Below, one piece after another: positions 1 to 64,000 of a stretch of 64,000 nucleotides of DNA; the first letter of the stretch is position 1, and each line of letters begins with the position of its first letter. This DNA is from Trichocoleus sp. FACHB-40. GTDB taxonomy: Bacteria > Cyanobacteriota > Cyanobacteriia > Cyanobacteriales > FACHB-T130. The notes below the pieces were generated by a model. The model saw nothing but the letters and a program-made list of their open reading frames with translations, ran no database searches and was not told where the DNA came from. The translations under genes and the position numbers were made by a program. Location: assembly GCF_014695915.1 (NCBI RefSeq), contig NZ_JACJPF010000043.1, positions 1 to 64,000 on the forward strand, written 5' to 3'.

Positions 1-1172
1 TGTTTGTCGGCGTTGGTGCATCCCGCGTCCGCGACTTGTTTAAAAAAGCCAAGGAAAACGCTCCTTGTCTGATCTTCATCGATGAAATTGACGCTGTAGG
101 ACGGCAACGTGGCACAGGTATCGGCGGCGGTAACGACGAGAGGGAACAAACCCTTAACCAGTTGCTGACCGAAATGGACGGCTTTGAAGGCAACACTGGG
201 ATTATTATTATTGCTGCCACCAACCGTCCCGATGTACTAGATTCGGCATTACTGCGTCCGGGACGCTTTGACCGCCAAGTAATAGTAGACTACCCGGATC
301 TGAAAGGACGACGGGAAATTTTGGATGTACACGCGCGTAACAAAAAAATCGCTCCGGAAGTATCCTTAGAAGCGATCGCTCGTCGTACCCCTGGTTTCAC
401 AGGTGCTGACTTAGCCAACCTGCTCAACGAAGCCGCAATTCTAACAGCTCGTCGCCGGAAAGATGCCGTTTCAGAGTTAGAAATCAACGATGCCATAGAC
501 CGGGTGGTAGCTGGCATGGAACGAACCCCCTTGGTAGACGGCAGGAAGAAGCGCCTGATTGCTTATCATGAGGTTGGTCACGCGATCGTCGGCACCCTGA
601 GTCCCCACCACAACCCCTTAGAGAAAGTCACCATACTGCCTCGCGGACAAGCTTTGGGCCTAACTTGGTTTACTCCTGCCGAGGAGATAGGTTTGGATTC
701 CAAATCTCAAATTCTCTCCAGCATTACTGCTACCTTAGGCGGGAGAGCAGCAGAGGAAATCATCTTTGGCAACGATGAAGTAACTACTGGAGCCGGTAAC
801 GACCTGGAGAAGGTGACAGAACGAGCGCGACAGATGGTGACACGGTTTGGAATGTCCGAGCTTGGGCCTGTGGCACTAGAAAGCCCGAATGGGGAAGTAT
901 TTTTAGGTCGAGATTGGGGGAACCGCAGCGAGTATTCGGAGGAGATTGCTGCTCGGATTGATGGTCACGTCCGTTCAATTGTTGACCATTGCTACAAAGA
1001 AGCTTGCCGGATAATTCTGGAAAACCGTGCCTTGATAGATATGCTCGTGGATCTGCTGTTAGACCACGAAACCATCGAAGGCGATCGCTTCCGTCAGATT
1101 GTTGATGAATACATCCAAAAGCCTAAGAAAGAGCTAGTGCTTCCCTCCACTCCCTTAAAAGAGAGCGTGTAG
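1..1172 (+). CDS. ftsH: ATP-dependent zinc metalloprotease FtsH (5' end outside window)
   Basis: Membrane-bound AAA+ protease that degrades misfolded and photodamaged membrane proteins such as PSII D1. The frame is open from base 3, so the gene begins upstream and the N-terminal membrane segments and Walker A are missing. Visible are Walker B (LIFIDEIDA), the second region of homology with RPGRFDR, the zinc site HEVGH at 567-581, and the downstream GNDLEK acidic ligand region. The late block [21 protein letters not shown] resembles thylakoid FtsH of cyanobacteria. Which of the several cyanobacterial paralogues this is cannot be settled from the fragment. A C-rich/G-rich hairpin follows the stop. 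Confidence 0.95.
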
Positions 1173-1224
1173 AAAAAAAGTTCTCTTTTAATCTATTTCT
1201 CTTTCGCAGTTGAGTCTAATACAC

Positions 1225-1266
1225 AGCCAACCCCTTCCCTTTCCTTCAAGGGAAGGGGCTAATTTT
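1225..1266. terminator. Hairpin terminator between ftsH and the M23 peptidase gene
   Basis: CCCCTTCCCTT at 1231-1241 pairs with AAGGGAAGGGG at 1248-1258, followed by CTAATTTT. It lies between two convergent genes and could end transcription from both sides. Confidence 0.55.
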
Positions 1267-1369
1267 AAAGCCTCTCCCGTGAAAAGATTTTTCCTTTTCC
1301 CTCTCCTCTGAGGATAGGGTTAGGGACACGCCAAAACTGTAGTACCGCATCCACGTGAGAGCCGCTTAA

Positions 1370-2095
1370 CTAATCTATGGTGCGTCGCCCTTGAGAGCTA
1401 CCCCAAGACGGCTGTCCTGTAGATGGCTGAGAGAAACCCTGAGCAAATTGCTGAGTGGTGCCTGGTTGTTGAGAGTACATAGCTCGGAGAACCTGGGCAG
1501 GATCTACATAGTTATTAGCGTACTTTAAGCCCCAATGCAGGTGGGGGCCAGTGGTACGCCCAGTCATACCTATACGACCAATCCGCGCCCCTGCGGGGAG
1601 CTGTTGACCTTGCCAAATTATGATGCCGCCGCCACGATCAATTACATAACGGTTGCCATTGGCAGTTCCTACACTTCCTTTCAGGTGACAGTAGACGTGC
1701 TGCCATTGCCCAGATTGGATCTTAATTAAGGTGCCGCAGGCGGTATGGTCTGAGACTTCCACGACGTAACCTGCCCACCAATTGCGGATGTAGCTGCCTT
1801 CTGGCCCAGCAATGTCTAAACCGCGATGAAATTCCCAGCCAGAAGCGTCAGTGGGAGAACGGCGGTAGCCAAAGCCAGAAGTGTAGCCTTTAAAATTTTC
1901 GACGGGGAAAGATGCACCTTGCCAACTACTGCGAGTTAATAGTGAATTTGTTCTAATTTCCCTCGCCTCAACTTTCTCCTCCTGAAGTTCTACTGCTGGC
2001 ATTAACCCGATTAAACTCAGCCCTAGAAAAAGTAGAAGAAATATGGGACGCAGAAAGCGGTTTTGGAGATTTGGTGGCGTTGGCGCTTGCTGCAT
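1370..2095 (-). CDS. M23 family (LytM-type) metallopeptidase, exported
   Basis: Predicted periplasmic peptidoglycan endopeptidase or LytM-type regulator of cell-wall hydrolases. I chose the ATG at 2095 (241 aa) because AGGAG lies 8 nt upstream; a TTG at 2149 would add 18 residues without such a site. The N-terminus has a hydrophobic stretch (about residues 14-33) that can act as signal anchor. The peptidase core shows the zinc ligands HRGLD and HLHWG plus the internal YVVEVSDH strand typical of M23. The C-terminus is rich in Gln, Ser and Gly. The gene converges with ftsH. Confidence 0.88.
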   Translation of the reverse strand: MQQAPTPPNLQNRFLRPIFLLLFLGLSLIGLMPAVELQEEKVEAREIRTNSLLTRSSWQGASFPVENFKGYTSGFGYRRSPTDASGWEFHRGLDIAGPEGSYIRNWWAGYVVEVSDHTACGTLIKIQSGQWQHVYCHLKGSVGTANGNRYVIDRGGGIIIWQGQQLPAGARIGRIGMTGRTTGPHLHWGLKYANNYVDPAQVLRAMYSQQPGTTQQFAQGFSQPSTGQPSWGSSQGRRTID

Positions 2096-2289
2096 TAATT
2101 CGCTCCTCGACTGCTTAAATAAGTTACACACAACGGTGTATTTTGCCAAAAAAAATCAAAGATCGTGGTGTATTTTACTCTAGATTGCAGCTCTGTCAAG
2201 CCTCCCAGTAGAGGGGTATTAGCTATTTCGCGAGATTCTTTAATTTTGTTAAAATTCCTAAAAGTGAAAAATATAATGCTTTAAAACTC

Positions 2290-2673
2290 ATGCTGACTGA
2301 AATTTTACCTTTTAGATTCGCTCTCGATGCGACTGCGATCGCTGGTGCCTCTTTATGGTCGTTAGCTTTATATCTAGGTTTCTCTCCAGCCAGTGAATGG
2401 GTTGCAGAACAACTGAATCGCTGGTTTAACTTTGCTGAGCGATCGCTATACACTTCTAATGAGGAATTTGAAAGAACTCGTAAGGGTAGAGAATCACAAA
2501 ACGCTTTTTATGCTTCCATTTTCAGCATTGTACCTTTTTTAATTGTTGGTGCTGCCTGCAATTACGGTGTAGAAATTGGTTTAGGACGCAGCTGGGCAAT
2601 TAGTATGGGAATACTAGCTTGTATGAGTTGTGGGGTTTATGAACTAGGTCGAAGAGATGGGAAATCTTCTTAA
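2290..2673 (+). CDS. Small membrane protein of unknown function
   Basis: 127-residue protein with two likely membrane segments, one near the N-terminus (ALDATAIAGASLWSLALYLG) and one around residues 78-95 (ASIFSIVPFLIVGAACNYG), joined by a charged loop. I do not recognise a family. The coding frame has clean codon use with HIP1 sites inside, and it sits between two minus-strand genes, ending 15 bp before the stop of the convergent LpxB-like gene. Confidence 0.65.
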   Translation: MLTEILPFRFALDATAIAGASLWSLALYLGFSPASEWVAEQLNRWFNFAERSLYTSNEEFERTRKGRESQNAFYASIFSIVPFLIVGAACNYGVEIGLGRSWAISMGILACMSCGVYELGRRDGKSS

Positions 2674-2688
2674 AATAGGGAGCCGTTA

Positions 2689-4008
2689 TTAACCTATAAC
2701 TCCTAGCTCTTGACAAACTAAAGTTGCTAGTTTTTCCGCAGCCCCAGGTTGACCGCGAAGACTTTTGAGGCGATCGCGCATTTGTTGTAATTTTTCCGGA
2801 TGGTTAAGATAATCTAAAGCGAGTGCTGCCACCTCTGTTGCTTGCAGTCTGCCGACCAATTCTGGCACTACCTGCGATTTCGCCCAGAGATTAGGCCAAG
2901 CATATAAACGTCCTTGTTTCATGACTTGTTTCATTATTATCCAGTTGATCGCTTTGGCAAAACTGGAACCTAATACTGGCAAGTTGGCGAGTAACCCAGG
3001 CAAACCATCCCAGCTTCGCATGGCATCAAGTTGTTGAGTTGGCAGTAAGACGATCATTGGTACTGCTAAGGCACCGAGTTCAGCAGTGTTGGCTCCCACG
3101 GTGGTAAAACATAGTGAACATTGGGATAATAATTCGTAAGCAGGCGATCGCGTCCACAATTGCACCCTCAATCCAGCCTCTGTCTTGAAATACGGCAACT
3201 CTGGCCGTTCCGGTACGATAAGCTTCGCTGAAGAACCTTTCACCAGTTCAATTACTGGATTTTGCTGTTTGTCAGCAAATCTAGATAAAGTTGACAAATC
3301 TAAAGTAGGAGCAACAGGAATTACAAACTGAGTTTGGGGACGTTGCTTGTGGATGTTTTCTGCGATCGCTAAACACAAAGGCACACCTTGAGCTAGTTTA
3401 GCCGCTTTCGATCCCGGAAGTAATCCGATAAGTTCCGGACTGAGTAAAAATGAGGCAGTATAAGAGTCTTCTTTGCCTTCTTGAGATACGTCTGCCATTA
3501 AATCCCCAACAACGGTAAATTTATCGGCATATTTTTGAGGTACTTTGGCGATAATCTCTGGTTTCATCGCACCAAACTTGTCAATCCACCCCTGCCAACG
3601 TGCTTCCCATTCCGCATAGACAACGGTACGATAATTTAAGCGTTTGCCAATCGCTACGGCAAAAAATTGATCGCCTCCTAAAAAGACTACTACACCGCGA
3701 TCTCGCCATTCCCAATTTTCGGCAGTCTTTCCCCAAAGCAAAAACTTTAAAAAATGATCTGCTCCCTGTACGCGGTCTACTTCTGGATATGAGAGTGCGA
3801 TCGCTGGTTCTTTTCCGGTAGCATGAGTACAAGGCGACAACACAACAGAAATCCGCACCTTTTCTCGGTCGTCTCCCAACTGTTCTCTTAAACGTCGCAC
3901 AACTGGACGCACCCAGGTTGCCAACTCCCCAGGCCCATTTGAGAGAATCAAAATATCAACGGGTTGCACCGATTGCTTTCCTGCTGATGAGTTAAATATC
4001 AAAGCCAA
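2689..4008 (-). CDS. Lipid-A-disaccharide synthase-related protein
   Basis: 439-residue protein of the cyanobacterial and plant group related to LpxB, a GT-B type glycosyltransferase. The start of the fold is visible as DILILSNGPGELATWVRPVV, and the second Rossmann half as IGLLPGSKAAKL followed by LCFTTVGANTAELGALAVPMIVLLP. True LpxB joins UDP-diacylglucosamine to lipid X; the substrate of this related family is not established, so the activity is an inference. The listed start is TTG at 4008; a GTG about 13 codons downstream is an alternative. It is divergent from chlH across a 539 bp AT-rich gap. Confidence 0.8.
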   Translation of the reverse strand: MALIFNSSAGKQSVQPVDILILSNGPGELATWVRPVVRRLREQLGDDREKVRISVVLSPCTHATGKEPAIALSYPEVDRVQGADHFLKFLLWGKTAENWEWRDRGVVVFLGGDQFFAVAIGKRLNYRTVVYAEWEARWQGWIDKFGAMKPEIIAKVPQKYADKFTVVGDLMADVSQEGKEDSYTASFLLSPELIGLLPGSKAAKLAQGVPLCLAIAENIHKQRPQTQFVIPVAPTLDLSTLSRFADKQQNPVIELVKGSSAKLIVPERPELPYFKTEAGLRVQLWTRSPAYELLSQCSLCFTTVGANTAELGALAVPMIVLLPTQQLDAMRSWDGLPGLLANLPVLGSSFAKAINWIIMKQVMKQGRLYAWPNLWAKSQVVPELVGRLQATEVAALALDYLNHPEKLQQMRDRLKSLRGQPGAAEKLATLVCQELGVIG

Positions 4009-4547
4009 CCCTTTAATTATATTTTCAATTTTAAACTATAATTATTGCTTTTTTGAGCTTAATAAACTAAGAACATCAAATATCTATAAATCCGATACAA
4101 TAGCTGTTTTTTATATTTATATTTACATCCTAAGCAAAACATTAAACTATCAAAATGCTTAAGGGCTATTTATATTAATTTTAAATTTTTCAGCTTCATA
4201 TTTATAAACCTATTCTTTCCAGGGTAAAAACACCCAATAAGAGTGACTTTGCCCGGAGAAAGCAGGAATGATTTTAGATATATGTAGATTTATTTTACCA
4301 TGATGGAGCAAATACTCGCATTTATATAAACTAATGTAAATAAAGTTGGCTTTTTTTTTATCAAATTGTGTCAATAGAGAGCCAAAAGTCCCACAGTGTA
4401 AGCATCTTCTGCTAAAAATGCTGATGTGCCTACTTTTAGCAATTAACGATTTTGCGACTGGGAGGGGAGTATTGCCTATCCTGCCCTAGAGCTAAAAGAT
4501 CGAGCATTCCTGAAGAAGAGAACACTGTATCATTGGAGCCTAAGCGA
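4009..4547. promoter_or_regulatory. Divergent AT-rich upstream region of the LpxB-like gene and chlH
   Basis: A 539 bp non-coding stretch, strongly AT-rich, that must carry promoters for both flanking divergent genes. It has several TATAAT-like and poly-T tracts but no riboswitch or operator I can name. The open frame extends upstream of chlH to 4452, but those 32 codons do not resemble ChlH. Confidence 0.5.
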
Positions 4548-7500
4548 ATGTTCACTCACGTCAAGTCCACCATTCGCCACATTTCCCCGGACAACCTGAG
4601 GGGGCGATCGCTACTCAAGGTGGTCTATGTCGTGCTAGAGCCACAGTACCAGAGTGCCATCTCAGGAGCGGTTCGCTCAATTAACAAGAACCACCCCGAC
4701 TTAGCGGTTGAAATCAGCGGATATCTGCTGGAAGAACTGCGAGATCCTGAGAACTACGAGGGTTTTAAGCAAGATGTCGCTGCGGCGAATATCTTTATCG
4801 CTTCGTTAATCTTTATAGAAGACTTAGCCGATAAAGTTGTAGCGGCGGTGGAACCCCACCGAGACAACCTTGATGTTGCCGTAGTATTTCCCTCAATGCC
4901 GCAAGTGATGCGCCTGAACAAGATGGGCAGCTTCTCGATGGCGCAGCTGGGACAATCGAAGAGTGCGATCGCGCAATTCATGCGAAAGCGCAAGGAAAAA
5001 TCCGGCAGCGGCTTCCAAGATGGGATGCTGAAGCTACTGCAAACTCTGCCCAAAGTCCTGAAATACCTGCCAATGGACAAAGCGCAGGATGCCAGAAACT
5101 TCATGCTTAGCTTCCAATATTGGCTAGGCGGTTCTCAGGAAAACCTGGAGAACTTCCTGCTGATGCTGGCGGATAAATACGTTTACAAAGGTGAGCAAAA
5201 GCTGAAGTTTCAGGAACCAGTAACCTATCCTGACATGGGCATCTGGCATCCTCTGGCACCACAAATGTTTGAGGATGTCAAGGAGTATCTTAACTGGCAC
5301 AGCAGCCGCAGGGATATATCCAACGATATCAAAGATCCTTTGGCACCCTGTGTTGGCTTAGTGCTGCAACGCACCCACCTGGTCACAGGCGATGATGCCC
5401 ATTATGTGGCAATGGTGCAGGAACTAGAAGCGATGGGCGCACGGGTAATTCCCGTTTTTGCTGGAGGTTTAGATTTTGCCAAGCCAATTGAGGCTTATTT
5501 CTACGATCCATCTGCCAAGACACCCCAGGCAATAGTAGATACGGTGATATCTCTTACCGGGTTTGCTCTCGTGGGTGGCCCCGCTAGACAAGATCACCCA
5601 AAAGCCATTGATGCGCTAAAAAAATTGAATCGTCCCTACATGGTGGCTTTGCCCTTAGTCTTCCAAACTACGGAAGAATGGGAAGATAGCGACTTAGGAC
5701 TGCATCCAATTCAAGTAGCGTTGCAGATTGCGATTCCGGAACTGGATGGAGCGATTGAACCGATTATATTATCGGGAAGGGATGGAGCGACTGGGAAAGC
5801 GATCGCACTCCAAGACCGAATTGAAGCGATCGCTCAACGCGCTTTAAAATGGGCTAACCTGCGCCGCAAGCCAAAACTTGGTAAGAAAATTGCTATCACC
5901 GTTTTCAGCTTCCCACCGGATAAAGGCAACGTCGGTACTGCTGCTTACCTAGATGTATTTGGTTCAATTTACGAGGTGATGAAAGCCCTCAAGCAGAACG
6001 GCTACGACTTGCCAGAATTGCCAGATTCAGCAATGGCGTTGATGCAAGAAGTTATCCACGATGCTCAAGCACAGTACGCCAGTCCTGAGCTTAACATTGC
6101 CTATCGGATGTCAGTACCGGAGTATGAAGAACTCACACCCTACTCGCAACGCCTAGAAGAGAACTGGGGGGCACCTCCCGGACATCTCAATAGCGACGGG
6201 CAGAATTTGCTAATTTACGGCAAACACTTCGGCAATGTCTTTATCGGCGTTCAGCCTACTTTTGGCTATGAAGGCGATCCGATGCGGTTGCTGTTCTCCC
6301 GTTCTGCCAGCCCCCATCACGGTTTTGCTGCCTACTACACCTATCTGGAACGTATTTGGGAAGCTGACGCAGTGCTGCACTTCGGCACGCACGGATCGTT
6401 GGAATTCATGCCCGGTAAGCAGATGGGAATGTCTGGCGACTGTTACCCAGATAACCTGATTGGTTCTATTCCCAATCTTTACTACTATGCGGCGAATAAT
6501 CCCAGCGAGGCCACAATTGCCAAGCGTCGCAGCTATGCCGAAACGATTAGTTATCTGACACCACCAGCAGAAAATGCGGGATTGTACAAGGGTTTGAAGG
6601 AATTAAGCGAGTTAATCGCCTCCTACCAAACTCTCAAAGATACAGGGCGAGGCGTGCAAATTGTCAACACCATCGTAGACAAGTGCCGTTTGGTGAATCT
6701 GGATAAGGATATCTCCTTGCCAGAGAAAGATGCTAACGACATGACCGCCGAGGAACGGGATACCTTAATTGGTTTGGTGTATCGTAGGCTGATGGAGATT
6801 GAATCGCGGCTGTTGCCCTGTGGCTTGCACGTCGTTGGGAAACCGCCGAGTGCAGAGGAAGCGATCGCTACCCTGGTCAACATCGCCTCTCTCGACCGTG
6901 CCGAAGAAGAAATCTTGAGTCTTCCCCGCATCATCGCCAACAGCATCGGACGCAACATTGACGACATCTACAAAAACAACGATCAAGGTGTCTTAGAAGA
7001 TGTCCAGTTATTGCAGGATATCACCCTAGCCACCCGTGCCGCAGTTTCCGCCCTCGTCAAAGAACAAACCGACGCTGATGGTCGCGTTTCCCTCGTTTCC
7101 AAGCTGAATTTCTTCAACATGGGCAGAAAGCAGCCTTGGATTGAAACATTGCACGCAGCAGGATATCCCAAAATTGACGAAGCACAAATCAAGCCTTTGT
7201 TTGAATATCTGGAATTCTGCCTCCAGCAAGTTTGTGCCGACAACGAACTGGGTGCATTACTCAAAGGCTTAGAAGGGGAATACATCCTTCCGGGGCCAGG
7301 TGGCGATCCCATCCGCAACCCGGATGTCCTGCCTACTGGCAAAAACATCCACGCCCTCGACCCCCAATCTATCCCCACCGCAGCCGCAGTCAAATCCGCC
7401 AAAGTCGTTGTAGACCGACTTCTAGAACGGCAACGCGCGGAAACGGGTGCCTATCCCGAAACCATTGCCTGCGTCCTCTGGGGAACGGACAACATCAAAA

Positions 7501-8522
7501 CCTACGGGGAATCCCTCGCCCAAATTATGTGGATGGTCGGCGTTAAACCCGTGCCAGATGCTTTAGGACGAGTCAATAAACTGGAACTGATTCCCCTGGC
7601 TGAACTCGGTCGTCCCCGCGTTGATGTGGTAATCAACTGTTCTGGTGTCTTCCGCGACTTGTTCATCAACCAGATGAATTTACTCGACCAAGCAGTGAAG
7701 ATGGCAGCAGAAGCCGACGAACCGCTATCGATGAACTTTGTCCGCAAACACGCCTTACTACAGGCGGAGGAAATGGGCATCAACCTGCGCCAAGCGGCGA
7801 CTCGCGTTTTTTCTAATGCCTCCGGTTCTTATTCTTCTAATATCAACCTGGCAGTAGAAAACAGCACTTGGGAAAGCGAATCTGAGTTACAAGATATGTA
7901 CCTCAGCCGCAAATCCTTCGCCTTCACCTCCGATAGCCCAGGCACAATGGAACAGTCGCGTCAGATTTTTGAAACGGCCCTGAAAACCGCTGAAGTGACG
8001 TTCCAAAACCTCGACTCTTCCGAGATTAGTCTCACGGATGTTTCCCACTACTTCGACTCTGACCCCACTAAGGTTGTCGCCAGTCTGCGCGGCGATGGCA
8101 AAACGCCAGCATCCTACATTGCTGACACCACCACCGCCAACGCCCAAGTCCGCACGCTATCGGAAACCGTTCGCTTAGATGCCCGTACCAAACTACTAAA
8201 TCCCAAGTGGTACGAAGGGATGCTAAGTCACGGTTACGAGGGTGTCCGCGAACTCTCAAAGCGCTTGGTAAATACGATGGGTTGGTCTGCAACAGCTGGC
8301 GCTGTCGATAACTGGATTTACGAGGATACAAATACCACGTTTATCCAAGATGAAGAGATGCGGAAGCGGTTGATGAACCTCAATCCTCACTCTTTCCGAA
8401 AAGTTGTCGCCACCTTACTCGAAGTAAATGGTCGCGGTTACTGGGAAACCAGCGAAAGCAACTTGCAAATGCTACGCGAATTGTATCAGGAGGTCGAAGA
8501 CCGGATTGAAGGAATAGAATAG
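4548..8522 (+). CDS. chlH: Magnesium chelatase subunit H
   Basis: Large porphyrin-binding subunit of Mg-chelatase, which inserts Mg2+ into protoporphyrin IX with ChlI and ChlD at the first committed step of chlorophyll synthesis. The ATG at 4548 gives 1324 aa, close to the usual length of about 1330, and begins with [12 protein letters not shown] as in cyanobacterial ChlH. Recognisable blocks include [18 protein letters not shown] at the N-terminus, [41 protein letters not shown] and the C-terminal [14 protein letters not shown]. CobN and BchH are relatives, but length and sequence favour ChlH. No chlI or chlD lies in the window. Confidence 0.97.
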
Positions 8523-8533
8523 TCGGTAACTGA

Positions 8534-8575
8534 AACTCATGTAGAGACGAGATTAATCTCGTCTCTACATGAGTT
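8534..8575. repeat. Perfect 42-bp palindrome downstream of chlH
   Basis: Bases 8534-8554 are the exact reverse complement of 8555-8575, with AGAGACGAGATT|AATCTCGTCTCT at the centre. It can fold as a long hairpin after the chlH stop. There is no clear T run, so it looks more like a dispersed cyanobacterial palindromic repeat than a standard terminator, though it may protect or end the chlH mRNA. Confidence 0.85.
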
Positions 8576-8607
8576 AAATAATCCAAAATATAAACCCCAG
8601 CATTGGT

Positions 8608-9183
8608 ATGACTGCCCTAACCGTCAACTTTAACCCCATTATTAAGCTGACAGATGAGCAATTTTTTCAGCTTTGTCAGGTAAATGAAAATCTAAGGTTT
8701 GAACGCACGGCTACAGGGGAATTAATCATTATGTCACCTGCTGGGGGAGAAACAGGAAATCGAAATGGTAGACTGACGCAGCAATTATTTAATTGGGCAA
8801 ATACGAATAATTTAGGTATTGCCTTCGATTCTTCCACAGGTTTTAAACTCCCTAATGGTGCAGATCGTTCCCCTGATGCAGCTTGGCTGAAATTGGAACG
8901 TTGGGAGACGTTAACATCTGAGCAAAAAGAGAAATTTATCCCCTTTTGTCCTGATTTTGTCATTGAGTTACTTTCACCGAGTGATACTTTGAAAGTAGCT
9001 CAAGAGAAAATTAAAGAATACCGAAACAATGGCACTATTTTGGGTTTGTTAATTAACCGCAAATCCAAGCAAGTAGAAATTTATCGCCAAGGTCAAGAAG
9101 TTGAAGTGCTGCAATCTCCTACTACGTTCTCAGGAGAAAAGGTTCTCCCCGGATTTGTCTTAAATCTTGAACCAATCTGGTAA
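8608..9183 (+). CDS. Uma2 family (DUF820) putative endonuclease
   Basis: 191-residue protein of the PD-(D/E)XK-fold Uma2 family, which is greatly expanded in cyanobacteria and whose cellular role is unclear. Family signatures seen are MSPAGGETGNRNGRL, SSTGFKLPNGADRSPDAAWL, the strand FCPDFVIELLSPSDTL carrying the acidic residues, and KIKEYRNNGTILGLLI. The start is an ATG 32 bp after the chlH palindrome. It lies 40 bp upstream of a nuclease gene on the same strand and may be co-transcribed with it. Confidence 0.88.
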   Translation: MTALTVNFNPIIKLTDEQFFQLCQVNENLRFERTATGELIIMSPAGGETGNRNGRLTQQLFNWANTNNLGIAFDSSTGFKLPNGADRSPDAAWLKLERWETLTSEQKEKFIPFCPDFVIELLSPSDTLKVAQEKIKEYRNNGTILGLLINRKSKQVEIYRQGQEVEVLQSPTTFSGEKVLPGFVLNLEPIW

Positions 9184-9217
9184 CAACTAGCATAAATGAA
9201 ATCTAGCTGAGGAATTA

Positions 9218-10177
9218 GTGCGAATGCTAGAAAACATAATTGAGAGAGTTTTATCGAACTACCCAATCGTTAGTAAAGAAAATTTTAAAAAACATTTGTT
9301 TGCTAGTTATCTAAGAAATGATGTACCAGTTTCGTTAGATACTTATCTAAAGCTTCCAGATATTTATAGCATCGAAGCATCCCCCGGAAATGGTTCATGG
9401 GCAAATATTCCTTGGATTGCTATTTTCAACAAGCTCGTCACAGAAAGTGTAAGGTTTGGATTTTTCGTTGTCTACCTTTTTCGTGCTGATTTTTCTGGTG
9501 TCTACCTATCGCTTATTCAAGGTACAGCATCTCAGAAAGAGATTTACGGACTCGGACGTTCAAGAGAAGTTTTGCGAAATCAAGCCAAGATATTTAGAAG
9601 GATGATCTTGACAAAAATTGATATAAATATTTATGAGAAAATTGATCTTAAGCTTGAGGCAATTCCTAAAGAAACCACTGCTAGACGATTAGGACAAGCT
9701 TATGAAGCAGGTAATATTATAGCTACTTATTATTCCAGAGATGCGTTACCATCATCTCAAAAAATGCTTGAAGATTTATTGAAATTTATTAATATATATG
9801 AAGAATTAGTTGAAAATCAACCTTTTGAGGCTCCGGGAAGTGATCCCTATTCTGAAGAAGTTTGGCTGGAAGACTTAACAAAGTATAGGATTCATCGAAG
9901 AGTAGAGAGAAATCAAGCTCTGTGTAAGAGAGCAAAAGAAATACATGGATATATATGCAAGGCTTGCAGATTCGATTTTGAAACTCACTACGGAGAAATT
10001 GGAAGAAACTATATAGAGGCTCATCATATTGTTCCAATTTCAAGTTTAGAAAAAACTAAAGTTCAGCTAGATCCATCAAAAGATTTCACTGTTTTATGCT
10101 CTAACTGTCACCGCATGATTCACCGAATAAAACCTACCCCAAGTTTAGAAGAGTTCAAAGCAATAATCAGAATATAA
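9218..10177 (+). CDS. MrcB-N (DUF3578) and HNH domain endonuclease
   Basis: 319-residue protein (or 317 from the ATG at 9224; GTG at 9218 is the longer start). Residues 1-175 match the DUF3578 domain found at the N-terminus of McrB-like restriction proteins, with the motif PWIAIFNKLVTESV followed by VVYLFRADFSGVYLSLIQG. The C-terminal 80 residues are an HNH nuclease with a CxxC knuckle (CKAC), EAHHIVPIS and a second knuckle CSNCHRMIH. By analogy, the N-terminal domain reads modified DNA bases and the HNH domain cuts, making this a candidate type IV-like defence nuclease. That function is an inference. Confidence 0.85.
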   Translation: MRMLENIIERVLSNYPIVSKENFKKHLFASYLRNDVPVSLDTYLKLPDIYSIEASPGNGSWANIPWIAIFNKLVTESVRFGFFVVYLFRADFSGVYLSLIQGTASQKEIYGLGRSREVLRNQAKIFRRMILTKIDINIYEKIDLKLEAIPKETTARRLGQAYEAGNIIATYYSRDALPSSQKMLEDLLKFINIYEELVENQPFEAPGSDPYSEEVWLEDLTKYRIHRRVERNQALCKRAKEIHGYICKACRFDFETHYGEIGRNYIEAHHIVPISSLEKTKVQLDPSKDFTVLCSNCHRMIHRIKPTPSLEEFKAIIRI

Positions 10178-10190
10178 AGAAGACTCTTAA

Positions 10191-10275
10191 GCGATCGCAT
10201 TTATCTTTCCCAAAGCGCGATCGCATCCATCTTGCCAAGCCTGCGATCGCATCCTCTTTTCCAAAATGCGATCGC
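10191..10275. repeat. HIP1-containing repeat tract downstream of the HNH gene
   Basis: Four GCGATCGC octamers recur every 26-28 bp (first at 10191), separated by similar spacers of the form ATYYATCTTKCCAA. The 24 bp at 10191-10214 (HIP1 then ATTTATCTTTCCCAAA) recur exactly at 10978-11001, on the other side of the toxin/antitoxin pair. Confidence 0.85.
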
Positions 10276-10295
10276 TTCTACTAACATAGCGCTCG

Positions 10296-10685
10296 CTAAC
10301 TATCAAATGGATTCAACACAATCAATCCATTGATGCGCTGAAAATCTTTAACATTGCGAGTTACTAACGTACAACCCTCAACCAAGGCGCAAGCTGCTAT
10401 TAAAGCATCTCCTAATTTAGTACGATAATGACGACGGATTTGAGCAGCACCATCTAAAACTGATTCAGTTAGCGATACACATCTGAGACTCCGCAAAAAT
10501 TCTCGCATTTCTAACGCTTCAGTGTCGCTCAATGTAGGGTAACAGAGTAACTCTACCCAAGTAATGGGACAGTAAAATCCTGTAGCATCGCTCCTTTCAA
10601 TTTCGTCAAAGATATATTTTACAGCTAACTCGCCTTTAAAGAAGCCAATGATAATGTTAGTATCCAGTAGATATTTACTACTCAT
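10296..10685 (-). CDS. PIN domain toxin of a type II toxin-antitoxin pair (VapC-like)
   Basis: 129-residue PIN domain, a predicted Mg-dependent ribonuclease. The acidic residues expected for the active site are visible: D8 in LLDTN, the Glu of WVELLC, the Asp of LGDALIAA and the Asp of RNVKDF. Its ATG overlaps the end of the upstream antitoxin gene by 8 bp (10678-10685), giving the translational coupling typical of such pairs. The target RNA cannot be predicted. Confidence 0.87.
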   Translation of the reverse strand: MSSKYLLDTNIIIGFFKGELAVKYIFDEIERSDATGFYCPITWVELLCYPTLSDTEALEMREFLRSLRCVSLTESVLDGAAQIRRHYRTKLGDALIAACALVEGCTLVTRNVKDFQRINGLIVLNPFDS

Positions 10686-10908
10686 CCCATTCTGATCTGA
10701 GTTGCAACTGGAATTCTAGAGAATCAATGCGCTCAGGTAAAAATCCAAACCATCGGTCAAAGTTTTTCCCTGGCGATTTTTGGCTGCTAGTCTGATGCTC
10801 TGATATTGCTCGCTGATGAATTAGTGCTGCCAATTCTTCTAACAGCCGTAGTTGTTCTTCAGCACTGAGGTTTTCTACCTGATGGCGTACCTCGTTATAA
10901 GTAGACAT
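10678..10908 (-). CDS. Probable antitoxin partner of the PIN toxin
   Basis: 76-residue protein from the ATG at 10908; a longer frame to 10944 reads into HIP1 repeat DNA and is less likely. The N-terminal half is helical and charged (EVRHQVENLSAEEQLRLLEE), as in small cyanobacterial antitoxins of VapB/DUF2281 type, and the acidic C-terminus (PERIDSLEFQLQLRSEWDE) could wrap the toxin. Position and 8 bp overlap with the PIN gene are the main evidence; I do not see a clear named DNA-binding motif. Confidence 0.7.
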   Translation of the reverse strand: MSTYNEVRHQVENLSAEEQLRLLEELAALIHQRAISEHQTSSQKSPGKNFDRWFGFLPERIDSLEFQLQLRSEWDE

Positions 10909-10956
10909 AGACTTTCTTCTGTAACTCTCGCGTCCTGATTCCAATATACACAGAGT

Positions 10957-11063
10957 GCGATCGCATCTGCCAAAATAGCGATCGCATTTATCTTTCCCAA
11001 AATGCGATCATATCCACATTTGCGAGAGTGCGATCGCATCCACATTTGCGAGAGTGCGATCGC
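10957..11063. repeat. HIP1-containing repeat tract upstream of the antitoxin, with a 26-bp tandem unit
   Basis: A second HIP1-rich tract. Bases 11012-11037 and 11038-11063 are two exact 26 bp tandem copies (ATCCACATTTGCGAGAGTGC then GATCGC). Bases 10978-11001 repeat the element at 10191-10214. The tract covers the likely promoter region of the toxin/antitoxin pair. Confidence 0.85.
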
Positions 11064-11123
11064 AAGTTGAATAGAGCATGGTAGAGTATTTATTTCTATA
11101 TAAGCACAGCAGCTAGTCTCAAT

Positions 11124-11912
11124 ATGAGTAGGCAAGATTCACAAACTACATTTCAGAACCAGTGGAATGCAGAACTCTACGATCGTAAACATTCTTTTGT
11201 CTCGCAGTTAGGATCAGATGTGGTAGAAATACTGTCTCCCAAATATGGGGAATGTATTCTCGATATCGGCTGTGGAACAGGTCATTTATCCGAAAAAATT
11301 ACAACTTTTGGCGCTAAAGTAGTTGGCATTGATAGTGCAGCCACGATGATTGAGCAGGCACAAAAAAACTATCCTAGTTTACAGTTTGAGGTAATAGATG
11401 CAACTAATCTACAATTTACCGAACAGTTTGATGCTGTATTTTCAAATGCGGCACTTCATTGGATAAAAGAGCCTGAAAAAGTTGTGTCTGGTATTTATCA
11501 AGCGTTAAAACCAAAAGGGCGTTTTGTCGCTGAATTTGGTGGGAAGGGAAATGTTAAAGCAATCGTTACAGCCCTCTATAATGCCCTTCAAGCTGCTGGT
11601 TATCCTGTCGAGGAAGCTCTCAATCCTTGGTATTTTCCCAGTATTGGGGAATATGGTGCTTTACTAGAAGAACATAGTTTAGAGTTAACTTTCGCCACCC
11701 TGTTTGACCGTCCAACACCATTAGATGATGGAGAACAAGGGATGCAAAATTGGATAAAAATGTTTGCAAATAACATTTTGACTGCATTTCCTGCTGACCA
11801 ACAAATGAGCATTATTGCTGATATTGAAAAGCAGTTGCGTCCAACACTGTATAAAAATGGCACTTGGTTTGCAGATTACAGACGAATTCGAGTAATTGCC
11901 ATTAAATATTAA
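11124..11912 (+). CDS. Class I SAM-dependent methyltransferase
   Basis: 262-residue methyltransferase of the Methyltransf_11/25 type. The SAM-binding motif I is ILDIGCGTGHLSE (about residues 48-60), the acidic residue after strand 2 is in VVGIDSAATMI, and the motif IV region reads FDAVFSNAALHWI, which recalls trans-aconitate 2-methyltransferase-like proteins. The substrate cannot be assigned. It follows the HIP1 tract and precedes another methyltransferase gene that is broken. Confidence 0.85.
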   Translation: MSRQDSQTTFQNQWNAELYDRKHSFVSQLGSDVVEILSPKYGECILDIGCGTGHLSEKITTFGAKVVGIDSAATMIEQAQKNYPSLQFEVIDATNLQFTEQFDAVFSNAALHWIKEPEKVVSGIYQALKPKGRFVAEFGGKGNVKAIVTALYNALQAAGYPVEEALNPWYFPSIGEYGALLEEHSLELTFATLFDRPTPLDDGEQGMQNWIKMFANNILTAFPADQQMSIIADIEKQLRPTLYKNGTWFADYRRIRVIAIKY

Positions 11913-12064
11913 CTCGTTTTAGCTTCAATTAAGCGATGGCGCTACCTTGGTGTATCTCCCCCAAGCGTGCGATCGCGCACATTTTCCCCAGCATGCGATC
12001 GCATTTCCCGAATTGGAGCTATATTAAGCGAATACCCAAATTGCTTAATTTAAAATTAAATTAT

Positions 12065-12858
12065 ATGAAAATTCTCAACTATATCAGTTTGTTGGTGCGG
12101 CGAACTTTACCGGAAGTCTACAACACTTATCACGGGTACCAAAAGCTTAAACTTCCTGAAAACATCCAACGCATTAACAATCTAATCATTCAAAAATACG
12201 GTTTGGTTGTTCAAAGTGGCCCTTTTGCTGGCATGGTTCATGTAGGACGCAAGGGAGGCGCAGCATTAGTACCAACGCTTATAGGTTGTTACGAAGAAGA
12301 ATTGCATGAAATTTTAGGCTCTGTAATTCAAACAAACTACGACAATATTATCAATGTTGGTAGTGGCGAAGGTTACTATGCAATTGGATTTGCTTTAAAG
12401 ATACCTACCGCCAAGATTTATGCTTTCGAGATTAACCCCATTGCTCGGCGAATGTCTAAGGAAATGGCACGAGCTAATGGTGTTTTTGACCGTATATTTT
12501 TTGCTGGAGAATGGATATAAAAGCATTGAATGAGACAATAGATAAAAAATCGCTAGTATTTATGGATTGTGAAGGCGGTGAAGTTGATTTACTACAACCG
12601 GATCTGGCACCTAATCTTAGATACAGCGACGTGTTAGTTGAATTACACGACTTTTTAAACCCAACCATTTCAGAAACTATTATGTCCCGCTTTAAAGAAA
12701 CTCATGATATCACGTTAGTAAGTAGTACAAAGCGCGAGCCGGAAGCATATGCAGCTATTAGCTTCCTCAATGAAGAAGACCGTCAAATTACTGTTAGCGA
12801 GTTTCGTCCAGCAGTAATGCAGTGGGCGTTTATGACTGCTAAATCTTATCAAAAATAA
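12065..12858 (+). pseudogene. Methyltransferase-like (FkbM-type) gene broken by a frameshift near 12,513
   Basis: Two overlapping frames together make one protein of about 264 residues. The first runs from ATG 12065 (MKILNYISLLVRRTLPEVY) to TAA 12520 and contains the SAM-binding core INVGSGEGYYAIGFA and AFEINPIARRM. The second starts at 12511 in the next frame and continues with IKALNETIDKKSLVFMDCEG and the C-terminal part. Adding one base between 12513 and 12514 would restore GEC-DIKALN, a junction fitting this family. Either this is a true one-base deletion or a sequencing error; I cannot tell. No programmed-frameshift heptamer sits at the join. Confidence 0.7.
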
Positions 12859-12925
12859 GAGTATATTCAGCAACACAAAGATAAATTATGCCAAAATCAT
12901 TACAGCTAAATAGTCTTTGTTGCTG

Positions 12926-14863
12926 ATGAAACGGTTCACAATTTTTTGCTACGCAGCGGCAGCATCCGTACTGGCTCTATTGGTATTGGCTTGTCGCGAT
13001 CGCACTATTCCCGTATCCAGTGCCAATACACCTAGTCCAGATACTTTAAGCTTACTTCAGGCGGAGCCGCCCCCTGCAAAGGCATTTAAAAACCAGTGGA
13101 CACCTGAACTCGAAAAAGAATTTCAGCAACGAGCTAAAGAAGTTATTAAGTATTACGCAGGCAAAAAATATGGCAACACCTATGGAGAGAATGAAAAAGC
13201 GTCTTATCCTAATGCCATGTTTGACCTTTTGGATGGAAATCGGGAGAAAGCAATCGCATTTCTTGAAAATGAAGATAACCAAGCCAAAGATAACGCCCAC
13301 ACCGAAGGGATTGACTATTACTATTCTTTCACTCTCAAAGGACAAATTCGCAAATACTTCTTCTTCGGTAAATTCCTAGATCCTGCCTACAAACAACGAA
13401 TGTTTTTAGGTGCAAAAAAGTGGACGCAGCAAGATCCCAATGGTCGTCCTCACCCGATTTATGGGAAAGGCCGTGGCGGTGACGGTTGGGGGCCAGAGGT
13501 GCGCGGTAGCTGGGTGGATGGACGCAATACAGATAATCTCAGAGCGATGCGAGAAACATCCGTTTATCTGATGGCGGAGGAAACTGGAAATGAAGATGTG
13601 CGACAGCTATATAAAAAGAGAATTCAGCGGTATGTTTGGGCGCTTTATCATATTGGCATGGGCGAGTGGGATTCGGAAAATTATCACGGTCATACCTTAG
13701 CTGCCTATCTTAATCTTTACGATTTTGCTAAAGATCCAGAAGTAAAAATGTTAGGTAAAGCAGCTTTAGATTGGCTTTGTGCTGCGGGGGCATTGAAGTA
13801 TTACCACGGCGGTTTCGGGGGGCCATCTAAACGAGATTATGGTAATAGTAATGTAGTTTACGGTTCATCTGCTGCACGTTTGCTATGGCTATATTTCGGG
13901 GATAATTCCCTACCTAATCCTAAACCTGAACGCGATTCAATTCACGTATTTACTAGCAGTTACCGTCCTCCATTGGCAGTTGTGGCATTAGCCAGAAAAC
14001 AGTTTAAAAAGCCGATTGAATTACTTAGTACCAAGCCAGTTTATGAAAATTGGAAACCTGGAGGTGAAGATAAACCTGGTTATTGGGAAACAACATTTTT
14101 CGGGAATACTTATCAACTGGGTAGTGTTGTTGCAGAGTTTAGCGATGGTGATGTTGGAACTTTCAAATTGATGGCTGAAAATTCTCAGCATGGGGTGGAT
14201 TATTTTGTAGCCAATACTGGTAGCGACAGGCTAAAGCCTGGAAAAAAGAAAGGCGATCAAATAGGACAATACCGCAATCTTTTGATTTGGCTACGCCCAG
14301 CCTCAAACCAACCCTTTTATTTTCAGATTCCTAAAACTGCCGTATCAGAAATTGAAGATGGAATTTGGTTCTTTAAGTTTGAAAAGACTTGGCTGGCTGT
14401 TCATCCCATAAACCTAAATAGTTACACAAAAATTGCTATTAAAGGAAAAAAGCTTGAGGAACTATACCACGATGAAGTAATGCTGAAAGCAACACCCAAA
14501 GATAATCAATATGCTGGATTTACGCTGGAAGTGGGAGATAAAACTACAACCAGTTATGCTAGTTTTAAAGAATCTGTGAAGAAAAAAAGTAAGTTGAACG
14601 TGAGCCAGATAGCATCTGGTACAGTACAGCTAAAAGGAGTTAATGGCAATAATCTTAAAATAACTCATAATTATCAAAATGAGTTGCCAACTATTGTTCG
14701 CAATGGTGTCAAGTATGACTGGTTTAAAAATTATGATTTATACAAAGTAACTGAAGAGAATAACCTTATTTCTCTAGGCTGGAAACAAGGTAAAATGCGG
14801 GTAGAAGCTGGCGGTTTAGTGTTTGAACAGACGGTTTCAAGTGATGGAAAGGTGAGTTTTTAA
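12926..14863 (+). CDS. Large exported lipoprotein, possibly polysaccharide-lyase-like
   Basis: 645 residues from the ATG at 12926 (a TTG at 12917 is in frame). The N-terminus is a lipoprotein signal: basic KRF, a hydrophobic stretch, and the lipobox LVLAC with Cys23. Residues about 180-300 are helical and rich in aromatic, His and Asn residues (IGMGEWDSENYHGHTLAAYL), followed by a beta-rich second half. This layout resembles the alpha/alpha-toroid plus beta-sandwich of alginate/heparin lyases, but I see no certain catalytic signature and do not assign an activity. It stands alone between the broken methyltransferase and a convergent DUF3598 gene. Confidence 0.7.
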   Translation: MKRFTIFCYAAAASVLALLVLACRDRTIPVSSANTPSPDTLSLLQAEPPPAKAFKNQWTPELEKEFQQRAKEVIKYYAGKKYGNTYGENEKASYPNAMFDLLDGNREKAIAFLENEDNQAKDNAHTEGIDYYYSFTLKGQIRKYFFFGKFLDPAYKQRMFLGAKKWTQQDPNGRPHPIYGKGRGGDGWGPEVRGSWVDGRNTDNLRAMRETSVYLMAEETGNEDVRQLYKKRIQRYVWALYHIGMGEWDSENYHGHTLAAYLNLYDFAKDPEVKMLGKAALDWLCAAGALKYYHGGFGGPSKRDYGNSNVVYGSSAARLLWLYFGDNSLPNPKPERDSIHVFTSSYRPPLAVVALARKQFKKPIELLSTKPVYENWKPGGEDKPGYWETTFFGNTYQLGSVVAEFSDGDVGTFKLMAENSQHGVDYFVANTGSDRLKPGKKKGDQIGQYRNLLIWLRPASNQPFYFQIPKTAVSEIEDGIWFFKFEKTWLAVHPINLNSYTKIAIKGKKLEELYHDEVMLKATPKDNQYAGFTLEVGDKTTTSYASFKESVKKKSKLNVSQIASGTVQLKGVNGNNLKITHNYQNELPTIVRNGVKYDWFKNYDLYKVTEENNLISLGWKQGKMRVEAGGLVFEQTVSSDGKVSF

Positions 14864-14873
14864 ACTTATCATG

Positions 14874-15692
14874 TCACCTTTTACGTTCTGTAACTAAGGT
14901 GAGGCTAACCCATTCTCCTTTATTGTTATAACTGCGAATCATTCGCAGGCGCAAATCTCGTTGCAATAACCATCCTGCTTCTAGAAAAAAGGCTTGACCA
15001 ACTTTCACTTGTAGGGGACAGTTGGAAGAGGCACCATCTGGTAATAATAATACTTGAATTGGCTGGGTATTTTGGTCAAAGTGAAGAATGGAACCGTTAA
15101 TTTTAGCGGTAGAAGTAATGGTTCTGTCGCCAAAAGTCAATTGCTGAAATAAGCGATCGCTTTCTTTTTGCTCTACCTTCAGCGTGCTAGAATAAGTATC
15201 AGAATTTTGATTGTCTGGATAAATTGTTACCGCTTCTCCCTGCCATTCTCCCACCAAATCATTAACAGTTAAGGATGGGCGTTCTGGAGAGTCTGTCGCG
15301 GCTAATTTTTCCCTAATTAAGGTAATTCTATCTAACTTCCCTTCACGGTTAAATAGCTGCACCAAACGCATCCTTCTGGTGCCATCAATCAAGCCTAATT
15401 CTGCTCCAAATTCCGAGAAAGGAGCTTGTTGAATCGAGCCTTGAGAAAATGCCCCATTCTGAAAAAATAAAACGCTTTTTCCTAGAGAACTATATTCTAA
15501 AACTTTCTCTTCTGCCTGTTGACCGGGTGGCAAGCGGCGGATAATTTGGCGAATGGTTTGGTTATTGTTTAAACCTTCTAGAGAGACAACTGTAGGCGTG
15601 TCTTCCAGTAGCTCTCCTTGGGGCGAAAGTCGGGTGAATGAGCCTTGCCATTCCCCTAAATTTTGTAGTAGAGATTCCCATTGCGATCGCAT
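14874..15692 (-). CDS. DUF3598 family protein
   Basis: 272-residue protein of a cyanobacterial family predicted to form two lipocalin-like beta-barrel halves. Each half starts with the same kind of strand: WQGSFTRLSPQGELLEDT near residue 14 and GEWQGEAVTIYPDN near residue 147. No signal peptide is seen, so it is probably cytoplasmic. Function is unknown. The gene ends 10 bp from the convergent lipoprotein gene and begins 25 bp after the ftsX stop on the same strand, so both may share a transcript. Confidence 0.75.
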   Translation of the reverse strand: MRSQWESLLQNLGEWQGSFTRLSPQGELLEDTPTVVSLEGLNNNQTIRQIIRRLPPGQQAEEKVLEYSSLGKSVLFFQNGAFSQGSIQQAPFSEFGAELGLIDGTRRMRLVQLFNREGKLDRITLIREKLAATDSPERPSLTVNDLVGEWQGEAVTIYPDNQNSDTYSSTLKVEQKESDRLFQQLTFGDRTITSTAKINGSILHFDQNTQPIQVLLLPDGASSNCPLQVKVGQAFFLEAGWLLQRDLRLRMIRSYNNKGEWVSLTLVTERKR

Positions 15693-15717
15693 AATTTAAT
15701 TTGAGAATTTGGATTGA

Positions 15718-16635
15718 TTATCGTACAGCAAAGCGGCGGACAGCAAACAAACTTCCGATTAAGCCTACCGAACCGCCGAGACACAGGAGAATCACAGGTA
15801 ACATAAAAATTTGTATTGGACTAAGTTGCAAACCGTTGACGAGAAATTGGATAAAATTCGGTTGAGAAGTAAGCAAGTTATTCAAAGTACGTCCAACGGT
15901 GCTGATGAGAAGCCAAGCGATCGCAGCCCCAACCAAACCAAAGGTAATTCCCTGTAAAATAAACGGCAGGTAAATCCATACCGTAGTTGCTCCCACCAGC
16001 TGCATTATCTCAATTTCCCGCCGTCGTGCCATCACAATTAGGCGAATTGTTGTTGTAATTACTGCAACTGCCGTCAAAGTAAGTAGGATGGTGATAGTAA
16101 GGCTAACGTAGCTCAGACCTTTATTCAACTGACCTAATCGTTGCAAAGCTTCATCCATATACTGTACGCCATCCACCCCTGGGATTTTTACCAGCTTTTG
16201 GGCTAAAACTGGCACTATCTCAGAGTTACGAACCTTGACTTTTAGCTCATCTACGAGAGGATTTCCCTGTAGCTGCTGGGTAGCACCGTCGATATCGGAA
16301 ATTAAGAGTTCTTTAACCAGAGATTTCCAAGCTTGCTCTTTAGAAATCGTTTTTATCTCAACCACTTCTGGGATTTTTTCCACAGCCGGGGCGACCATTT
16401 CCACTCGCGCCCCAGGATCTAAATATACAGATACTTCCAGTTGGCTGCCAAATTGAGTCAGCAGGCGTTCCATTTGCCAGGATGCTTGGAGACTCATGCC
16501 AAATAGAAATAGCAACACGGTGACTGTACTAACCGCCGCCCAGTTCATCCAACCGCCACGCCGCAAGCCCCGCAAGGTTTCGCGCAGTAGGTAATCTAGT
16601 TTACTTAGGAATTTAAACACAAATTTCCTCCTCAA
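15718..16635 (-). CDS. ftsX: Cell division protein FtsX (ABC transporter permease subunit)
   Basis: 305-residue membrane protein that, with the ATPase FtsE, controls peptidoglycan hydrolases at the septum. The N-terminal cytoplasmic stretch LLRETLRGLRRGGWMNWAA leads into the first membrane helix. The extracellular loop LEVSVYLDPGARVEMVAP and ISKEQAWKSL is typical of FtsX, followed by three C-terminal helices with ARRREIEIMQLVGAT between the second and third. Length fits the family. ftsE is not adjacent. Confidence 0.93.
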   Translation of the reverse strand: MRRKFVFKFLSKLDYLLRETLRGLRRGGWMNWAAVSTVTVLLFLFGMSLQASWQMERLLTQFGSQLEVSVYLDPGARVEMVAPAVEKIPEVVEIKTISKEQAWKSLVKELLISDIDGATQQLQGNPLVDELKVKVRNSEIVPVLAQKLVKIPGVDGVQYMDEALQRLGQLNKGLSYVSLTITILLTLTAVAVITTTIRLIVMARRREIEIMQLVGATTVWIYLPFILQGITFGLVGAAIAWLLISTVGRTLNNLLTSQPNFIQFLVNGLQLSPIQIFMLPVILLCLGGSVGLIGSLFAVRRFAVR

Positions 16636-16770
16636 CCACAGCCATCATCAGAGAGTTTATAGCACGGTCGTTCGATTCTTTGAAGAGTAGATTTTACAGT
16701 TGCATTAGATTCTACTCTCCCGAACCGCTCCCCATTGACTCTAATATGTTGTAGTATTTGTAGTATGTAT

Positions 16771-16835
16771 GCATTCCTAAATGATTCGTGAAGGCGAGAT
16801 ACCGGACTTCTTTAAGAAGTCCGGTATCTGAAGCG
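16771..16835 (+). repeat. Dispersed hairpin repeat, element A copy 1
   Basis: A 65-bp unit starting GCATTCCTAAATGATTCGTG and containing a hairpin with 16-bp arms (AGATACCGGACTTCTT at 16797-16812, one central T, then its complement). A diverged copy in the opposite orientation occurs at 55438-55502. Here it lies upstream of the GNAT gene and could affect its expression. Confidence 0.85.
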
Positions 16836-16858
16836 GTGGCAATAATTATGGTGAAGTT

Positions 16859-17734
16859 ATGAATCAGTATCGCTTTAAACGGTCATTCTCGGCTGACTCC
16901 AATTTAAGTAATAAGTTGTTTGACTTGGTTGAAGGCGTGTTTTCTGGATTGGGGGAATTAATAGAATGCGGCAGAAAATTAGGCGCATCCTGGGAAGATG
17001 CTTCAACTCCGTTTATTCGTTTTCATGACGACATAGCTGTTACCCATGTAGGAGTGTTAGAAATTCCTATGCAAATTATGGGACAAGCGGTGACGGTGGG
17101 GGGAGTACATGGAGTATGTACGCGGACGGAATTTCGCAGGCGCGGCTACTACCGCGAAGTGATGGAGGAGGTGCTGGAATATTGCGATAAACGCTATGAA
17201 ACGCTGGTATTGACAACGCCGAATGCGGAATTTTATACACCTTTTGGCTTTCTCAAACTAGAAGAATATGTGTTTAAAATCAGATGGGATTCCCAGAATA
17301 GCAGGGATGGTTTTAGAATACTGAATTTTGATGATGCCAAAGATTTAAAATTGCTACACCGACTGTTAGAAACGCGGACACCTGTTTCTAATATTGTGGG
17401 AGTTGTGAAAGAAAAAGCCGTATTTTGCTTCAACGAAGGAAGTCGCCCTTTATACTATGCAGAAGATTTGGATTTAATCGCTTGCATGGAGATAAAAGAT
17501 ACCCAACTTCACCTTTTTGATATAGTCGCAACGCAGATATGCCCGTTGAAAGAAATTATTGACAGAATACCCCAAACCATTGAAGAGGTGACGATATACT
17601 TTAGTCCTGAACTTTTGGATGCGGGAGATATGAGGGCATTTCTCCACCTATTTGATGAGACGGTGCTGATGGTGAGGGGTAAATTTGCAGCAGAGGGGGA
17701 AAAATTTATGCTACCGCGTTCGGCGCGTTGTTGA
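16859..17734 (+). CDS. GNAT family N-acetyltransferase
   Basis: 291-residue protein with an Eis-like GNAT domain in its N-terminal half. The acetyl-CoA pyrophosphate loop appears as TRTEFRRRGYYREVMEEVL and is followed by LVLTTPNAEFYTPFGFLKL, the usual ending of the GNAT fold. The C-terminal half has no motif I recognise. The substrate cannot be predicted. Element A lies directly upstream. Confidence 0.82.
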   Translation: MNQYRFKRSFSADSNLSNKLFDLVEGVFSGLGELIECGRKLGASWEDASTPFIRFHDDIAVTHVGVLEIPMQIMGQAVTVGGVHGVCTRTEFRRRGYYREVMEEVLEYCDKRYETLVLTTPNAEFYTPFGFLKLEEYVFKIRWDSQNSRDGFRILNFDDAKDLKLLHRLLETRTPVSNIVGVVKEKAVFCFNEGSRPLYYAEDLDLIACMEIKDTQLHLFDIVATQICPLKEIIDRIPQTIEEVTIYFSPELLDAGDMRAFLHLFDETVLMVRGKFAAEGEKFMLPRSARC

Positions 17735-17855
17735 TGAAATTAGATGTTGGTGACGAGAGTAAGGGAGTTACGTAGGAAGGGAGCTAACAACTGAGAACTG
17801 TTAAGATATAAGAAAATCGCAATTAAAATTTAGCTGTCTTGCGAGTCACAATACT

Positions 17856-18434
17856 ATGACCATGACGAGTGAAGTTGCCGTCGAAAAGAAAAAGTTAGAA
17901 AAACCGCCTTTAGAGATTCACTATATGGGCGATCGCGTCCTGCGTCACCCTGCCAAACGTATTGCCAAGGTAGACAACGAAATTCGGCAACTCGTGCGAG
18001 AAATGCTACAAACCATGTACAGCGCAGATGGCATCGGTTTGGCAGCCCCTCAAGTGGCAGTGCATAAACAGCTGATTGTCATTGACACCGAACCGGATAA
18101 CGCCGCTAATCAGCCTTTAGTGTTGATTAACCCAACTATCAAGAAATTCGGGCGCGACTTGTGTATGTTTCAAGAAGGCTGTCTTTCTATTCCTGGTGTT
18201 TATATCGACGTGAAGCGCCCGGAAATGGTTGAAGTCACTTACAAAGACGAACAGGGCCGTCCGCGTAGTATGAAGGCAACTGGACTGCTTTCCCGCGCCA
18301 TTCAGCACGAGATGGATCACCTCAATGGGGTGCTGTTTGTTGACCGCGTAGAGAATGCTTTGGTGTTGAATGAAGAGTTGAAAAAGCACGGCTTCTCGGC
18401 TCAAGCTGTCAATCCCGCACCCAAGGGATGGTAG
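17856..18434 (+). CDS. def: Peptide deformylase
   Basis: 192-residue metalloenzyme that removes the formyl group from the N-terminal methionine of new proteins. All three family motifs are present: GIGLAAPQ, EGCLS with the metal-binding Cys, and QHEMDHLNG with the two metal-binding His and the catalytic Glu. The N-terminus has about 20 extra charged residues; a second in-frame ATG follows 6 bp after the first. A small membrane protein gene follows after 9 bp. Confidence 0.97.
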   Translation: MTMTSEVAVEKKKLEKPPLEIHYMGDRVLRHPAKRIAKVDNEIRQLVREMLQTMYSADGIGLAAPQVAVHKQLIVIDTEPDNAANQPLVLINPTIKKFGRDLCMFQEGCLSIPGVYIDVKRPEMVEVTYKDEQGRPRSMKATGLLSRAIQHEMDHLNGVLFVDRVENALVLNEELKKHGFSAQAVNPAPKGW

Positions 18435-18443
18435 TATTCCGTC

Positions 18444-18641
18444 ATGATGACTCCGAAAAGTGGTGTATTTTTGCTTGGTTCGTGCGTAGCAGGGATAGCA
18501 GCTGTTGGTTCCGTCTTTGAACTTGCTTCTGGAGACCCCCGGCTGGGTAGTCTGACTACGGGAATTATTCTGGCAGCCAGCATTCCCTTAGTGGGATTTC
18601 TATTCTATGCCGCCGTGCGAGATGCAAACCAAAACTCATGA
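18444..18641 (+). CDS. Small two-helix membrane protein
   Basis: 65 residues with two hydrophobic helices (SGVFLLGSCVAGIAAVGSVF and TGIILAASIPLVGFLFYAA) joined by a short polar turn. The family is unknown to me. It starts 9 bp after the def stop and ends at a terminator, so the two genes look co-transcribed. Two consecutive ATG codons (18444, 18447) are both possible starts. Confidence 0.7.
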   Translation: MMTPKSGVFLLGSCVAGIAAVGSVFELASGDPRLGSLTTGIILAASIPLVGFLFYAAVRDANQNS

Positions 18642-18684
18642 AAAGGTGTGGAGATGTTGTATCCAGCGTCTCCACACCTTTTTA
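18641..18684 (+). terminator. Rho-independent terminator of the def operon
   Basis: AAAGGTGTGGAGA near 18642 pairs with TCTCCACACCTTT ending near 18682, and the arm runs into TTTTTAT. Confidence 0.8.
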
Positions 18685-18788
18685 TCGTTAGCCGCAATAG
18701 TCGCCCTGTAATTTTTGCCACAACCCTACTCGATAATCAGCGGTAATTGCTAAGCTAATCGCTAACGCTTTCTCCCAATCTCTAAAAA

Positions 18789-20195
18789 ATGACTGGTCAG
18801 AGTTACGCAAATGGGTTTCTCCGGCTACTGTCCAGCGGTGCCACTACTACGCCTTTGCCGCCTTACGCGCTACCTGGAAATCGGGAAGTAACGATAGGGC
18901 GCGAACCAAGTTGTCAAATTGTCTTAGATTCCAGCCAGCACGGTATTGTATCCCGTCGGCACGCCACTATTCGTCCTCTCTCGCAGTCGGGAGGCGCATC
19001 AGTAGGGTGGGAAATATGCGACATGAATAGTGCCAATGGCACCTATGTAAATGGGAGACGGTTGCAGGGATGGCAAAAATTGCTGTCAGGCGATCGCATT
19101 ATGTTAGGGCAAAACGGTGCCGAATTCATGTTTGAGTACCAAGTTGCCTCCGTCAAAACTCAACTGTCCTCGCCACCAGTAACGCCGCCGCCGCAACTTC
19201 AGACCAAGGCAGTAATTGCGTCAGTAACGCCACCGCCACCTCAGCCAGAGGGGGTAACTTTTACCCAGTTATTTCCCATCCTTTCCACAGGAAGAGATTT
19301 AACTAAAAAAGCTTACTTGGTACCAGGCATTCTCACAGTCGCATTTGTAATCTTGCTGTTCGCCGCCGTAGGGACACCAATAGTATTTAATCTGGTGCTG
19401 GCATCTTATCTGGCTGGGGCGGCTTATTATTTTGTCTACCAACTTTGCGGCAAACATAAGCCGTGGTGGGTGCTACTGTTTTCAGCTTCAACTACCGCCT
19501 TAATTCTCGTCAGTCCGCTGTTACTAGGATTTATCTATGTTTTTCGCGTTATCCTGCCTGGGGACGTGGATACAATACTTAGGGGTGCCGAACAGGTAAG
19601 CTTTAGGGAATTTCCCAGTTTACTTGTGCGAATGTTTTTCGGCGCTGGGTTGATGGAAGAATTGCTGAAGGCGTTGCCAGTCCTGGCATTGTATTTAATT
19701 GGACGCAGGCTTCCTTCTAAGAAGTGGCGCGATCGCATCGGAGTTTGGGAACCCCTGGATGGTATTCTGCTAGGAACGGCTTCCGCAGTCGGCTTCACCC
19801 TGTTGGAAACCCTGGGACAGTACGTTCCCAATATTATTCAAAACATCACGCTGCAAGCTGGGGAAGGGGCGGGAGAATTGGTAGGATTGCAACTTCTAAT
19901 TCCCCGTATTTTAGGCTCAGTGGCAGGACACATGGCTTATAGTGGCTATTTTGGGTATTTCATTGGATTAAGTGCGCTCAAACCTAGTAAGCGTTGGACA
20001 ATTCTAGTAGTAGGCTATTTCACCGCATCTGGACTCCATGCCCTCTGGAACGCCACAGGATCTGTCAGCGGTTTACTGTTAGCAGTCGTAGGAGTGCTAT
20101 CCTATGCCTTTTTGACCGCGGCAATTCTCAAGGCGCGTGCTTTGTCTCCAACACGAAATTCAAACTTTGCTACCCGGTTTGGTACCTTACCGTAG
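18789..20195 (+). CDS. FHA domain fused to PrsW-type intramembrane protease
   Basis: 468 residues. The N-terminal 115 residues form an FHA domain that binds phosphothreonine, with the core GREPSC, VSRRHATI and NSANGTYVNG. A proline-rich linker (PPVTPPPQLQ, TPPPPQPEG) follows, then about eight hydrophobic helices. Within these, MEELLKALPVLALYLIGRR carries the EE-K signature of PrsW glutamic-type intramembrane proteases, and later helices carry HMAYSGYFG and GLHALWN. The fusion suggests protease recruitment controlled by Ser/Thr phosphorylation, which is an inference. Its end overlaps the convergent hydrolase gene by 9 bp. Confidence 0.85.
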   Translation: MTGQSYANGFLRLLSSGATTTPLPPYALPGNREVTIGREPSCQIVLDSSQHGIVSRRHATIRPLSQSGGASVGWEICDMNSANGTYVNGRRLQGWQKLLSGDRIMLGQNGAEFMFEYQVASVKTQLSSPPVTPPPQLQTKAVIASVTPPPPQPEGVTFTQLFPILSTGRDLTKKAYLVPGILTVAFVILLFAAVGTPIVFNLVLASYLAGAAYYFVYQLCGKHKPWWVLLFSASTTALILVSPLLLGFIYVFRVILPGDVDTILRGAEQVSFREFPSLLVRMFFGAGLMEELLKALPVLALYLIGRRLPSKKWRDRIGVWEPLDGILLGTASAVGFTLLETLGQYVPNIIQNITLQAGEGAGELVGLQLLIPRILGSVAGHMAYSGYFGYFIGLSALKPSKRWTILVVGYFTASGLHALWNATGSVSGLLLAVVGVLSYAFLTAAILKARALSPTRNSNFATRFGTLP

Positions 20196-21248
20196 CTTAA
20201 AAAACTCTAAAATTCGATTCCACGCCCACCAAGGATCAGGATCTTTTGCTTGATGCTGACATTCTCGACTGCTGATATAGCCGACATGACCACCGTATTG
20301 AGTTAGCACTAAGTGGATGTTAGGATTGCGATCGCTTTCCTTCTTCAAATCTGCCACAATTGACGGATCGAACATTGGATCATCGGCAGCATATAAAATC
20401 AAAGTTGGTTTTTGTAGGTGAGGCAATATGTGTAATGCACTGCTAGCGTCATAATAGGCCTCCACCGAGGGAAAGCCCAAGCGTCCGATTACCAGTTCGT
20501 TATCAAAACCCCAAATACTATTAGCCCGTTCTATTGCTGCGGGGTCTATTGCCCCAGGATGAGCATCATACATCCGAATCGCCAGTTTTTTCAATTCTCG
20601 TGCGATCGCTTGTTCTAAATATCTGCCCAAGGGATCTTTCACTAAATAAGACAGCGAACGGTTAGAATCCAAACTCGGACAAATAACTGCCGCGCCCCCA
20701 ATTTCCTCTTCCTGCAACCCTAAATCCTGACCTTCCTTAGTTAACTCCTGTGCAGCTTTTACCGCCCACAGTGCCAGTTGTCCCCCTAAAGAATATCCCG
20801 TAAACCAAAACGGTGCCGGACAACCCATTCCCTTCGCCGTCGCCGCAATACGGACAAAATCTTCCCCCTCGTACAAACCATCAGAAGTCAAGGTAGGAGA
20901 CAACTCTGCTGTTTTGCCGTGCGCCCTCCAGTCAAAAAGTACCACTGCATAACCTTGGGCAAATGCTTTGCGTCCCAGCAGTCTTAGAAACCACTGGTTA
21001 TCCAAACTGCCCGTAATGCCATAAGTGCCAACAATTGTACTGTGCGCCTTTTCTGGAATCGCCACCCAGCCAAAAATTGGCACGTTACCCGCACCTGTAA
21101 AAACTGTTTCTCGATAAGGTGGTTCCGGGTCTACAGTAGTCTTTTCCCATTCCTTACCTGCCTGCAAAGCAGTGTAGAGAGTCATCGATAGACCATTTCT
21201 TAGCAGCCAAGGCGGAGTGTAGGGAGGATTCTGCATGAATAAGCGCAT
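20187..21248 (-). CDS. Alpha/beta hydrolase, YheT-like
   Basis: 353-residue alpha/beta-hydrolase. The nucleophile elbow is GYSLGG (Ser), the cap and core strands include VVLFDWRAHGKTAEL, the acid is likely in LILYAADDPMFD, and the late His is in YGGHVGYIS. The N-terminal PPYTPPWLLRNGLSMTLY recalls the YheT/EMB8 group of membrane-associated hydrolases. Substrate unknown. An alternative start lies four codons downstream at 21236. Confidence 0.82.
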   Translation of the reverse strand: MRLFMQNPPYTPPWLLRNGLSMTLYTALQAGKEWEKTTVDPEPPYRETVFTGAGNVPIFGWVAIPEKAHSTIVGTYGITGSLDNQWFLRLLGRKAFAQGYAVVLFDWRAHGKTAELSPTLTSDGLYEGEDFVRIAATAKGMGCPAPFWFTGYSLGGQLALWAVKAAQELTKEGQDLGLQEEEIGGAAVICPSLDSNRSLSYLVKDPLGRYLEQAIARELKKLAIRMYDAHPGAIDPAAIERANSIWGFDNELVIGRLGFPSVEAYYDASSALHILPHLQKPTLILYAADDPMFDPSIVADLKKESDRNPNIHLVLTQYGGHVGYISSRECQHQAKDPDPWWAWNRILEFFKLR

Positions 21249-21316
21249 TTAAAGCCGATTGTTGCCAGCATTGCTTAATACATTTTAACAAAGCAATATT
21301 TATTTATTTGGATTTT

Positions 21317-21928
21317 CTACTGCTGAAAAAATTGTTGCATAAACAGACTAAACGCTTGCCAAAACGTGCCTGCAATGAATACAAAGAACAAAGTAATCGC
21401 CCCAGTTAACCCATAGCTGACGCACATCAAAAAACCATCAGCTTCCAAAGTGGCAACGACAAACAACAAAATGCCAACTGCGGGAATCGGATTAGTCAAC
21501 GGGATGGGTGACATCAACAACACCGTCAGCCAAGCAATACACACTCCATTCAATCGCCACGCTTGGGGATTCTCTGCCACCCTACGAAAACGGGGACGAG
21601 TCAATTTTTCTAGCACACCTGTGACTCGTTGCAGGTTTTTCAACAGTTGCAGAATAAACCAGCGAGGAAATTTGAACTGACGAATCCGTTTCGGTAGCCA
21701 AGGAGAACGCCATCCAAAAGCCATCTGTAGCGCTAAAAGTAAGCTACCGCTACCTAAAACTACGGTAAATCCAGGCGGCATTGGAAACAGAAACGGCAGA
21801 GTGAGTAAGCCGATAACCAGGCTAAACCCTCGTTCAGAGGTTTCTGCCAGAATGTCTGCTAGGGTTAGCGGCTGATTGGCTAACCTCTCAAGCAGAGACT
21901 TAATATCTTGAGAAAATCTCAGGCGCAT
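21317..21928 (-). CDS. ExoD family exopolysaccharide synthesis protein
   Basis: 203-residue membrane protein of the ExoD family, first linked to exopolysaccharide in rhizobia. The signature TLADILAETSERGFSLVIGL is followed by LPFLFPMPPGFTVVLGSGSL and four to five hydrophobic segments. Biochemical function is not established. It is separated by 68 bp from the hydrolase gene on the same strand. Confidence 0.85.
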   Translation of the reverse strand: MRLRFSQDIKSLLERLANQPLTLADILAETSERGFSLVIGLLTLPFLFPMPPGFTVVLGSGSLLLALQMAFGWRSPWLPKRIRQFKFPRWFILQLLKNLQRVTGVLEKLTRPRFRRVAENPQAWRLNGVCIAWLTVLLMSPIPLTNPIPAVGILLFVVATLEADGFLMCVSYGLTGAITLFFVFIAGTFWQAFSLFMQQFFQQ

Positions 21929-21934
21929 TGGGTG

Positions 21935-22123
21935 TTAGGTATTGGGTGTTGGGTGCCTACTGCGGTTGTCTTGTACCAGCCGATAAATAGTTTTATCCCA
22001 TTCAGTCCAAACAAACATCAAAGCACTCAAGCAGATGCCAGTAGCAATTTCAAATTTTAGATACGGCGGTTAGCCTTGTCTGTAGCCGGTATCCAAGAAA
22101 TCTCGCAGCAGTGCCAGGTACAT
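21935..22123 (-). pseudogene. Small protein gene with an in-frame stop (probable pseudogene)
   Basis: Reading down from an ATG at 22123 gives MYLALLRDFLDTGYRQG, then TAA at 22072-22070, then the same frame continues as PPYLKFEIATGICLSALM and VWTEWDKTIYRLVQDNR until TAA at 21937. Both halves look like coherent protein (amphipathic then membrane-like), so one nonsense change in a gene of about 62 codons is the simplest reading. The last residues run into low-complexity TTGGGTG repeats. No family is recognised. Confidence 0.4.
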
Positions 22124-22367
22124 TATTTTCAGTTTTAACATAGTAGTCAAGGTAACAGATCCCACTAAGTAGGGATTTATGGTGGGGGCTGGGGCTAGGG
22201 ACTGGGGGCTAGGAAATAAAGTTCACTTAAAGCGAAAAATCCTCCAGCTTTGTAGGTTGAGGCGTATGGCGTTAGTCATCCGGCGTTTTTACAAACATTG
22301 GGATGCTCCCGAATGCAACTGTTTCCTCTTCCCAGTCCTCAGTCCCCAGCCTGCCTTATTCCGTATG
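22124..22367. other. Non-coding stretch with G-rich repeats
   Basis: Contains a GGGGCTGGGGCTAGGGACTG tract around 22184-22206 and a matching CCCAGTCCTCAGTCCCCAGC tract around 22332-22351, which can pair across about 130 bp. An open frame on the plus strand crosses it but has no protein-like character. Confidence 0.4.
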
Positions 22368-22838
22368 CTATTTGGCGTTCATGTAACGAATAATCCAATA
22401 ACTAATTGAAAGAGATAATAGGGCAATTCCCAACCCAATTATGTCAACCCCTGATGTTTTTTCCAAATCTAGAATAATAATTTTTCGAGCAACGGCGATT
22501 ATAGAAGTAACAATAACTAACTCAACTTGAATAACGTGCTTTTTTAGATATGCAGTGATATTCTCTAAAATTTCAAGAGCAATTAAAACGTTCAAAAATA
22601 ATCCGAATATTTTGAACAATGTTTTAGTAAAAGGCTCATCTGGTTGACCAATCAGCATTTGTACCAAAGAAAGGCCTAAATTCCAAATTGCCACTAGGAT
22701 AACTAAGATCATAGCAACTGAAAGAACCTTGGAAACTATGCCTTCTATATTTTCCAGCCCATGCAGAAAGTTTTCATCTTTGGAAGCGGCTCTGATTTGT
22801 TTTGTTAACTTTTTGCCTATCCGCATTTTTATAGACAC
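22368..22838 (-). CDS. PsiE family phosphate-starvation-inducible membrane protein
   Basis: 156 residues (GTG start at 22838, or ATG at 22826). After a basic N-terminus there are four hydrophobic helices, with LNVLIALEILENITAYLKKH and VELVIVTSIIAVARKIIILD typical of the PsiE family. The role is unknown; the family name comes from E. coli psiE, a Pho regulon member. It lies downstream of cmpD but is separated from it by a strong hairpin. Confidence 0.82.
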   Translation of the reverse strand: MSIKMRIGKKLTKQIRAASKDENFLHGLENIEGIVSKVLSVAMILVILVAIWNLGLSLVQMLIGQPDEPFTKTLFKIFGLFLNVLIALEILENITAYLKKHVIQVELVIVTSIIAVARKIIILDLEKTSGVDIIGLGIALLSLSISYWIIRYMNAK

Positions 22839-22888
22839 ACCATTGAGATTGTTTTAAAAGCGTTAGTATTTTTTATAATTAACGCGCT

Positions 22889-22934
22889 AAAAGGCAAAAG
22901 GAAAAAAAGGGCGCTATTTTTCCTTTTGCCTTTT
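22889..22934 (-). terminator. Hairpin terminator downstream of the transporter operon
   Basis: An 18-bp perfect stem: AAAAGGCAAAAGGAAAAA (22889-22906) pairs with 22917-22934. It lies directly after the cmpD stop on the minus strand and ends in an AT-rich arm. Confidence 0.65.
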
Positions 22935-22937
22935 GCT

Positions 22938-23798
22938 TTATTCGTCGTCGTGGGCGAAGCGATTGTAGAGAAAATCTAGAGCGTGATTCCGCAGCTTATA
23001 GTATTGTGGATCTTCCATAATGCGAGCGCGATCGCGCGGACGCGGAAAAGGAATTTCCAGCACTTCGCCAATTTTAGCATGAGGCCCATTCGTCATCATC
23101 ACCAATCGATCTGCTAGAAATAGAGCCTCATCAATATCGTGAGTGATCATCAAAACCGTCGCCCGGTTGTCGTTCCAAATTTTCAGCAGTTCTTCCTGTA
23201 ATTCTTCCTTGGTAATTGCATCCAACGCTCCAAAAGGCTCATCTAGAATTAAGACTTGGGGACGAATCGCCAAAGCACGGGCAATACTTACTCGCTGTTT
23301 CATCCCGCCGGATAGTTGGGGCGGCTTTTTGTCAGCAGCTTCTGTGAGTCCCACCATCGCTAGATGATCTTTTACAATCGCCCTTTTTTCAGCTTCCGGC
23401 TTATTAGGATAAACTGCGTTAACCGCCAGGTAGATGTTTTCAAACGCAGTCCGCCAAGGCAACAAAGCGTAATTCTGGAATACTACCATGCGGTCTGGCC
23501 CCGGCTGAGTGATGCGCTTAGAGCCAACCCGCACCTCGCCGCTGCTGGGCGTATTGAAACCCGACACCATATTCAACAGTGTCGATTTACCACAGCCAGA
23601 GTGACCGATGAGGCAGATAAACTCGCCTTGCTGTACGGTGAGATTCACGTCTTCCAATACCGTGTAAGGGCCTTTTGGCGTTGGATAAACTTTGGAGACG
23701 TTCTCAATCACCAAAAACGGTGAACTAGGGGACTTTTGAGTTTTGAGTTTTGAGCTTTGAGTTAAAGAAGTTGAGGTTTGAAAGTTGAAGGCTTGCAT
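22938..23798 (-). CDS. cmpD: Bicarbonate ABC transporter ATP-binding subunit CmpD
   Basis: 286-residue ATPase. Walker A is GHSGCGKST, the Q-loop is VVFQNYALLPW, the ABC signature is LSGGMKQRVSIARALA, Walker B is VLILDEPFGALD and the switch His is in MITHDIDEAL. The C-terminus ALDFLYNRFAHDDE is shared by CmpD and NrtD-type subunits. The N-terminal 25 residues are low-complexity (SSLTQSSKLKTQKS) and translate a repeat. It is last in the operon, separated from cmpC by an unusually long 369 bp. Assignment to bicarbonate rather than nitrate rests mainly on the binding protein. Confidence 0.85.
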   Translation of the reverse strand: MQAFNFQTSTSLTQSSKLKTQKSPSSPFLVIENVSKVYPTPKGPYTVLEDVNLTVQQGEFICLIGHSGCGKSTLLNMVSGFNTPSSGEVRVGSKRITQPGPDRMVVFQNYALLPWRTAFENIYLAVNAVYPNKPEAEKRAIVKDHLAMVGLTEAADKKPPQLSGGMKQRVSIARALAIRPQVLILDEPFGALDAITKEELQEELLKIWNDNRATVLMITHDIDEALFLADRLVMMTNGPHAKIGEVLEIPFPRPRDRARIMEDPQYYKLRNHALDFLYNRFAHDDE

Positions 23799-24167
23799 GG
23801 CTGTTGAAGAGTTAGGAGTAGGGTGGGATTGTTTCGCTTACTTACTCAGCTTGTAAGCTTAAATTACCAGATAACGAACCGCTTCAGATACACAAGACCT
23901 CTTGCCTAAATGCCTTGAACTAAAGTCCTCACAAAGCGAGAAGCAAGCTACAGGCTTAAAGCTAAAATCCGTTAAAACGGGCTGAAAATGTCTGCCAGTT
24001 AGCTAAAGCTAACTTTGGCGTTCAGCCCGAAATAAATTTCAGGGCTGACTTTTGCCAGAGGTCTAGAAAACGCAGAGGAGAGATAGCTTTAAGAGAAGCA
24101 TTTGAGAGAATCAGTAAAAGGCAAGAGTAAAAACAGGAAATTCTTTCTTCTTGCCTTTTGCCTTTCT
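23799..24167. repeat. Repeat-rich spacer between cmpC and cmpD
   Basis: 369 bp without a gene. It holds several inverted repeats: CGGGCTGAAA near 23979 with TTCAGCCCG near 24022, GTTAGCTAAAGCTAAC near 23998-24013, and AAAAGGCAAG near 24117 with CTTGCCTTTT near 24149. These resemble common cyanobacterial intergenic palindromes. The insertion may lower cmpD expression relative to cmpABC. Confidence 0.6.
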
Positions 24168-26168
24168 TTAAGCTGCTGTCTTCGTCCTTGAATCGATGAC
24201 AACTTCCGCAACTGAAAAATCCTGTTTAATCGCCAGACTGTTGAGGTAGGCAATTGGGTCATCGGCATTAAAGGGAGTGCCATCGAACAGTTGAATTGGT
24301 CCGCGAGTGTAACTAATGTCAAGACCCAGTTCTCGCGCTGCTGTGCTGAACGCACCAACCCGACAGACTCGTTCCAGAATTTCTACCCAATTTCTGGGGA
24401 AAGGAGTATCGCCCCAACGCGCTAGCTGCGTCATAATCCAAAGTTGTTCAGTGCGACTGGGACGGTTGACACCACCTTCGCCGTAAAACTGGTGATGGGC
24501 ATACTCGCGCATCGGATGCTCTAAGCTACAGGCAGAGTAGTTTGGTTCTCCCATCTGGATGTAAGCCAAATCGGTACTGACATACTCCCGCCGCGCCAAA
24601 ATCTCCCGAACCTCTTGGGCATTCGCCGCATCTGCACAGTATTTGCAAGCCTCTAAGAGAGCTTTAACTAAGGCGATGTGGGTGTTAGGATAAGCTGCTG
24701 CCCAGTCTTCCCGGACACCAAGCACTTTGCCTGGGTGTCCTAGCCAAATTTCTAAGTCTGTCGCAATGGTAAAGCCAATTTCTTCCTCGGCGGCGCGGAG
24801 GTTCCAAGGTTCCCCGACGCAGTAACCGTCAATCGTTCCGGCTTGCAAATCCACGACCATTTGGGCGGGAGGGATGGTTTTGAGGGATACGTCGCGGTCG
24901 GGGTCAATGCCACCAGCTGCCAGCCAATAACGCAACAGCAGGTTGTGCATGGAACTGGGATGCACCATTCCCATCCGGTGTTGACCGGGGGTGCGACGCA
25001 GGTAATCTTTAAAATCTGACAAGCTGTACACGCCTTCCTCGTAAAAGCGCTTGGCGAGGGTGATGGCGTTGCCGTTGCGGGTCATGGTCAGGGAGGTGAC
25101 GACCGGAACGGGGCGGTTTTCATGACCTCCCAGGGTTAACCAGATGGGCATTCCAGAGGGCATCTGGGCGGCATCTAAATATCCGCCAGTCATGCCGTCG
25201 GTGATTCCCCGCCAGCTGGTTTCGCGCATCAGGTTGACTTCATCAAGTCCATGCTTGGTAAAGAAACCTTTTTCTTTAGCGACAGCTAGAGGCGCACAAG
25301 CGGTGAGAGGTAAGAAGCCAATATCGAGATTAACTTTTTCTAGACCATGCCGCGCGATCGCTGTCGTCTTTCTCGCGCGAATTTTCTTAATCCGTTTCTG
25401 CTGATTGAGGAAGTAAATCATTTCACTTCGCAAGCTGTAGTAGCTGGGATGTTCTACCACTTCCATCCGCTTGCGGGGTCGGGGAATATCAACTTCCAGA
25501 ATTTGACCAATCTTGGATTCTGGCCCGTTGGTCAGCATTACAATTCGGTCAGATAACAGTACCGCTTCATCGACATCGTGAGTCACCATGACGGCGGTAA
25601 CTTGGTTTTCTTCGCAAATTTTCATCAGCTGTTCTTGCAAGTTACCCCGTGTCAGTGCATCTAATGCACCAAACGGTTCATCTAATAGCAGTAACTTGGG
25701 ACGAATAGCGAGGGCGCGTGCGATCGCAACCCGCTGTTTCATTCCACCCGATAATTGAGCTGGTGGTTTATCGGCAGCATGACGCAAGCCTACCATATCA
25801 ATATGCTGCTCGACGATTGCTTTGCGTTCCCCAGCAGGTAAATCTTTCATCACCGAGTTTACCGCTAAGGCAATATTTTCCCGTACCGTGCGCCAAGGCA
25901 ATAGTGAATAATTTTGGAATACTACCATCCGGTCAGGGCCAGGTTTAGTAATGCGTTGTCCTTCCAACGTCACTACACCTTCAGTTGGCAAATCTAAACC
26001 AGCCACCATGTTTAACAAAGTGGATTTACCACAACCGGAGTGACCAATTAGAGAAACAAATTCTCCCTTTTTTATCTGGAGGTCAATTCCTTTGAGGGCG
26101 ACATAGGTACCACCTCCGGTTAACGAAAAAACCTTATCTATTTGGTCAACGGCAACAAAAACGCTCAT
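24168..26168 (-). CDS. cmpC: Bicarbonate ABC transporter fused ATPase/solute-binding subunit CmpC
   Basis: 666 residues in two parts. Residues 1-260 are an ABC ATPase (GHSGCGKST, LSGGMKQRVAIARALA, LLLLDEPFGALD). After the linker RIKKIRARKTTAIARHG, residues 280-660 form a CmpA/NrtA-like solute-binding domain on the cytoplasmic side, with HPSSMHNLLLRYWLAAGG and GTIDGYCVGEPWNLRAAE. Only CmpC and NrtC have this fusion; in NrtC the extra domain is regulatory. The C-terminal PFPRNWVEILERVCRVG matches my memory of CmpC. It lies 70 bp after cmpB. Confidence 0.87.
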   Translation of the reverse strand: MSVFVAVDQIDKVFSLTGGGTYVALKGIDLQIKKGEFVSLIGHSGCGKSTLLNMVAGLDLPTEGVVTLEGQRITKPGPDRMVVFQNYSLLPWRTVRENIALAVNSVMKDLPAGERKAIVEQHIDMVGLRHAADKPPAQLSGGMKQRVAIARALAIRPKLLLLDEPFGALDALTRGNLQEQLMKICEENQVTAVMVTHDVDEAVLLSDRIVMLTNGPESKIGQILEVDIPRPRKRMEVVEHPSYYSLRSEMIYFLNQQKRIKKIRARKTTAIARHGLEKVNLDIGFLPLTACAPLAVAKEKGFFTKHGLDEVNLMRETSWRGITDGMTGGYLDAAQMPSGMPIWLTLGGHENRPVPVVTSLTMTRNGNAITLAKRFYEEGVYSLSDFKDYLRRTPGQHRMGMVHPSSMHNLLLRYWLAAGGIDPDRDVSLKTIPPAQMVVDLQAGTIDGYCVGEPWNLRAAEEEIGFTIATDLEIWLGHPGKVLGVREDWAAAYPNTHIALVKALLEACKYCADAANAQEVREILARREYVSTDLAYIQMGEPNYSACSLEHPMREYAHHQFYGEGGVNRPSRTEQLWIMTQLARWGDTPFPRNWVEILERVCRVGAFSTAARELGLDISYTRGPIQLFDGTPFNADDPIAYLNSLAIKQDFSVAEVVIDSRTKTAA

Positions 26169-26204
26169 CTATTTGTCCTTTATTCTTTGTCAGTTGTCTG
26201 TTTC

Positions 26205-26230
26205 TAATGGCTAATTGCAATTAGCCATTA
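26205..26230. repeat. Perfect 26-bp palindrome between cmpB and cmpC
   Basis: TAATGGCTAATTG followed by its exact reverse complement. The ATTAGCCATTAG motif recurs in several intergenic spacers of this window, for example near 43,770 and 49,860. Confidence 0.8.
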
Positions 26231-26238
26231 GCCATTAG

Positions 26239-27075
26239 TTACTTTTGTCCTTCGGGTACAATCCGCGTTTCGATCCAACCCATCGCTTTGTCTAGCAGCA
26301 GACCAACAACACCGATGTAGACTAAAGCCAAGATAACTTCACTAACTGCGTTATTCTGATACGCTTCCCAGATAAAGAAGCCAATCCCGACAATCCCGGA
26401 CATCACAATCTCTGCTGCGATAATTGCCAACCAAGCCAAACCGATTGCAATTCTCAAACCTGTGAAAATGTAGGGTAAAGCAGCAGGAATGAGAATATTG
26501 AAGAAGTATTCTTTCCGTGAAAGCTGCAAAACTTTGGCGACGTTGTTGTAATCTTGAGGGATTTGCTTCACTCCCACCGCTGTATTAATCAAGATAGGCC
26601 AGATTGCGGTGATAAAAATTACGAAAAGGGCGGCTGGTTCGTTTTGGCGCAATGCTGCTAAAGAAATTGGCACCCAAGCTAGAGGCGGTACAGTTCGCAA
26701 TAACTGGAAGAGGGGATCTAAAGCTTTGGACATCATTTTATTTGTACCAATCAAGATGCCCAAGGCAATACCCATAATCGCTGCTAAGGAGTAACTAATA
26801 GCCACCCGCTGTAAACTAGCGAAAATCTGCCAAAACAAGCCTTTATCCGTACCACCTTTGTCATAAAAGGGATACAGAATCAGTATCCAAGTGTCTTTGA
26901 TAACCTGAATGGGGCCTGGTAGTGTCGCACCCGGAGTCCAAGAAAACAGCTGCCACACGAGGAGGAAGATAGCGATCGCTATAATTGGCGGTATCAGGTC
27001 GGGAAATTGCTTGTTCAGGCGGGATAACCAGGCGTTCTGGGAAGTAGTTGAAGCGCGTCTTTGTAGCGTTGTCAT
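26239..27075 (-). CDS. cmpB: Bicarbonate ABC transporter permease CmpB
   Basis: 278 residues from the ATG at 27075 (MTTLQRRAS); the open frame extends to 27159 but those 28 codons translate a TAATTGGTAATT-type repeat. It is a binding-protein-dependent permease of the nitrate/sulfonate/taurine type with about six membrane helices. The cytoplasmic EAA-like loop appears around NTAVGVKQIPQDYNNVAKVL. It sits 102 bp downstream of cmpA. Membrane partner of CmpC and CmpD. Confidence 0.87.
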   Translation of the reverse strand: MTTLQRRASTTSQNAWLSRLNKQFPDLIPPIIAIAIFLLVWQLFSWTPGATLPGPIQVIKDTWILILYPFYDKGGTDKGLFWQIFASLQRVAISYSLAAIMGIALGILIGTNKMMSKALDPLFQLLRTVPPLAWVPISLAALRQNEPAALFVIFITAIWPILINTAVGVKQIPQDYNNVAKVLQLSRKEYFFNILIPAALPYIFTGLRIAIGLAWLAIIAAEIVMSGIVGIGFFIWEAYQNNAVSEVILALVYIGVVGLLLDKAMGWIETRIVPEGQK

Positions 27076-27177
27076 GGACAGTCTTCTCCTAAAGTTGGGT
27101 AATTGGTAATTAGTAATTGGTCTACTGTTTTTTGTCCGTTGTCTGTTGTTTGTTATCAACTAGCGGCTGACAACAGA

Positions 27178-28548
27178 CTAAGCTTTCACTTTCTTGATTT
27201 TCAGTTGTTGTAGGTAAGCTGTGGGATTCTCTGGGTCAAACTTGACACCATCAAAAAATTCTTCAACGCCACGAGATGTACTTGTCGGAATGTCAGCAGC
27301 AGCAATTCCTGCTTCTTTGGCAGCTTCTCTCCAAATATCCTCCCTATTGACTTTATCAATAATGGTTTTAGCATTTGCCAATGTAGATTCAGGCAAAAAG
27401 CCCCAGCGGACGCTTTCTGTGATAAACCAAAGATCGTGGCTCTTGTAGGGATAAGAAACACTACCTTTCTCATCTTTCCAGTAATAAGGTGCCATTGATT
27501 TATCGTCAATAACGCGACCATCACCCATATCGTATTTACCCATCATTGGGTTTTCAAGGATTTCTGGTGCAAGGTTGAAATAATTCCGTGAACCGAGAAT
27601 TTGTACTGCTTCTTTCCGGTTATCAAAATTATCTAACCACTGTTGTGCTTCCATGATACCTTTCAAAATCGCTTTAGTTGCCTTGGGATTTTTGTCAACC
27701 CAATCTTTTCTTAAAGCCAAGTATTCTTCAGGATGATTTTTCCACATTTCTGCGGTTAATGCAGCCATGAAGCCAATCTTATCTTTAACAATTCGATAGG
27801 GCCAGGGGTCGCCTGTACTGAAAGCATCCATCGTCCCCGTCTTCATGTTGGCGACAGTTTGAGCCGAGGGTACGGGAATTAATTTCATATCAGCATCTGG
27901 GTCAATGCCGTTTGCTGCTAACCAGTAGCGAATCCAGAAATCTTGGTTAACTTGCGGAAAAGTATGGGCGGCTGTAAACGGAGTGTTTGCTGATTTCAGT
28001 TGATTGAAGAATGCAGTTGCGCCGTTCATTTTCAAGGAAATTTCTTTCCCTAGATGCTTGCTGGCAACGGCAATTCCATTCCCATGAGTATTCAACTGAG
28101 CCAGTAAGTACATGGGGATTTTTTGATTACCTTTGGTGATAATACCTTCAGTAATCAAATGCGGCATTGGCATCTGATATTGACCGCCATCAACACCGCC
28201 ACCTGCTGAACCAATCTCGGTGTTATCCCGCATGGAACCCCAGGAAGCTTGCTTAGAAAGTTCAACTCCAGTCATGCCGTATTTAGCAAAGAAGCCTTTT
28301 TCTTGAGCAATAATTAGGGGAGCAGATTCTACAATGGGGACAAATCCTAGTTTTACTTTCGGAGTTTCCGGCGCTTGTTCTGGGTTGATGTTAGCAGCAG
28401 GAGCAGCACCAGAAGTTGTCTGTGCTTGAGTGCCGCCCGGTTCGGGGGGATTTCCTAAACAGCCTTTTAGCAATACAGAACCTACAGCAGATGCTCCAGC
28501 AGTTAAGAGAAATTTGCGGCGGGAAACTTGATTGGAAAACTGGCTCAT
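27178..28548 (-). CDS. cmpA: Bicarbonate-binding lipoprotein CmpA
   Basis: 456-residue periplasmic binding lipoprotein of the high-affinity transporter BCT1. The N-terminus has a twin arginine (R10-R11) and lipobox LLKGC with Cys30. Blocks that I recall as CmpA rather than NrtA are [50 protein letters not shown] and SSTSR near the end of [20 protein letters not shown]; NrtA has a TPMPYL block in place of QMPMPHL. Distinguishing residues come from memory of these families, so nitrate specificity is not fully excluded. Expected regulation is by CmpR at low CO2; no cmpR is in the window. Confidence 0.85.
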
Positions 28549-29533
28549 AACATCTCCTCGGAATGGATTCCCTGTGATTTTGTACGCAGCAGATACTTCT
28601 TAAAAAGATGCTTTTTAAATGCAAACAGCTATGCCAATTAGATACAGAAAAGCCCTAGTTCCTGTGGAGGACAAAGGTTACTGCAATTGATAATTGGTCG
28701 CTATAAGCTAGCCACTAACCTACTTATAGGTGTGCGGCAATTAGCTTCAAAAAAGTTTGCTAAATTCAGTTGCGTTAACTGCTAGATGTCAGTCAACTCT
28801 GCTGTATCTCTGCGTTAAATGTAACTTTATCACCTTTAATAGAGGAATGGTTAACCTACAACCCTAGCTTATGAATGAAAGATCCAATGGTATGTATAGA
28901 ATTTTTCTTGGGGAGACTAATCTATCAATAAAATTAAGATAGGGGTTAAGTTGGAGTTATCAAAACGATTGAATTATATCTCTGACTCTTTAGGGATCAA
29001 GGCGATCGCGCAAACTTTCCTCCCTTACTAGACAACGGCAAGGTTACGTGGTAATCGTAAGCCATTCTTAAAAAGGGCGAAGGCATGGCTCCCCGACTAC
29101 AACCTGAAATATAACAATTCCAGGGTTGGGTGCTATATATCTGTAGGGATATGGCATCGCTATGTCTTTACCAAGCGGGAACCTCAGAACGGCAATATAT
29201 TCCACCCAACTGATAAACGCTATATCATGCCTTCTCCTTATCAAAGCTATCAAAATTCAAAATAGTATTTCTCCTTTCCTTGAGGCGACAGGAAAAAAGT
29301 TACTCAAACTCTAAATACAAATTTCCCTAAAAAATATATAACCGGTGGTATTGATATACTCACCGGTCTTATGGAACGCGACGCACACCACACAGTAGCT
29401 AGAGGTGTAAAGTCCACATCACCCATCCTAAGCAAATTGCTCTATATGGTTTTTGTTGATTTCAAAACAAAAGGCAAGTTCCTGACGATCGCTCTTGCGG
29501 CTTAAAGCCAATCTAATATGTCAATTAGTCAAC
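28549..29533. promoter_or_regulatory. Upstream region of cmpA and intergenic stretch
   Basis: 985 bp without a supported gene. A perfect TTAAAAAG-ATG-CTTTTTAA hairpin lies at 28600-28618, about 50 bp upstream of the cmpA start, and could be regulatory. Further out are AT-rich DNA and a MITE-like repeat (29124-29225). I looked for the TTA-N7/8-TAA pattern bound by CmpR and found no copy clear enough to call. Confidence 0.45.
29124..29225 (+). repeat. Dispersed repeat, element B copy 1 (MITE-like)
   Basis: About 100 bp bounded by inverted ends GGTTGGGT and ACCCAACTGATAAACGCTAT. A second copy in the same orientation lies at 49233-49335, sharing ATCTGTARGGA, ATGGCAT/TTGCCATG, CAGAA-GCRATATA and CCACCCAACTGA-AAACGCTATAT. 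Confidence 0.8.
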
Positions 29534-30154
29534 TTACTGTTCGCTTTGTGCAGTTAGCTTGTTGAATTCGTTTATAGCATCGTGAGCGATCGCTAAACTC
29601 AAACGCGCCTGCTCAGTCTGAGATAACTCACTCCAATCTACTAGGCGGACGTTTCTTACCTCAGCTTCTCGCATAGAGAATGCTAATGGACGCGCCCATA
29701 CCTGCAAAACATCTTCACCCCACTCAGGTAAAAGATCCTGAACGCACTGCACCATCTTATCTGTAAGTGACAATTGACTTGACACCACATCTTGGGCTTT
29801 TGAAAATATCGTATCCAGCCACTCTTGGGGAACACTACTTGCAAACCGTTCGGCAATTTTAGCTCTAACCGAGACTGCGGCTGATTCGGTAGCAACTGCT
29901 ACAGATGTATCTCTAACCCAACATTCGTCGAATTTAGCATACAGCGATCGCGATCTAGCTGTAATTTCCTCATCCAACCACCCATCAAGCTCAAACCCTT
30001 GTTCCAACTCTGCCCAATACGCTTCCGTGTTTGGATCAGTAGGATTCCAAGGATAAGTAGACTCATCTGGCTGTAGGAGAGCTTCTAGTAGCTCCGTTTC
30101 CACTTGCGAGCGAGAATTTTCAAGACATTCAAATTCCATTGATTTTACCGCCAT
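29534..30154 (-). CDS. Acidic protein of unknown function in the PP2C/CHAT cluster
   Basis: 206 residues, strongly acidic, without signal peptide or membrane segment. The N-terminal part contains LLQPDESTYPWNPTDPNTEA and EAYWAELEQGFELDGWLDEE; the C-terminal part is mostly helical. I do not recognise the family. It starts 85 bp after the CHAT-FHA gene on the same strand, so it is probably the last gene of that transcript and a candidate partner or substrate of the CHAT protease. Confidence 0.65.
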   Translation of the reverse strand: MAVKSMEFECLENSRSQVETELLEALLQPDESTYPWNPTDPNTEAYWAELEQGFELDGWLDEEITARSRSLYAKFDECWVRDTSVAVATESAAVSVRAKIAERFASSVPQEWLDTIFSKAQDVVSSQLSLTDKMVQCVQDLLPEWGEDVLQVWARPLAFSMREAEVRNVRLVDWSELSQTEQARLSLAIAHDAINEFNKLTAQSEQ

Positions 30155-30239
30155 TTTGATGCTCCTGTGTGTATTGTTTTACCAACGTCGGCAGGGATAG
30201 CTACAGTGGCACCTTAACCCGTTCCGTAAACATTAATCA

Positions 30240-31889
30240 TTACTCAATATTGTCTTGAATAATAAATTCCCAGGTTTGTCCCTGGACACTTCCAAACTTT
30301 AACTGGGTTCCAGATTGTAATGGTACTTCCTGATGGAATACTTTTTGCCAACCATTGGGGCCTAAAATGAACGTGCCATATGAAGAATTATCACTTAAGA
30401 AATAAGTAGGCTTACCCCCTTCAAAAGAATCGCGGCAGAAGATTTCAGCGTGTTTGCGAGAAACCTCTTGTTTTTCAATTACCAAGTCATTCTCTCGGTG
30501 GCGTCCTACACGCATATGTCCGCCTTCAATTTGCTCAACTTTAGACAGCCCTCCGATTAAACGCAGATAAGCTGATTGAGTGGTTGATTCAGGCGTTTGT
30601 AGAGAATCTACCGGGAATTGCGTGGGGTTCTCCTCAATAGGTCTAATCAGCTCACCATCAAACTGCGGGTGCATATAGAGAACTGGCAAAGTCCAAGCTG
30701 GTTGGTTGAATTTGTAAAGCGTTAACAGCTTTTGTCTTGCCACCGCCACCGCCTCATCAATTGAGTTTTGTGCTGCCAAAGCTTGGGCAAAAGCCTGAAT
30801 AAAGGAGAGAGCTTCCTCGTCGGCAATTGGCTCCCGCATTCCTAACACTGCTGGGACACCGTGATGGATCAGCACCTCTGCCAAACTGCTGCGAGGTAGA
30901 CTGTGCTGGTTGTACCGCTCTGGTTGAGCGCCCCAACAAGCATTAAACACTGCCAGCTTGACATGACAGCGAACCAAAACCTGCGCTAATTCTGTGCCAT
31001 TGATTCGGGCATCTGGTCGCAAAAATAGTAAGCCGCCATCTGGCGCTCGTTCGCCATGACCTGCATAAAACAAGATATTATATTTTTCATTTTCCAGGCG
31101 GGAAATCAGTTCTGCTTTTGTGGGTTGCAGAAGTGTATCCACTTGGCACAGCACTGTGCGGCTGGAATTTTCACCTTCTTGAGAGTCATTTTTGCAACAT
31201 TCCAGAATTTTAGCTAGAGCTTTTGCCTCTTGTTCAAGCTGCAAAGGGGAAGCTGTTTTATGTCCGCCATTATTCTGGTTTGGGTCAGGATCTCCCAGTA
31301 TCAGCAGAATATTTAAAGACTGTTCTAAGCGCTGGGGTGGTAGGGGGTCAACATTGCTGGTGGTGCGACTAAAAAGAATTTGTTGCGATCGCGATATCGC
31401 TGGTTTCCCTGTCTCCGGTTGCATAATTTCCCAAGGCACAGCGATTAAATCCGGATCGCGAATTTCTAGCCGCAGCCGCAGCTGTTTTTTCTGCCCTCTG
31501 GCAAATCCTTCGCTTTGATCGAGACTTCTTTTAATCGCTCCATCAAACAGCCACCTCCAGAGGCTAATCCCTAAATCTTGCATCAACATTGCCGTATACG
31601 GAAGCACCTGACCGTTCGCAGAGGGGCTTGTGTTTACGGACTTAGGGGCTAGAGGTGGCAAGGAAGCTTGATGTATCTGGGGAACATCAGGCAGTTCCCG
31701 TGTGGAGAACATTTCTTGCCATGCTCGCCAGGACTGCGTTAAAGTCTCGGGCCAAACACACTCGTTGAGGACTTGCCCATTCGGAAAGGGAGCCTTCAGA
31801 ACCCATATGGCAAAACGTTCTGCCCCAGTAGTGGTTCTGGAGAGAGGATCGATCGCTAAACTAAGGCAGGGATTCTCAGATTGGTGCAT
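30240..31889 (-). CDS. CHAT (caspase-like) protease fused to an FHA domain
   Basis: 549 residues. Residues 140-420 form a CHAT domain, a bacterial caspase/separase-fold Cys protease, with the dyad His278 in FYAGHG and Cys318 in VFNACWG. Residues 455-545 are an FHA domain with VGRHREND (Arg463), VSRKHAEIF and DNSSYGTFILG, which binds phosphothreonine. No membrane segment is seen. Upstream lies a PP2C phosphatase gene on the same strand, so phosphorylation probably controls recruitment of the protease. Substrate unknown; both catalytic residues are intact. Confidence 0.87.
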   Translation of the reverse strand: MHQSENPCLSLAIDPLSRTTTGAERFAIWVLKAPFPNGQVLNECVWPETLTQSWRAWQEMFSTRELPDVPQIHQASLPPLAPKSVNTSPSANGQVLPYTAMLMQDLGISLWRWLFDGAIKRSLDQSEGFARGQKKQLRLRLEIRDPDLIAVPWEIMQPETGKPAISRSQQILFSRTTSNVDPLPPQRLEQSLNILLILGDPDPNQNNGGHKTASPLQLEQEAKALAKILECCKNDSQEGENSSRTVLCQVDTLLQPTKAELISRLENEKYNILFYAGHGERAPDGGLLFLRPDARINGTELAQVLVRCHVKLAVFNACWGAQPERYNQHSLPRSSLAEVLIHHGVPAVLGMREPIADEEALSFIQAFAQALAAQNSIDEAVAVARQKLLTLYKFNQPAWTLPVLYMHPQFDGELIRPIEENPTQFPVDSLQTPESTTQSAYLRLIGGLSKVEQIEGGHMRVGRHRENDLVIEKQEVSRKHAEIFCRDSFEGGKPTYFLSDNSSYGTFILGPNGWQKVFHQEVPLQSGTQLKFGSVQGQTWEFIIQDNIE

Positions 31890-32066
31890 TCAAAGCCATC
31901 AACCTTAAAATTGGCAATTTATGGGGCTTTTTATTCAGTCTACCTGAACAGCAAGGAAATACTTATAGGATATATCTCTCCAGCTGTTATCGCTCAGCTT
32001 GAGAGCAAAGATTTTTATCTAGTGCAGTTCGATAGAAGTTGCTGACTATGATAATCTGCCAATGTT

Positions 32067-34511
32067 CTAAGGAGAAGGTGATGCTGTGGTCGCTGGCGTT
32101 GGTGAGGCAGTTTTAATGGCACATTCACCTAAATTACTAGACGTAGCTGTGAAATTTTGCACCAGTACAGGTGTAAATTCCGACTCTCTTATCCAGCCGA
32201 GATCGCCTTGTTTCACTGGACGATAGGTGATAACAGGTGACTTAGAACCAGTTGTCTGTGAGGGTTGCCAAACGACTCCTGGCGGTTGTTTTTTTTGTTC
32301 CGGGGCGGCTGGTGGTTTTTGGGTACCAGCATTTACGTTGGGAGGAACTGGAGGTTCAGGGGTAGCAGGCGTTGAGCAAACCTGTACCTGTAGCCAGGTG
32401 TCTAGGTTTCCATTTCTTTGAATTGAGCTGACTTGCAAAACACTACCGGGCAAGATTATACCGTTTACTGATTCGTTTTGAGGTTGCTGAGTACCCCGCC
32501 TGAGTAAAACGGGAACTTCGTTATCTTGAGAGTTCCTGGTTGTGAAACTGTTGATTTGCACTATAGTTCCCGCTTCTATATCAGCAGCCGGGGTGGGGGT
32601 GGTGACTGGTGGTTCTGGTGACTGTGGTATGGTAGTCGGCGTTGTGGCGGTGGGGGTGGGAGTGGAATCCAGACCAATTAGGGGATTCACCCAAGCTTGG
32701 ACTTCTGGAAGAAACCAGTAAGCGATCGCTCCCCCTAAACCTGCCAAAATAAGTAGCATCAGTAGGGGCAACCAGGGGCTCCCAGAGGAAGATCGCTGCG
32801 GAATAATCTTCGTTTTAATTCTGGAAGAAGCAGCTTGGGGAGAAGCCAAATTTCGCGTTCCCCCAGCTTCAGGTTCTGGAATGGCTGCCATCTGTAGCGC
32901 GGTGGCATTTTGTCCAGCCTGTGCCTGTCTTACCTGGCAGTAAACTAGGCCAATAGTAGTATTGTCGTGTCCATTTTGGGTATTGGCAATCTCCATTAGT
33001 CGCGATCCAGCTGTTGCTAAATCAATCTGACCTTCCAGAACTGGCAGAATCTCTGTTTCCCAATATTGTTCTACTCGGTCGTTGTCACTCAGACCATCCG
33101 AGCAGAGTAAAAATATAGAGTCTTCATCCAGAACAAAGCGCTGTACAGTGGGATGCAACATTAATGATGAACCCATACCCAAGGCTTGCACCAGAGAACC
33201 AGCGCCTGCTTGTTCCACAGCAGCTCGATAAAGAGAATATCCCAGGCGCACCTCTCGCGAAGCAATGTCATCATCCAGCGTTACCTGACGGCAACCAGTG
33301 CGAGTAATCCAGTAAGCTCGACTATCTCCCACATGGGAAATATACATTTCATGAGCGTGGGCTAGTGCCATCACTAACGTGGTTCCCATGCGTTGTCGGT
33401 CTTGGCGCTGTTCTAAGTCGTTGCGCTGGCTGATGACATCATTGGCAGCACAGGCAAAGCTTTCTAATTCCAGATTGATAGTTGTCGGGTTTATATTGTT
33501 CGGGTTTTCCAGCAGATGCTCTACCCGCTCCCGGATGGTTTCAATCGCTAGATTCGAGGCTACTTCGCCGCCTTCGTGGCCGCCGATGCCGTCGCAAACA
33601 ATCGCTAAGGGATGCTCTTGTGTCTCCTGACTACCTGGAGAAGGTGGGTAGCAGGAATCTTCGTTTTGCTTGCGGATAGGGCCGGTGTCGGTACGGGTAA
33701 CAATTTGATAGCTGTATGAAAGCGATCGCCCAATTTTAGCGAGTCCCGACTCCAAATGTACCACCAGTTGATCTGATGACGGTATTGTTCCTTGTACCAG
33801 CTCCTGACAAACTTGTGCTAAAAAACTGGCAACTGTTGGATGTGCGGAACCCACCCATTGCGACCAAAGTTGACCTAATTTTTGCAGGGTGGCTGGTTGA
33901 TTTTGGTCGTCGCGTAATTCCAACAATCTGAAGATTGAACCTTCTATTCGCAGCAGTTTTGGTGTCAGCAAAGTAGAAGCTACGCGGTTGCTTTGCAAAG
34001 GCGACCACAAAGAAGCCATCTGCCAGAGAAAGGAAAGTTGGCTCATGGGAGACGCATTTTTCCAGACGCTGGCCAGTTCTGGCATCAGCTGCCCTTCAAC
34101 GTTGCCAGTGGTGTAGATGGGTGAGTTTTCTAGCAGCCAAATTTCGCTGTTACGTCTTCCTTCGCCCGATGTTATTTGCCCATATACTTGGGGAACGTGC
34201 AGTTGATAGGAAGAAAGCTTGAGATACGGTATGAGGCTATTTGGTATCTCCGGCGGCATCTGTGGCAATAGCCCTGGTCTAGTATCTAGAACAATGCGGT
34301 AAGCGAAGCTATCCCGAAGGGAATCGCTCTTGTGCAAGTATCTCTCAGCAATCAGGCTTCCAGTTTTATACGCTTCTATCCCTTCACCCATCGCCCACAG
34401 ATAGCGTTTTGCAAGCGGCGTGCGGCATTGCTGGCAAAAGTTATGGCTCTCAAGGTTTGGAGCCTGACAGTTAGGATTTGAGCAGTGTAGCGTTGCCGCC
34501 GGATTTTTCAT
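32067..34511 (-). CDS. PP2C-type protein phosphatase with zinc ribbon, membrane helix and extracytoplasmic tail
   Basis: About 814 residues (ATG at 34511; a TTG at 34514 is better spaced from AGGAG). Residues 11-30 are a zinc ribbon (C11, C16, C27, C30). Residues 35-260 are a helical/beta region that may be a kinase-like remnant. Residues 270-530 are the phosphatase, with NEDS, LAIVCDGIGGHEGGE, HVGDSRAYWI and FLLCSDGLSDN carrying the metal-binding Asp. A single membrane helix (LLMLLILAGLGGAIAYWF) and a Pro/Thr-rich tail with SH3-like strands follow. It likely reverses Ser/Thr phosphorylation read by FHA proteins nearby. Confidence 0.88.
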   Translation of the reverse strand: MKNPAATLHCSNPNCQAPNLESHNFCQQCRTPLAKRYLWAMGEGIEAYKTGSLIAERYLHKSDSLRDSFAYRIVLDTRPGLLPQMPPEIPNSLIPYLKLSSYQLHVPQVYGQITSGEGRRNSEIWLLENSPIYTTGNVEGQLMPELASVWKNASPMSQLSFLWQMASLWSPLQSNRVASTLLTPKLLRIEGSIFRLLELRDDQNQPATLQKLGQLWSQWVGSAHPTVASFLAQVCQELVQGTIPSSDQLVVHLESGLAKIGRSLSYSYQIVTRTDTGPIRKQNEDSCYPPSPGSQETQEHPLAIVCDGIGGHEGGEVASNLAIETIRERVEHLLENPNNINPTTINLELESFACAANDVISQRNDLEQRQDRQRMGTTLVMALAHAHEMYISHVGDSRAYWITRTGCRQVTLDDDIASREVRLGYSLYRAAVEQAGAGSLVQALGMGSSLMLHPTVQRFVLDEDSIFLLCSDGLSDNDRVEQYWETEILPVLEGQIDLATAGSRLMEIANTQNGHDNTTIGLVYCQVRQAQAGQNATALQMAAIPEPEAGGTRNLASPQAASSRIKTKIIPQRSSSGSPWLPLLMLLILAGLGGAIAYWFLPEVQAWVNPLIGLDSTPTPTATTPTTIPQSPEPPVTTPTPAADIEAGTIVQINSFTTRNSQDNEVPVLLRRGTQQPQNESVNGIILPGSVLQVSSIQRNGNLDTWLQVQVCSTPATPEPPVPPNVNAGTQKPPAAPEQKKQPPGVVWQPSQTTGSKSPVITYRPVKQGDLGWIRESEFTPVLVQNFTATSSNLGECAIKTASPTPATTASPSP

Positions 34512-34665
34512 CAAGGTTATGCGCTCCTATCAGCCAGTTGCGATTTAGCTTGCCTTCAAGATTGGCTACCCACAAAAAGCAGCTTTTTCTCAAATTGCCA
34601 AATCTGAGCGTTACTCTGGATTGTAGCGTCTGGCACCCTATAGATTAGTGATTTTTCAATTAAAA

Positions 34666-34905
34666 TCATTCTTCCCTAATAGAATTTTGCGTTTGTTGGT
34701 AATAAAGCTTCATCAATCGGGGCCAGAATAACAAAAAGTATGACATCCAGATGAGGATAGGAATTGACACGCCAACCGTTACCCAAATACTTTTCCCCAG
34801 CACCCAAGATGCACCGATTATGGCGATACCAGTCAGCAGGATCGACCAAGGCTGACACCACCAAGGTTTATATTTCCAAGGGCTTTCCGACGATTCTTCA
34901 TACAC
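34666..34905 (-). CDS. Small membrane protein of unknown function
   Basis: 79 residues with GTG start. Two hydrophobic helices (WSILLTGIAIIGASWVLGKS and WVTVGVSIPILIWMSYFLLF) follow a Trp-rich N-terminus (SPWKYKPWWCQPW). No family recognised. It lies 150 bp upstream of the PP2C gene on the same strand. Confidence 0.6.
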   Translation of the reverse strand: MYEESSESPWKYKPWWCQPWSILLTGIAIIGASWVLGKSIWVTVGVSIPILIWMSYFLLFWPRLMKLYYQQTQNSIREE

Positions 34906-34997
34906 TATAGTTACGAGATAATCAAGCTATTTATCAGTTTATCGATTCATGGGTAGACCAGGTGCGAGGAAATTTGCACGGTAGCGTTAGATTTGAA

Positions 34998-35114
34998 TTA
35001 GGCTGTGTTCCCGGCACTAGCATTTAGGGAAATGCTTGCGGAGCCATCTTGCTTGATCCGTATATCCTCAATTGCAGCTTTCCGTTGATTTTTGTGCTGC
35101 TTAACTCTTGTCAT
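34998..35114 (-). CDS. Possible 38-residue peptide
   Basis: ATG at 35114 preceded by AAGAAGAT. The product MTRVKQHKNQRKAAIEDIRI continues with KQDGSASISLNASAGNTA: a basic N-terminus and a small-residue, Ser/Ala/Asn-rich C-terminus. It is divergent from the next gene, whose ATG is only 22 bp away. Protein-like, but a chance frame is not excluded. Confidence 0.3.
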   Translation of the reverse strand: MTRVKQHKNQRKAAIEDIRIKQDGSASISLNASAGNTA

Positions 35115-35135
35115 ACTATCTTCTTTGCGATCGCT

Positions 35136-35450
35136 ATGCCGAAGCCTGAAACCAACACCTCTGGTGAACCGAACTTCACAGACCTTAACTCTCCTGCTAG
35201 TGCAGAGATTAAGCAATTAATTTCTAATTTACAGCAGTCTCACCATCTGCGTTCCAAGATGATGAATCTCGAAGCTTGGGCGCTTGCTGAAACGATGGAT
35301 CATTTTCTTCCTGGGTTCTGGAGCCGCTTTTTGGACAATCGTCGCACGGCTATGAAGCAGTTTTTGGAGCGGAAGCGAACTGAGCGATCGTCACAGGCTG
35401 CTACAACTAATCCGCCTGCGGACGGTATCGATATTCCCCAAAACCCATAG
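35136..35450 (+). CDS. Small conserved-looking cytoplasmic protein of unknown function
   Basis: 104 residues from the ATG at 35136 (MPKPETNTSG); the open frame to 35049 adds 29 codons that overlap the opposite-strand peptide and are unlikely. The middle is helical (QLISNLQQSHHLRSKMMNLE, AETMDHFLPGFWSRFLDNRR) and the end is Lys/Arg then Pro rich. Function unknown. Confidence 0.65.
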   Translation: MPKPETNTSGEPNFTDLNSPASAEIKQLISNLQQSHHLRSKMMNLEAWALAETMDHFLPGFWSRFLDNRRTAMKQFLERKRTERSSQAATTNPPADGIDIPQNP

Positions 35451-35575
35451 GATGCCCTTCCTAAATGAAGGAATTAATCAATACTTGACTTACGCCCGCA
35501 GAAAGATGCGATCGCATCTTCATTCTTCTAATCTAAAACAAGAAAACCATAAATTTTAAAATTTTCAGGAGTTTT

Positions 35576-35848
35576 ATGGAAACCCCATCCAAAGATACAA
35601 AAAATAGAACTACCAATCCAGGCGATACTATCTCCGAAGAACCTCAAAGCATTGAAGAAAAAAGAGAGCAAATCGCTGTAGATGCACCGGATATCACTGG
35701 CGATCATATCGTTGTTCCTACTTACTTTGAAGTAGAAGAACCGGATGGCGAACACAAGGCTCTACACCACGTTAAAGATGCCGAAGAAATATCTGACGTG
35801 ATTCGCCAGGCTCGCGTGGACGAAAATGGCGAACGAGTTTGGTGGTAA
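35576..35848 (+). CDS. Small acidic protein of unknown function
   Basis: 90 residues, highly acidic and probably partly disordered at the N-terminus, ending in ARVDENGERVWW. An AGGAG-like site (TTTTCAGGAGTTTT) is placed just before the ATG. I do not recognise a family. Confidence 0.65.
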   Translation: METPSKDTKNRTTNPGDTISEEPQSIEEKREQIAVDAPDITGDHIVVPTYFEVEEPDGEHKALHHVKDAEEISDVIRQARVDENGERVWW

Positions 35849-35917
35849 GTTACTTCAAGTAATTAGTTGTTAGAAGTTGTTTTAAATACAATTTTATCTA
35901 ACAACTAATTATTCTTA

Positions 35918-36262
35918 TTACTCAGCAGTTTGAGCGCTTACTTGGGGTAGCCCCATACTGTAATTGAGAACCCGGCTGTTCAAGTTATAACTAATTTGAC
36001 CTTGTTGCAGCATGAATCTCATGAAATGCTCTAAATCAGAACCGATGCGGCGCAAATTATATTCTGTCAAGTCTGCACCATTGTAGGATTCAACCAATTC
36101 ATCAAACTTGCGATAAATTCTTTGCAGAGCGTCGTCATTCCAATTAAATTCATTATCTGGGTCGATATCCAGAGTTAATACTTTATCACTTTCGACCAGT
36201 TCGTTGTTCTTAACCTCAGCAGTGTAGATACGGATGTGGCGGGTGGTACACTTCAGCAGCAT
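35918..36262 (-). CDS. ndhM: NAD(P)H-quinone oxidoreductase subunit M
   Basis: 114-residue peripheral subunit of the cyanobacterial and chloroplast NDH-1 complex, which drives cyclic electron flow, respiration and CO2 uptake at thylakoids. The N-terminus MLLKCTTRHIRIYTAEV and the block LTLDIDPDNEFNWNDDALQR with the DLTEYNLRRIGSDLEHFMR region match NdhM. The gene stands alone, as usual for ndhM, and is convergent with the preceding small gene. Confidence 0.95.
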   Translation of the reverse strand: MLLKCTTRHIRIYTAEVKNNELVESDKVLTLDIDPDNEFNWNDDALQRIYRKFDELVESYNGADLTEYNLRRIGSDLEHFMRFMLQQGQISYNLNSRVLNYSMGLPQVSAQTAE

Positions 36263-36357
36263 AGTTGTAAATTCTTCTTAGAAGAAGGACACTTTAAGTA
36301 TTGTAAATTATTGTAAAAACAATAGCTGTCAACTTTAAAAATTTTGAGTGTGGTATT

Positions 36358-36392
36358 TTGAGTTTTGAATTAAAAAAATCAACTCAAAACTC
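36358..36392 (-). terminator. Hairpin between leuD and ndhM
   Basis: TGAGTTTTGA pairs with TCAAAACTCA across a short A-rich loop. It lies just after the leuD stop (minus strand). Confidence 0.45.
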
Positions 36393-36414
36393 ATAGCTCA
36401 TAATTTTTTGACCG

Positions 36415-36957
36415 CTACCGGGAAATCATCCCTGTCTGACGAGCATAGGCAAAAATTCCGCCAGCATCAATCACCGGGCCTACTTCGCCCAAAGGTTTCA
36501 GCGAGTAGGTTTTGCCTAGCGTATGGTTAATCAGCTGATTTTGTTCAAAATCAATTGAAACTTCTTGTCCCGTCTCAAATTCATCGCACAGCCGTTCTAC
36601 AGATTCCCAAGGGTAGAGTTCTCCGGTTGCTGCACAGTTACGGAAAAAGATCCGAGCGTAACTTAGAGCTACTACTGCTTTTACTCCGCTAGCACCAAGA
36701 GCTATCGGTGCATGTTCCCGTGAAGAACCACAACCAAAGTTTTCTCCAGCGATAATGATGGGATACTGTGTTTTTATTTCGCCCGCCTTCACAAACTCGC
36801 CGTAACGATCTGGCAACCCAACGAGAGCGTAACTACCCAGTTTTTCGTACTCGTCAGGCTTTGAGGGAACCAGAGTCAGGTATTCAGCTGGGATAATTTG
36901 ATCGGTATCGATGTTGTCATCCAGAACAAAAATTGCGCCGCGAATCAATGCGCCCAT
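36415..36957 (-). CDS. leuD: 3-isopropylmalate dehydratase small subunit
   Basis: 180-residue swivel domain subunit of isopropylmalate isomerase in leucine synthesis; it works with LeuC, which is not in the window. The N-terminal VLDDNIDTDQIIPAEYLTL and the loop GENFGCGSSREHAPIALGAS are diagnostic. Its length, near 160-180 aa, fits the archaeal-type LeuD/homoaconitase small subunit used by cyanobacteria. Confidence 0.93.
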   Translation of the reverse strand: MGALIRGAIFVLDDNIDTDQIIPAEYLTLVPSKPDEYEKLGSYALVGLPDRYGEFVKAGEIKTQYPIIIAGENFGCGSSREHAPIALGASGVKAVVALSYARIFFRNCAATGELYPWESVERLCDEFETGQEVSIDFEQNQLINHTLGKTYSLKPLGEVGPVIDAGGIFAYARQTGMISR

Positions 36958-37241
36958 GAGCAGTATCCCGGTTTTCCCATCTTGGAGTTTAGCTATTTCA
37001 CTTTATCATCCAAGAGCGACATCCGCCCTCTTAAAGAGAGCGCAGGCTGCCAAGAACGCGATCGCGCACCACCTACGGCAAAAATTCGGTTTCCCAGACG
37101 AGTACGGTTTTGTCTGACTAGCAGTAAAGTGGGCATGGGCAATCAAACAAAATTTATCTTCGGATCTTAAACAAAAACACTGATACTCTAATAAATAAAA
37201 AAAACTCAGGTTGAACTACCGCATCATTTGCTCAAATAAAA

Positions 37242-38132
37242 ATGGTTGATCCGATGGATGACATCGCCAAACAGGCTCGCCAGGGCAGCGTCGCGGCGAT
37301 TATTCAAATACTCAATGAAAAGCTGGCAGATTCTGGTGTCAGAACCAGAGCGATGTTTGTCGATGGTGTCTTGCAACTTTTGTGTGAGGCGGCTACTCCC
37401 CAGCAACTCGAACAATCTACCCTGGTGCAGCGAATTCGGCAAATTCTGGAGTCAATTGCTCCGCACAATATTCGGCGCGTCAATATCAACAGTCGGATTG
37501 TCCGAGAGCAACAATTACTCTGGTTAGAAGAAATTAGCCGAGATCCGGACGCTCAACTGCTCTGGTCAGAAGAAATTATCCTTGCCAAGCCAAACATTAT
37601 CCGCCGTCTAGGGGAGGATTTAAAAAATCGCAAACCTGCCAAAAATAAGGCACCCCTTCCGCAGCCTTCTTCCCGTTCAGGGCGAGAAAAACGCCAATTC
37701 TGGCGCGGCATTGTTGGGGGTGCAAGTTTATCGTTATTTTTAGTGCTAGTTGGCTGGGCTATTTATGATTGGCTAGGGCCTTTTACGATCGCTAGGGTAC
37801 CAACTGCATCGCCAAACTCTCCGGCACAGCCGACTACACCGCCAGCAACATCCCCCACTCCATTATCAGGGGCTACCACTACCCCTGTATCTGCCTCGTC
37901 TGATCCTTTTGCTGAAGCTGTACGACTAGCTGAACAAACTGCTGGGGCTGGGAAAGATGCTCAAACTTCGGCTCAGTGGTTGGATTTAGCAGCTAGGTGG
38001 CAACGAGCATCCGATCTGATGGCTGCTGTACCCCAGACCGATTCCCGCTATTCAACAGCTCAGAATCGTGTCACAGCTTATCGCCAAAAGAGTGAGATTG
38101 CACAACGGGAAGCGCAGAAAAGGCGTTCTTAG
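37242..38132 (+). CDS. Single-span membrane protein of unknown function
   Basis: 296 residues. The N-terminal 140 residues are cytoplasmic and contain two similar segments around DDIAKQARQGSVAAIIQILN. One membrane helix (IVGGASLSLFLVLVGWAIYD) follows, then a Pro/Thr-rich linker and a helical C-terminal domain (AEAVRLAEQTAGAGKDAQTS). The pattern is common among cyanobacterial proteins of unknown role; I assign no function. Confidence 0.7.
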   Translation: MVDPMDDIAKQARQGSVAAIIQILNEKLADSGVRTRAMFVDGVLQLLCEAATPQQLEQSTLVQRIRQILESIAPHNIRRVNINSRIVREQQLLWLEEISRDPDAQLLWSEEIILAKPNIIRRLGEDLKNRKPAKNKAPLPQPSSRSGREKRQFWRGIVGGASLSLFLVLVGWAIYDWLGPFTIARVPTASPNSPAQPTTPPATSPTPLSGATTTPVSASSDPFAEAVRLAEQTAGAGKDAQTSAQWLDLAARWQRASDLMAAVPQTDSRYSTAQNRVTAYRQKSEIAQREAQKRRS

Positions 38133-39074
38133 TTGGGTAATGGGGATTGGGGATTGGGAATTGGGGATTGGGGATTGGGAATGAGAATTCGGAAAAAGTC
38201 TTACCTAGTCCCTATTCCCTAGTCCCCAGCCCCCAGTCCCGGTTAATTTCAGCCTTTAGGTAGAGGATAAATGCGATCGCGATCGCATTTATCCTCTTAA
38301 CGTGTCACTGCAATAACCATAGCTATGACTTAAAGTATTTCTAGCTTTCTACCAGGTCAACGCAAGCAGCGATGTCTGGTCAGCAAGCCTAAAAATCTCC
38401 CGTGCTTGGAGGCGGAGAAAATTCTAGAATAATCAGCTCTTTGTGTAGAACGGTTGATAAAAACAGTAATTTTCACCCCTTACACTTTGCATTTTGAATC
38501 ACATCTATTTTGGGGGGCTAGCGATTGGGCAGTTAGATGTAGGCAATTAAAGTATTTTAAATCACCTTTTACTAAGTAAAATCACGAAAAAATCGAATAT
38601 GCCACTTGAAGACGGGGGATATAGGTTCATAACTTTTAGAATTTCGCTAATCAAGCTGGTAGAAAACTGTAAATTCTGGGAATCCTAATCTAGAGAGGGG
38701 AGAGCTTAGGATCTGGTTTACCCAGTCATAGTTGTAAGAAATTTGCTGCGGAAAGCTCTGTGGTAAACCGCTGCTTCTATTGCCACTGTGTCCAAAGCCT
38801 GTCCTCTACACAGTAACAGTGTCTCTTAGACACTCACTTAACGATCCCCTATTTAAGCTCGGCGAAGATGAATGATGCACAAGCGGATATGGATGTGGCC
38901 ACTGGCATAGCGAAGCATCTGCACGTTAGCGTTAGCGGATGCGAAGCGGTTCCGGAGAATCTAGCGGCTCCGGAAGGGCGATCGCTACTAGCACCTCGGA
39001 GGGTAGATTCTTTTACCTCAAAGCTGTCTAGCCCTTCCAGTCCAGTTTTCACGCAGGAACATAAGGGCGCAGTC
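38133..39074. other. Long non-coding stretch with GGGGATT repeats, HIP1 palindrome and structured repeat before the sensor kinase
   Basis: Contains tandem TTGGGGATTGGGGATTGGG units (about 38140-38180), a 34-bp palindrome (38263-38296), and from 38868 an open but repeat-derived frame. That last part has inverted pairs such as TTCCGGAG / CTCCGGAA and the GTTAGCGTTAGCG motif usual for cyanobacterial intergenic repeats. Otherwise I see nothing coding. Confidence 0.6.
38263..38296. repeat. Perfect 34-bp palindrome built on two overlapping HIP1 sites
   Basis: GAGGATAAATGCGATCG followed by its exact reverse complement; the centre contains GCGATCGCGATCGC. The same GGATAAATGCGATCGC arm occurs singly at about 62766. 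Confidence 0.85.
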
Positions 39075-41057
39075 ATGAACTATAAGGGCGATCCGATTCA
39101 AATCGGGCAACAGATTACTCAAATCCTCCTCAATAGCCCCGATCCGGAAACGGTGTTGCTAAAGATAGCGGATGTTTTGGGCAAGAGTTTTCAGGCAGAC
39201 ACGTGCTTAATTTCATCTGTTGCTAGCCATCAGGCAACACCGCAAACGGTCGTGTGGTCTGCCGATGACCACACAGGTTTAGCGGGAAATTTGAGTGAGG
39301 TTCGCTCTAAGCTGTGGATGCTGTTGAACCCATTGCTAGAAGATAACTTAAGCAATAGCGAACCGCTAGCCATTTCTGATATTCATGTAATTGAAACTAG
39401 GTTTGCTGTAGAAGATCCGGTACGAGCAGTTCTGGTAATTCAAACCAAGTTTCAATCACGAGCCAATGGGTCGATTGTCATAGGGCGATCGCAAGCCTTG
39501 GAGTGGACAGACGTTGAAAAAGGATTGCTCAAAGCCGTAGCAGATTCAGTAGCGATCGCTATTTCTCAAGTGCAACTCCAGCGCCAGTTACGGGCCGCCA
39601 CTCAATACCAAACTCTAATTAGCCAGCTAACGATGGCAATCCGTAGTGCCATTGAAGTAAATCAGATTCTTCAGATGGCGATCGCTGGTACCGCCCAAGC
39701 TCTTGGGGTCGAACGTGGCTTTATTCTGCTGTTGAAATACGTCGATCCCTTATTCAAAACTCGTTCTTTAACAAAAGCTCTTCCCAAAGCGAAGGTTACG
39801 GTTGCTTGTGAATACAACACAGGGGAACAAGCCGCTATTTCGGAGTCGGGGAGCGCTCTAGGGGAGAGTGCTGACAATATCAGCAGCGAACAATCTTCGA
39901 TAAACCCGCTCTCTTCAACTCTCCCAAGTTCCTTTTTGCTGTCAGACTGTTACCTGTGCCAACAAGCCTTCCAAAAGGCACCTGAGCCAGTTATTATTAC
40001 CGATAAACAAGATATTCCCACCTCTAATGGTTTTGACCTTTTTGACCTGGAAACCATGCCAGCTTTGCTGATGGTTCCCCTAGAAAGTCAAGGTACTGTG
40101 CTGGGATTTCTGGTGCTACAGCATCATCAGCCTCGTTCCTGGCAGTCAGAAGAGTTAGAGCTAGTAAAATGGGTGAGCGCCCAGGCGAGTACGGCAATTA
40201 TTCAACATCAATCAATACGGGTGAGGCAGGATCTCGTCGAGGAACGCACCGCTCAACTACAAAGGAGTTTAGAAGTCCAAGCGAAGTTGTATGACAAAAT
40301 GCGCCAACAGGTTGAGCAGCTGCGCCAACTCAATCAAATTAAGGATGAGTTCATCAACGCTATCAATCACGAGTTGAAAACACCGCTCACTACTATGAGT
40401 GTAGCGATTCGGATGTTGCGTCAAGCGGAACTGCCGCCCGAACGCCGTGCTAAGTACCTGGAAATCTTAGATCAACAGTGTACTCAGGAAATTAATCTGA
40501 TCACTGACTTACTGACGCTGCAAAAAGTAGAGTCTAAGAAATCTCCGATTGAGCTGCAAAAGATAGACCTCAAGCAAGTAATTCAGAATTTGGCTGAGCC
40601 GTTTGCCAAAAAATGGGCGGATAAGGGATTAACCTTGGAGATAGAGTCCCCTACGCGATCGCTGATGCTGCAAACCGATTCCGACAGCCTGAACCGCATT
40701 CTAGAAGAACTATTGACCAATGCTGGAAAATTCTCCGAGCCTGACTCTATAGTTAGTTTGCGGGTTACTCACCAGGTCAGTCAGAAAGTTAATCAAATTG
40801 CGCTTTGCTTAACCAACACTGGCGCTTGCATCTCACCGACAGAAGTGGAGCATATCTTTGAAAAATTCCGTCGCGGCCAAGTTGCGATCCAAAATGCCGT
40901 TCAAGGCACTGGGTTGGGCTTGGCTCTGGTAAAGTCTTTAGTACAGCACATAAATGGCGCGATCGCACTCACTAGCTGTCCTATTGAGGATACCCAATCT
41001 TGTGAAACCTGCTTTACTCTCACCCTACCTCTAGTTTTTGACCTTACCAAAATCTAA
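39075..41057 (+). CDS. GAF-domain sensor histidine kinase
   Basis: 660 residues from the ATG at 39075. An earlier ATG at 38868 would add 69 residues, but those codons translate repeat-like DNA. The N-terminal half has two GAF-like regions (QITQILLNSPDPETVLLKIA and QILQMAIAGTAQALGVERGF), a coiled coil follows, then HisKA with the phospho-acceptor His in INHELKTPLT. The ATPase domain shows LNRILEELLTNAGKFSEPDS (N box) and GTGLGLALVKSL (G box). No response regulator is adjacent, so it is an orphan kinase. Signal unknown. Confidence 0.85.
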   Translation: MNYKGDPIQIGQQITQILLNSPDPETVLLKIADVLGKSFQADTCLISSVASHQATPQTVVWSADDHTGLAGNLSEVRSKLWMLLNPLLEDNLSNSEPLAISDIHVIETRFAVEDPVRAVLVIQTKFQSRANGSIVIGRSQALEWTDVEKGLLKAVADSVAIAISQVQLQRQLRAATQYQTLISQLTMAIRSAIEVNQILQMAIAGTAQALGVERGFILLLKYVDPLFKTRSLTKALPKAKVTVACEYNTGEQAAISESGSALGESADNISSEQSSINPLSSTLPSSFLLSDCYLCQQAFQKAPEPVIITDKQDIPTSNGFDLFDLETMPALLMVPLESQGTVLGFLVLQHHQPRSWQSEELELVKWVSAQASTAIIQHQSIRVRQDLVEERTAQLQRSLEVQAKLYDKMRQQVEQLRQLNQIKDEFINAINHELKTPLTTMSVAIRMLRQAELPPERRAKYLEILDQQCTQEINLITDLLTLQKVESKKSPIELQKIDLKQVIQNLAEPFAKKWADKGLTLEIESPTRSLMLQTDSDSLNRILEELLTNAGKFSEPDSIVSLRVTHQVSQKVNQIALCLTNTGACISPTEVEHIFEKFRRGQVAIQNAVQGTGLGLALVKSLVQHINGAIALTSCPIEDTQSCETCFTLTLPLVFDLTKI

Positions 41058-41145
41058 AGTCTAGAAGCCACAAAATTAAGAATTAAAAATGCCTAATTAC
41101 AAATTTTTAATTCTTTTCTGACTTCTCGCTTTAATCACCAATATT

Positions 41146-42828
41146 ATGCTTAAAAAGGCGGAGCCTAAACCACTACGTTGGCAACGAAATAAATATTCTC
41201 CACTAGCACGACAACTAGACATTTTTGGCTCAGCAGCAGCGTTGATGTTTTATTTGTGGTGGGATAGTGTATTTAAAAACGATTCCACTTTACATAGGAA
41301 ACGCCGCGCTCAGTGGTTAGTTAATACTCTGCTAGATTTAGGGCCGACATTTATTAAGATTGGACAGGCATTGTCCACTCGTGCTGATTTGCTACCCCTA
41401 GAATATGTGGAGGCGTTGGGAAAGCTACAGGATCGGGTTCCTGAGTTTAGCGACATACAAGCGATCGCTTTAATTGAATCCGAACTCGGCAACTCTATTC
41501 ATGCTTTGTATCGGGATTTCGATCGTCTCCCCATTGCTGCTGCGAGTCTAGGACAAGTACACAAAGCACGACTGCACACCGGGGAAGATGTAGTAGTTAA
41601 AGTACAGCGTCCGGGATTAGAAAAGCTATTCAAATTAGATTTTCAAGCTTTGGGTAAACTTGTCCGGTTTTGTCGGCGCTATTTGGCTTGGACAAGAAAG
41701 TATGAATTAGAAGCAATTTATAGTGAGTTTTTTAACCTTCTTTATCAAGAAATTGACTATATCCAAGAAGGGAAAAACTCAGAACGCTTCGCTACCAACT
41801 TTAGCGGTTATCCTCGGATTCTTGTCCCAAAAGTTTATTGGCGTTACACCACAACCAAAATTTTGACGGCGGACTATTTACCGGGAATAAAAGTAAACGA
41901 TCGCAAAACAATTGAAGCTTGTGGTTTAGATCCTAAGAAAATTAACCAGCTTGGTATTTGTTGTTACTTAAAACAATTATTACTAGATGGCTTTTTTCAG
42001 GCAGATCCCCATCCGGGAAATATGGCTGTCAGTCAAGATGGTAGCCTAATTTTTTATGATTTTGGCATGATGGCAGAGTTGAAGTCACTTGCTAAAGATC
42101 AGATGATTAGGACGTTTTTTGCAGTATTAAAAAAGGACACAGACGAGGTACTTGATACCTTAATTGACATGGGGTTAATTGTGCCAGTGGCAGATATGAC
42201 CCCAGTACGAAGATTATTAACATTTATTTTAGATAAATTTACGGAAAAGCCTATAGATATAAAAGCTTTTAGTCAAATGAGTACAGAAGCTTATGCCATG
42301 TTTGAGCAGCAACCCTTTCGTTTGCCTGCTCAGATGACATTTATATTAAAATCGTTGACTACTCTGGATGGCATCGCTAGGTCGTTAGATCCTGAATATA
42401 ACCCAGTAGCAGCTGCTCAACCTTTCATTAAAAGTATCACTATCTCTCAAGGAAAAGGAACGCTAATCGGGGAATTAGCCAGGCAAGCTAGGGATTTCGT
42501 TAAATATAAGTTGCGACAACCTAACCCAACCCAAATTGTAATCCGGCGTTTAGAAGAACGAATTGAACGGGGTGAGTTGCAATTGCGGGTGCGAACAGTT
42601 GAGAGCGATCGCGTCCTCAAACGTATTAATCTAGCTATTAAAAGCCTAATTTATGCCTGTTGTACTGGCTTCAGCTTAATAGCTGGCGTGATGCTGCTGT
42701 CACTGCCTGGGTATAGTGGCTTGGGTGTAGCTATTATGACTTTATCTGGAATCTGGTTCTTGGTGCTGTTGCGATCGCTACTTCTTCTCGGCGTTAAAGA
42801 AAAAATTGACAAACTCACTGAAAAATAG
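41146..42828 (+). CDS. ABC1/UbiB/AarF family atypical kinase
   Basis: 560 residues. The family motifs are present: TFIKIGQALSTRADLLP (KxGQ), AAASLGQVHKARL (Ala-rich nucleotide loop), VVVKVQRPG with the Lys, and ADPHPGNMAV plus LIFYDFGMM for metal binding. Two hydrophobic helices close the C-terminus (GFSLIAGVMLLSLPGYSGLG). Cyanobacterial and plastid members act in quinone or prenyl-lipid metabolism and photo-protection. Several paralogues exist per genome, so the exact role is open. A hairpin follows the gene. Confidence 0.92.
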   Translation: MLKKAEPKPLRWQRNKYSPLARQLDIFGSAAALMFYLWWDSVFKNDSTLHRKRRAQWLVNTLLDLGPTFIKIGQALSTRADLLPLEYVEALGKLQDRVPEFSDIQAIALIESELGNSIHALYRDFDRLPIAAASLGQVHKARLHTGEDVVVKVQRPGLEKLFKLDFQALGKLVRFCRRYLAWTRKYELEAIYSEFFNLLYQEIDYIQEGKNSERFATNFSGYPRILVPKVYWRYTTTKILTADYLPGIKVNDRKTIEACGLDPKKINQLGICCYLKQLLLDGFFQADPHPGNMAVSQDGSLIFYDFGMMAELKSLAKDQMIRTFFAVLKKDTDEVLDTLIDMGLIVPVADMTPVRRLLTFILDKFTEKPIDIKAFSQMSTEAYAMFEQQPFRLPAQMTFILKSLTTLDGIARSLDPEYNPVAAAQPFIKSITISQGKGTLIGELARQARDFVKYKLRQPNPTQIVIRRLEERIERGELQLRVRTVESDRVLKRINLAIKSLIYACCTGFSLIAGVMLLSLPGYSGLGVAIMTLSGIWFLVLLRSLLLLGVKEKIDKLTEK

Positions 42829-42899
42829 CTTAGGGTGGACGCCTACCCTATATCTATCTAGTTTGTCTGGCATATTCCCTATTCGCCTTTATATAAATT

Positions 42900-42935
42900 A
42901 CGTCCCTGTAAGGCTTTAAATTCTTACAGGGACGT
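42900..42935. terminator. Hairpin between the ABC1 kinase gene and tRNA-Glu
   Basis: ACGTCCCTGTAAG pairs with CTTACAGGGACGT (13 bp) with a 10-nt loop, followed by GATTTAGATTATTTAG. It may terminate both convergent transcripts. Confidence 0.6.
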
Positions 42936-42957
42936 GATTTAGATTATTTAGTTTTAG

Positions 42958-43030
42958 TACCCCCAGGGGAATTCGAATCCCCGTCGCCTCCGTGAAAGGG
43001 AGGTGTCCTAGGCCTCTAGACGATGGGGGC
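42958..43030 (-). tRNA. trnE: tRNA-Glu (anticodon UUC)
   Basis: The reverse complement folds as a 73-nt cloverleaf: acceptor GCCCCCA/TGGGGGT with discriminator A, D-arm around TCGTCTAGAGGCCTAGGA, anticodon loop CTTTCAC with TTC, and T-arm GGGGATTCGAATTCCCC. The CCA end is not encoded. In cyanobacteria Glu-tRNA also feeds tetrapyrrole synthesis through GluTR. Confidence 0.96.
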
Positions 43031-43238
43031 CTGTCCTTTGCACTTTTATTAAGATAGCCAATAAGAATGGTTATGTCAACACTTTTGTAGAATTTTTTTT
43101 CTGGCGGGTGGGGGAAGGAAGCGATCGCTACCCAGCAAGAGGTGATTTAAAGCAAGACGTGATTTAATAAGACGATCCCTACAATTGCCCTCTCTAGAGC
43201 TGTTAGAACAGAAATAGTATTCTATCTCCTCACACTCA

Positions 43239-43730
43239 ATGCTGACCCATCACCGCAAACCAGTCTGTCTATCACTTGTATCTACCAATCTTCCGGTTTG
43301 GTCTACAGTTGAAACCTCTGCCACACTCTATCAAAAAGACAAAGAGCGGTTTCATCTACTGCTCACGGAACCGTCAATCGGAGAATGGGAACCTAGCGCC
43401 AAAAAGCCTGCGCCTGGTGACGACCAAACGACGGTAACTCCACGACTCTTGTGGCTAGAAATCTCGCCTTACCGGGTAATTATGACTATGCAGGGAAACG
43501 GCAAGTTGAGTTATCGTCACCTGTGGGAGCGCGGCATTTATGGACTGAGCCGCTATTGGCTGCACAGCGAGTCATTAAGCGGTTCTGGACAGCTACGTTT
43601 GAGGAATTATACCCGGAGTTTGACGCTAGAAGGGCGTGTTTTACCGGAGCATCTGCGGCTGGAGTACGAGTTGTGGTCAGAGAAGGTTGAGTTGGGTAGC
43701 TATATTTTGAACCTGGAAATTCATCATTAG
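43239..43730 (+). CDS. Protein of unknown function
   Basis: 163 residues, mostly beta-strand by pattern (LLWLEISPYRVIMTMQGNGK, GQLRLRNYTRSLTLEGRVLP, LRLEYELWSEKVELGSYIL). No signal peptide or membrane segment. I do not recognise a named family. It is convergent with the porin gene across a strong hairpin. Confidence 0.65.
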   Translation: MLTHHRKPVCLSLVSTNLPVWSTVETSATLYQKDKERFHLLLTEPSIGEWEPSAKKPAPGDDQTTVTPRLLWLEISPYRVIMTMQGNGKLSYRHLWERGIYGLSRYWLHSESLSGSGQLRLRNYTRSLTLEGRVLPEHLRLEYELWSEKVELGSYILNLEIHH

Positions 43731-43787
43731 TTTTTAGCTAGTGGCTAATGGCTGATAAACAATTAGCCATTAGCCACTAGCTAAAAA
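43731..43787. terminator. Bidirectional hairpin terminator before the porin gene
   Basis: Long inverted repeat: TTTTTAGCTAGTGGCTAATG plus GCT (43731-43753) pairs with its complement at 43765-43787, the last 7 bases overlapping the porin stop region. T runs on both outer sides fit termination in both directions. Confidence 0.7.
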
Positions 43788-45568
43788 CTAAACGTGGTGC
43801 GGAGGGTGCCAATAAAAATATCATCATTGGCAGCGTTATGGTCGGGAGCCGTCAGCCAAATTATTCCTGGTGTAAGGGAGATATTATCCGTCAGCTGGTA
43901 TTGATAGAAAGCTTCCAGATGCAATGAGGTGTCTGGGTCTGTGATACCTAACTGGCTGAGGCTTTCAGCCTGATTTGTGACTTTCGGCTCCATGCCAATA
44001 ATTAAACCCGCCAGATTGCCTTTTTTCCCCAAGTCAGGAAAAGCCAGCGTCACAGCCCAGTTCCAAATACTAGCATCCCCTCGCTCGATTACTCGCGCCG
44101 CTGTGTAACCAGCCCATCCCCCCACTACAAACTGGGGACTAATTTGAAAGGAAGCTTCTACGCCATAAGAATTGGTAACAACTGAGAAACCTAGTGGATT
44201 GAACAAATTAGCTAGATTAGCATCCTTGCTGCCCGTTTGCAGGTCGTTGTTATAAGCGTGAACATAGGTTAAGCCAATGCTTGCGCGATCGCTTGGCTTA
44301 AATAATACTTGTGCTAAGGCACCATAAGAGCTATTAAACAAACCACCGCCAGCAGCAGAATTGCTAGCGTCACCACCTAAATAGCCTAAACTTAGTTCCA
44401 GTTTGTCGCTGAAGCTGTGCCTGACACCCACACCAGCACCTTCAACTTGATAATAAATGGAAGGGCGCGTCCCAAAGCGAGATAAGGCACCTCTGGCACC
44501 ATCGCCGTCTAGGTAAGGATTAACGGTATTGGTAAAATCTGCGGCATCAGCATTAGCAGCTACAACGACTTGCGTGTTGTTGTTAATTGGGAACTGGTAC
44601 AGCAGCTCATCGATAACCACATCACTGCTGGTATCGCCAGCAAAAGCCAAGTCGCCTTCGGGTGTGAGGGTGCGGTTAGAAAGAGAACCGAGTCCTTCTG
44701 CCTGAAGTCGCGTCAAGAGTAAGTCTCTACCTGTCAAGCTGGTTTTTAAGTTTAGGCGCGTCCGATGACCGAAAATCGTCGCGTCGTCGATATCTTTACC
44801 AGTCGCATCTTCTCCTGTGGGAATAGTGGCAACTCCAAAGATGACTTCTCCGGCGAGTTTGGTGGTTTTGGAAAATGCAGTCAGTTCTAGTTCCGCAGTT
44901 CGCGCTGTTGCTGCATCGACTTTCCCGCGCAGGAGGGCTAGTTCTAGGGTATATTCTGCTTCTAAGCGTTTTAAAATCGCTAAGTCTTCTTTGCGGATGG
45001 CATTCGGTCCTGGTACAGCTAGCGCTTGAGTAATCCGATCTAAGGTTGCTTTTACGGCGGCGGCAAATTCATAACGGCTTAAGGATCTGTTGCCCCGAAA
45101 TGTGCCATCTGGATAGCCGCTAATTATACCATATCTCTCTACTAACGAGCGCAGCGCTTCATAAGCCCAGTCACCGGGCTGGACATCCCTAAGCTGGGAA
45201 ATGTTGGTGACTTGACTCATGGGGTCAGTGTCTTGGTCAATTTCTTCCAAGCTTTGTTGGTCAATTTGTTCCAAAATTGGTGTTTCGTCGATTGGCTTAT
45301 CTGAAGGCATCAGAGTCACTGATGTTTCTGGCTCTGGTAGGGTTTCCTCTGGAGGGGAGTATCCGAGTTTTGTAGATATATCGCCCCTCTGCCCTATCCC
45401 CTCACCCACAAGGGGAGAGGAGGCAGAAAACGTCACTTCCCCATTAGGGGGTGTTGCTGCTAATACTGGATGGACGATCAAGGTAGGGGAAAGGTAAAAA
45501 GGCAAAAGCCAAAATAAATTAGTTGTTACTTTTACTTTGTTGAGAGGATTAGGTAAGATTTGAGACAT
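43781..45568 (-). CDS. Iron uptake porin (SLH domain, OprB-type barrel)
   Basis: 595 residues from the ATG at 45568 (GTG at 45580 is also in frame). It has an N-terminal signal region, a low-complexity stretch, one SLH domain (VQPGDWAYEALRSLVERYGI, SGYPDGTFRGNRSLSRYEFA) anchoring it to peptidoglycan, a short coiled coil (DLAILKRLEAEYTLELALLR) and a C-terminal beta-barrel ending in aromatic FIGTLRTTFSF. This is the layout of cyanobacterial SomA/SomB outer-membrane porins, several of which are needed for inorganic iron uptake. An iron-transport gene group follows downstream on the other strand. Confidence 0.88.
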   Translation of the reverse strand: MSQILPNPLNKVKVTTNLFWLLPFYLSPTLIVHPVLAATPPNGEVTFSASSPLVGEGIGQRGDISTKLGYSPPEETLPEPETSVTLMPSDKPIDETPILEQIDQQSLEEIDQDTDPMSQVTNISQLRDVQPGDWAYEALRSLVERYGIISGYPDGTFRGNRSLSRYEFAAAVKATLDRITQALAVPGPNAIRKEDLAILKRLEAEYTLELALLRGKVDAATARTAELELTAFSKTTKLAGEVIFGVATIPTGEDATGKDIDDATIFGHRTRLNLKTSLTGRDLLLTRLQAEGLGSLSNRTLTPEGDLAFAGDTSSDVVIDELLYQFPINNNTQVVVAANADAADFTNTVNPYLDGDGARGALSRFGTRPSIYYQVEGAGVGVRHSFSDKLELSLGYLGGDASNSAAGGGLFNSSYGALAQVLFKPSDRASIGLTYVHAYNNDLQTGSKDANLANLFNPLGFSVVTNSYGVEASFQISPQFVVGGWAGYTAARVIERGDASIWNWAVTLAFPDLGKKGNLAGLIIGMEPKVTNQAESLSQLGITDPDTSLHLEAFYQYQLTDNISLTPGIIWLTAPDHNAANDDIFIGTLRTTFSF

Positions 45569-45821
45569 TTTTAACACCACTTCTCACACTATTCAACTTT
45601 CTCGTACATTGTCGATTTTCAGGCTGTTTGTGGCGTTGTCGAGAAATTAACGAATTTTCTTAAGCGCAGAGACACAGGTACACGAGGCAAATAGGCGGTG
45701 TCCCAGCCAACACATCTTTTGATAACAATAAAAAACATCCTTGGAGATTATCCTTGGGAGGTGGGAAATATAAGCGCGATCGCTGCTAAAACAAAGAAAG
45801 AACCACCACCATAAAACAACT

Positions 45822-46796
45822 ATGACACCAAAAACTACGCGCCGTGTTTTCTTGGCGACAAGTATGGCTGTGGCGGGGGGAATCGTCGGGGGTGCGGCGC
45901 TGAAACAACAATCTACAGCATCATCAGATGGGGTGCCAACGACGGCGACAATGCCAGAACGGGTACTGGGTAATACAGGGGTGCGCGTTCCTATTCTGGG
46001 TTTGGGTGGTGCGGGTCAGACACCGATATCTTGGGAAGGAAAGGAAAAGGAAGCGATCGCTCTGATTCAACGTGCTTTAGACTTGGGTATTCGCTACTTT
46101 GATACGGCAGATAGCTATGGCCCTAGTGAAGACTATCTAGGCAAAGTGCTGCCAGCACATCGGGCGCGGCTCTTCCTTGCTAGCAAGACGGCTCAAAGAG
46201 ATAGAGACGGTGCTTGGCGTGCATTAGAGCGAAGTCTAAAACGTCTAAACACAGACTACCTTGACTTGTGGCAACTCCACCACGTCTCTTTTGAACAAGA
46301 ACTAGATACAATCTTTGGGCGTAATGGTGCGGTTCAAGCTTTAGAAGAGGCAAAGCAGCAAAAACTGGTGCGTTTTGTGGGCATCACCGGACACCACGAA
46401 GGGGCAATTATTGCTGAAGGTTTGCGTCGCTATGCCTTTGATACAGCACTCATCCCAGTGAATGCCGCAGATAAACACCACCCGCGTCCGTTTATACCTG
46501 CGGTGCTGCCTGTGGCACGAAGCAAGCAGGTGGGAGTAATTGCCATGAAGGTGCCAGCCTACGGGCGATTGTTTAAGCCTGGTGTGCTGGACGGGATGCA
46601 CCAAGCATTGGGGTATACGCTTTCAGTCCCCGGTGTTCATTGTGCTGTGATTGCTGCTGAAGATATTGCACAGTTGGAGTCGAATGTCAAGGTGGCGCAG
46701 GCATTTGAACCACTGTCTGAGAATGCGATCGCCCAAATTGAGCAACGCACTGCGGCTGCTTGGCAAGATAACACTTTCTTTCGCGCCTGGACTTAA
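45822..46796 (+). CDS. Aldo/keto reductase with twin-arginine signal
   Basis: 324 residues. The N-terminus TTRRVFLATSMAVAGGIVGG is a Tat signal, so the enzyme is probably exported folded with its cofactor, which is unusual for this family. The AKR barrel shows FDTADSYGPSEDYLG with the catalytic Asp and Tyr, LFLASKTAQR with Lys and LDLWQLHHVSFE with His. Substrate unknown. The next genes encode another Tat-exported oxidoreductase and iron proteins, but there is a 238-bp gap. Confidence 0.88.
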   Translation: MTPKTTRRVFLATSMAVAGGIVGGAALKQQSTASSDGVPTTATMPERVLGNTGVRVPILGLGGAGQTPISWEGKEKEAIALIQRALDLGIRYFDTADSYGPSEDYLGKVLPAHRARLFLASKTAQRDRDGAWRALERSLKRLNTDYLDLWQLHHVSFEQELDTIFGRNGAVQALEEAKQQKLVRFVGITGHHEGAIIAEGLRRYAFDTALIPVNAADKHHPRPFIPAVLPVARSKQVGVIAMKVPAYGRLFKPGVLDGMHQALGYTLSVPGVHCAVIAAEDIAQLESNVKVAQAFEPLSENAIAQIEQRTAAAWQDNTFFRAWT

Positions 46797-46851
46797 ATTT
46801 TGAACTGTAAACAAGTAGCTTTAGGTGCGATCGCGTTTTAATTTACTTGAC

Positions 46852-46920
46852 CTAATTCGATATTTCAATCAACCTGTCGTTTGGATCGTGGAGGTAAATA
46901 GAGTTAATTGCTCTTGTGGC
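46852..46920 (-). pseudogene. Remnant of a VOC (glyoxalase/dioxygenase) family gene
   Basis: The minus strand reads ATRAINSIYLHDPNDRLIEI then SN and a stop at 46852-46854. This matches the last beta-strand of VOC proteins (…SIYFRDPDGNLIEI… pattern with the metal-binding Glu). Upstream the frame soon meets a stop, so only the C-terminal end survives. Confidence 0.5.
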
Positions 46921-47034
46921 TAACAAGGCCATACACAAGGTCTACAAGGCATCAGCTATTGACAATAATTGATAATAACTACTCTGACATATATACTTCA
47001 ATAGTAAGGAATTATTTTCAATAACAATCGGTTC

Positions 47035-48036
47035 ATGACAGACCGTCCGCACAACAATACTGAATGGAACCGTCGCACATTTCTCAAGGTGGGAATGGCA
47101 GGAATCGGTTTAACCGGAGCAGCGATCGCTCTCAAACAGTTATCCCAAGTGAACTCTAAAGCACGGGTAATAATACCACCTTTGCCGAGCGATGCGGCGA
47201 TGGCTAGTGGCATTAATCCAATGGCGGTGCTGCGGGATTTTGATTATGGCACGATAAAGCAGGAAAACGGACGGCAAATCCGGGAGTTTCGCATTATTGC
47301 TGATAATTCCACGCTTCAGCTCAATAGTGCTGTTACTTTCAACACCTGGAACTTCAACAATCGCGTACCGGGGCCAACGTTAAGAGCGAAAGAAGGCGAT
47401 CGCATTCGAGTTCTTTTCCTCAACCAAGGTGGACATTCCCATTCAATGCACTTTCACGGTTTCCATCGCTCGGAAATGGATGGGGTGAAACCTGTGCGTC
47501 ACGGTGCAGCAACAGTTTATGAGTTTGACGCGGAACCTTTTGGAGTACATTTGTACCACTGTCACACTGAACCAGTTACGCGACATATTGGTAAAGGACT
47601 CTACGGGATGTTTATCATCGACCCGCCTAAAAGTCGTCCCCCGGCGGATGAAATGGTGCTGATGATGGCTGGCTATGACATTGACGACGATCGGCACAAT
47701 GAACTCTACGCTTTCAATGGTCTGCCAGACTACTACATGATGCACCCGATCCCGATTTACCAAAATCAACTGATTCGGCTATATCTCCTGAACATGATTG
47801 AATTTGATGTGGCGGCAACGTTTCATCTTCATGCGAATATGTTTCAGGTTTATCCCACAGGAAGGACTCTCAAACCTACTGAGGAAACCGATGTAATTAC
47901 GATGGGAACTGCTGAACGGCACATTCTGGAATTTAGCTTCCGGTATCCGGGGAAGTATATGTTTCATCCCCATCAAGATTACATTGCCGAAGCAGGCTGC
48001 ATGGGTGTCTTTGATGTCATCGAACGTAACGCCTAG
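47035..48036 (+). CDS. Tat-exported multicopper oxidase, two-domain type
   Basis: 333 residues with a Tat signal (NRRTFLKVGMAGIGLTGAA). Copper ligands are visible in four blocks: HSMHFHGFH, YHCHTEPVTRH with the type 1 Cys, FHLHANMFQ and FHPHQDYIAEAG. The length of two cupredoxin domains suggests a trimeric small laccase or ferroxidase rather than the three-domain type. Followed by a lipoprotein, ferritin-like and FTR1 genes, it probably oxidises Fe2+ in the periplasm; this is inferred from context. Nitrite reductase is a less likely alternative. Confidence 0.88.
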   Translation: MTDRPHNNTEWNRRTFLKVGMAGIGLTGAAIALKQLSQVNSKARVIIPPLPSDAAMASGINPMAVLRDFDYGTIKQENGRQIREFRIIADNSTLQLNSAVTFNTWNFNNRVPGPTLRAKEGDRIRVLFLNQGGHSHSMHFHGFHRSEMDGVKPVRHGAATVYEFDAEPFGVHLYHCHTEPVTRHIGKGLYGMFIIDPPKSRPPADEMVLMMAGYDIDDDRHNELYAFNGLPDYYMMHPIPIYQNQLIRLYLLNMIEFDVAATFHLHANMFQVYPTGRTLKPTEETDVITMGTAERHILEFSFRYPGKYMFHPHQDYIAEAGCMGVFDVIERNA

Positions 48037-48184
48037 TGCCTCTATGTTAGTCAGATATTTATCTCAAACTGTTGACAAAAATTATCAACAGTTTGAGAAT
48101 GATTCATGCTTAGCTGTTGATAAGCTTTTTTAAAAGTCAGCACTAGCACCCTCCCAGTTTGATCAGAAATTGTGAAGAATTAAT

Positions 48185-49201
48185 ATGAAATCTATCTTTC
48201 GTTTTTTCGCTATTGCCTTTGCTGTCGCTAGTCTGCTTATTCTGAGCAACTGTAGTCAGACACCTTCCACAAGTGACACCTCAAACACAAACACGGCACC
48301 TGTTGCTAGTTCCAGTCCGGTCGCCACAACAACCCACAGCAATCATGGCGGACGGAAAATTAACATCAACAGCGCCATCCTATCCGAGTTGGATAAGTTA
48401 GAAGCAAAGTTAGGCGTTCCAGCACTGTCGAATAAAATTCAGGCGAGCCGTCCCTACGGTAGCACTGAAGAATTGGTATCTAAAAAAGTGATTAGCCAAG
48501 AGCAATTTGACCAAGTTAAAGATATGGTCACAATTGAGGATGTAGTGCTGACTGGAGAAGCAAAAGATGTTGACTATATGACAAAATTAGGTTTGATGAA
48601 AGGTCATCTTGTGGTTGCCAAAGAACTACTAGATCAGCAAAAACCAGAACAGGCAGAACCTCACATCGGACACCCAGTAGAAGAGATTTATGTTGATGTG
48701 GAAGAGCAACTCCAAGAGCGAAACGTCAAAGAATTTAAGACAACTTTGATCGGTTTGCAAGATTTGGTGAAGTCTAAACCTAAAGATCCCCAAGTAAAGA
48801 ATAATTTTGAGGTTTCCATGCAGGCGGTTGATGGAGCAATTCAAGGTTTGCCAGAACAACAGCGCCAGTCACCGGAATTCGTGCTACAGGTAGTTAATGG
48901 GTTGCTAGATGCGGCAAACTCAGAATATGGAGCAGCGATCGCTAACGGTAAAGTGTCCGCCGCAATTGAGTATCAGGACTCGCGGGGATTTGTTAACTAT
49001 GCTGACCAATTGTTAAACAATGTCTCTGACCAAATGGCAAAAGAGAATCCGGAAGCACAAAAAGCGATCGCATCCAGCATTACTGAACTCAAAACCGCGT
49101 GGCCCTCGGCTGTTCCTCCTGCTGCACCCGTGAAAACTCCAGAGCAAGTTTCCCAATTAGTTAAAACAATTGAGCAAAACGCGCAAAAAGTAATTAAATA
49201 A
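48185..49201 (+). CDS. Exported lipoprotein with helix-hairpin-helix domain, iron module
   Basis: 338 residues. The signal peptide ends in lipobox ILSNC (Cys23), followed by a Thr/Ser-rich linker. Residues 55-115 are a ComEA-like helix-hairpin-helix (ININSAILSELDKLEAKLGV). The rest is helical, with HIGHPVEEIYVDVEEQLQER rich in His and Glu, a possible metal site. It lies between a multicopper oxidase and an FTR1 permease, like the periplasmic partners of other FTR1 systems, so I infer iron binding or delivery. DNA uptake, the usual ComEA role, does not fit this context. Confidence 0.75.
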   Translation: MKSIFRFFAIAFAVASLLILSNCSQTPSTSDTSNTNTAPVASSSPVATTTHSNHGGRKININSAILSELDKLEAKLGVPALSNKIQASRPYGSTEELVSKKVISQEQFDQVKDMVTIEDVVLTGEAKDVDYMTKLGLMKGHLVVAKELLDQQKPEQAEPHIGHPVEEIYVDVEEQLQERNVKEFKTTLIGLQDLVKSKPKDPQVKNNFEVSMQAVDGAIQGLPEQQRQSPEFVLQVVNGLLDAANSEYGAAIANGKVSAAIEYQDSRGFVNYADQLLNNVSDQMAKENPEAQKAIASSITELKTAWPSAVPPAAPVKTPEQVSQLVKTIEQNAQKVIK

Positions 49202-49232
49202 GTTGTAGAGACGCAACATATAGCAATTCAAC

Positions 49233-49335
49233 GGTTGGGTGCGAATCTGTAAGGACATGACATTGCCATGCCCCTAGCAAAACTGCCCGAAGGACAGAAT
49301 TGCGATATACTCCACCCAACTGAGAAACGCTATAT
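49233..49335 (+). repeat. Dispersed repeat, element B copy 2 (MITE-like)
   Basis: About 103 bp between the lipoprotein and bacterioferritin-like genes, with inverted ends (ATATAGC…GGTTGGGT and ACCCAACTGAGAAACGCTAT). Same orientation as the copy at 29124-29225. No coding content, so too small for its own transposase. Confidence 0.8.
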
Positions 49336-49388
49336 TGCGTTTCTATTCAAAACTCAGACGCGATATATCACGTCTTTACTAAAAACTG

Positions 49389-49823
49389 ATGAAAGAGCTT
49401 GACCAAAAAAAGACCACCGACCTGCTGAACTCAATCATGGAATTTGAGCTAGCTGGTGTCGTGCGCTATACTCACTATTCCCTAATGGTGACTGGCCCAA
49501 ACCGGATTCCGATTGTAGACTTTTTTAAGTTGCAAGCAACAGAATCTTTAACCCACGCTCAGCAAGCTGGAGAAATTCTCACAGGCTTAGAAGGCCATCC
49601 TAGCCTAAGAATTGCTCCGATGGAAGAAAGCTACCAACACTCAGTGCAGGATATTTTGCGGGAAAGTTTGAACCACGAGAAAAAAGCTTTGGATTTGTAT
49701 AAAGCTTTACTCGAAACGGTGCAAGATTGCAGCATTTATCTGGAAGAATTTGCCCGCACTATGATCGGCACAGAAGAAATGCACAACATTGAAATTAAAA
49801 AGATGTTGCGTGATTTTAGTTAA
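49389..49823 (+). CDS. Bacterioferritin-like (ferritin superfamily) protein
   Basis: 144 residues forming a four-helix ferritin-like bundle. Candidate di-iron ligands are Glu in MEFELAGVVRYTHYS, Glu-X-X-His in ATESLTHAQQAGE, Glu in NHEKKALDLY and Glu-X-X-His in GTEEMHNIEI. It may store or oxidise the iron brought in by the neighbouring FTR1 permease. No signal peptide, so it is cytoplasmic. A true bacterioferritin would bind haem through a Met at the dimer interface, which I cannot confirm. Confidence 0.87.
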   Translation: MKELDQKKTTDLLNSIMEFELAGVVRYTHYSLMVTGPNRIPIVDFFKLQATESLTHAQQAGEILTGLEGHPSLRIAPMEESYQHSVQDILRESLNHEKKALDLYKALLETVQDCSIYLEEFARTMIGTEEMHNIEIKKMLRDFS

Positions 49824-49909
49824 AAGCTAATTGCTAATGGCTAATCGCTAATTGTAACTAGCCATTAGCAATAAACAATTAGCAATGAACAATTAGCAAT
49901 TAGCAAATT

Positions 49910-50878
49910 ATGGATTTTAGTTCTGCCTTACCGACGTTTGTAATTACCTTGCGAGAAGGTGTCGAAGCCGCTTTGGTAGTGGGAATTGTGCTGGCTTGTC
50001 TGAGAAAAGCTAAACAGAGCCAGCTTAATTCTTGGGTTTATGCTGGGATTGTGGCGGGACTGGTGGCGAGTGCTTTGGTGGGAGTGCTGCTTGGGGGGGT
50101 AAGTCAAGCCCTCTCGAAATCAAACAGCCCCTATGCGCCAGTTATGGAGACGTTGCTGGAAGGTATATTCAGCGTGATAGCGATCGCTATGCTCAGCTGG
50201 ATGCTCATCTGGATGACGAAGCAAGCACGATTTCTGAAAGCTCAAGTTGAGGGATCTCTAACTGATGCCTTGAACCAAAATGCTAATGCTGGTTGGGGTG
50301 TCTTCAGTTTAATCTTTATTGCAGTGTTGCGAGAAGGCTTTGAAACTGTTCTGTTTATTGTTGCCAAATTTGAACAAGGTTTGATTCCAGCCTTGGGAGC
50401 AATTAGCGGTATAGTTGTTGCTGTTCTTATTGGCGTAGGGTTATTTAAGTGGGGAGTTAAAATTAATATTCGTCTGTTTTTTCAGGTGATGGGCATATTA
50501 TTACTTTTCATCGTAGCTGGTTTGGTTGTCTCAGCTATGGGACATTTTGACGCAACCGTTGCCACCCTTTCTAAGATGGATCGCAAATCAGCAAGTTTGT
50601 GTTTCTATTACGAAAGATTTGCCAAAGAAGCATCGTGTATTTTAGGGCCGATGGTTTGGAATACTACCAAAATATTGCCCCAAGACAAGTTTCCTGGGCT
50701 GCTTCTTAATGCTTTGTTTGGTTATACAGATAGGCTTTATCGGGTGCAAGCGATCGCTTACGTTCTATTTTTAGTCAGCATCGGCGGCATTTATTTGAAC
50801 AGTTTAAAAGGTCGCCCCAAGGTAGCAGCAGCGAAGCATGAATCAGTGCAAAACACAATCAGTTCCGGGCAGGAATAA
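49910..50878 (+). CDS. FTR1 family high-affinity iron permease
   Basis: 322 residues with about seven membrane helices. Both REGxE motifs that carry iron through the membrane are present: TLREGVEAALVVG (residues 14-26) and VLREGFETVLFIV. In yeast Ftr1 works with the multicopper ferroxidase Fet3, and bacteria use EfeUOB or FtrABCD. Here the multicopper oxidase lies two genes upstream and no EfeB or P19 is present. The C-terminus runs to within 300 bp of the CRISPR array. Confidence 0.93.
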   Translation: MDFSSALPTFVITLREGVEAALVVGIVLACLRKAKQSQLNSWVYAGIVAGLVASALVGVLLGGVSQALSKSNSPYAPVMETLLEGIFSVIAIAMLSWMLIWMTKQARFLKAQVEGSLTDALNQNANAGWGVFSLIFIAVLREGFETVLFIVAKFEQGLIPALGAISGIVVAVLIGVGLFKWGVKINIRLFFQVMGILLLFIVAGLVVSAMGHFDATVATLSKMDRKSASLCFYYERFAKEASCILGPMVWNTTKILPQDKFPGLLLNALFGYTDRLYRVQAIAYVLFLVSIGGIYLNSLKGRPKVAAAKHESVQNTISSGQE

Positions 50879-51153
50879 ACTGTTGGTTTTTTGTTCGCCG
50901 CTTGCGTCAACCTATAGGTGTTTTTGTGAAAGGGTCGATTTTTGTGGCTGAAACGCTTATCCCGTTTGAATTTGAGTCGGATGACACCATTCAAGGGGTT
51001 GCCGCAAACGCTGCCATTTACGCTGTGGCTTGCTTTGAAGCGATTTATAAAAACGCCATCTTGACAACCCGATTCCTGAAACGGTACATTGACTCTAGGT
51101 TGACGCAAACGAACCTTGAAAACTACATATATCAATGCTTCCAGAACCCGGCA
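50879..51153 (+). promoter_or_regulatory. Candidate CRISPR leader with promoter
   Basis: The 275 bp between the FTR1 gene and the first repeat. TTGACA at 51061-51066 and TACATT at 51085-51090 (spacing 18) could start pre-crRNA transcription about 55 bp before the first repeat. TTGCGTCAACCT at 50902-50913 and its exact complement at 51097-51108 form an inverted repeat around the leader. An open frame crosses this DNA into the repeats, but is not convincing as a gene. Confidence 0.5.
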
Positions 51154-52470
51154 GCCGGAAAACTCTTAAATCCCTATCAGGGATTGAAACTTAGATACCT
51201 AACCAAGACAACTTAGAATCTATAGCGCCGGAAAACTCTTAAATCCCTATCAGGGATTGAAACAGGAATTAAGTCTTCTATTTTGGCTTGGATAATGCCG
51301 GAAAACTCTTAAATCCCTATCAGGGATTGAAACAAACCCACAGGCAGCACCCAACTTGACCCTGTGAGCCGGAAAACTCTTAAATCCCTATCAGGGATTG
51401 AAACCGGTTGCGGCTCTGTCTCTCCTGATCGGCAATGCCGGAAAACTCTTAAATCCCTATCAGGGATTGAAACATAAACCAACCTTTGCTTTAATGTTCC
51501 AAGTTGAGCCGGAAAACTCTTAAATCCCTATCAGGGATTGAAACCTGGGGAATTAGAATAAATAAGGAATCTTAAAAGCCGGAAAACTCTTAAATCCCTA
51601 TCAGGGATTGAAACCTTTGGTAGCCCAACCCTTGTCAGTACGCGCTCGCCCGCCGGAAAACTCTTAAATCCCTATCAGGGATTGAAACAGATTGGATTGA
51701 CCCAGGTAGAGGGCAAACCCCAAAGCCGGAAAACTCTTAAATCCCTATCAGGGATTGAAACGCAACTGTTGGCCCTGCCAATCCTGGTTGACGCTGGAGC
51801 CGGAAAACTCTTAAATCCCTATCAGGGATTGAAACATTTTTGCACCACGCAGAGAACACAGCCGTAAGCGCCGGAAAACTCTTAAATCCCTATCAGGGAT
51901 TGAAACGGATGCAATCTTTACGACTTTCCCGACGTGCAAGGCCGGAAAACTCTTAAATCCCTATCAGGGATTGAAACTCCCTAGAGTCCGGACACCCAGA
52001 ATACTACTAGGGCCGGAAAACTCTTAAATCCCTATCAGGGATTGAAACTTTCTCACGAGTGACTTCGATAGCTTTAAGCCAGGCCGGAAAACTCTTAAAT
52101 CCCTATCAGGGATTGAAACAGGATCATTTTAGAAATGGGATCGTTTCCGAAAATCTGCCGGAAAACTCTTAAATCCCTATCAGGGATTGAAACATGCTTG
52201 AACCGATGCGGTACAGGCGATCGCTAGCCGGAAAACTCTTAAATCCCTATCAGGGATTGAAACCTCGACAATACCGCAAGTTGGACTTATACACTCGCGC
52301 CGGAAAACTCTTAAATCCCTATCAGGGATTGAAACTTCGTATTGCCCCGGACGATGCTTTTTTTCTGGGGCCGGAAAACTCTTAAATCCCTATCAGGGAT
52401 TGAAACAACTTGTAAGAATGTCTACTTGTCCAAGTCGGAAAACTCTTTTTGCCGACCTAGCGATGGAAAC
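51154..52470 (+). CRISPR. CRISPR array, 19 repeats and 18 spacers
   Basis: Eighteen identical 37-bp repeats begin GCCGGAAAACTCTTAAATCC and end CAGGGATTGAAAC; each contains the hairpin AATCCCT-ATC-AGGGATT. The first is at 51154-51190, the last perfect one at 52370-52406. A degenerate 19th at 52434-52470 keeps GGAAAACTCTT and GGAAAC only. Spacers are 32-37 nt except the last (27 nt), and all differ. Degeneracy at the right end and the ATTGAAAC end, which fits a crRNA 5' handle, put the leader on the left and transcription on the plus strand. No cas gene lies in the window, so the type cannot be fixed; the handle is usual for type I-D or III systems of cyanobacteria. Confidence 0.98.
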
Positions 52471-52599
52471 AATAGGGGAAGCTCATCCCGTAGCGTCTAG
52501 AATTAACCATCGGAAATTTGGGTAATCAGTGCCAGCATCTTCTCAAATGCCCAATTTGGCGGTAAGTTGACATTGCGGGGGATGGGATGAGACTTTGGC

Positions 52600-54075
52600 A
52601 TGAATGCAAATCAAGATTTAATCAGAGCAGCTAAAAAGGGCGACATCAAGCGGATACAAGCATTACTCCACCAAGGCGCTGATGTTAATACTACCGATAG
52701 AGAAGGCACCACTGCTTTAATGTTTGCCGCCCAAAACGGCAACACCGAAATCGTGCGGATGTTGCTAGACAAAGGCGCTAATATCAACCTTGCCAGAAAA
52801 CAGTATGGTCTGACAACCTTGATGTTAGCAGCGGCGGCAAATCAGGTTGACGTGGTGCAAGCTTTGGTGGCTAGGGGCGCTGACGCGAACGCCAAAAACG
52901 AAGATGGAAGTACGGCGCTGATGGTAGCGGCGTTCAAGGGTCATGCTTCCGTGGTGCAAATTTTGCTAGATGCGGGTGCGGAAGTAAATGTTAAAGATAA
53001 AGTTGAGGATACTGCTTTAATCTTGGCTGTCCAAGAAGGTTATGCAGCCATTGTGCAAGCTTTGCTAGATGCTGGTGCTGAGGTGAATGCAAGTAGAAAT
53101 GATGGTGTCTCTCCCTTGTTCCTCGCTGCTGGCTTGGGTCACGCAGACACGGTAAGAATTTTATTAGAACGAGGGGCGGATGCGAATTGTAGCAGAAATG
53201 ACGGCAGAACTGCCTTAATGCAAGCTGCGGAATTTGGTCGTAAAGATATCGCCCAGCTGTTGTTAGGGAATGGTGCTGATGTCAATGCACAAAACCAAGA
53301 CGGTGAGACAGCTTTAATCTTGGCAATAGATGAAGGTGACGCTGAAGTAGTGCAGGTAATGCTTTGTGCTGGTGCGGATGTGAATGCTAAAAATCCGGAT
53401 GGTTCAACAGCGTTGATGGCGGCGGCGGCGGTTGGCGATAGGGACATCGTATCAGCTTTACTCGAAAAAGGCGCTGAAATCAACGCCCAAGATATAGATG
53501 GTGAAACAGCTTTAAACTTTGCGGTTGTCGAAGGTTATGACGAAGTTGTGGAGATTTTACTCAATCGGGGGGCTGATGTCCAAACGCGAAATAAGTTAGG
53601 GGATACGGCTTTATTAGTGGCGGCGTTGCATGGAAGAAACGCGATCGCATCCTCATTATTACAAAAAAAGGCTGATTTCAATGTCCGAAATTTTGGCGAA
53701 ACTCCTTTAACGCTGGCAGCATTTCACGGACACAGCGAAACTGTCAAGGTGCTGCTGGATGCTGGTGCCAAGCCGAATACACGCCCCAATGACGGAAAAA
53801 CAGCGCTGATGAAGGCAGCTATGGCAGGACATACGGGGGTGATGCAACAGCTGCTTTCCTTGGGTGCAGATATCAATCTTCAGGATGATGTCGGTGCGAC
53901 TGCTTTGATGTGGGCAGTACAGCGTCATCATGTTCAAGTTGTAAAAGTCTTGCTTGATGCTGGTGCAGATGTGAATTTAAAAAATAAAGGCGGCTACACA
54001 GCTTTGATGATGGCACAAATGAATCGATTTCGGGATATAGTGCGATCGCTTAAAGCCGCAGGCGCTGTGGATTAA
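52600..54075 (+). CDS. Ankyrin repeat protein (15 repeats)
   Basis: 491 residues made almost wholly of 33-residue ankyrin repeats; I count 15, each of the form G-TALM-AA--G---VV--LL--GADVN. There is no signal peptide, membrane helix or extra enzymatic domain, so it is a cytoplasmic scaffold or binding protein. Partner unknown. It begins 129 bp after the degenerate CRISPR repeat, with no sign of functional linkage to it. Internal repetition means short deletions or expansions between strains are likely. Confidence 0.95.
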   Translation: MNANQDLIRAAKKGDIKRIQALLHQGADVNTTDREGTTALMFAAQNGNTEIVRMLLDKGANINLARKQYGLTTLMLAAAANQVDVVQALVARGADANAKNEDGSTALMVAAFKGHASVVQILLDAGAEVNVKDKVEDTALILAVQEGYAAIVQALLDAGAEVNASRNDGVSPLFLAAGLGHADTVRILLERGADANCSRNDGRTALMQAAEFGRKDIAQLLLGNGADVNAQNQDGETALILAIDEGDAEVVQVMLCAGADVNAKNPDGSTALMAAAAVGDRDIVSALLEKGAEINAQDIDGETALNFAVVEGYDEVVEILLNRGADVQTRNKLGDTALLVAALHGRNAIASSLLQKKADFNVRNFGETPLTLAAFHGHSETVKVLLDAGAKPNTRPNDGKTALMKAAMAGHTGVMQQLLSLGADINLQDDVGATALMWAVQRHHVQVVKVLLDAGADVNLKNKGGYTALMMAQMNRFRDIVRSLKAAGAVD

Positions 54076-54170
54076 AACAAAAATAGAGTGCTAGGTATTG
54101 CCTAACACTCTAACTGAACTCTAAAAATTTGCGATCGCTTAATCAGTGCTGAAAGCTACTGATTATCGTC

Positions 54171-54917
54171 TTACTTGCGCTTTTTGCCGTAGCGCAGTAA
54201 TGCCAAACCACTCAGCACGATTGCACCCATTGTACTTGGCTCAGGCACTGGTTCCGGAGTTGGGGATGGGGATGGGGATGGGGTTCCCTGACCCGTTCCG
54301 CTGCCACCTATAGAACCAGTAATACTTTGGTAGCGAACCCCGAAGTTACTTAGGGTAAAGGTATTAACGCTGCCGCTGAACGCCAGAATAGGAGAAAAAG
54401 TACCAGAATTACCAGTAGTAACACCGCCATTTGATCCGCCTTGACAGGTATTACCATTGGTGAAACATACATCAATATCACCGAATCCATTAGGAAATTG
54501 GCCGCTTCTGTCGTTAGTAAAAAGTCCAGATACGCGGGTGTTTTCAGAACCACTAGGCTGTCCGACTCCCAGTAGGGGCAGGTTAACATCAAAACCCAAG
54601 GCAGAAGTTCTAGAAGTGATGCCACCACTAGATGTATTTTTTAGCAATATATCAAAAGCAGCTTCGGTATTGCTTCCAACCTTTTTGAATCCTAGAAAGG
54701 TAAAGACCGCTTCAGATGAGAGACCAGAAACATTATTTTCGTTTATGCTGCCATCGAAGAAAACGTTAAAAGATTGATTAATATCATTACTATCAATTGT
54801 TACGCTATCCCCGCTAAAGGTAAACGCTGAAGCCGGGAGAGCTACGGCTAAAGAATAAGCTCCAACTAAAGACAGTGCAGATAGTAAATGTTTTTTGTGC
54901 AAGTTAAATATTGTCAT
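54171..54917 (-). CDS. PEP-CTERM sorted exported protein
   Basis: 248 residues with a signal peptide (HLLSALSLVGAYSLAVALPA), a beta-rich central domain, a Pro/Ser/Thr linker (PSPSPSPTPEPVPEPS) and a C-terminal sorting signal: VPEPSTMGAIVLSGLALL followed by RYGKKRK. Such signals are processed by an exosortase and the protein is exported or anchored outside, often with exopolysaccharide. The central domain recalls the 'cistern' PEP-CTERM group (KNTSSGG, DIDVCFTNGNTCQGG). No exosortase gene is in the window. Confidence 0.9.
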   Translation of the reverse strand: MTIFNLHKKHLLSALSLVGAYSLAVALPASAFTFSGDSVTIDSNDINQSFNVFFDGSINENNVSGLSSEAVFTFLGFKKVGSNTEAAFDILLKNTSSGGITSRTSALGFDVNLPLLGVGQPSGSENTRVSGLFTNDRSGQFPNGFGDIDVCFTNGNTCQGGSNGGVTTGNSGTFSPILAFSGSVNTFTLSNFGVRYQSITGSIGGSGTGQGTPSPSPSPTPEPVPEPSTMGAIVLSGLALLRYGKKRK

Positions 54918-55641
54918 CTCTTTTCCTTTGTTTCAGTGCAATCTCTTACTTATGGAACTTTATAGCAATGAAATTAGTCTGTCTATACTTTATTAGTGAT
55001 TTCATCGTATCTTTACGTAATTCTTTCAGATTACTAACTTCTCATAAACTAATAGCTCTAAGTTTTTATAAGGTTCATTGTAAGTTTATGTAAATCTTGG
55101 TATTTATGAAATTTCCGTAAAAACAACACGGGTTTTGATGATTTGCTTATGAGAAAGGGTGAAAAAGTTCTGATAAAAAAACTTTTTTACGTAGATTTAC
55201 GTATGATTTCATTAAGCCATGAAGAGCTAATGTAGTTTTTACTTAAAAAAATATAGTCAAAAACTAGGAAAGTCCCGGCAAAGACCTTTCAGGCTACGTG
55301 GATTTACATAAACTGTTAACAGTTACAGCAAAAAACAGTGAGCCAGAAGCAAGCTAAGCTAACTTTTGAGCCTCGCGGATGGTATCGAACCGCTAATGCA
55401 CAAGCTATAGCAATCCTCAGCAGAGTTGTGATCCAGCCCTTCAGATACCCGACTTCGTAAGAGTTGTCGAGTATCTCGTCTTCACGAATCATTTAGGAAT
55501 GCTATAGATACAGGTAGAAAATAATTAGCAAGCTAAGATTTAATGAAAGTAAGCTATAAAACTGGCAATCAGCTAAGCCTTAGGCGTTATCCAGGCTTTG
55601 TTCCGGTTGTCTGATACACTATTTTTTTCCAAGGCGGTTTT
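54918..55641. other. AT-rich intergenic region with element A copy 2
   Basis: 724 bp between divergent genes. It holds the probable promoters of the PEP-CTERM gene and the glycosylation operon, two ACGTAGATTTACGTA-like stretches near 55190-55206, and the hairpin repeat at 55438-55502. No coding frame is convincing. Confidence 0.5.
55438..55502 (-). repeat. Dispersed hairpin repeat, element A copy 2
   Basis: The reverse complement starts GCATTCCTAAATGATTCGTG and ends GGTATCTGAAGG, like copy 1 at 16771-16835. The hairpin arms are more diverged here (GAGATACTCGAC / GAAGTCGGGTATC), so pairing is partly lost in the middle. Confidence 0.85.
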
Positions 55642-57156
55642 ATGAATTTATCTAAAGATCCTTCCCAGTCGTCTGTCCCTTGGTTCTGGATTGGGATGGC
55701 TGGGGTATTTTTGCTGTCAGCGTTTTTGAGGTTCTGGGGGTTAAGCCGATTTAACACCCTAGTGTTTGACGAAGTTTACTTTGCTAAGTATGGGAATAAC
55801 TACTTAACCAATACGCCATTCTTTGACGTTCACCCGCCCTTGGGTAAATACTTAATCGCCGTTGGTATCTGGCTGAGTCGCCTGATTCCCTTTGGAAACG
55901 ATGCACGTAACGAGTTGACGGGTTCTCTGCTTTCTCCTTGGAGTTACCGTTGGCTAAACGCCTTTACAGGTTCTTTAATTCCGTTGGTAGTGGGAGCGAT
56001 CGCTTATCAGTTGAGTCACCGCCGCAGTTATGCTTTGATTGCAGCCCTGTTTATGGCAGCCGATGGTCTGTTCTTGGTAGAGTCCCGCTATGCTTTGATA
56101 AATGTCTACCTGATTATCTTTGGGCTGCTGGGGCAATTATTGTTCCTGATGGCGTTGAATAGCCGTGTTGGACGACGCGCGATTTGGTTGGCTTTATCTG
56201 GTATCTGCTTCGGTGCTTGCGTTTCTGTCAAGTGGAATGGTCTGGGATTTCTACTTGGTATCTATCTAGTTTGGATATCTGCTTGGATAATTAGATGGAT
56301 AGAAAAGAATAAATATAAAAAATTAAGTATTAAAGAGGAAAATTCTGCACCTAACACAAGCGAGGAAATACCCCTACAAGAGTTAGAAAATTTAACTTTC
56401 ATCCAAAAGCTAACGGAGATTGATTTTAGGCATATGCTTTTTGAGTTGGGTGCTATTCCCGTTGTGGTTTACCGCCTAGCTTGGATTCCCCACATACAAC
56501 TAAATCCAGAACGCGGATTCTGGGAAATGCAAAAGCAAATTCTGGGCTATCATCAACGGGTTGGAGGAGATGTAAGTATACATCCTTACTGTTCTGCCTG
56601 GTACACTTGGCCCTGGATGATGCGCCCGGTCGGCTATTTTTTTGAAAAAGTTGGTAAGACTCCAGAACCAGTTTCCTCTTTAATTTCTCCTTTCCCGCCT
56701 AGTCCCCCAAAGGTGGTTTACTTTGATGTACACGCGATGGGGAATCCGGCTTTATGGTGGCTTTCAACGGTTGCGATCGCGATATTACTATTGATACTAT
56801 CCCAGCGAATCATCAGGGCAACTACAAATCATAACCTTTCTTTAGTTCAATCAACAGAGTTTGGTGTTGCCCTATTTTTGATTTTGAATTATGTTGCCAA
56901 CTTGCTGCCTTGGGTAAAAGTGACTCGCTGCGCTTTTCTGTATCATTACATGGGTGCTGCTATTTTTGCATTTTTAGCGATCGCGTGGATAGTCGATAGC
57001 TACCTGCAAAGTTATAATCTCTGGCTTCGGGCTGTAGGAGTCACTATTATATTTGCGATTTTGCTAGCTTTTGTGTACTGGATGCCACTATATTTGGGAC
57101 TCCCCTTGTCTCCGGAAAGCTTTGGAAGCCGTATGTGGTTCCGTTCTTGGATTTAA
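55642..57156 (+). CDS. Dolichyl-phosphate-mannose-protein mannosyltransferase family (GT39, PMT)
   Basis: 504-residue multi-span membrane glycosyltransferase. The first loop carries the acidic pair FDEVYFAKY (D43, E44), and HPPLGKYLIAVGIWLSRLIP follows as in PMT proteins; later come VSVKWNGLG and the C-terminal YHYMGAAIFAF and YWMPLYLGLP blocks. PMT enzymes transfer mannose (or another sugar) from a polyprenyl phosphate to Ser/Thr of exported proteins. The next two genes on this strand, a membrane protein and a sugar nucleotide enzyme, make a likely glycosylation operon. Confidence 0.92.
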   Translation: MNLSKDPSQSSVPWFWIGMAGVFLLSAFLRFWGLSRFNTLVFDEVYFAKYGNNYLTNTPFFDVHPPLGKYLIAVGIWLSRLIPFGNDARNELTGSLLSPWSYRWLNAFTGSLIPLVVGAIAYQLSHRRSYALIAALFMAADGLFLVESRYALINVYLIIFGLLGQLLFLMALNSRVGRRAIWLALSGICFGACVSVKWNGLGFLLGIYLVWISAWIIRWIEKNKYKKLSIKEENSAPNTSEEIPLQELENLTFIQKLTEIDFRHMLFELGAIPVVVYRLAWIPHIQLNPERGFWEMQKQILGYHQRVGGDVSIHPYCSAWYTWPWMMRPVGYFFEKVGKTPEPVSSLISPFPPSPPKVVYFDVHAMGNPALWWLSTVAIAILLLILSQRIIRATTNHNLSLVQSTEFGVALFLILNYVANLLPWVKVTRCAFLYHYMGAAIFAFLAIAWIVDSYLQSYNLWLRAVGVTIIFAILLAFVYWMPLYLGLPLSPESFGSRMWFRSWI

Positions 57157-57203
57157 TCCCTAGGGTGGGCATTATCCACCCTACTTATCTATTTATCTGG
57201 ATT

Positions 57204-58922
57204 ATGAAGTCATTACTGAAAATTTACCAATCTCATAAAAAAGCTCTTTTAGTTCTCTTTGCAACCTGGGGACTTTACTTCTTTCTTGTATTTATTCGGA
57301 TGATTGCATATAAACCATCCGGTTTATATGTGGGTCACAAAAACGTCTGGGGAGACTGGGCGCTACACATTGGCATGGTTTCAATTTTTGCTTACAAAGA
57401 CCCCCAATATTGGTTTGCTTATCACCCCGTATATGCTGGAGGGAAATTAACTTATCCATTCCTGGTTAATTTTATTTCGGGAATGCTAGTAAGAGTAGGA
57501 TTCTCGATGGATATGGCATTTATTATTCCATCGTTGATTTATGTTTTCTTTTTGTTGACTGGTATGTATGCACTATTTTATATAGTGTTGAAATCTAAAA
57601 AGCAAACTCTTGTTGCCATATCTATCTTCTTTCTTTCAGCCGGATTGGGTTTTATCAACTTCTTAAGAGATTTTTCCAACAATCCCAGCCTAAAGATGCT
57701 TCTGTATCCAGAACAGGAATACAGTAATGCGATTCCTTATGAAGTATATTCCGGAAATTTTGTTGTCGGGATGCTGATACCGCAACGAGCATTTTTGCTG
57801 GGAATGGCACTATCGCTTTGGATAATGACTGGTTTAGTTTATATTCTTTTAAATAGAAAGCAAGCTATAGGTAATAGAAGAATTTTACTTGCATTAGGAA
57901 CATTAGCAGGATTATTGCCAATTATTCATATCCATAGCTTTATAGTCATTATTGTTGTTACAGGCTCTTTATGCCTTATCTCCTATGAAAGATGGAAAGA
58001 ATTGTTGTTTTATGGTGTTCCCGCTGCAATTATCTCAATTTCTCTCTATTTGATGTTTATCTCTGGAGGCATTGAGAATCCGCAATTTTTTCAATGGTTG
58101 CCAGGATGGACATCTACAGGTGGATTAATTGGTTGGTTAAAAATGTGGATACAGTTATGGGGAATAATGTTACCCATAGCCGTATTCGGATTTTTCTTGC
58201 TGAGAAAGCAGCCTCTAATTATTAAAACCTTCTTTTTTAGCTTTTTCTTATTATTTATACTTGCCAACTTCTTCTTATTCCAGCCCATGAGATTTGATAA
58301 TACTAAAATATTTATGTGGGCATATTTAGGTTTTGCCGGCTTAGCCGCTGTTACTCTTTCCTGGGGGTGGAGAAGAGGTGGTAGAACTTTTAGCCGATTT
58401 GATGTCGTGTTGATGGCAATTGTACTCACCTTTACAGGTTCGCTGGAACTCATACGCCTTCAGAGAATTGACCGCAATCAAGTTCAGCTGGCTAACGCTG
58501 AGGATATTAAGCTAGGAGTAGAAATTCGAGAAAAAACTGATCCTTTAGCTATATTTCTGACTTCAACAGACCATAATCATCCAGTAATGATGTGGGGTGC
58601 AAGATCAATCCTAATGGGCTACCCTGGATGGGTATTCACCTATGGTTTTTTGTATCAGCAAAGAGAAAAGGATATAGCAGTTATGTTTAAAGGAGGTGTA
58701 GAGACAGAGAAATTATTAAAGCAATATAAAATAAGTTATGTAGCTATTGGCCCTAGCGAGTTAAAAAATCTTCAGGCCAATGAATCTTACTACGCACAAA
58801 ATTATCCCGTTGCCATTCAGAATCAAAACTATCGGATTTATGATGTGAGGAAATTAGGGTTAAATTCAAACGGCGAACAACAGCTAAATGCTAGGGGCAA
58901 AGATTGGAGGGGAAATTATTGA
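57204..58922 (+). CDS. Multi-span membrane protein, probable glycosyltransferase-like
   Basis: 572 residues from the ATG at 57204; the open frame begins at 57135 inside the PMT gene but those codons read its end in another frame. About ten hydrophobic helices are followed by a soluble C-terminal part (LLKQYKISYVAIGPSELKNL). The first loop GHKNVWGDWALHIGMVSIFA has an Asp and His as in GT-C enzymes. I do not recognise a specific family. It is 47 bp after the PMT gene and overlaps the next gene by 4 bp. Confidence 0.75.
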   Translation: MKSLLKIYQSHKKALLVLFATWGLYFFLVFIRMIAYKPSGLYVGHKNVWGDWALHIGMVSIFAYKDPQYWFAYHPVYAGGKLTYPFLVNFISGMLVRVGFSMDMAFIIPSLIYVFFLLTGMYALFYIVLKSKKQTLVAISIFFLSAGLGFINFLRDFSNNPSLKMLLYPEQEYSNAIPYEVYSGNFVVGMLIPQRAFLLGMALSLWIMTGLVYILLNRKQAIGNRRILLALGTLAGLLPIIHIHSFIVIIVVTGSLCLISYERWKELLFYGVPAAIISISLYLMFISGGIENPQFFQWLPGWTSTGGLIGWLKMWIQLWGIMLPIAVFGFFLLRKQPLIIKTFFFSFFLLFILANFFLFQPMRFDNTKIFMWAYLGFAGLAAVTLSWGWRRGGRTFSRFDVVLMAIVLTFTGSLELIRLQRIDRNQVQLANAEDIKLGVEIREKTDPLAIFLTSTDHNHPVMMWGARSILMGYPGWVFTYGFLYQQREKDIAVMFKGGVETEKLLKQYKISYVAIGPSELKNLQANESYYAQNYPVAIQNQNYRIYDVRKLGLNSNGEQQLNARGKDWRGNY

Positions 58923-60844
58923 AAATTTTTGTTCCAGGTCGCTTGTGTTTGTTTGGCGAACACAGCGATTGGGCGGGTGGCTATCGCCGGGTCAATCCTA
59001 ATCTAGAAAAAGGCTACACGCTGCTGGTTGGTACAAATCAGGGACTTTATGCCGAAGTTAAGGCGAATCCAACCCAGCTGATTTTACACGCTTCTCTGAG
59101 TAACGGCAGCCGTAAAACGTTGAATCTGCCGATGGAAACAGAGGTTTTACTTGCGGAAGCTCAAAAGGGCGGTTTTTGGAGTTATGCTGCTGGTGTTGCT
59201 TACCAACTTCTCAGTCACTACCAAGTTAAAGGGCTGGAAATCGACAATTATCTGACAGATTTGCCGATTCAAAAAGGGCTATCGTCGAGTGCGGCAATTT
59301 GTGTCCTGGTGGCGCGGGCCTTCAATCGCGCGTATGACTTAAAGATGACGGTTCGGGAAGAGATGGAGTTTGCCTATCTCGGTGAAATTACCACGCCTTC
59401 GGGATGTGGACGGATGGATCAGGCTTGTGCTTACGGAAATCAACCAATCCTGATGGTCTTTGATGGCGATCGCGCTGATGTCATTGAGCTTAAAATACGA
59501 AAGAATCTGTTTTTTGTAATTGTGGATCTTGGTGCTGGCAAAAATACGCAGGAAATACTGCGTCAGCTAAATCAGTGTTATCCCTTAGCCACCAATGCAG
59601 TGCAACAAAATGTACAGAAATATCTTGGTTCAATCAGTTCTCAAATTACTCTACAAGCAGTAGACGCGCTACAAAAAGGAGATGCTGAAGAAATTGGTAC
59701 TTTGATGGAAATTGCCCAAACCCAATTTGACAAACATTTAATTCCCGCCTGTCCTTCCCAGTTAACCGCTCCTATCTTACATCAAATTCTCAATTATGAG
59801 CCACTTAAACCCTATATTTTAGGGGGAAAAGGTGTTGGTTCGCAAGGGGATGGCACAGTACAATTTATTGTTAAAGACGAAGAAAGCCAGCAACAAGTCA
59901 TAGAAATAATTAAACGGGATTTTCCTCAAATGCAAGCTTTAAGTTTAACAGTTCATTCGGATAAAAAAATTCGCAAAGCCGTGATTCCGGCTGGTGGTTT
60001 CGGCACTCGTTTGTTTCCAGCTACCAAAGCGGTGAAAAAAGAACTTTTTCCAATTATTGATAAAGATGGTCGTGCTAAGCCTGTAATTATGGCGATTGTT
60101 GAAGAAGCAATTAGCGGCGGTATAGAAGAAGTTGGGATAGTTGTGCAACCAAGCGATCGCGCAGTTTTTGAAGATTTCTTTAAGGCACCACTCGCACCAG
60201 AACTTTACAAGAAGCTATCACCCCAAAATCAGGAATACAGCCAGTATCTCCAAGATTTAGGGAGCCGAATTACGATTTTAAATCAAGACAAACCGGAAGG
60301 CTACGGTTATGCTGTATTCTGTACCAAAGAATGGGTAAAAGATGAGCCATTTCTGCTGATGCTGGGCGATCATGTTTACTCATCGGACACGGGAACATCG
60401 TGTGCAGGTCAAATTTTAGATATCTACGAACAAGCCAATCAAAGCGTTGTTAGTTTGACTACGCTTCCCGCAGAAAGCCTTTATAAATCTGGCTGTGTTA
60501 CAGGAAATTGGCAGGAGTTAAACTCAATTCTTTCTGTGACTCAACTCTCCGAAAAACCGACAATTGAGTATGCACTCCAGCGTCTTCGTGTAGAGGGAAT
60601 GGCAGAAGATCAGTTCTTATGTATATTTGGTTTGTATGTACTAACACCGAAAATTTTTGACTTTCTGGAAGAAAACATCAACAACAACACCCGCGACGAA
60701 AAAGGTGAATTTCAACTAACATCCTGTCTCGACAAATTGTGTAAAGAGGAGGGAATGACAGGATATGTTGTCAAAGGTAAGTGTTATGACACTGGATTAC
60801 CGGATCCCTATCGGCAGACGATGATTGATTTTAGAAATGTATAG
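58919..60844 (+). CDS. GHMP sugar kinase fused to UTP-glucose-1-phosphate uridylyltransferase-like domain
   Basis: 641 residues from TTG 58919, chosen because GGAGGGGA lies 7 nt upstream and the codon overlaps the previous stop (TTGA); a TTG at 58904 is also in frame. Residues 1-340 are a GHMP kinase: GRLCLFGEHSDWAGG, LPIQKGLSSSAAICVLVARA, and a glycine loop LGGKGVGSQGDGTVQFIV. Residues 345-641 are GalU-like: VIPAGGFGTRLFPATKAVKK and LLMLGDHVYSSDTG. Together this is a salvage enzyme that phosphorylates a sugar at C1 and makes its UDP form; the sugar is unknown. Plant and Bacteroides fucose enzymes join such domains in reverse order. Confidence 0.88.
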   Translation: MKIFVPGRLCLFGEHSDWAGGYRRVNPNLEKGYTLLVGTNQGLYAEVKANPTQLILHASLSNGSRKTLNLPMETEVLLAEAQKGGFWSYAAGVAYQLLSHYQVKGLEIDNYLTDLPIQKGLSSSAAICVLVARAFNRAYDLKMTVREEMEFAYLGEITTPSGCGRMDQACAYGNQPILMVFDGDRADVIELKIRKNLFFVIVDLGAGKNTQEILRQLNQCYPLATNAVQQNVQKYLGSISSQITLQAVDALQKGDAEEIGTLMEIAQTQFDKHLIPACPSQLTAPILHQILNYEPLKPYILGGKGVGSQGDGTVQFIVKDEESQQQVIEIIKRDFPQMQALSLTVHSDKKIRKAVIPAGGFGTRLFPATKAVKKELFPIIDKDGRAKPVIMAIVEEAISGGIEEVGIVVQPSDRAVFEDFFKAPLAPELYKKLSPQNQEYSQYLQDLGSRITILNQDKPEGYGYAVFCTKEWVKDEPFLLMLGDHVYSSDTGTSCAGQILDIYEQANQSVVSLTTLPAESLYKSGCVTGNWQELNSILSVTQLSEKPTIEYALQRLRVEGMAEDQFLCIFGLYVLTPKIFDFLEENINNNTRDEKGEFQLTSCLDKLCKEEGMTGYVVKGKCYDTGLPDPYRQTMIDFRNV

Positions 60845-60887
60845 TAGATAAGGATTTATACTTTTATCACCCTTTTAGGCTTTCCAA

Positions 60888-61011
60888 TGAAAAAGCGCCT
60901 GGGAGTCTTGCCGTGTTTCGACCCCAAGCGCTTTTTCTTTTAAACTTGCTCCTCACACAAGAAGAGCATATCCCTGTTCAGTTCAAGAATAAGTCTGGAG
61001 AGTGACACTTT
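60888..61011 (-). ncRNA. Candidate small RNA gene, tandem copy 1 (Yfr2-like?)
   Basis: On the minus strand this reads AAAGTGTCACT (upstream), GGGATATGCT, a hairpin GCTCTTC-TTGTGT-GAGGAGC, an A-rich linker, and a second hairpin GCGCTTGGG…CCCAGGCGC with loop GAAACACGGC, ending in TTTTTCATT like a terminator. Differences from copy 2 keep the pairs only as minus-strand RNA (G-U), while the plus strand gets A-C mismatches. GTGTGAGGAG is the exact complement of the conserved Yfr1 core CUCCUCACAC, as I recall it, and Yfr2-family RNAs are reported to match Yfr1. The family call is tentative and the RNA start is not known. Confidence 0.55.
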
Positions 61012-61042
61012 AGAAAGTGGACGCTGTTAACATTTCTGTCCA

Positions 61043-61168
61043 ATGAAAAAGCGCCTGGGAGTCTTGCCGTGTTTCGACCCCAGGCGCTTTTTCCTTTAAG
61101 CTCGCTCCTCACACAAGAGAAGCATATCCCTGTTCAATCCAACCAAGGGGTATGCCAAGTGACACTTT
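61043..61168 (-). ncRNA. Candidate small RNA gene, tandem copy 2 (Yfr2-like?)
   Basis: Second copy of the element. Minus-strand hairpin 1 is GCTTCTC-TTGTGT-GAGGAGC, with the wobble pair moved one step relative to copy 1. Hairpin 2 is GCGCCTGGG…CCCAGGCGC with the same loop, followed by TTTTTCATT. The upstream AAAGTGTCACTT and GGGATATGCT are kept, which suggests a shared promoter. Its own 5' flank has an extra inverted repeat, GCATACCCC with GGGATATGC, absent in copy 1. It starts 15 bp past the purH stop, so read-through from purH is possible. Confidence 0.55.
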
Positions 61169-61182
61169 GATAACTGACACTC

Positions 61183-62730
61183 TTAATGCAAGAAATGACG
61201 CACACCAGTGAATACCATCACCAAACCCAATTCATCCGCTGCTTGAATCGAATCTTGATCGCGCATACTGCCACCCGGCTGAACAATCGCCACAATTCCC
61301 GCCCCTGCTGCTGTTCGCACCGAATCATCAAACGGAAAGAAACCATCGCTGGCAAGGGTGGCACCTTGAGATTTTTCCCCAGCTTGTTCAAGGGCAATTT
61401 TAACTGAGCCGACGCGATTCATTTGTCCGGCACCAACTCCTAAGGTAGCGCGATCGCCTGTTACTACAATTGCATTAGACTTGACGTGCTTGCAAATCTT
61501 CCAGGCAAATAGCAATTCTTCGAGTTGATCTGGAGTCGGTTGCTTTTGGGTGACAACTTGCCACTCGGTGGAGGTTTCCACAACATCATCGGCAGCTTGC
61601 ACCAGAAAACCACCAGCGATCGCTTTCACTGTATTTTCCGGGCCAGCACCTATATCTGGTAAAATCAAAACCCGCACCTTAGACTTAGCTGCCAGAATTT
61701 CCTGCGCCTCTGGGGTATAACCCGGTGCTACAACACATTCTAAAAATGTTTTCGTCAGCGCTGTTGCTGTCGGTTCATCAATCGACTTGTTTAGGGCTAC
61801 AATCCCACCAAAAGCCGAAACTGCATCCGCATTGAAAGCCTTTTCATAAGCCTCAGACAGGCTATCTCCCACAGCCACACCGCAGGGATTCGTGTGCTTG
61901 AGAATCGCCGCCGCTGGCTTATCTGTAAATTCAGCAATAATTCGCCGCGCTGCTTCTAAATCAACTAAATTGTTGTAACTCAGTTCCTTTCCCTGGAGTT
62001 TTGTGGCCGCCGCCCATCCAGAGGCAACTTTTCCAGTTTGATACCACGCTGCCGCTTGATGGGGATTTTCGCCGTAGCGTAGAGATTGCAGCTGGTTTCC
62101 AGAAAGGGTAAAGCTTGTTTCTTCGCTTTCTTCCTCCTGTTTGCTGGCAAAGAGGTGGATGTAGGATGCGATCGCGCGATCGTAGTCCGCAGTGTGGGAA
62201 AATGCCTCGCAAGCACAAGCTTGCCGAAACTCTAAAGATGCCTCTTTACCATACTCTTTTAATTCTTTCAAGTAAGCATCGTACTGACCTGGATTACACA
62301 ACACCGTTAGATGCTGGAAGTTTTTTGCAGATGCCCTTAACATAGCAGGGCCACCGATGTCAATCTGCTCAATCGCCTCCGGCAAAGTTACACCCGGTTT
62401 AGCAATAGTCTGCTCAAAAGGATATAGATTCACCACCACTAAATCAATCGGACGAATTTGGTGATTTTCCAAATCTGCCACATCTTGCGGCAAATCCCGA
62501 CGCGCTAAGATACCGCCATGAATCCGGGGATGCAGCGTTTTGACTCGTCCCCCCAAAATCTCCGGAAACCCCGTGTAATCAGAAACTTTTGTTACTTTTA
62601 GCCCAGCATCTTTTAGGGCTTTGGCTGTTCCACCACTGCTGATGATATCAAACTCAAATTCCACTAGCTGACGGGCGAAATCGATTAGCCCGGTTTTATC
62701 AGATACACTCAGCAGCGCTAAACGTGGCAT
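61183..62730 (-). CDS. purH: Bifunctional AICAR formyltransferase / IMP cyclohydrolase
   Basis: 515 residues from the ATG at 62730 (MPRLALLSVSDKTGL); the frame is open to 62835 but those codons do not belong to PurH. It catalyses the last two steps of IMP synthesis. The N-terminal cyclohydrolase shows SDKTGLIDFARQLVEFEFDI, SSGGTAKAL and GGRVKTLHPRIHGGIL; the transformylase half shows LRYGENPHQAAAWY, AAAILKHTNPCGVA and the C-terminal QPGGSMRDQDSIQAADELGL. Length and motifs are standard. Confidence 0.97.
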   Translation of the reverse strand: MPRLALLSVSDKTGLIDFARQLVEFEFDIISSGGTAKALKDAGLKVTKVSDYTGFPEILGGRVKTLHPRIHGGILARRDLPQDVADLENHQIRPIDLVVVNLYPFEQTIAKPGVTLPEAIEQIDIGGPAMLRASAKNFQHLTVLCNPGQYDAYLKELKEYGKEASLEFRQACACEAFSHTADYDRAIASYIHLFASKQEEESEETSFTLSGNQLQSLRYGENPHQAAAWYQTGKVASGWAAATKLQGKELSYNNLVDLEAARRIIAEFTDKPAAAILKHTNPCGVAVGDSLSEAYEKAFNADAVSAFGGIVALNKSIDEPTATALTKTFLECVVAPGYTPEAQEILAAKSKVRVLILPDIGAGPENTVKAIAGGFLVQAADDVVETSTEWQVVTQKQPTPDQLEELLFAWKICKHVKSNAIVVTGDRATLGVGAGQMNRVGSVKIALEQAGEKSQGATLASDGFFPFDDSVRTAAGAGIVAIVQPGGSMRDQDSIQAADELGLVMVFTGVRHFLH

Positions 62731-62802
62731 CACGGTAAAACTTTCCCTTTGTCCAACATCATTAAGGATAAATGCGATCGCTCTCCTTCTGCACAAAAAG
62801 AC

Positions 62803-62833
62803 GAACCCTGCCCTCACGGCATGGGCAGGGTTC
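62803..62833 (-). terminator. Rho-independent terminator of the psaFJL group
   Basis: GAACCCTGCCC (minus strand reads GAACCCTGCCC…GGGCAGGGTTC) with an 9-nt loop, followed on the minus strand by GTCTTTTTG. It lies after psaL, before purH. A second, weaker hairpin is at 62852-62882. Confidence 0.7.
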
Positions 62834-62905
62834 ATTTAGTAGTCTTTAATACTGGAAGCCTTTTATAACAAAAGGTTTCCAGGCTACTGTTGCTCTTTTA
62901 CAGAA

Positions 62906-63424
62906 TTACCCATTGAAGAGGTTCTGGAGGATTTCTACGTTAGAAATCAACAGGTAGGCGAATGCCGCGCCACCAATTCCACCAATCAGAAAACCACTGC
63001 CATACTCATTCCAACCTTCCTGTGTTTTCAGGGCAGCGTCGGGAGCAGGTGTTGTAATCGTTTGTGTGGGTTCGGGAGGATTACTAGAGGCATACAGAGA
63101 TAGGGAAATTGTCAAAATGACAATCAAGCCCACCGTTGACATCAAACCAGCCAAGTTCGCCACATCGGTGTCCCGCAGTGGGCCCAGCTTAGCAAACGGG
63201 CCAATCAGCCAATAACCATGAGCCATGCCAACTTCTAGTCCCCGGCGGAAGGGTGACAGACCTTTGCGATAGGCTGGCAAGTTATTGATGAAAGCTTTCG
63301 TGAAACCGGAAGCATTAATCGGTGTTGCTAAATTGCCATTTTGCGGGTCGCCAGCGATGTGAACAACTTCCCGATTTCTGATATCGCTGGGACGATTTTT
63401 TGATTCACTAATTGCTTGTACCAT
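62906..63424 (-). CDS. psaL: Photosystem I reaction centre subunit XI
   Basis: 172 residues from the ATG at 63424 (MVQAISESK); the frame to 63469 adds 15 codons of repeat-derived sequence. PsaL sits in the thylakoid membrane and holds cyanobacterial PSI trimers or tetramers together. Typical blocks are LPAYRKGLSPFRRGLEVGMA, HGYWLIGPFAKLGPLRDTDV and the C-terminal membrane helix GSGFLIGGIGGAAFAYLL. It follows psaJ with 91 bp between; no psaI is seen next to it. Confidence 0.97.
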   Translation of the reverse strand: MVQAISESKNRPSDIRNREVVHIAGDPQNGNLATPINASGFTKAFINNLPAYRKGLSPFRRGLEVGMAHGYWLIGPFAKLGPLRDTDVANLAGLMSTVGLIVILTISLSLYASSNPPEPTQTITTPAPDAALKTQEGWNEYGSGFLIGGIGGAAFAYLLISNVEILQNLFNG

Positions 63425-63515
63425 AATTTTCTTCACCTTTAGTGAGGGTAATTTCATTCTATTAGTCATTAGTCATTAAAAGCAGCTAATAACTAATGAC
63501 TAATGACTAAAAAGC

Positions 63516-63650
63516 TTACGGCATTGGATGGAAAAGCAGGTCTGGGAAATAGTAGATAAAGAAAGCCAAAAGAGCCGCTTGAACGGATATCCAAACAATA
63601 CCTAGAACCGGGGCTAGGGAAAGATACTTGATGAAATATTGCAACTGCAT
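63516..63650 (-). CDS. psaJ: Photosystem I reaction centre subunit IX
   Basis: 44-residue thylakoid membrane protein. The product begins MQLQYFIKYLSLAPVLGIVW, has one membrane helix, and ends in the family signature YYFPDLLFHPMP. It packs against PsaF at the edge of PSI. The gene lies 39 bp after psaF on the same strand, the usual psaF-psaJ order. Confidence 0.95.
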   Translation of the reverse strand: MQLQYFIKYLSLAPVLGIVWISVQAALLAFFIYYFPDLLFHPMP

Positions 63651-63689
63651 GAATTATTCTCCAAAACAAGTCAAAGATTTCAATGAAAC

Positions 63690-64000
63690 CTAGCGAATTG
63701 AGACAGGAATCTCATCTTCTTTGGCAGTCAATTTACCTGTGAGTAATTCGTTGACTGCTGCCAAAGGCCAAGTGAAGCCGGAGAGCATCAAGCTTACTGC
63801 CCGTGGAACATCAATGATGATTTCTCTCATCTCTGGTGAAGCTTCTTTTTTCACCGATTGGATGTAAGAGCGACCAACCCAACCAATCCAACCTGCGATA
63901 TATAGAAACAGAATGCCAGGAATGATAAAATCACCAGCACGATTTAGGCGACCATCTACAATCAAGTGGGGTAAACCCTCTGGGCCGCAGTATGCCTGAG
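63690..64000 (-). CDS. psaF: Photosystem I reaction centre subunit III (C-terminal part; gene continues beyond window)
   Basis: The frame is open to the window edge, so the signal peptide and plastocyanin/cytochrome c6 docking region are outside. The visible part starts [20 protein letters not shown] and continues through the membrane helix [40 protein letters not shown] and [16 protein letters not shown], all typical of PsaF. It heads the psaF-psaJ-psaL run. Confidence 0.97.

Follow-up and report, generated by a model that had tools for sequence, protein, structure and literature searches.

A tandem pair of minus-strand Yfr2 (Cyano-1) small RNA genes behind purH in Trichocoleus sp. FACHB-40, each preceded by a candidate promoter element

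The small RNA Yfr2 occurs in nearly all cyanobacteria. The Cyano-1 motif is the hallmark of Yfr2 RNAs, according to the available excerpts of PMC8400943, and Cyano-1 corresponds to RF01701 in a table of PMC2864571, likewise available in part. The accessible text of PMC2662882 describes a long Yfr2 helix that carries a 12-nt loop and, at position -4 relative to this loop, a bulge. For Synechocystis it reports the mapping of Yfr2 start sites and a 5' end that, by prediction, is single-stranded over 8-13 nt. The interaction of Yfr2 with another small RNA, Yfr1, is treated in the accessible sections of PMC6778093, by which Yfr2 relieves a reporter in E. coli from repression by Yfr1, Yfr1 is enriched when Yfr2 is used as bait, and the cleavage of Yfr2 by RNase E is blocked by Yfr1; these sections also place most yfr1 homologues in a guaB/thioredoxin neighbourhood and term the yfr2 loci unconserved. 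In Nostoc, EMSA gel shifts show an interaction between Yfr2 and Yfr1, Yfr2 is upregulated under nitrogen deprivation, and four yfr2 repeats are present in Nostoc sp. PCC 7120, as stated in the available part of PMC6974561.

In this study, we describe two further yfr2 genes in a 64,000-nt stretch of DNA from Trichocoleus sp. FACHB-40, the whole of which is referred to below as the window. Two direct minus-strand repeat units, 156 bp apart from start to start, share 92% identity across 107 nt, and thus the two copies and the offset noticed in an earlier analysis of the letters alone (the sequence-only reading) are real. The first yfr2 gene (61042..61116, minus strand) starts 67 nt past the end of purH, and the second occupies 60886..60960 on the same strand. 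The pair is located between purH, which encodes the AICARFT/IMPCHase bienzyme (61183..62835, minus strand, upstream of the pair; Pfam PF01808 and PF02142), and, on the plus strand, a convergent gene (58904..60844; PF00288, PF00483). This gene is a single open reading frame in which a GHMP-kinase N domain is joined to a nucleotidyl transferase domain.

A search of the whole window against Rfam using cmscan returned three matches above the cut-off, namely one tRNA and two minus-strand RF01701 (Cyano-1) elements, which scored 51.7 bits for the first copy and 50.5 bits for the second against a curated gathering cut-off of 41. Neither Yfr1 (RF01116) nor Cyano-2 (RF01702) matched at the pair, either in this search or in a permissive scan to E = 10, and the permissive scan gave no better family than RF01701 at the site. 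The RF01701 matches, together with the literature that equates Cyano-1 with Yfr2, identify the tandem pair as Yfr2. The central proposal of the sequence-only reading, Yfr2-like minus-strand small RNA genes complementary to Yfr1, is therefore borne out by the above-threshold RF01701 matches and by the strand preference of a family model described below, and the covariance search that it had suggested found RF01701 and neither of the other two models. Its alternative of a related, possibly unlisted family is ruled out by the scores of both copies above the curated cut-off, and the elements are not Yfr1 either: Yfr1 and Cyano-2 were both rejected at the site for lack of a match, and the Yfr1 gene lies elsewhere in the genome.

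The family is present throughout the genomes compared, with RF01701 matches at E <= 0.001 in all 60 (FACHB-40 and 59 relatives) and above the cut-off in 41 of them. FACHB-40 itself has three Cyano-1 places, the tandem pair and one on another contig (C95:96405-96475) that scored 35.9 bits with RF01701, below the cut-off, was missed at E 0.01 by the all-Rfam scan, and reached 52.4 bits with our family model; over the whole genome this model adds a single weak candidate (E 0.4). The same-species genome likewise has three RF01701 matches, both tandem copies above the cut-off and one match below it, so that the presence of several copies per genome that is typical of Yfr2 is seen in both genomes. 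For comparative analysis we used 141 homologues, obtained from 153 regular-expression rows after removal by eye of 12 chance or duplicate rows; this set omits eight lower-scoring RF01701 places, and two loci (L030, L164) gave no match to the expression. It is divided into 39 genes of a distinct class, termed class B, and 102 non-B genes.

Each copy folds into a long hairpin, at 61045..61093 (minus strand) in copy 1 and, in the same form, at 60889..60937 (minus strand) in copy 2. The helix of copy 1 comprises 18 pairs, with a 1-nt bulge three pairs beneath the 12-nt loop GAAACACGGCAA; both window copies thus have the loop length and the bulge known for Yfr2, the bulge following three pairs on the 3' arm. 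In an alignment of 44 homologues, hand-picked for diversity among the 102 non-B genes, two-sided changes were found at 16 of the 18 pairs and 95.1% of cells were paired, a value reached in 0 of 500 shuffles and nowhere approached by slid versions of the helix, whose 18-pair definition was taken from the fold of the window copies. The 5' motif, the sequence of the 12-nt loop and the bulge are conserved throughout the family in this alignment. Compared with the aligned Nostocales-type copies (n=9), in which the loop is enclosed by GUG...CAC, the window copies have GUC...GAC.

Relative to dinucleotide shuffles, the minus strand folds with z-scores of -5.6 and -5.7, and the plus strand at the same site folds as well (-5.2 and -4.0); hardly any of 200 shuffles matches either strand, so that the fold alone does not tell the strand. 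The family model built from the alignment scored the second and first copies at 95.9 and 93.9 bits, respectively, on the minus strand, as opposed to 19.6 and 22.2 bits on the plus strand; both copies are training sequences of this model, so that its scores inform only through the difference between the strands. The RNA strand is minus, settled by the family model rather than by structure alone. The sequence-only reading had arrived at the same strand from the comparison of just two sequences, a thin argument with the right outcome. The two changes between the copies and the five T ending each copy are present as it described them, and the CU-to-UU change in the long helix does pair as G-U on the minus strand and is broken on the plus strand; the same-species genome has the opposite letter at this position, and the change is therefore a strain-level difference. 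An origin of the signal in plus-strand RNAs, for instance Yfr1-like or Yfr10-like ones carrying CUCCUCACAC, could be proposed since CUCCUCACAC is found on the plus strand behind a hairpin. It is extremely improbable given the lack of an RF01116 match at the site and the 20-22 bits of the plus strand against 94-96 bits of the minus strand. Yfr10 has the Yfr1 motif in a hairpin loop; at this locus, the letters resembling Yfr1 belong to the strand opposite the RNA and lie outside any loop.

The A/U-rich base of the long hairpin suggests that in copy 1 it is probably a terminator. The copy 2 hairpin, with T-rich DNA after its plus-strand side too, may also terminate the convergent plus-strand gene. 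A consensus scan, whose rules allow loops of 3-8 nt only, found no terminator-like site. It could be argued that the hairpins are nothing other than terminators, one for the 3' end of purH and a bidirectional one serving the convergent gene, and that their duplication is accidental, as they lie between convergent genes, have A-rich and T-rich sides and can fold on both strands. We regard this as very improbable, because termination has no need of a conserved 5' motif, a conserved 12-nt loop sequence or a bulge, and because an upstream element and a -10-like box accompany each copy separately.

Two hairpins per copy had been claimed in the sequence-only reading, and the long one is upheld by its covariation, whereas the upstream one (hairpin 1) is not. 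At least six of its seven pairs can form in 2 of 100 non-B homologues outside the window (2.9 in shuffled controls) and in 3 of 38 class-B homologues outside the FACHB-40 genome (3.1 in shuffled controls); with pairing at the control level in these 138 homologues, a role of hairpin 1 as a conserved RNA element was rejected. The 5' arm of this hairpin, GCUUCUC or GCUCUUC, starts inside the sequence TATGCT, a -10-like box recognised from the sequence and the homologue comparison at 61121..61126 in copy 1 and 60965..60970 in copy 2 (both minus strand), 14 nt upstream of GTGAGGA; in copy 1 the arm (61117-61123) overlaps the 3' half of the box. The pattern TAnnnT occurs 12-20 nt upstream in 82 of the 102 non-B genes (38.2 in shuffled sequences) and in all 39 class-B genes (12.2 shuffled). 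Since the pairing is unconserved and the arm overlaps a likely -10 box and the probable start region, the hairpin 1 region is probably promoter and not RNA. Judging from the position of the box, the RNAs probably start near 61114-61115 (copy 1) and 60958-60959 (copy 2), and would then have a short unpaired 5' end, a feature that depends on the start site and is in line with the -10 position. A consensus scan for sigma-70-type promoters returned none at the pair.

A Yfr2 variant with two hairpins, in which hairpin 1 is transcribed and partly hides the anti-Yfr1 motif so that pairing with Yfr1 would require its opening, would be in keeping with the ability of hairpin 1 to fold in all three Yfr2 copies of FACHB-40 and with its arms at the purH locus, which are identical in the same-species genome. 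It is nonetheless improbable in view of the shuffle-level complementarity in both homologue classes, the start of the arm within the widely shared -10-like box, and the single-stranded 5' end of 8-13 nt predicted for Synechocystis Yfr2 in the accessible text of PMC2662882. As all three genome copies can form it, hairpin 1 may be a peculiarity of the FACHB-40 copies.

The 5' motif UGUGUGAGGAG, complementary to Yfr1, is located at 61105..61115 in copy 1 and 60949..60959 in copy 2 (minus strand), with the conserved Yfr2 10-mer GUGUGAGGAG at 61105-61114 and 60949-60958; the number of occurrences expected for this 10-mer within the window is about 0.09. A third occurrence (43226-43235, minus strand), approximately 200 nt upstream of a tRNA-Glu gene, has no hairpin, and was rejected as a yfr2 gene and taken as chance. 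The Yfr1 gene of FACHB-40 (RF01116, 61.8 bits) is outside the locus, flanked by IMP-dehydrogenase-like (guaB) and thioredoxin-like open reading frames, both named by eye. It carries ACUCCUCACACC and contains the exact complement of GUGUGAGGAG, which confirms against the genome's own Yfr1 the claim of the sequence-only reading that each copy bears the exact complement of the Yfr1 core. The two RNAs are thus distinct: the window RNAs carry the 10-nt motif and Yfr1, encoded elsewhere, its complement. Cofolding predicts a 10-bp duplex of GUGUGAGGAG and CUCCUCACAC that keeps the long helix of Yfr2 and keeps or shortens the first hairpin of Yfr1, with gains of -21.0 and -18.0 kcal/mol for RNAs starting at UUGUGUG; inclusion of hairpin 1 reduces the gains by about half or more, to -10.7 and -7.3 kcal/mol.

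Directly supported are the assignment of the pair to the family, its strand, the helix, the cassette-like layout and the complementarity to the Yfr1 of this genome. Transcription and its start sites are inferred from these features: each gene would be transcribed from its own promoter into an RNA some 70 nt long, and GUGUGAGGAG at the unpaired 5' end of this RNA would pair with the CUCCUCACAC core of Yfr1. By analogy with the experiments made on Yfr2 in other organisms, Yfr1 bound in this way would be withdrawn from its mRNA targets, and two copies would mean a higher dosage. As a whole, we consider it very likely that the locus consists of two paralogous minus-strand Yfr2 genes, each equipped with a separate upstream element, -10-like box and terminator-like hairpin, and each producing an RNA of this size that sequesters Yfr1. 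The pair shares with the Yfr2 family (RF01701) the covariance match above the cut-off, the 5' GUGUGAGGAG, the 12-nt loop, the bulge below the loop, the multiple copies per genome and the complementarity to Yfr1, and differs in its tandem arrangement, its place immediately behind purH and an upstream element centred on AGTGTCAC. The two genes are new members of a known small RNA family, and as RNA genes they are ordinary.

The upstream element was located by pattern match as CAGTTATCAAAGTGTCAC in copy 1 (61159..61176, minus strand) and CACTTTCTAAAGTGTCAC in copy 2 (61002..61019, minus strand), with AGTGTCAC some 40 nt ahead of the -10 box. If up to one mismatch is allowed, AGTGTCAC is present at -62 to -45 in 58 of the 102 non-B genes (0.46 expected from shuffles), and exactly in 31 (0.02 expected), numbers to be read in light of the fact that it was first noticed in part of the tested rows, which makes the enrichment test an after-the-fact one, and that the rows are not independent because many are paralogues. 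The element is absent from the other 44 non-B genes, and -35-like boxes occur in 22 of the 102. A column count over the 58 rows (drawn from loci L001-L032, L041-L120 and L127-L186) revealed a palindrome-like pattern, CA[G/C]TT-N4-AA[G/C]TG-TCAC, whose distance from the -10-like box hardly varies. The last eight columns of the element were selected for and the upstream ones were not; among the latter, C is found in 58 rows, A in 57, and T in 55 and 49, and the A preceding AGTGTCAC in 58 of 58. Both window copies match the pattern exactly.

The upstream element is possibly a new promoter element, and it may regulate yfr2. No paper linked to AGTGTCAC in cyanobacteria appears by title among the literature matches listed, and none joining TGTCAC with Yfr2 was found in the literature searched. 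The arrangement GT-N10-AC is completed by AC in 22 of the 32 rows assigned to Nostocales (by the author, three of them, from one genome (G038), by resemblance) versus 6 of the remaining 26 rows; these six include both window copies. The consensus of NtcA is GTA-N8-TAC, and NtcA control of yfr2 is offered only as a suggestion; the GT-N10-AC overlap, seen in both window copies as well as in heterocystous strains, could add such control.

Class B, a second and very uniform class of yfr2 genes that mostly read GUGUGAGGAGCGAAC... (loci L003, L138, L144, L149, L152-L154, L157, L159-L163 and L165-L186), has GAGACGAAAC before the loop, TTGACA-like -35 boxes in 37 of its 39 rows, and AGTGTCAC in 0 of 39. 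The class-B copy of FACHB-40 has a GAAC that can extend its pairing to GUUC of Yfr1. Six loci (L137, L140, L142, L146, L155, L156) represent a third promoter type with a ATCTGTCATAAGG-like upstream sequence.

Genome-wide, the exact element pattern was found 60 times in the 60 genomes (FACHB-40 and 59 relatives) versus 13 times for a reversed control; 13 of the 60 matches (11 sites) are just upstream of a listed yfr2 gene and 47 are not, which rules out an element private to yfr2. With one mismatch allowed, the FACHB-40 genome has 17 matches versus 9 for the control. The family model detected yfr2 at 4 of 43 element loci (14 of the 17 FACHB-40 matches and 29 exact-pattern loci), and 23 of 30 loci inspected have the element outside any open reading frame of at least 120 aa. 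The copies away from yfr2 (L188, L205-L233) are mostly outside long open reading frames and near unrelated genes, including those for an intein-containing RtcB and a NorB-like oxidase. No common function emerged among the ten proteins, one without a Pfam match, beside nine element sites. The sites away from yfr2 may reflect chance or other targets.

The linkage to purH was surveyed in the best 80 loci of a longer list of purH loci from named genomes. Downstream of purH on the same strand, yfr2 is present at 22 of these 80 (between L042 and L092), with 48 copies in total: three copies at eight loci, two at seven, one at six and four at one. All 22 belong to genera that we take to be heterocystous or, in one case, to the order Nostocales. 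Two further Nostocales-type loci among the best 80 (L069, L070) and the remaining 56 have no yfr2 behind purH; at 4 of the 80 the sequence extends less than 800 nt beyond purH, and copies were possibly missed there. One copy from each of eight loci (8 of the 48) belonged to the training set of the model, and a plain pattern search that predated the model had found the same 22 loci and one chance locus. Three further weak minus-strand matches at purH loci are antisense readings of the same hairpins. The layout is regular, as the first copy starts 82-100 nt beyond the purH match at 17 of the 22 loci and neighbouring copies are spaced by 134-171 nt in 21 of 26 distances.

Within the family of FACHB-40, the same-species genome carries the pair at purH, and four genomes from other genera have purH with no yfr2 within 1.5-kb flanks. 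In one of these four (G003), the convergent gene is kept as well, and an open reading frame of 241 aa (L240, 731-1456) stands between it and purH, at the place of the yfr2 pair in the window. The linkage is recurrent, not fixed. The purH-linked tandem array differs in this respect from the yfr2 loci termed unconserved in the available sections of PMC6778093. It resembles the yfr2 repeats of Nostoc sp. PCC 7120 in being a set of repeated Yfr2 genes in one genome; the Nostocales-type records have their repeats behind purH, and those of PCC 7120 are given by number only in the accessible part of PMC6974561. No report of Yfr2 together with purH was found in the literature searched, the coverage of which is incomplete, and both the repeated arrangement at purH and the control-site-like element shared by the two copies look little studied.

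Taken together, these observations allow us to propose, tentatively and at somewhat less than even confidence, that purH-linked yfr2 genes form a separately controlled branch of the family, in which an element bound by a regulator would replace the -35 box and NtcA control could be added by the GT-N10-AC overlap, so that the number of copies in the array would set the extent to which nitrogen stress releases Yfr1. The operator-like element would, as part of this same tentative reading, bind a regulator not yet tied to Yfr2 outside marine strains. In its boldest form, which arises because Yfr1 adjoins guaB and the array adjoins purH, the proposal would have Yfr1 and the yfr2 array report on the IMP branch point, if true. 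The recurrent tandem array and its sharply positioned upstream element provide a testable handle on how the level of Yfr2 is controlled outside marine strains.
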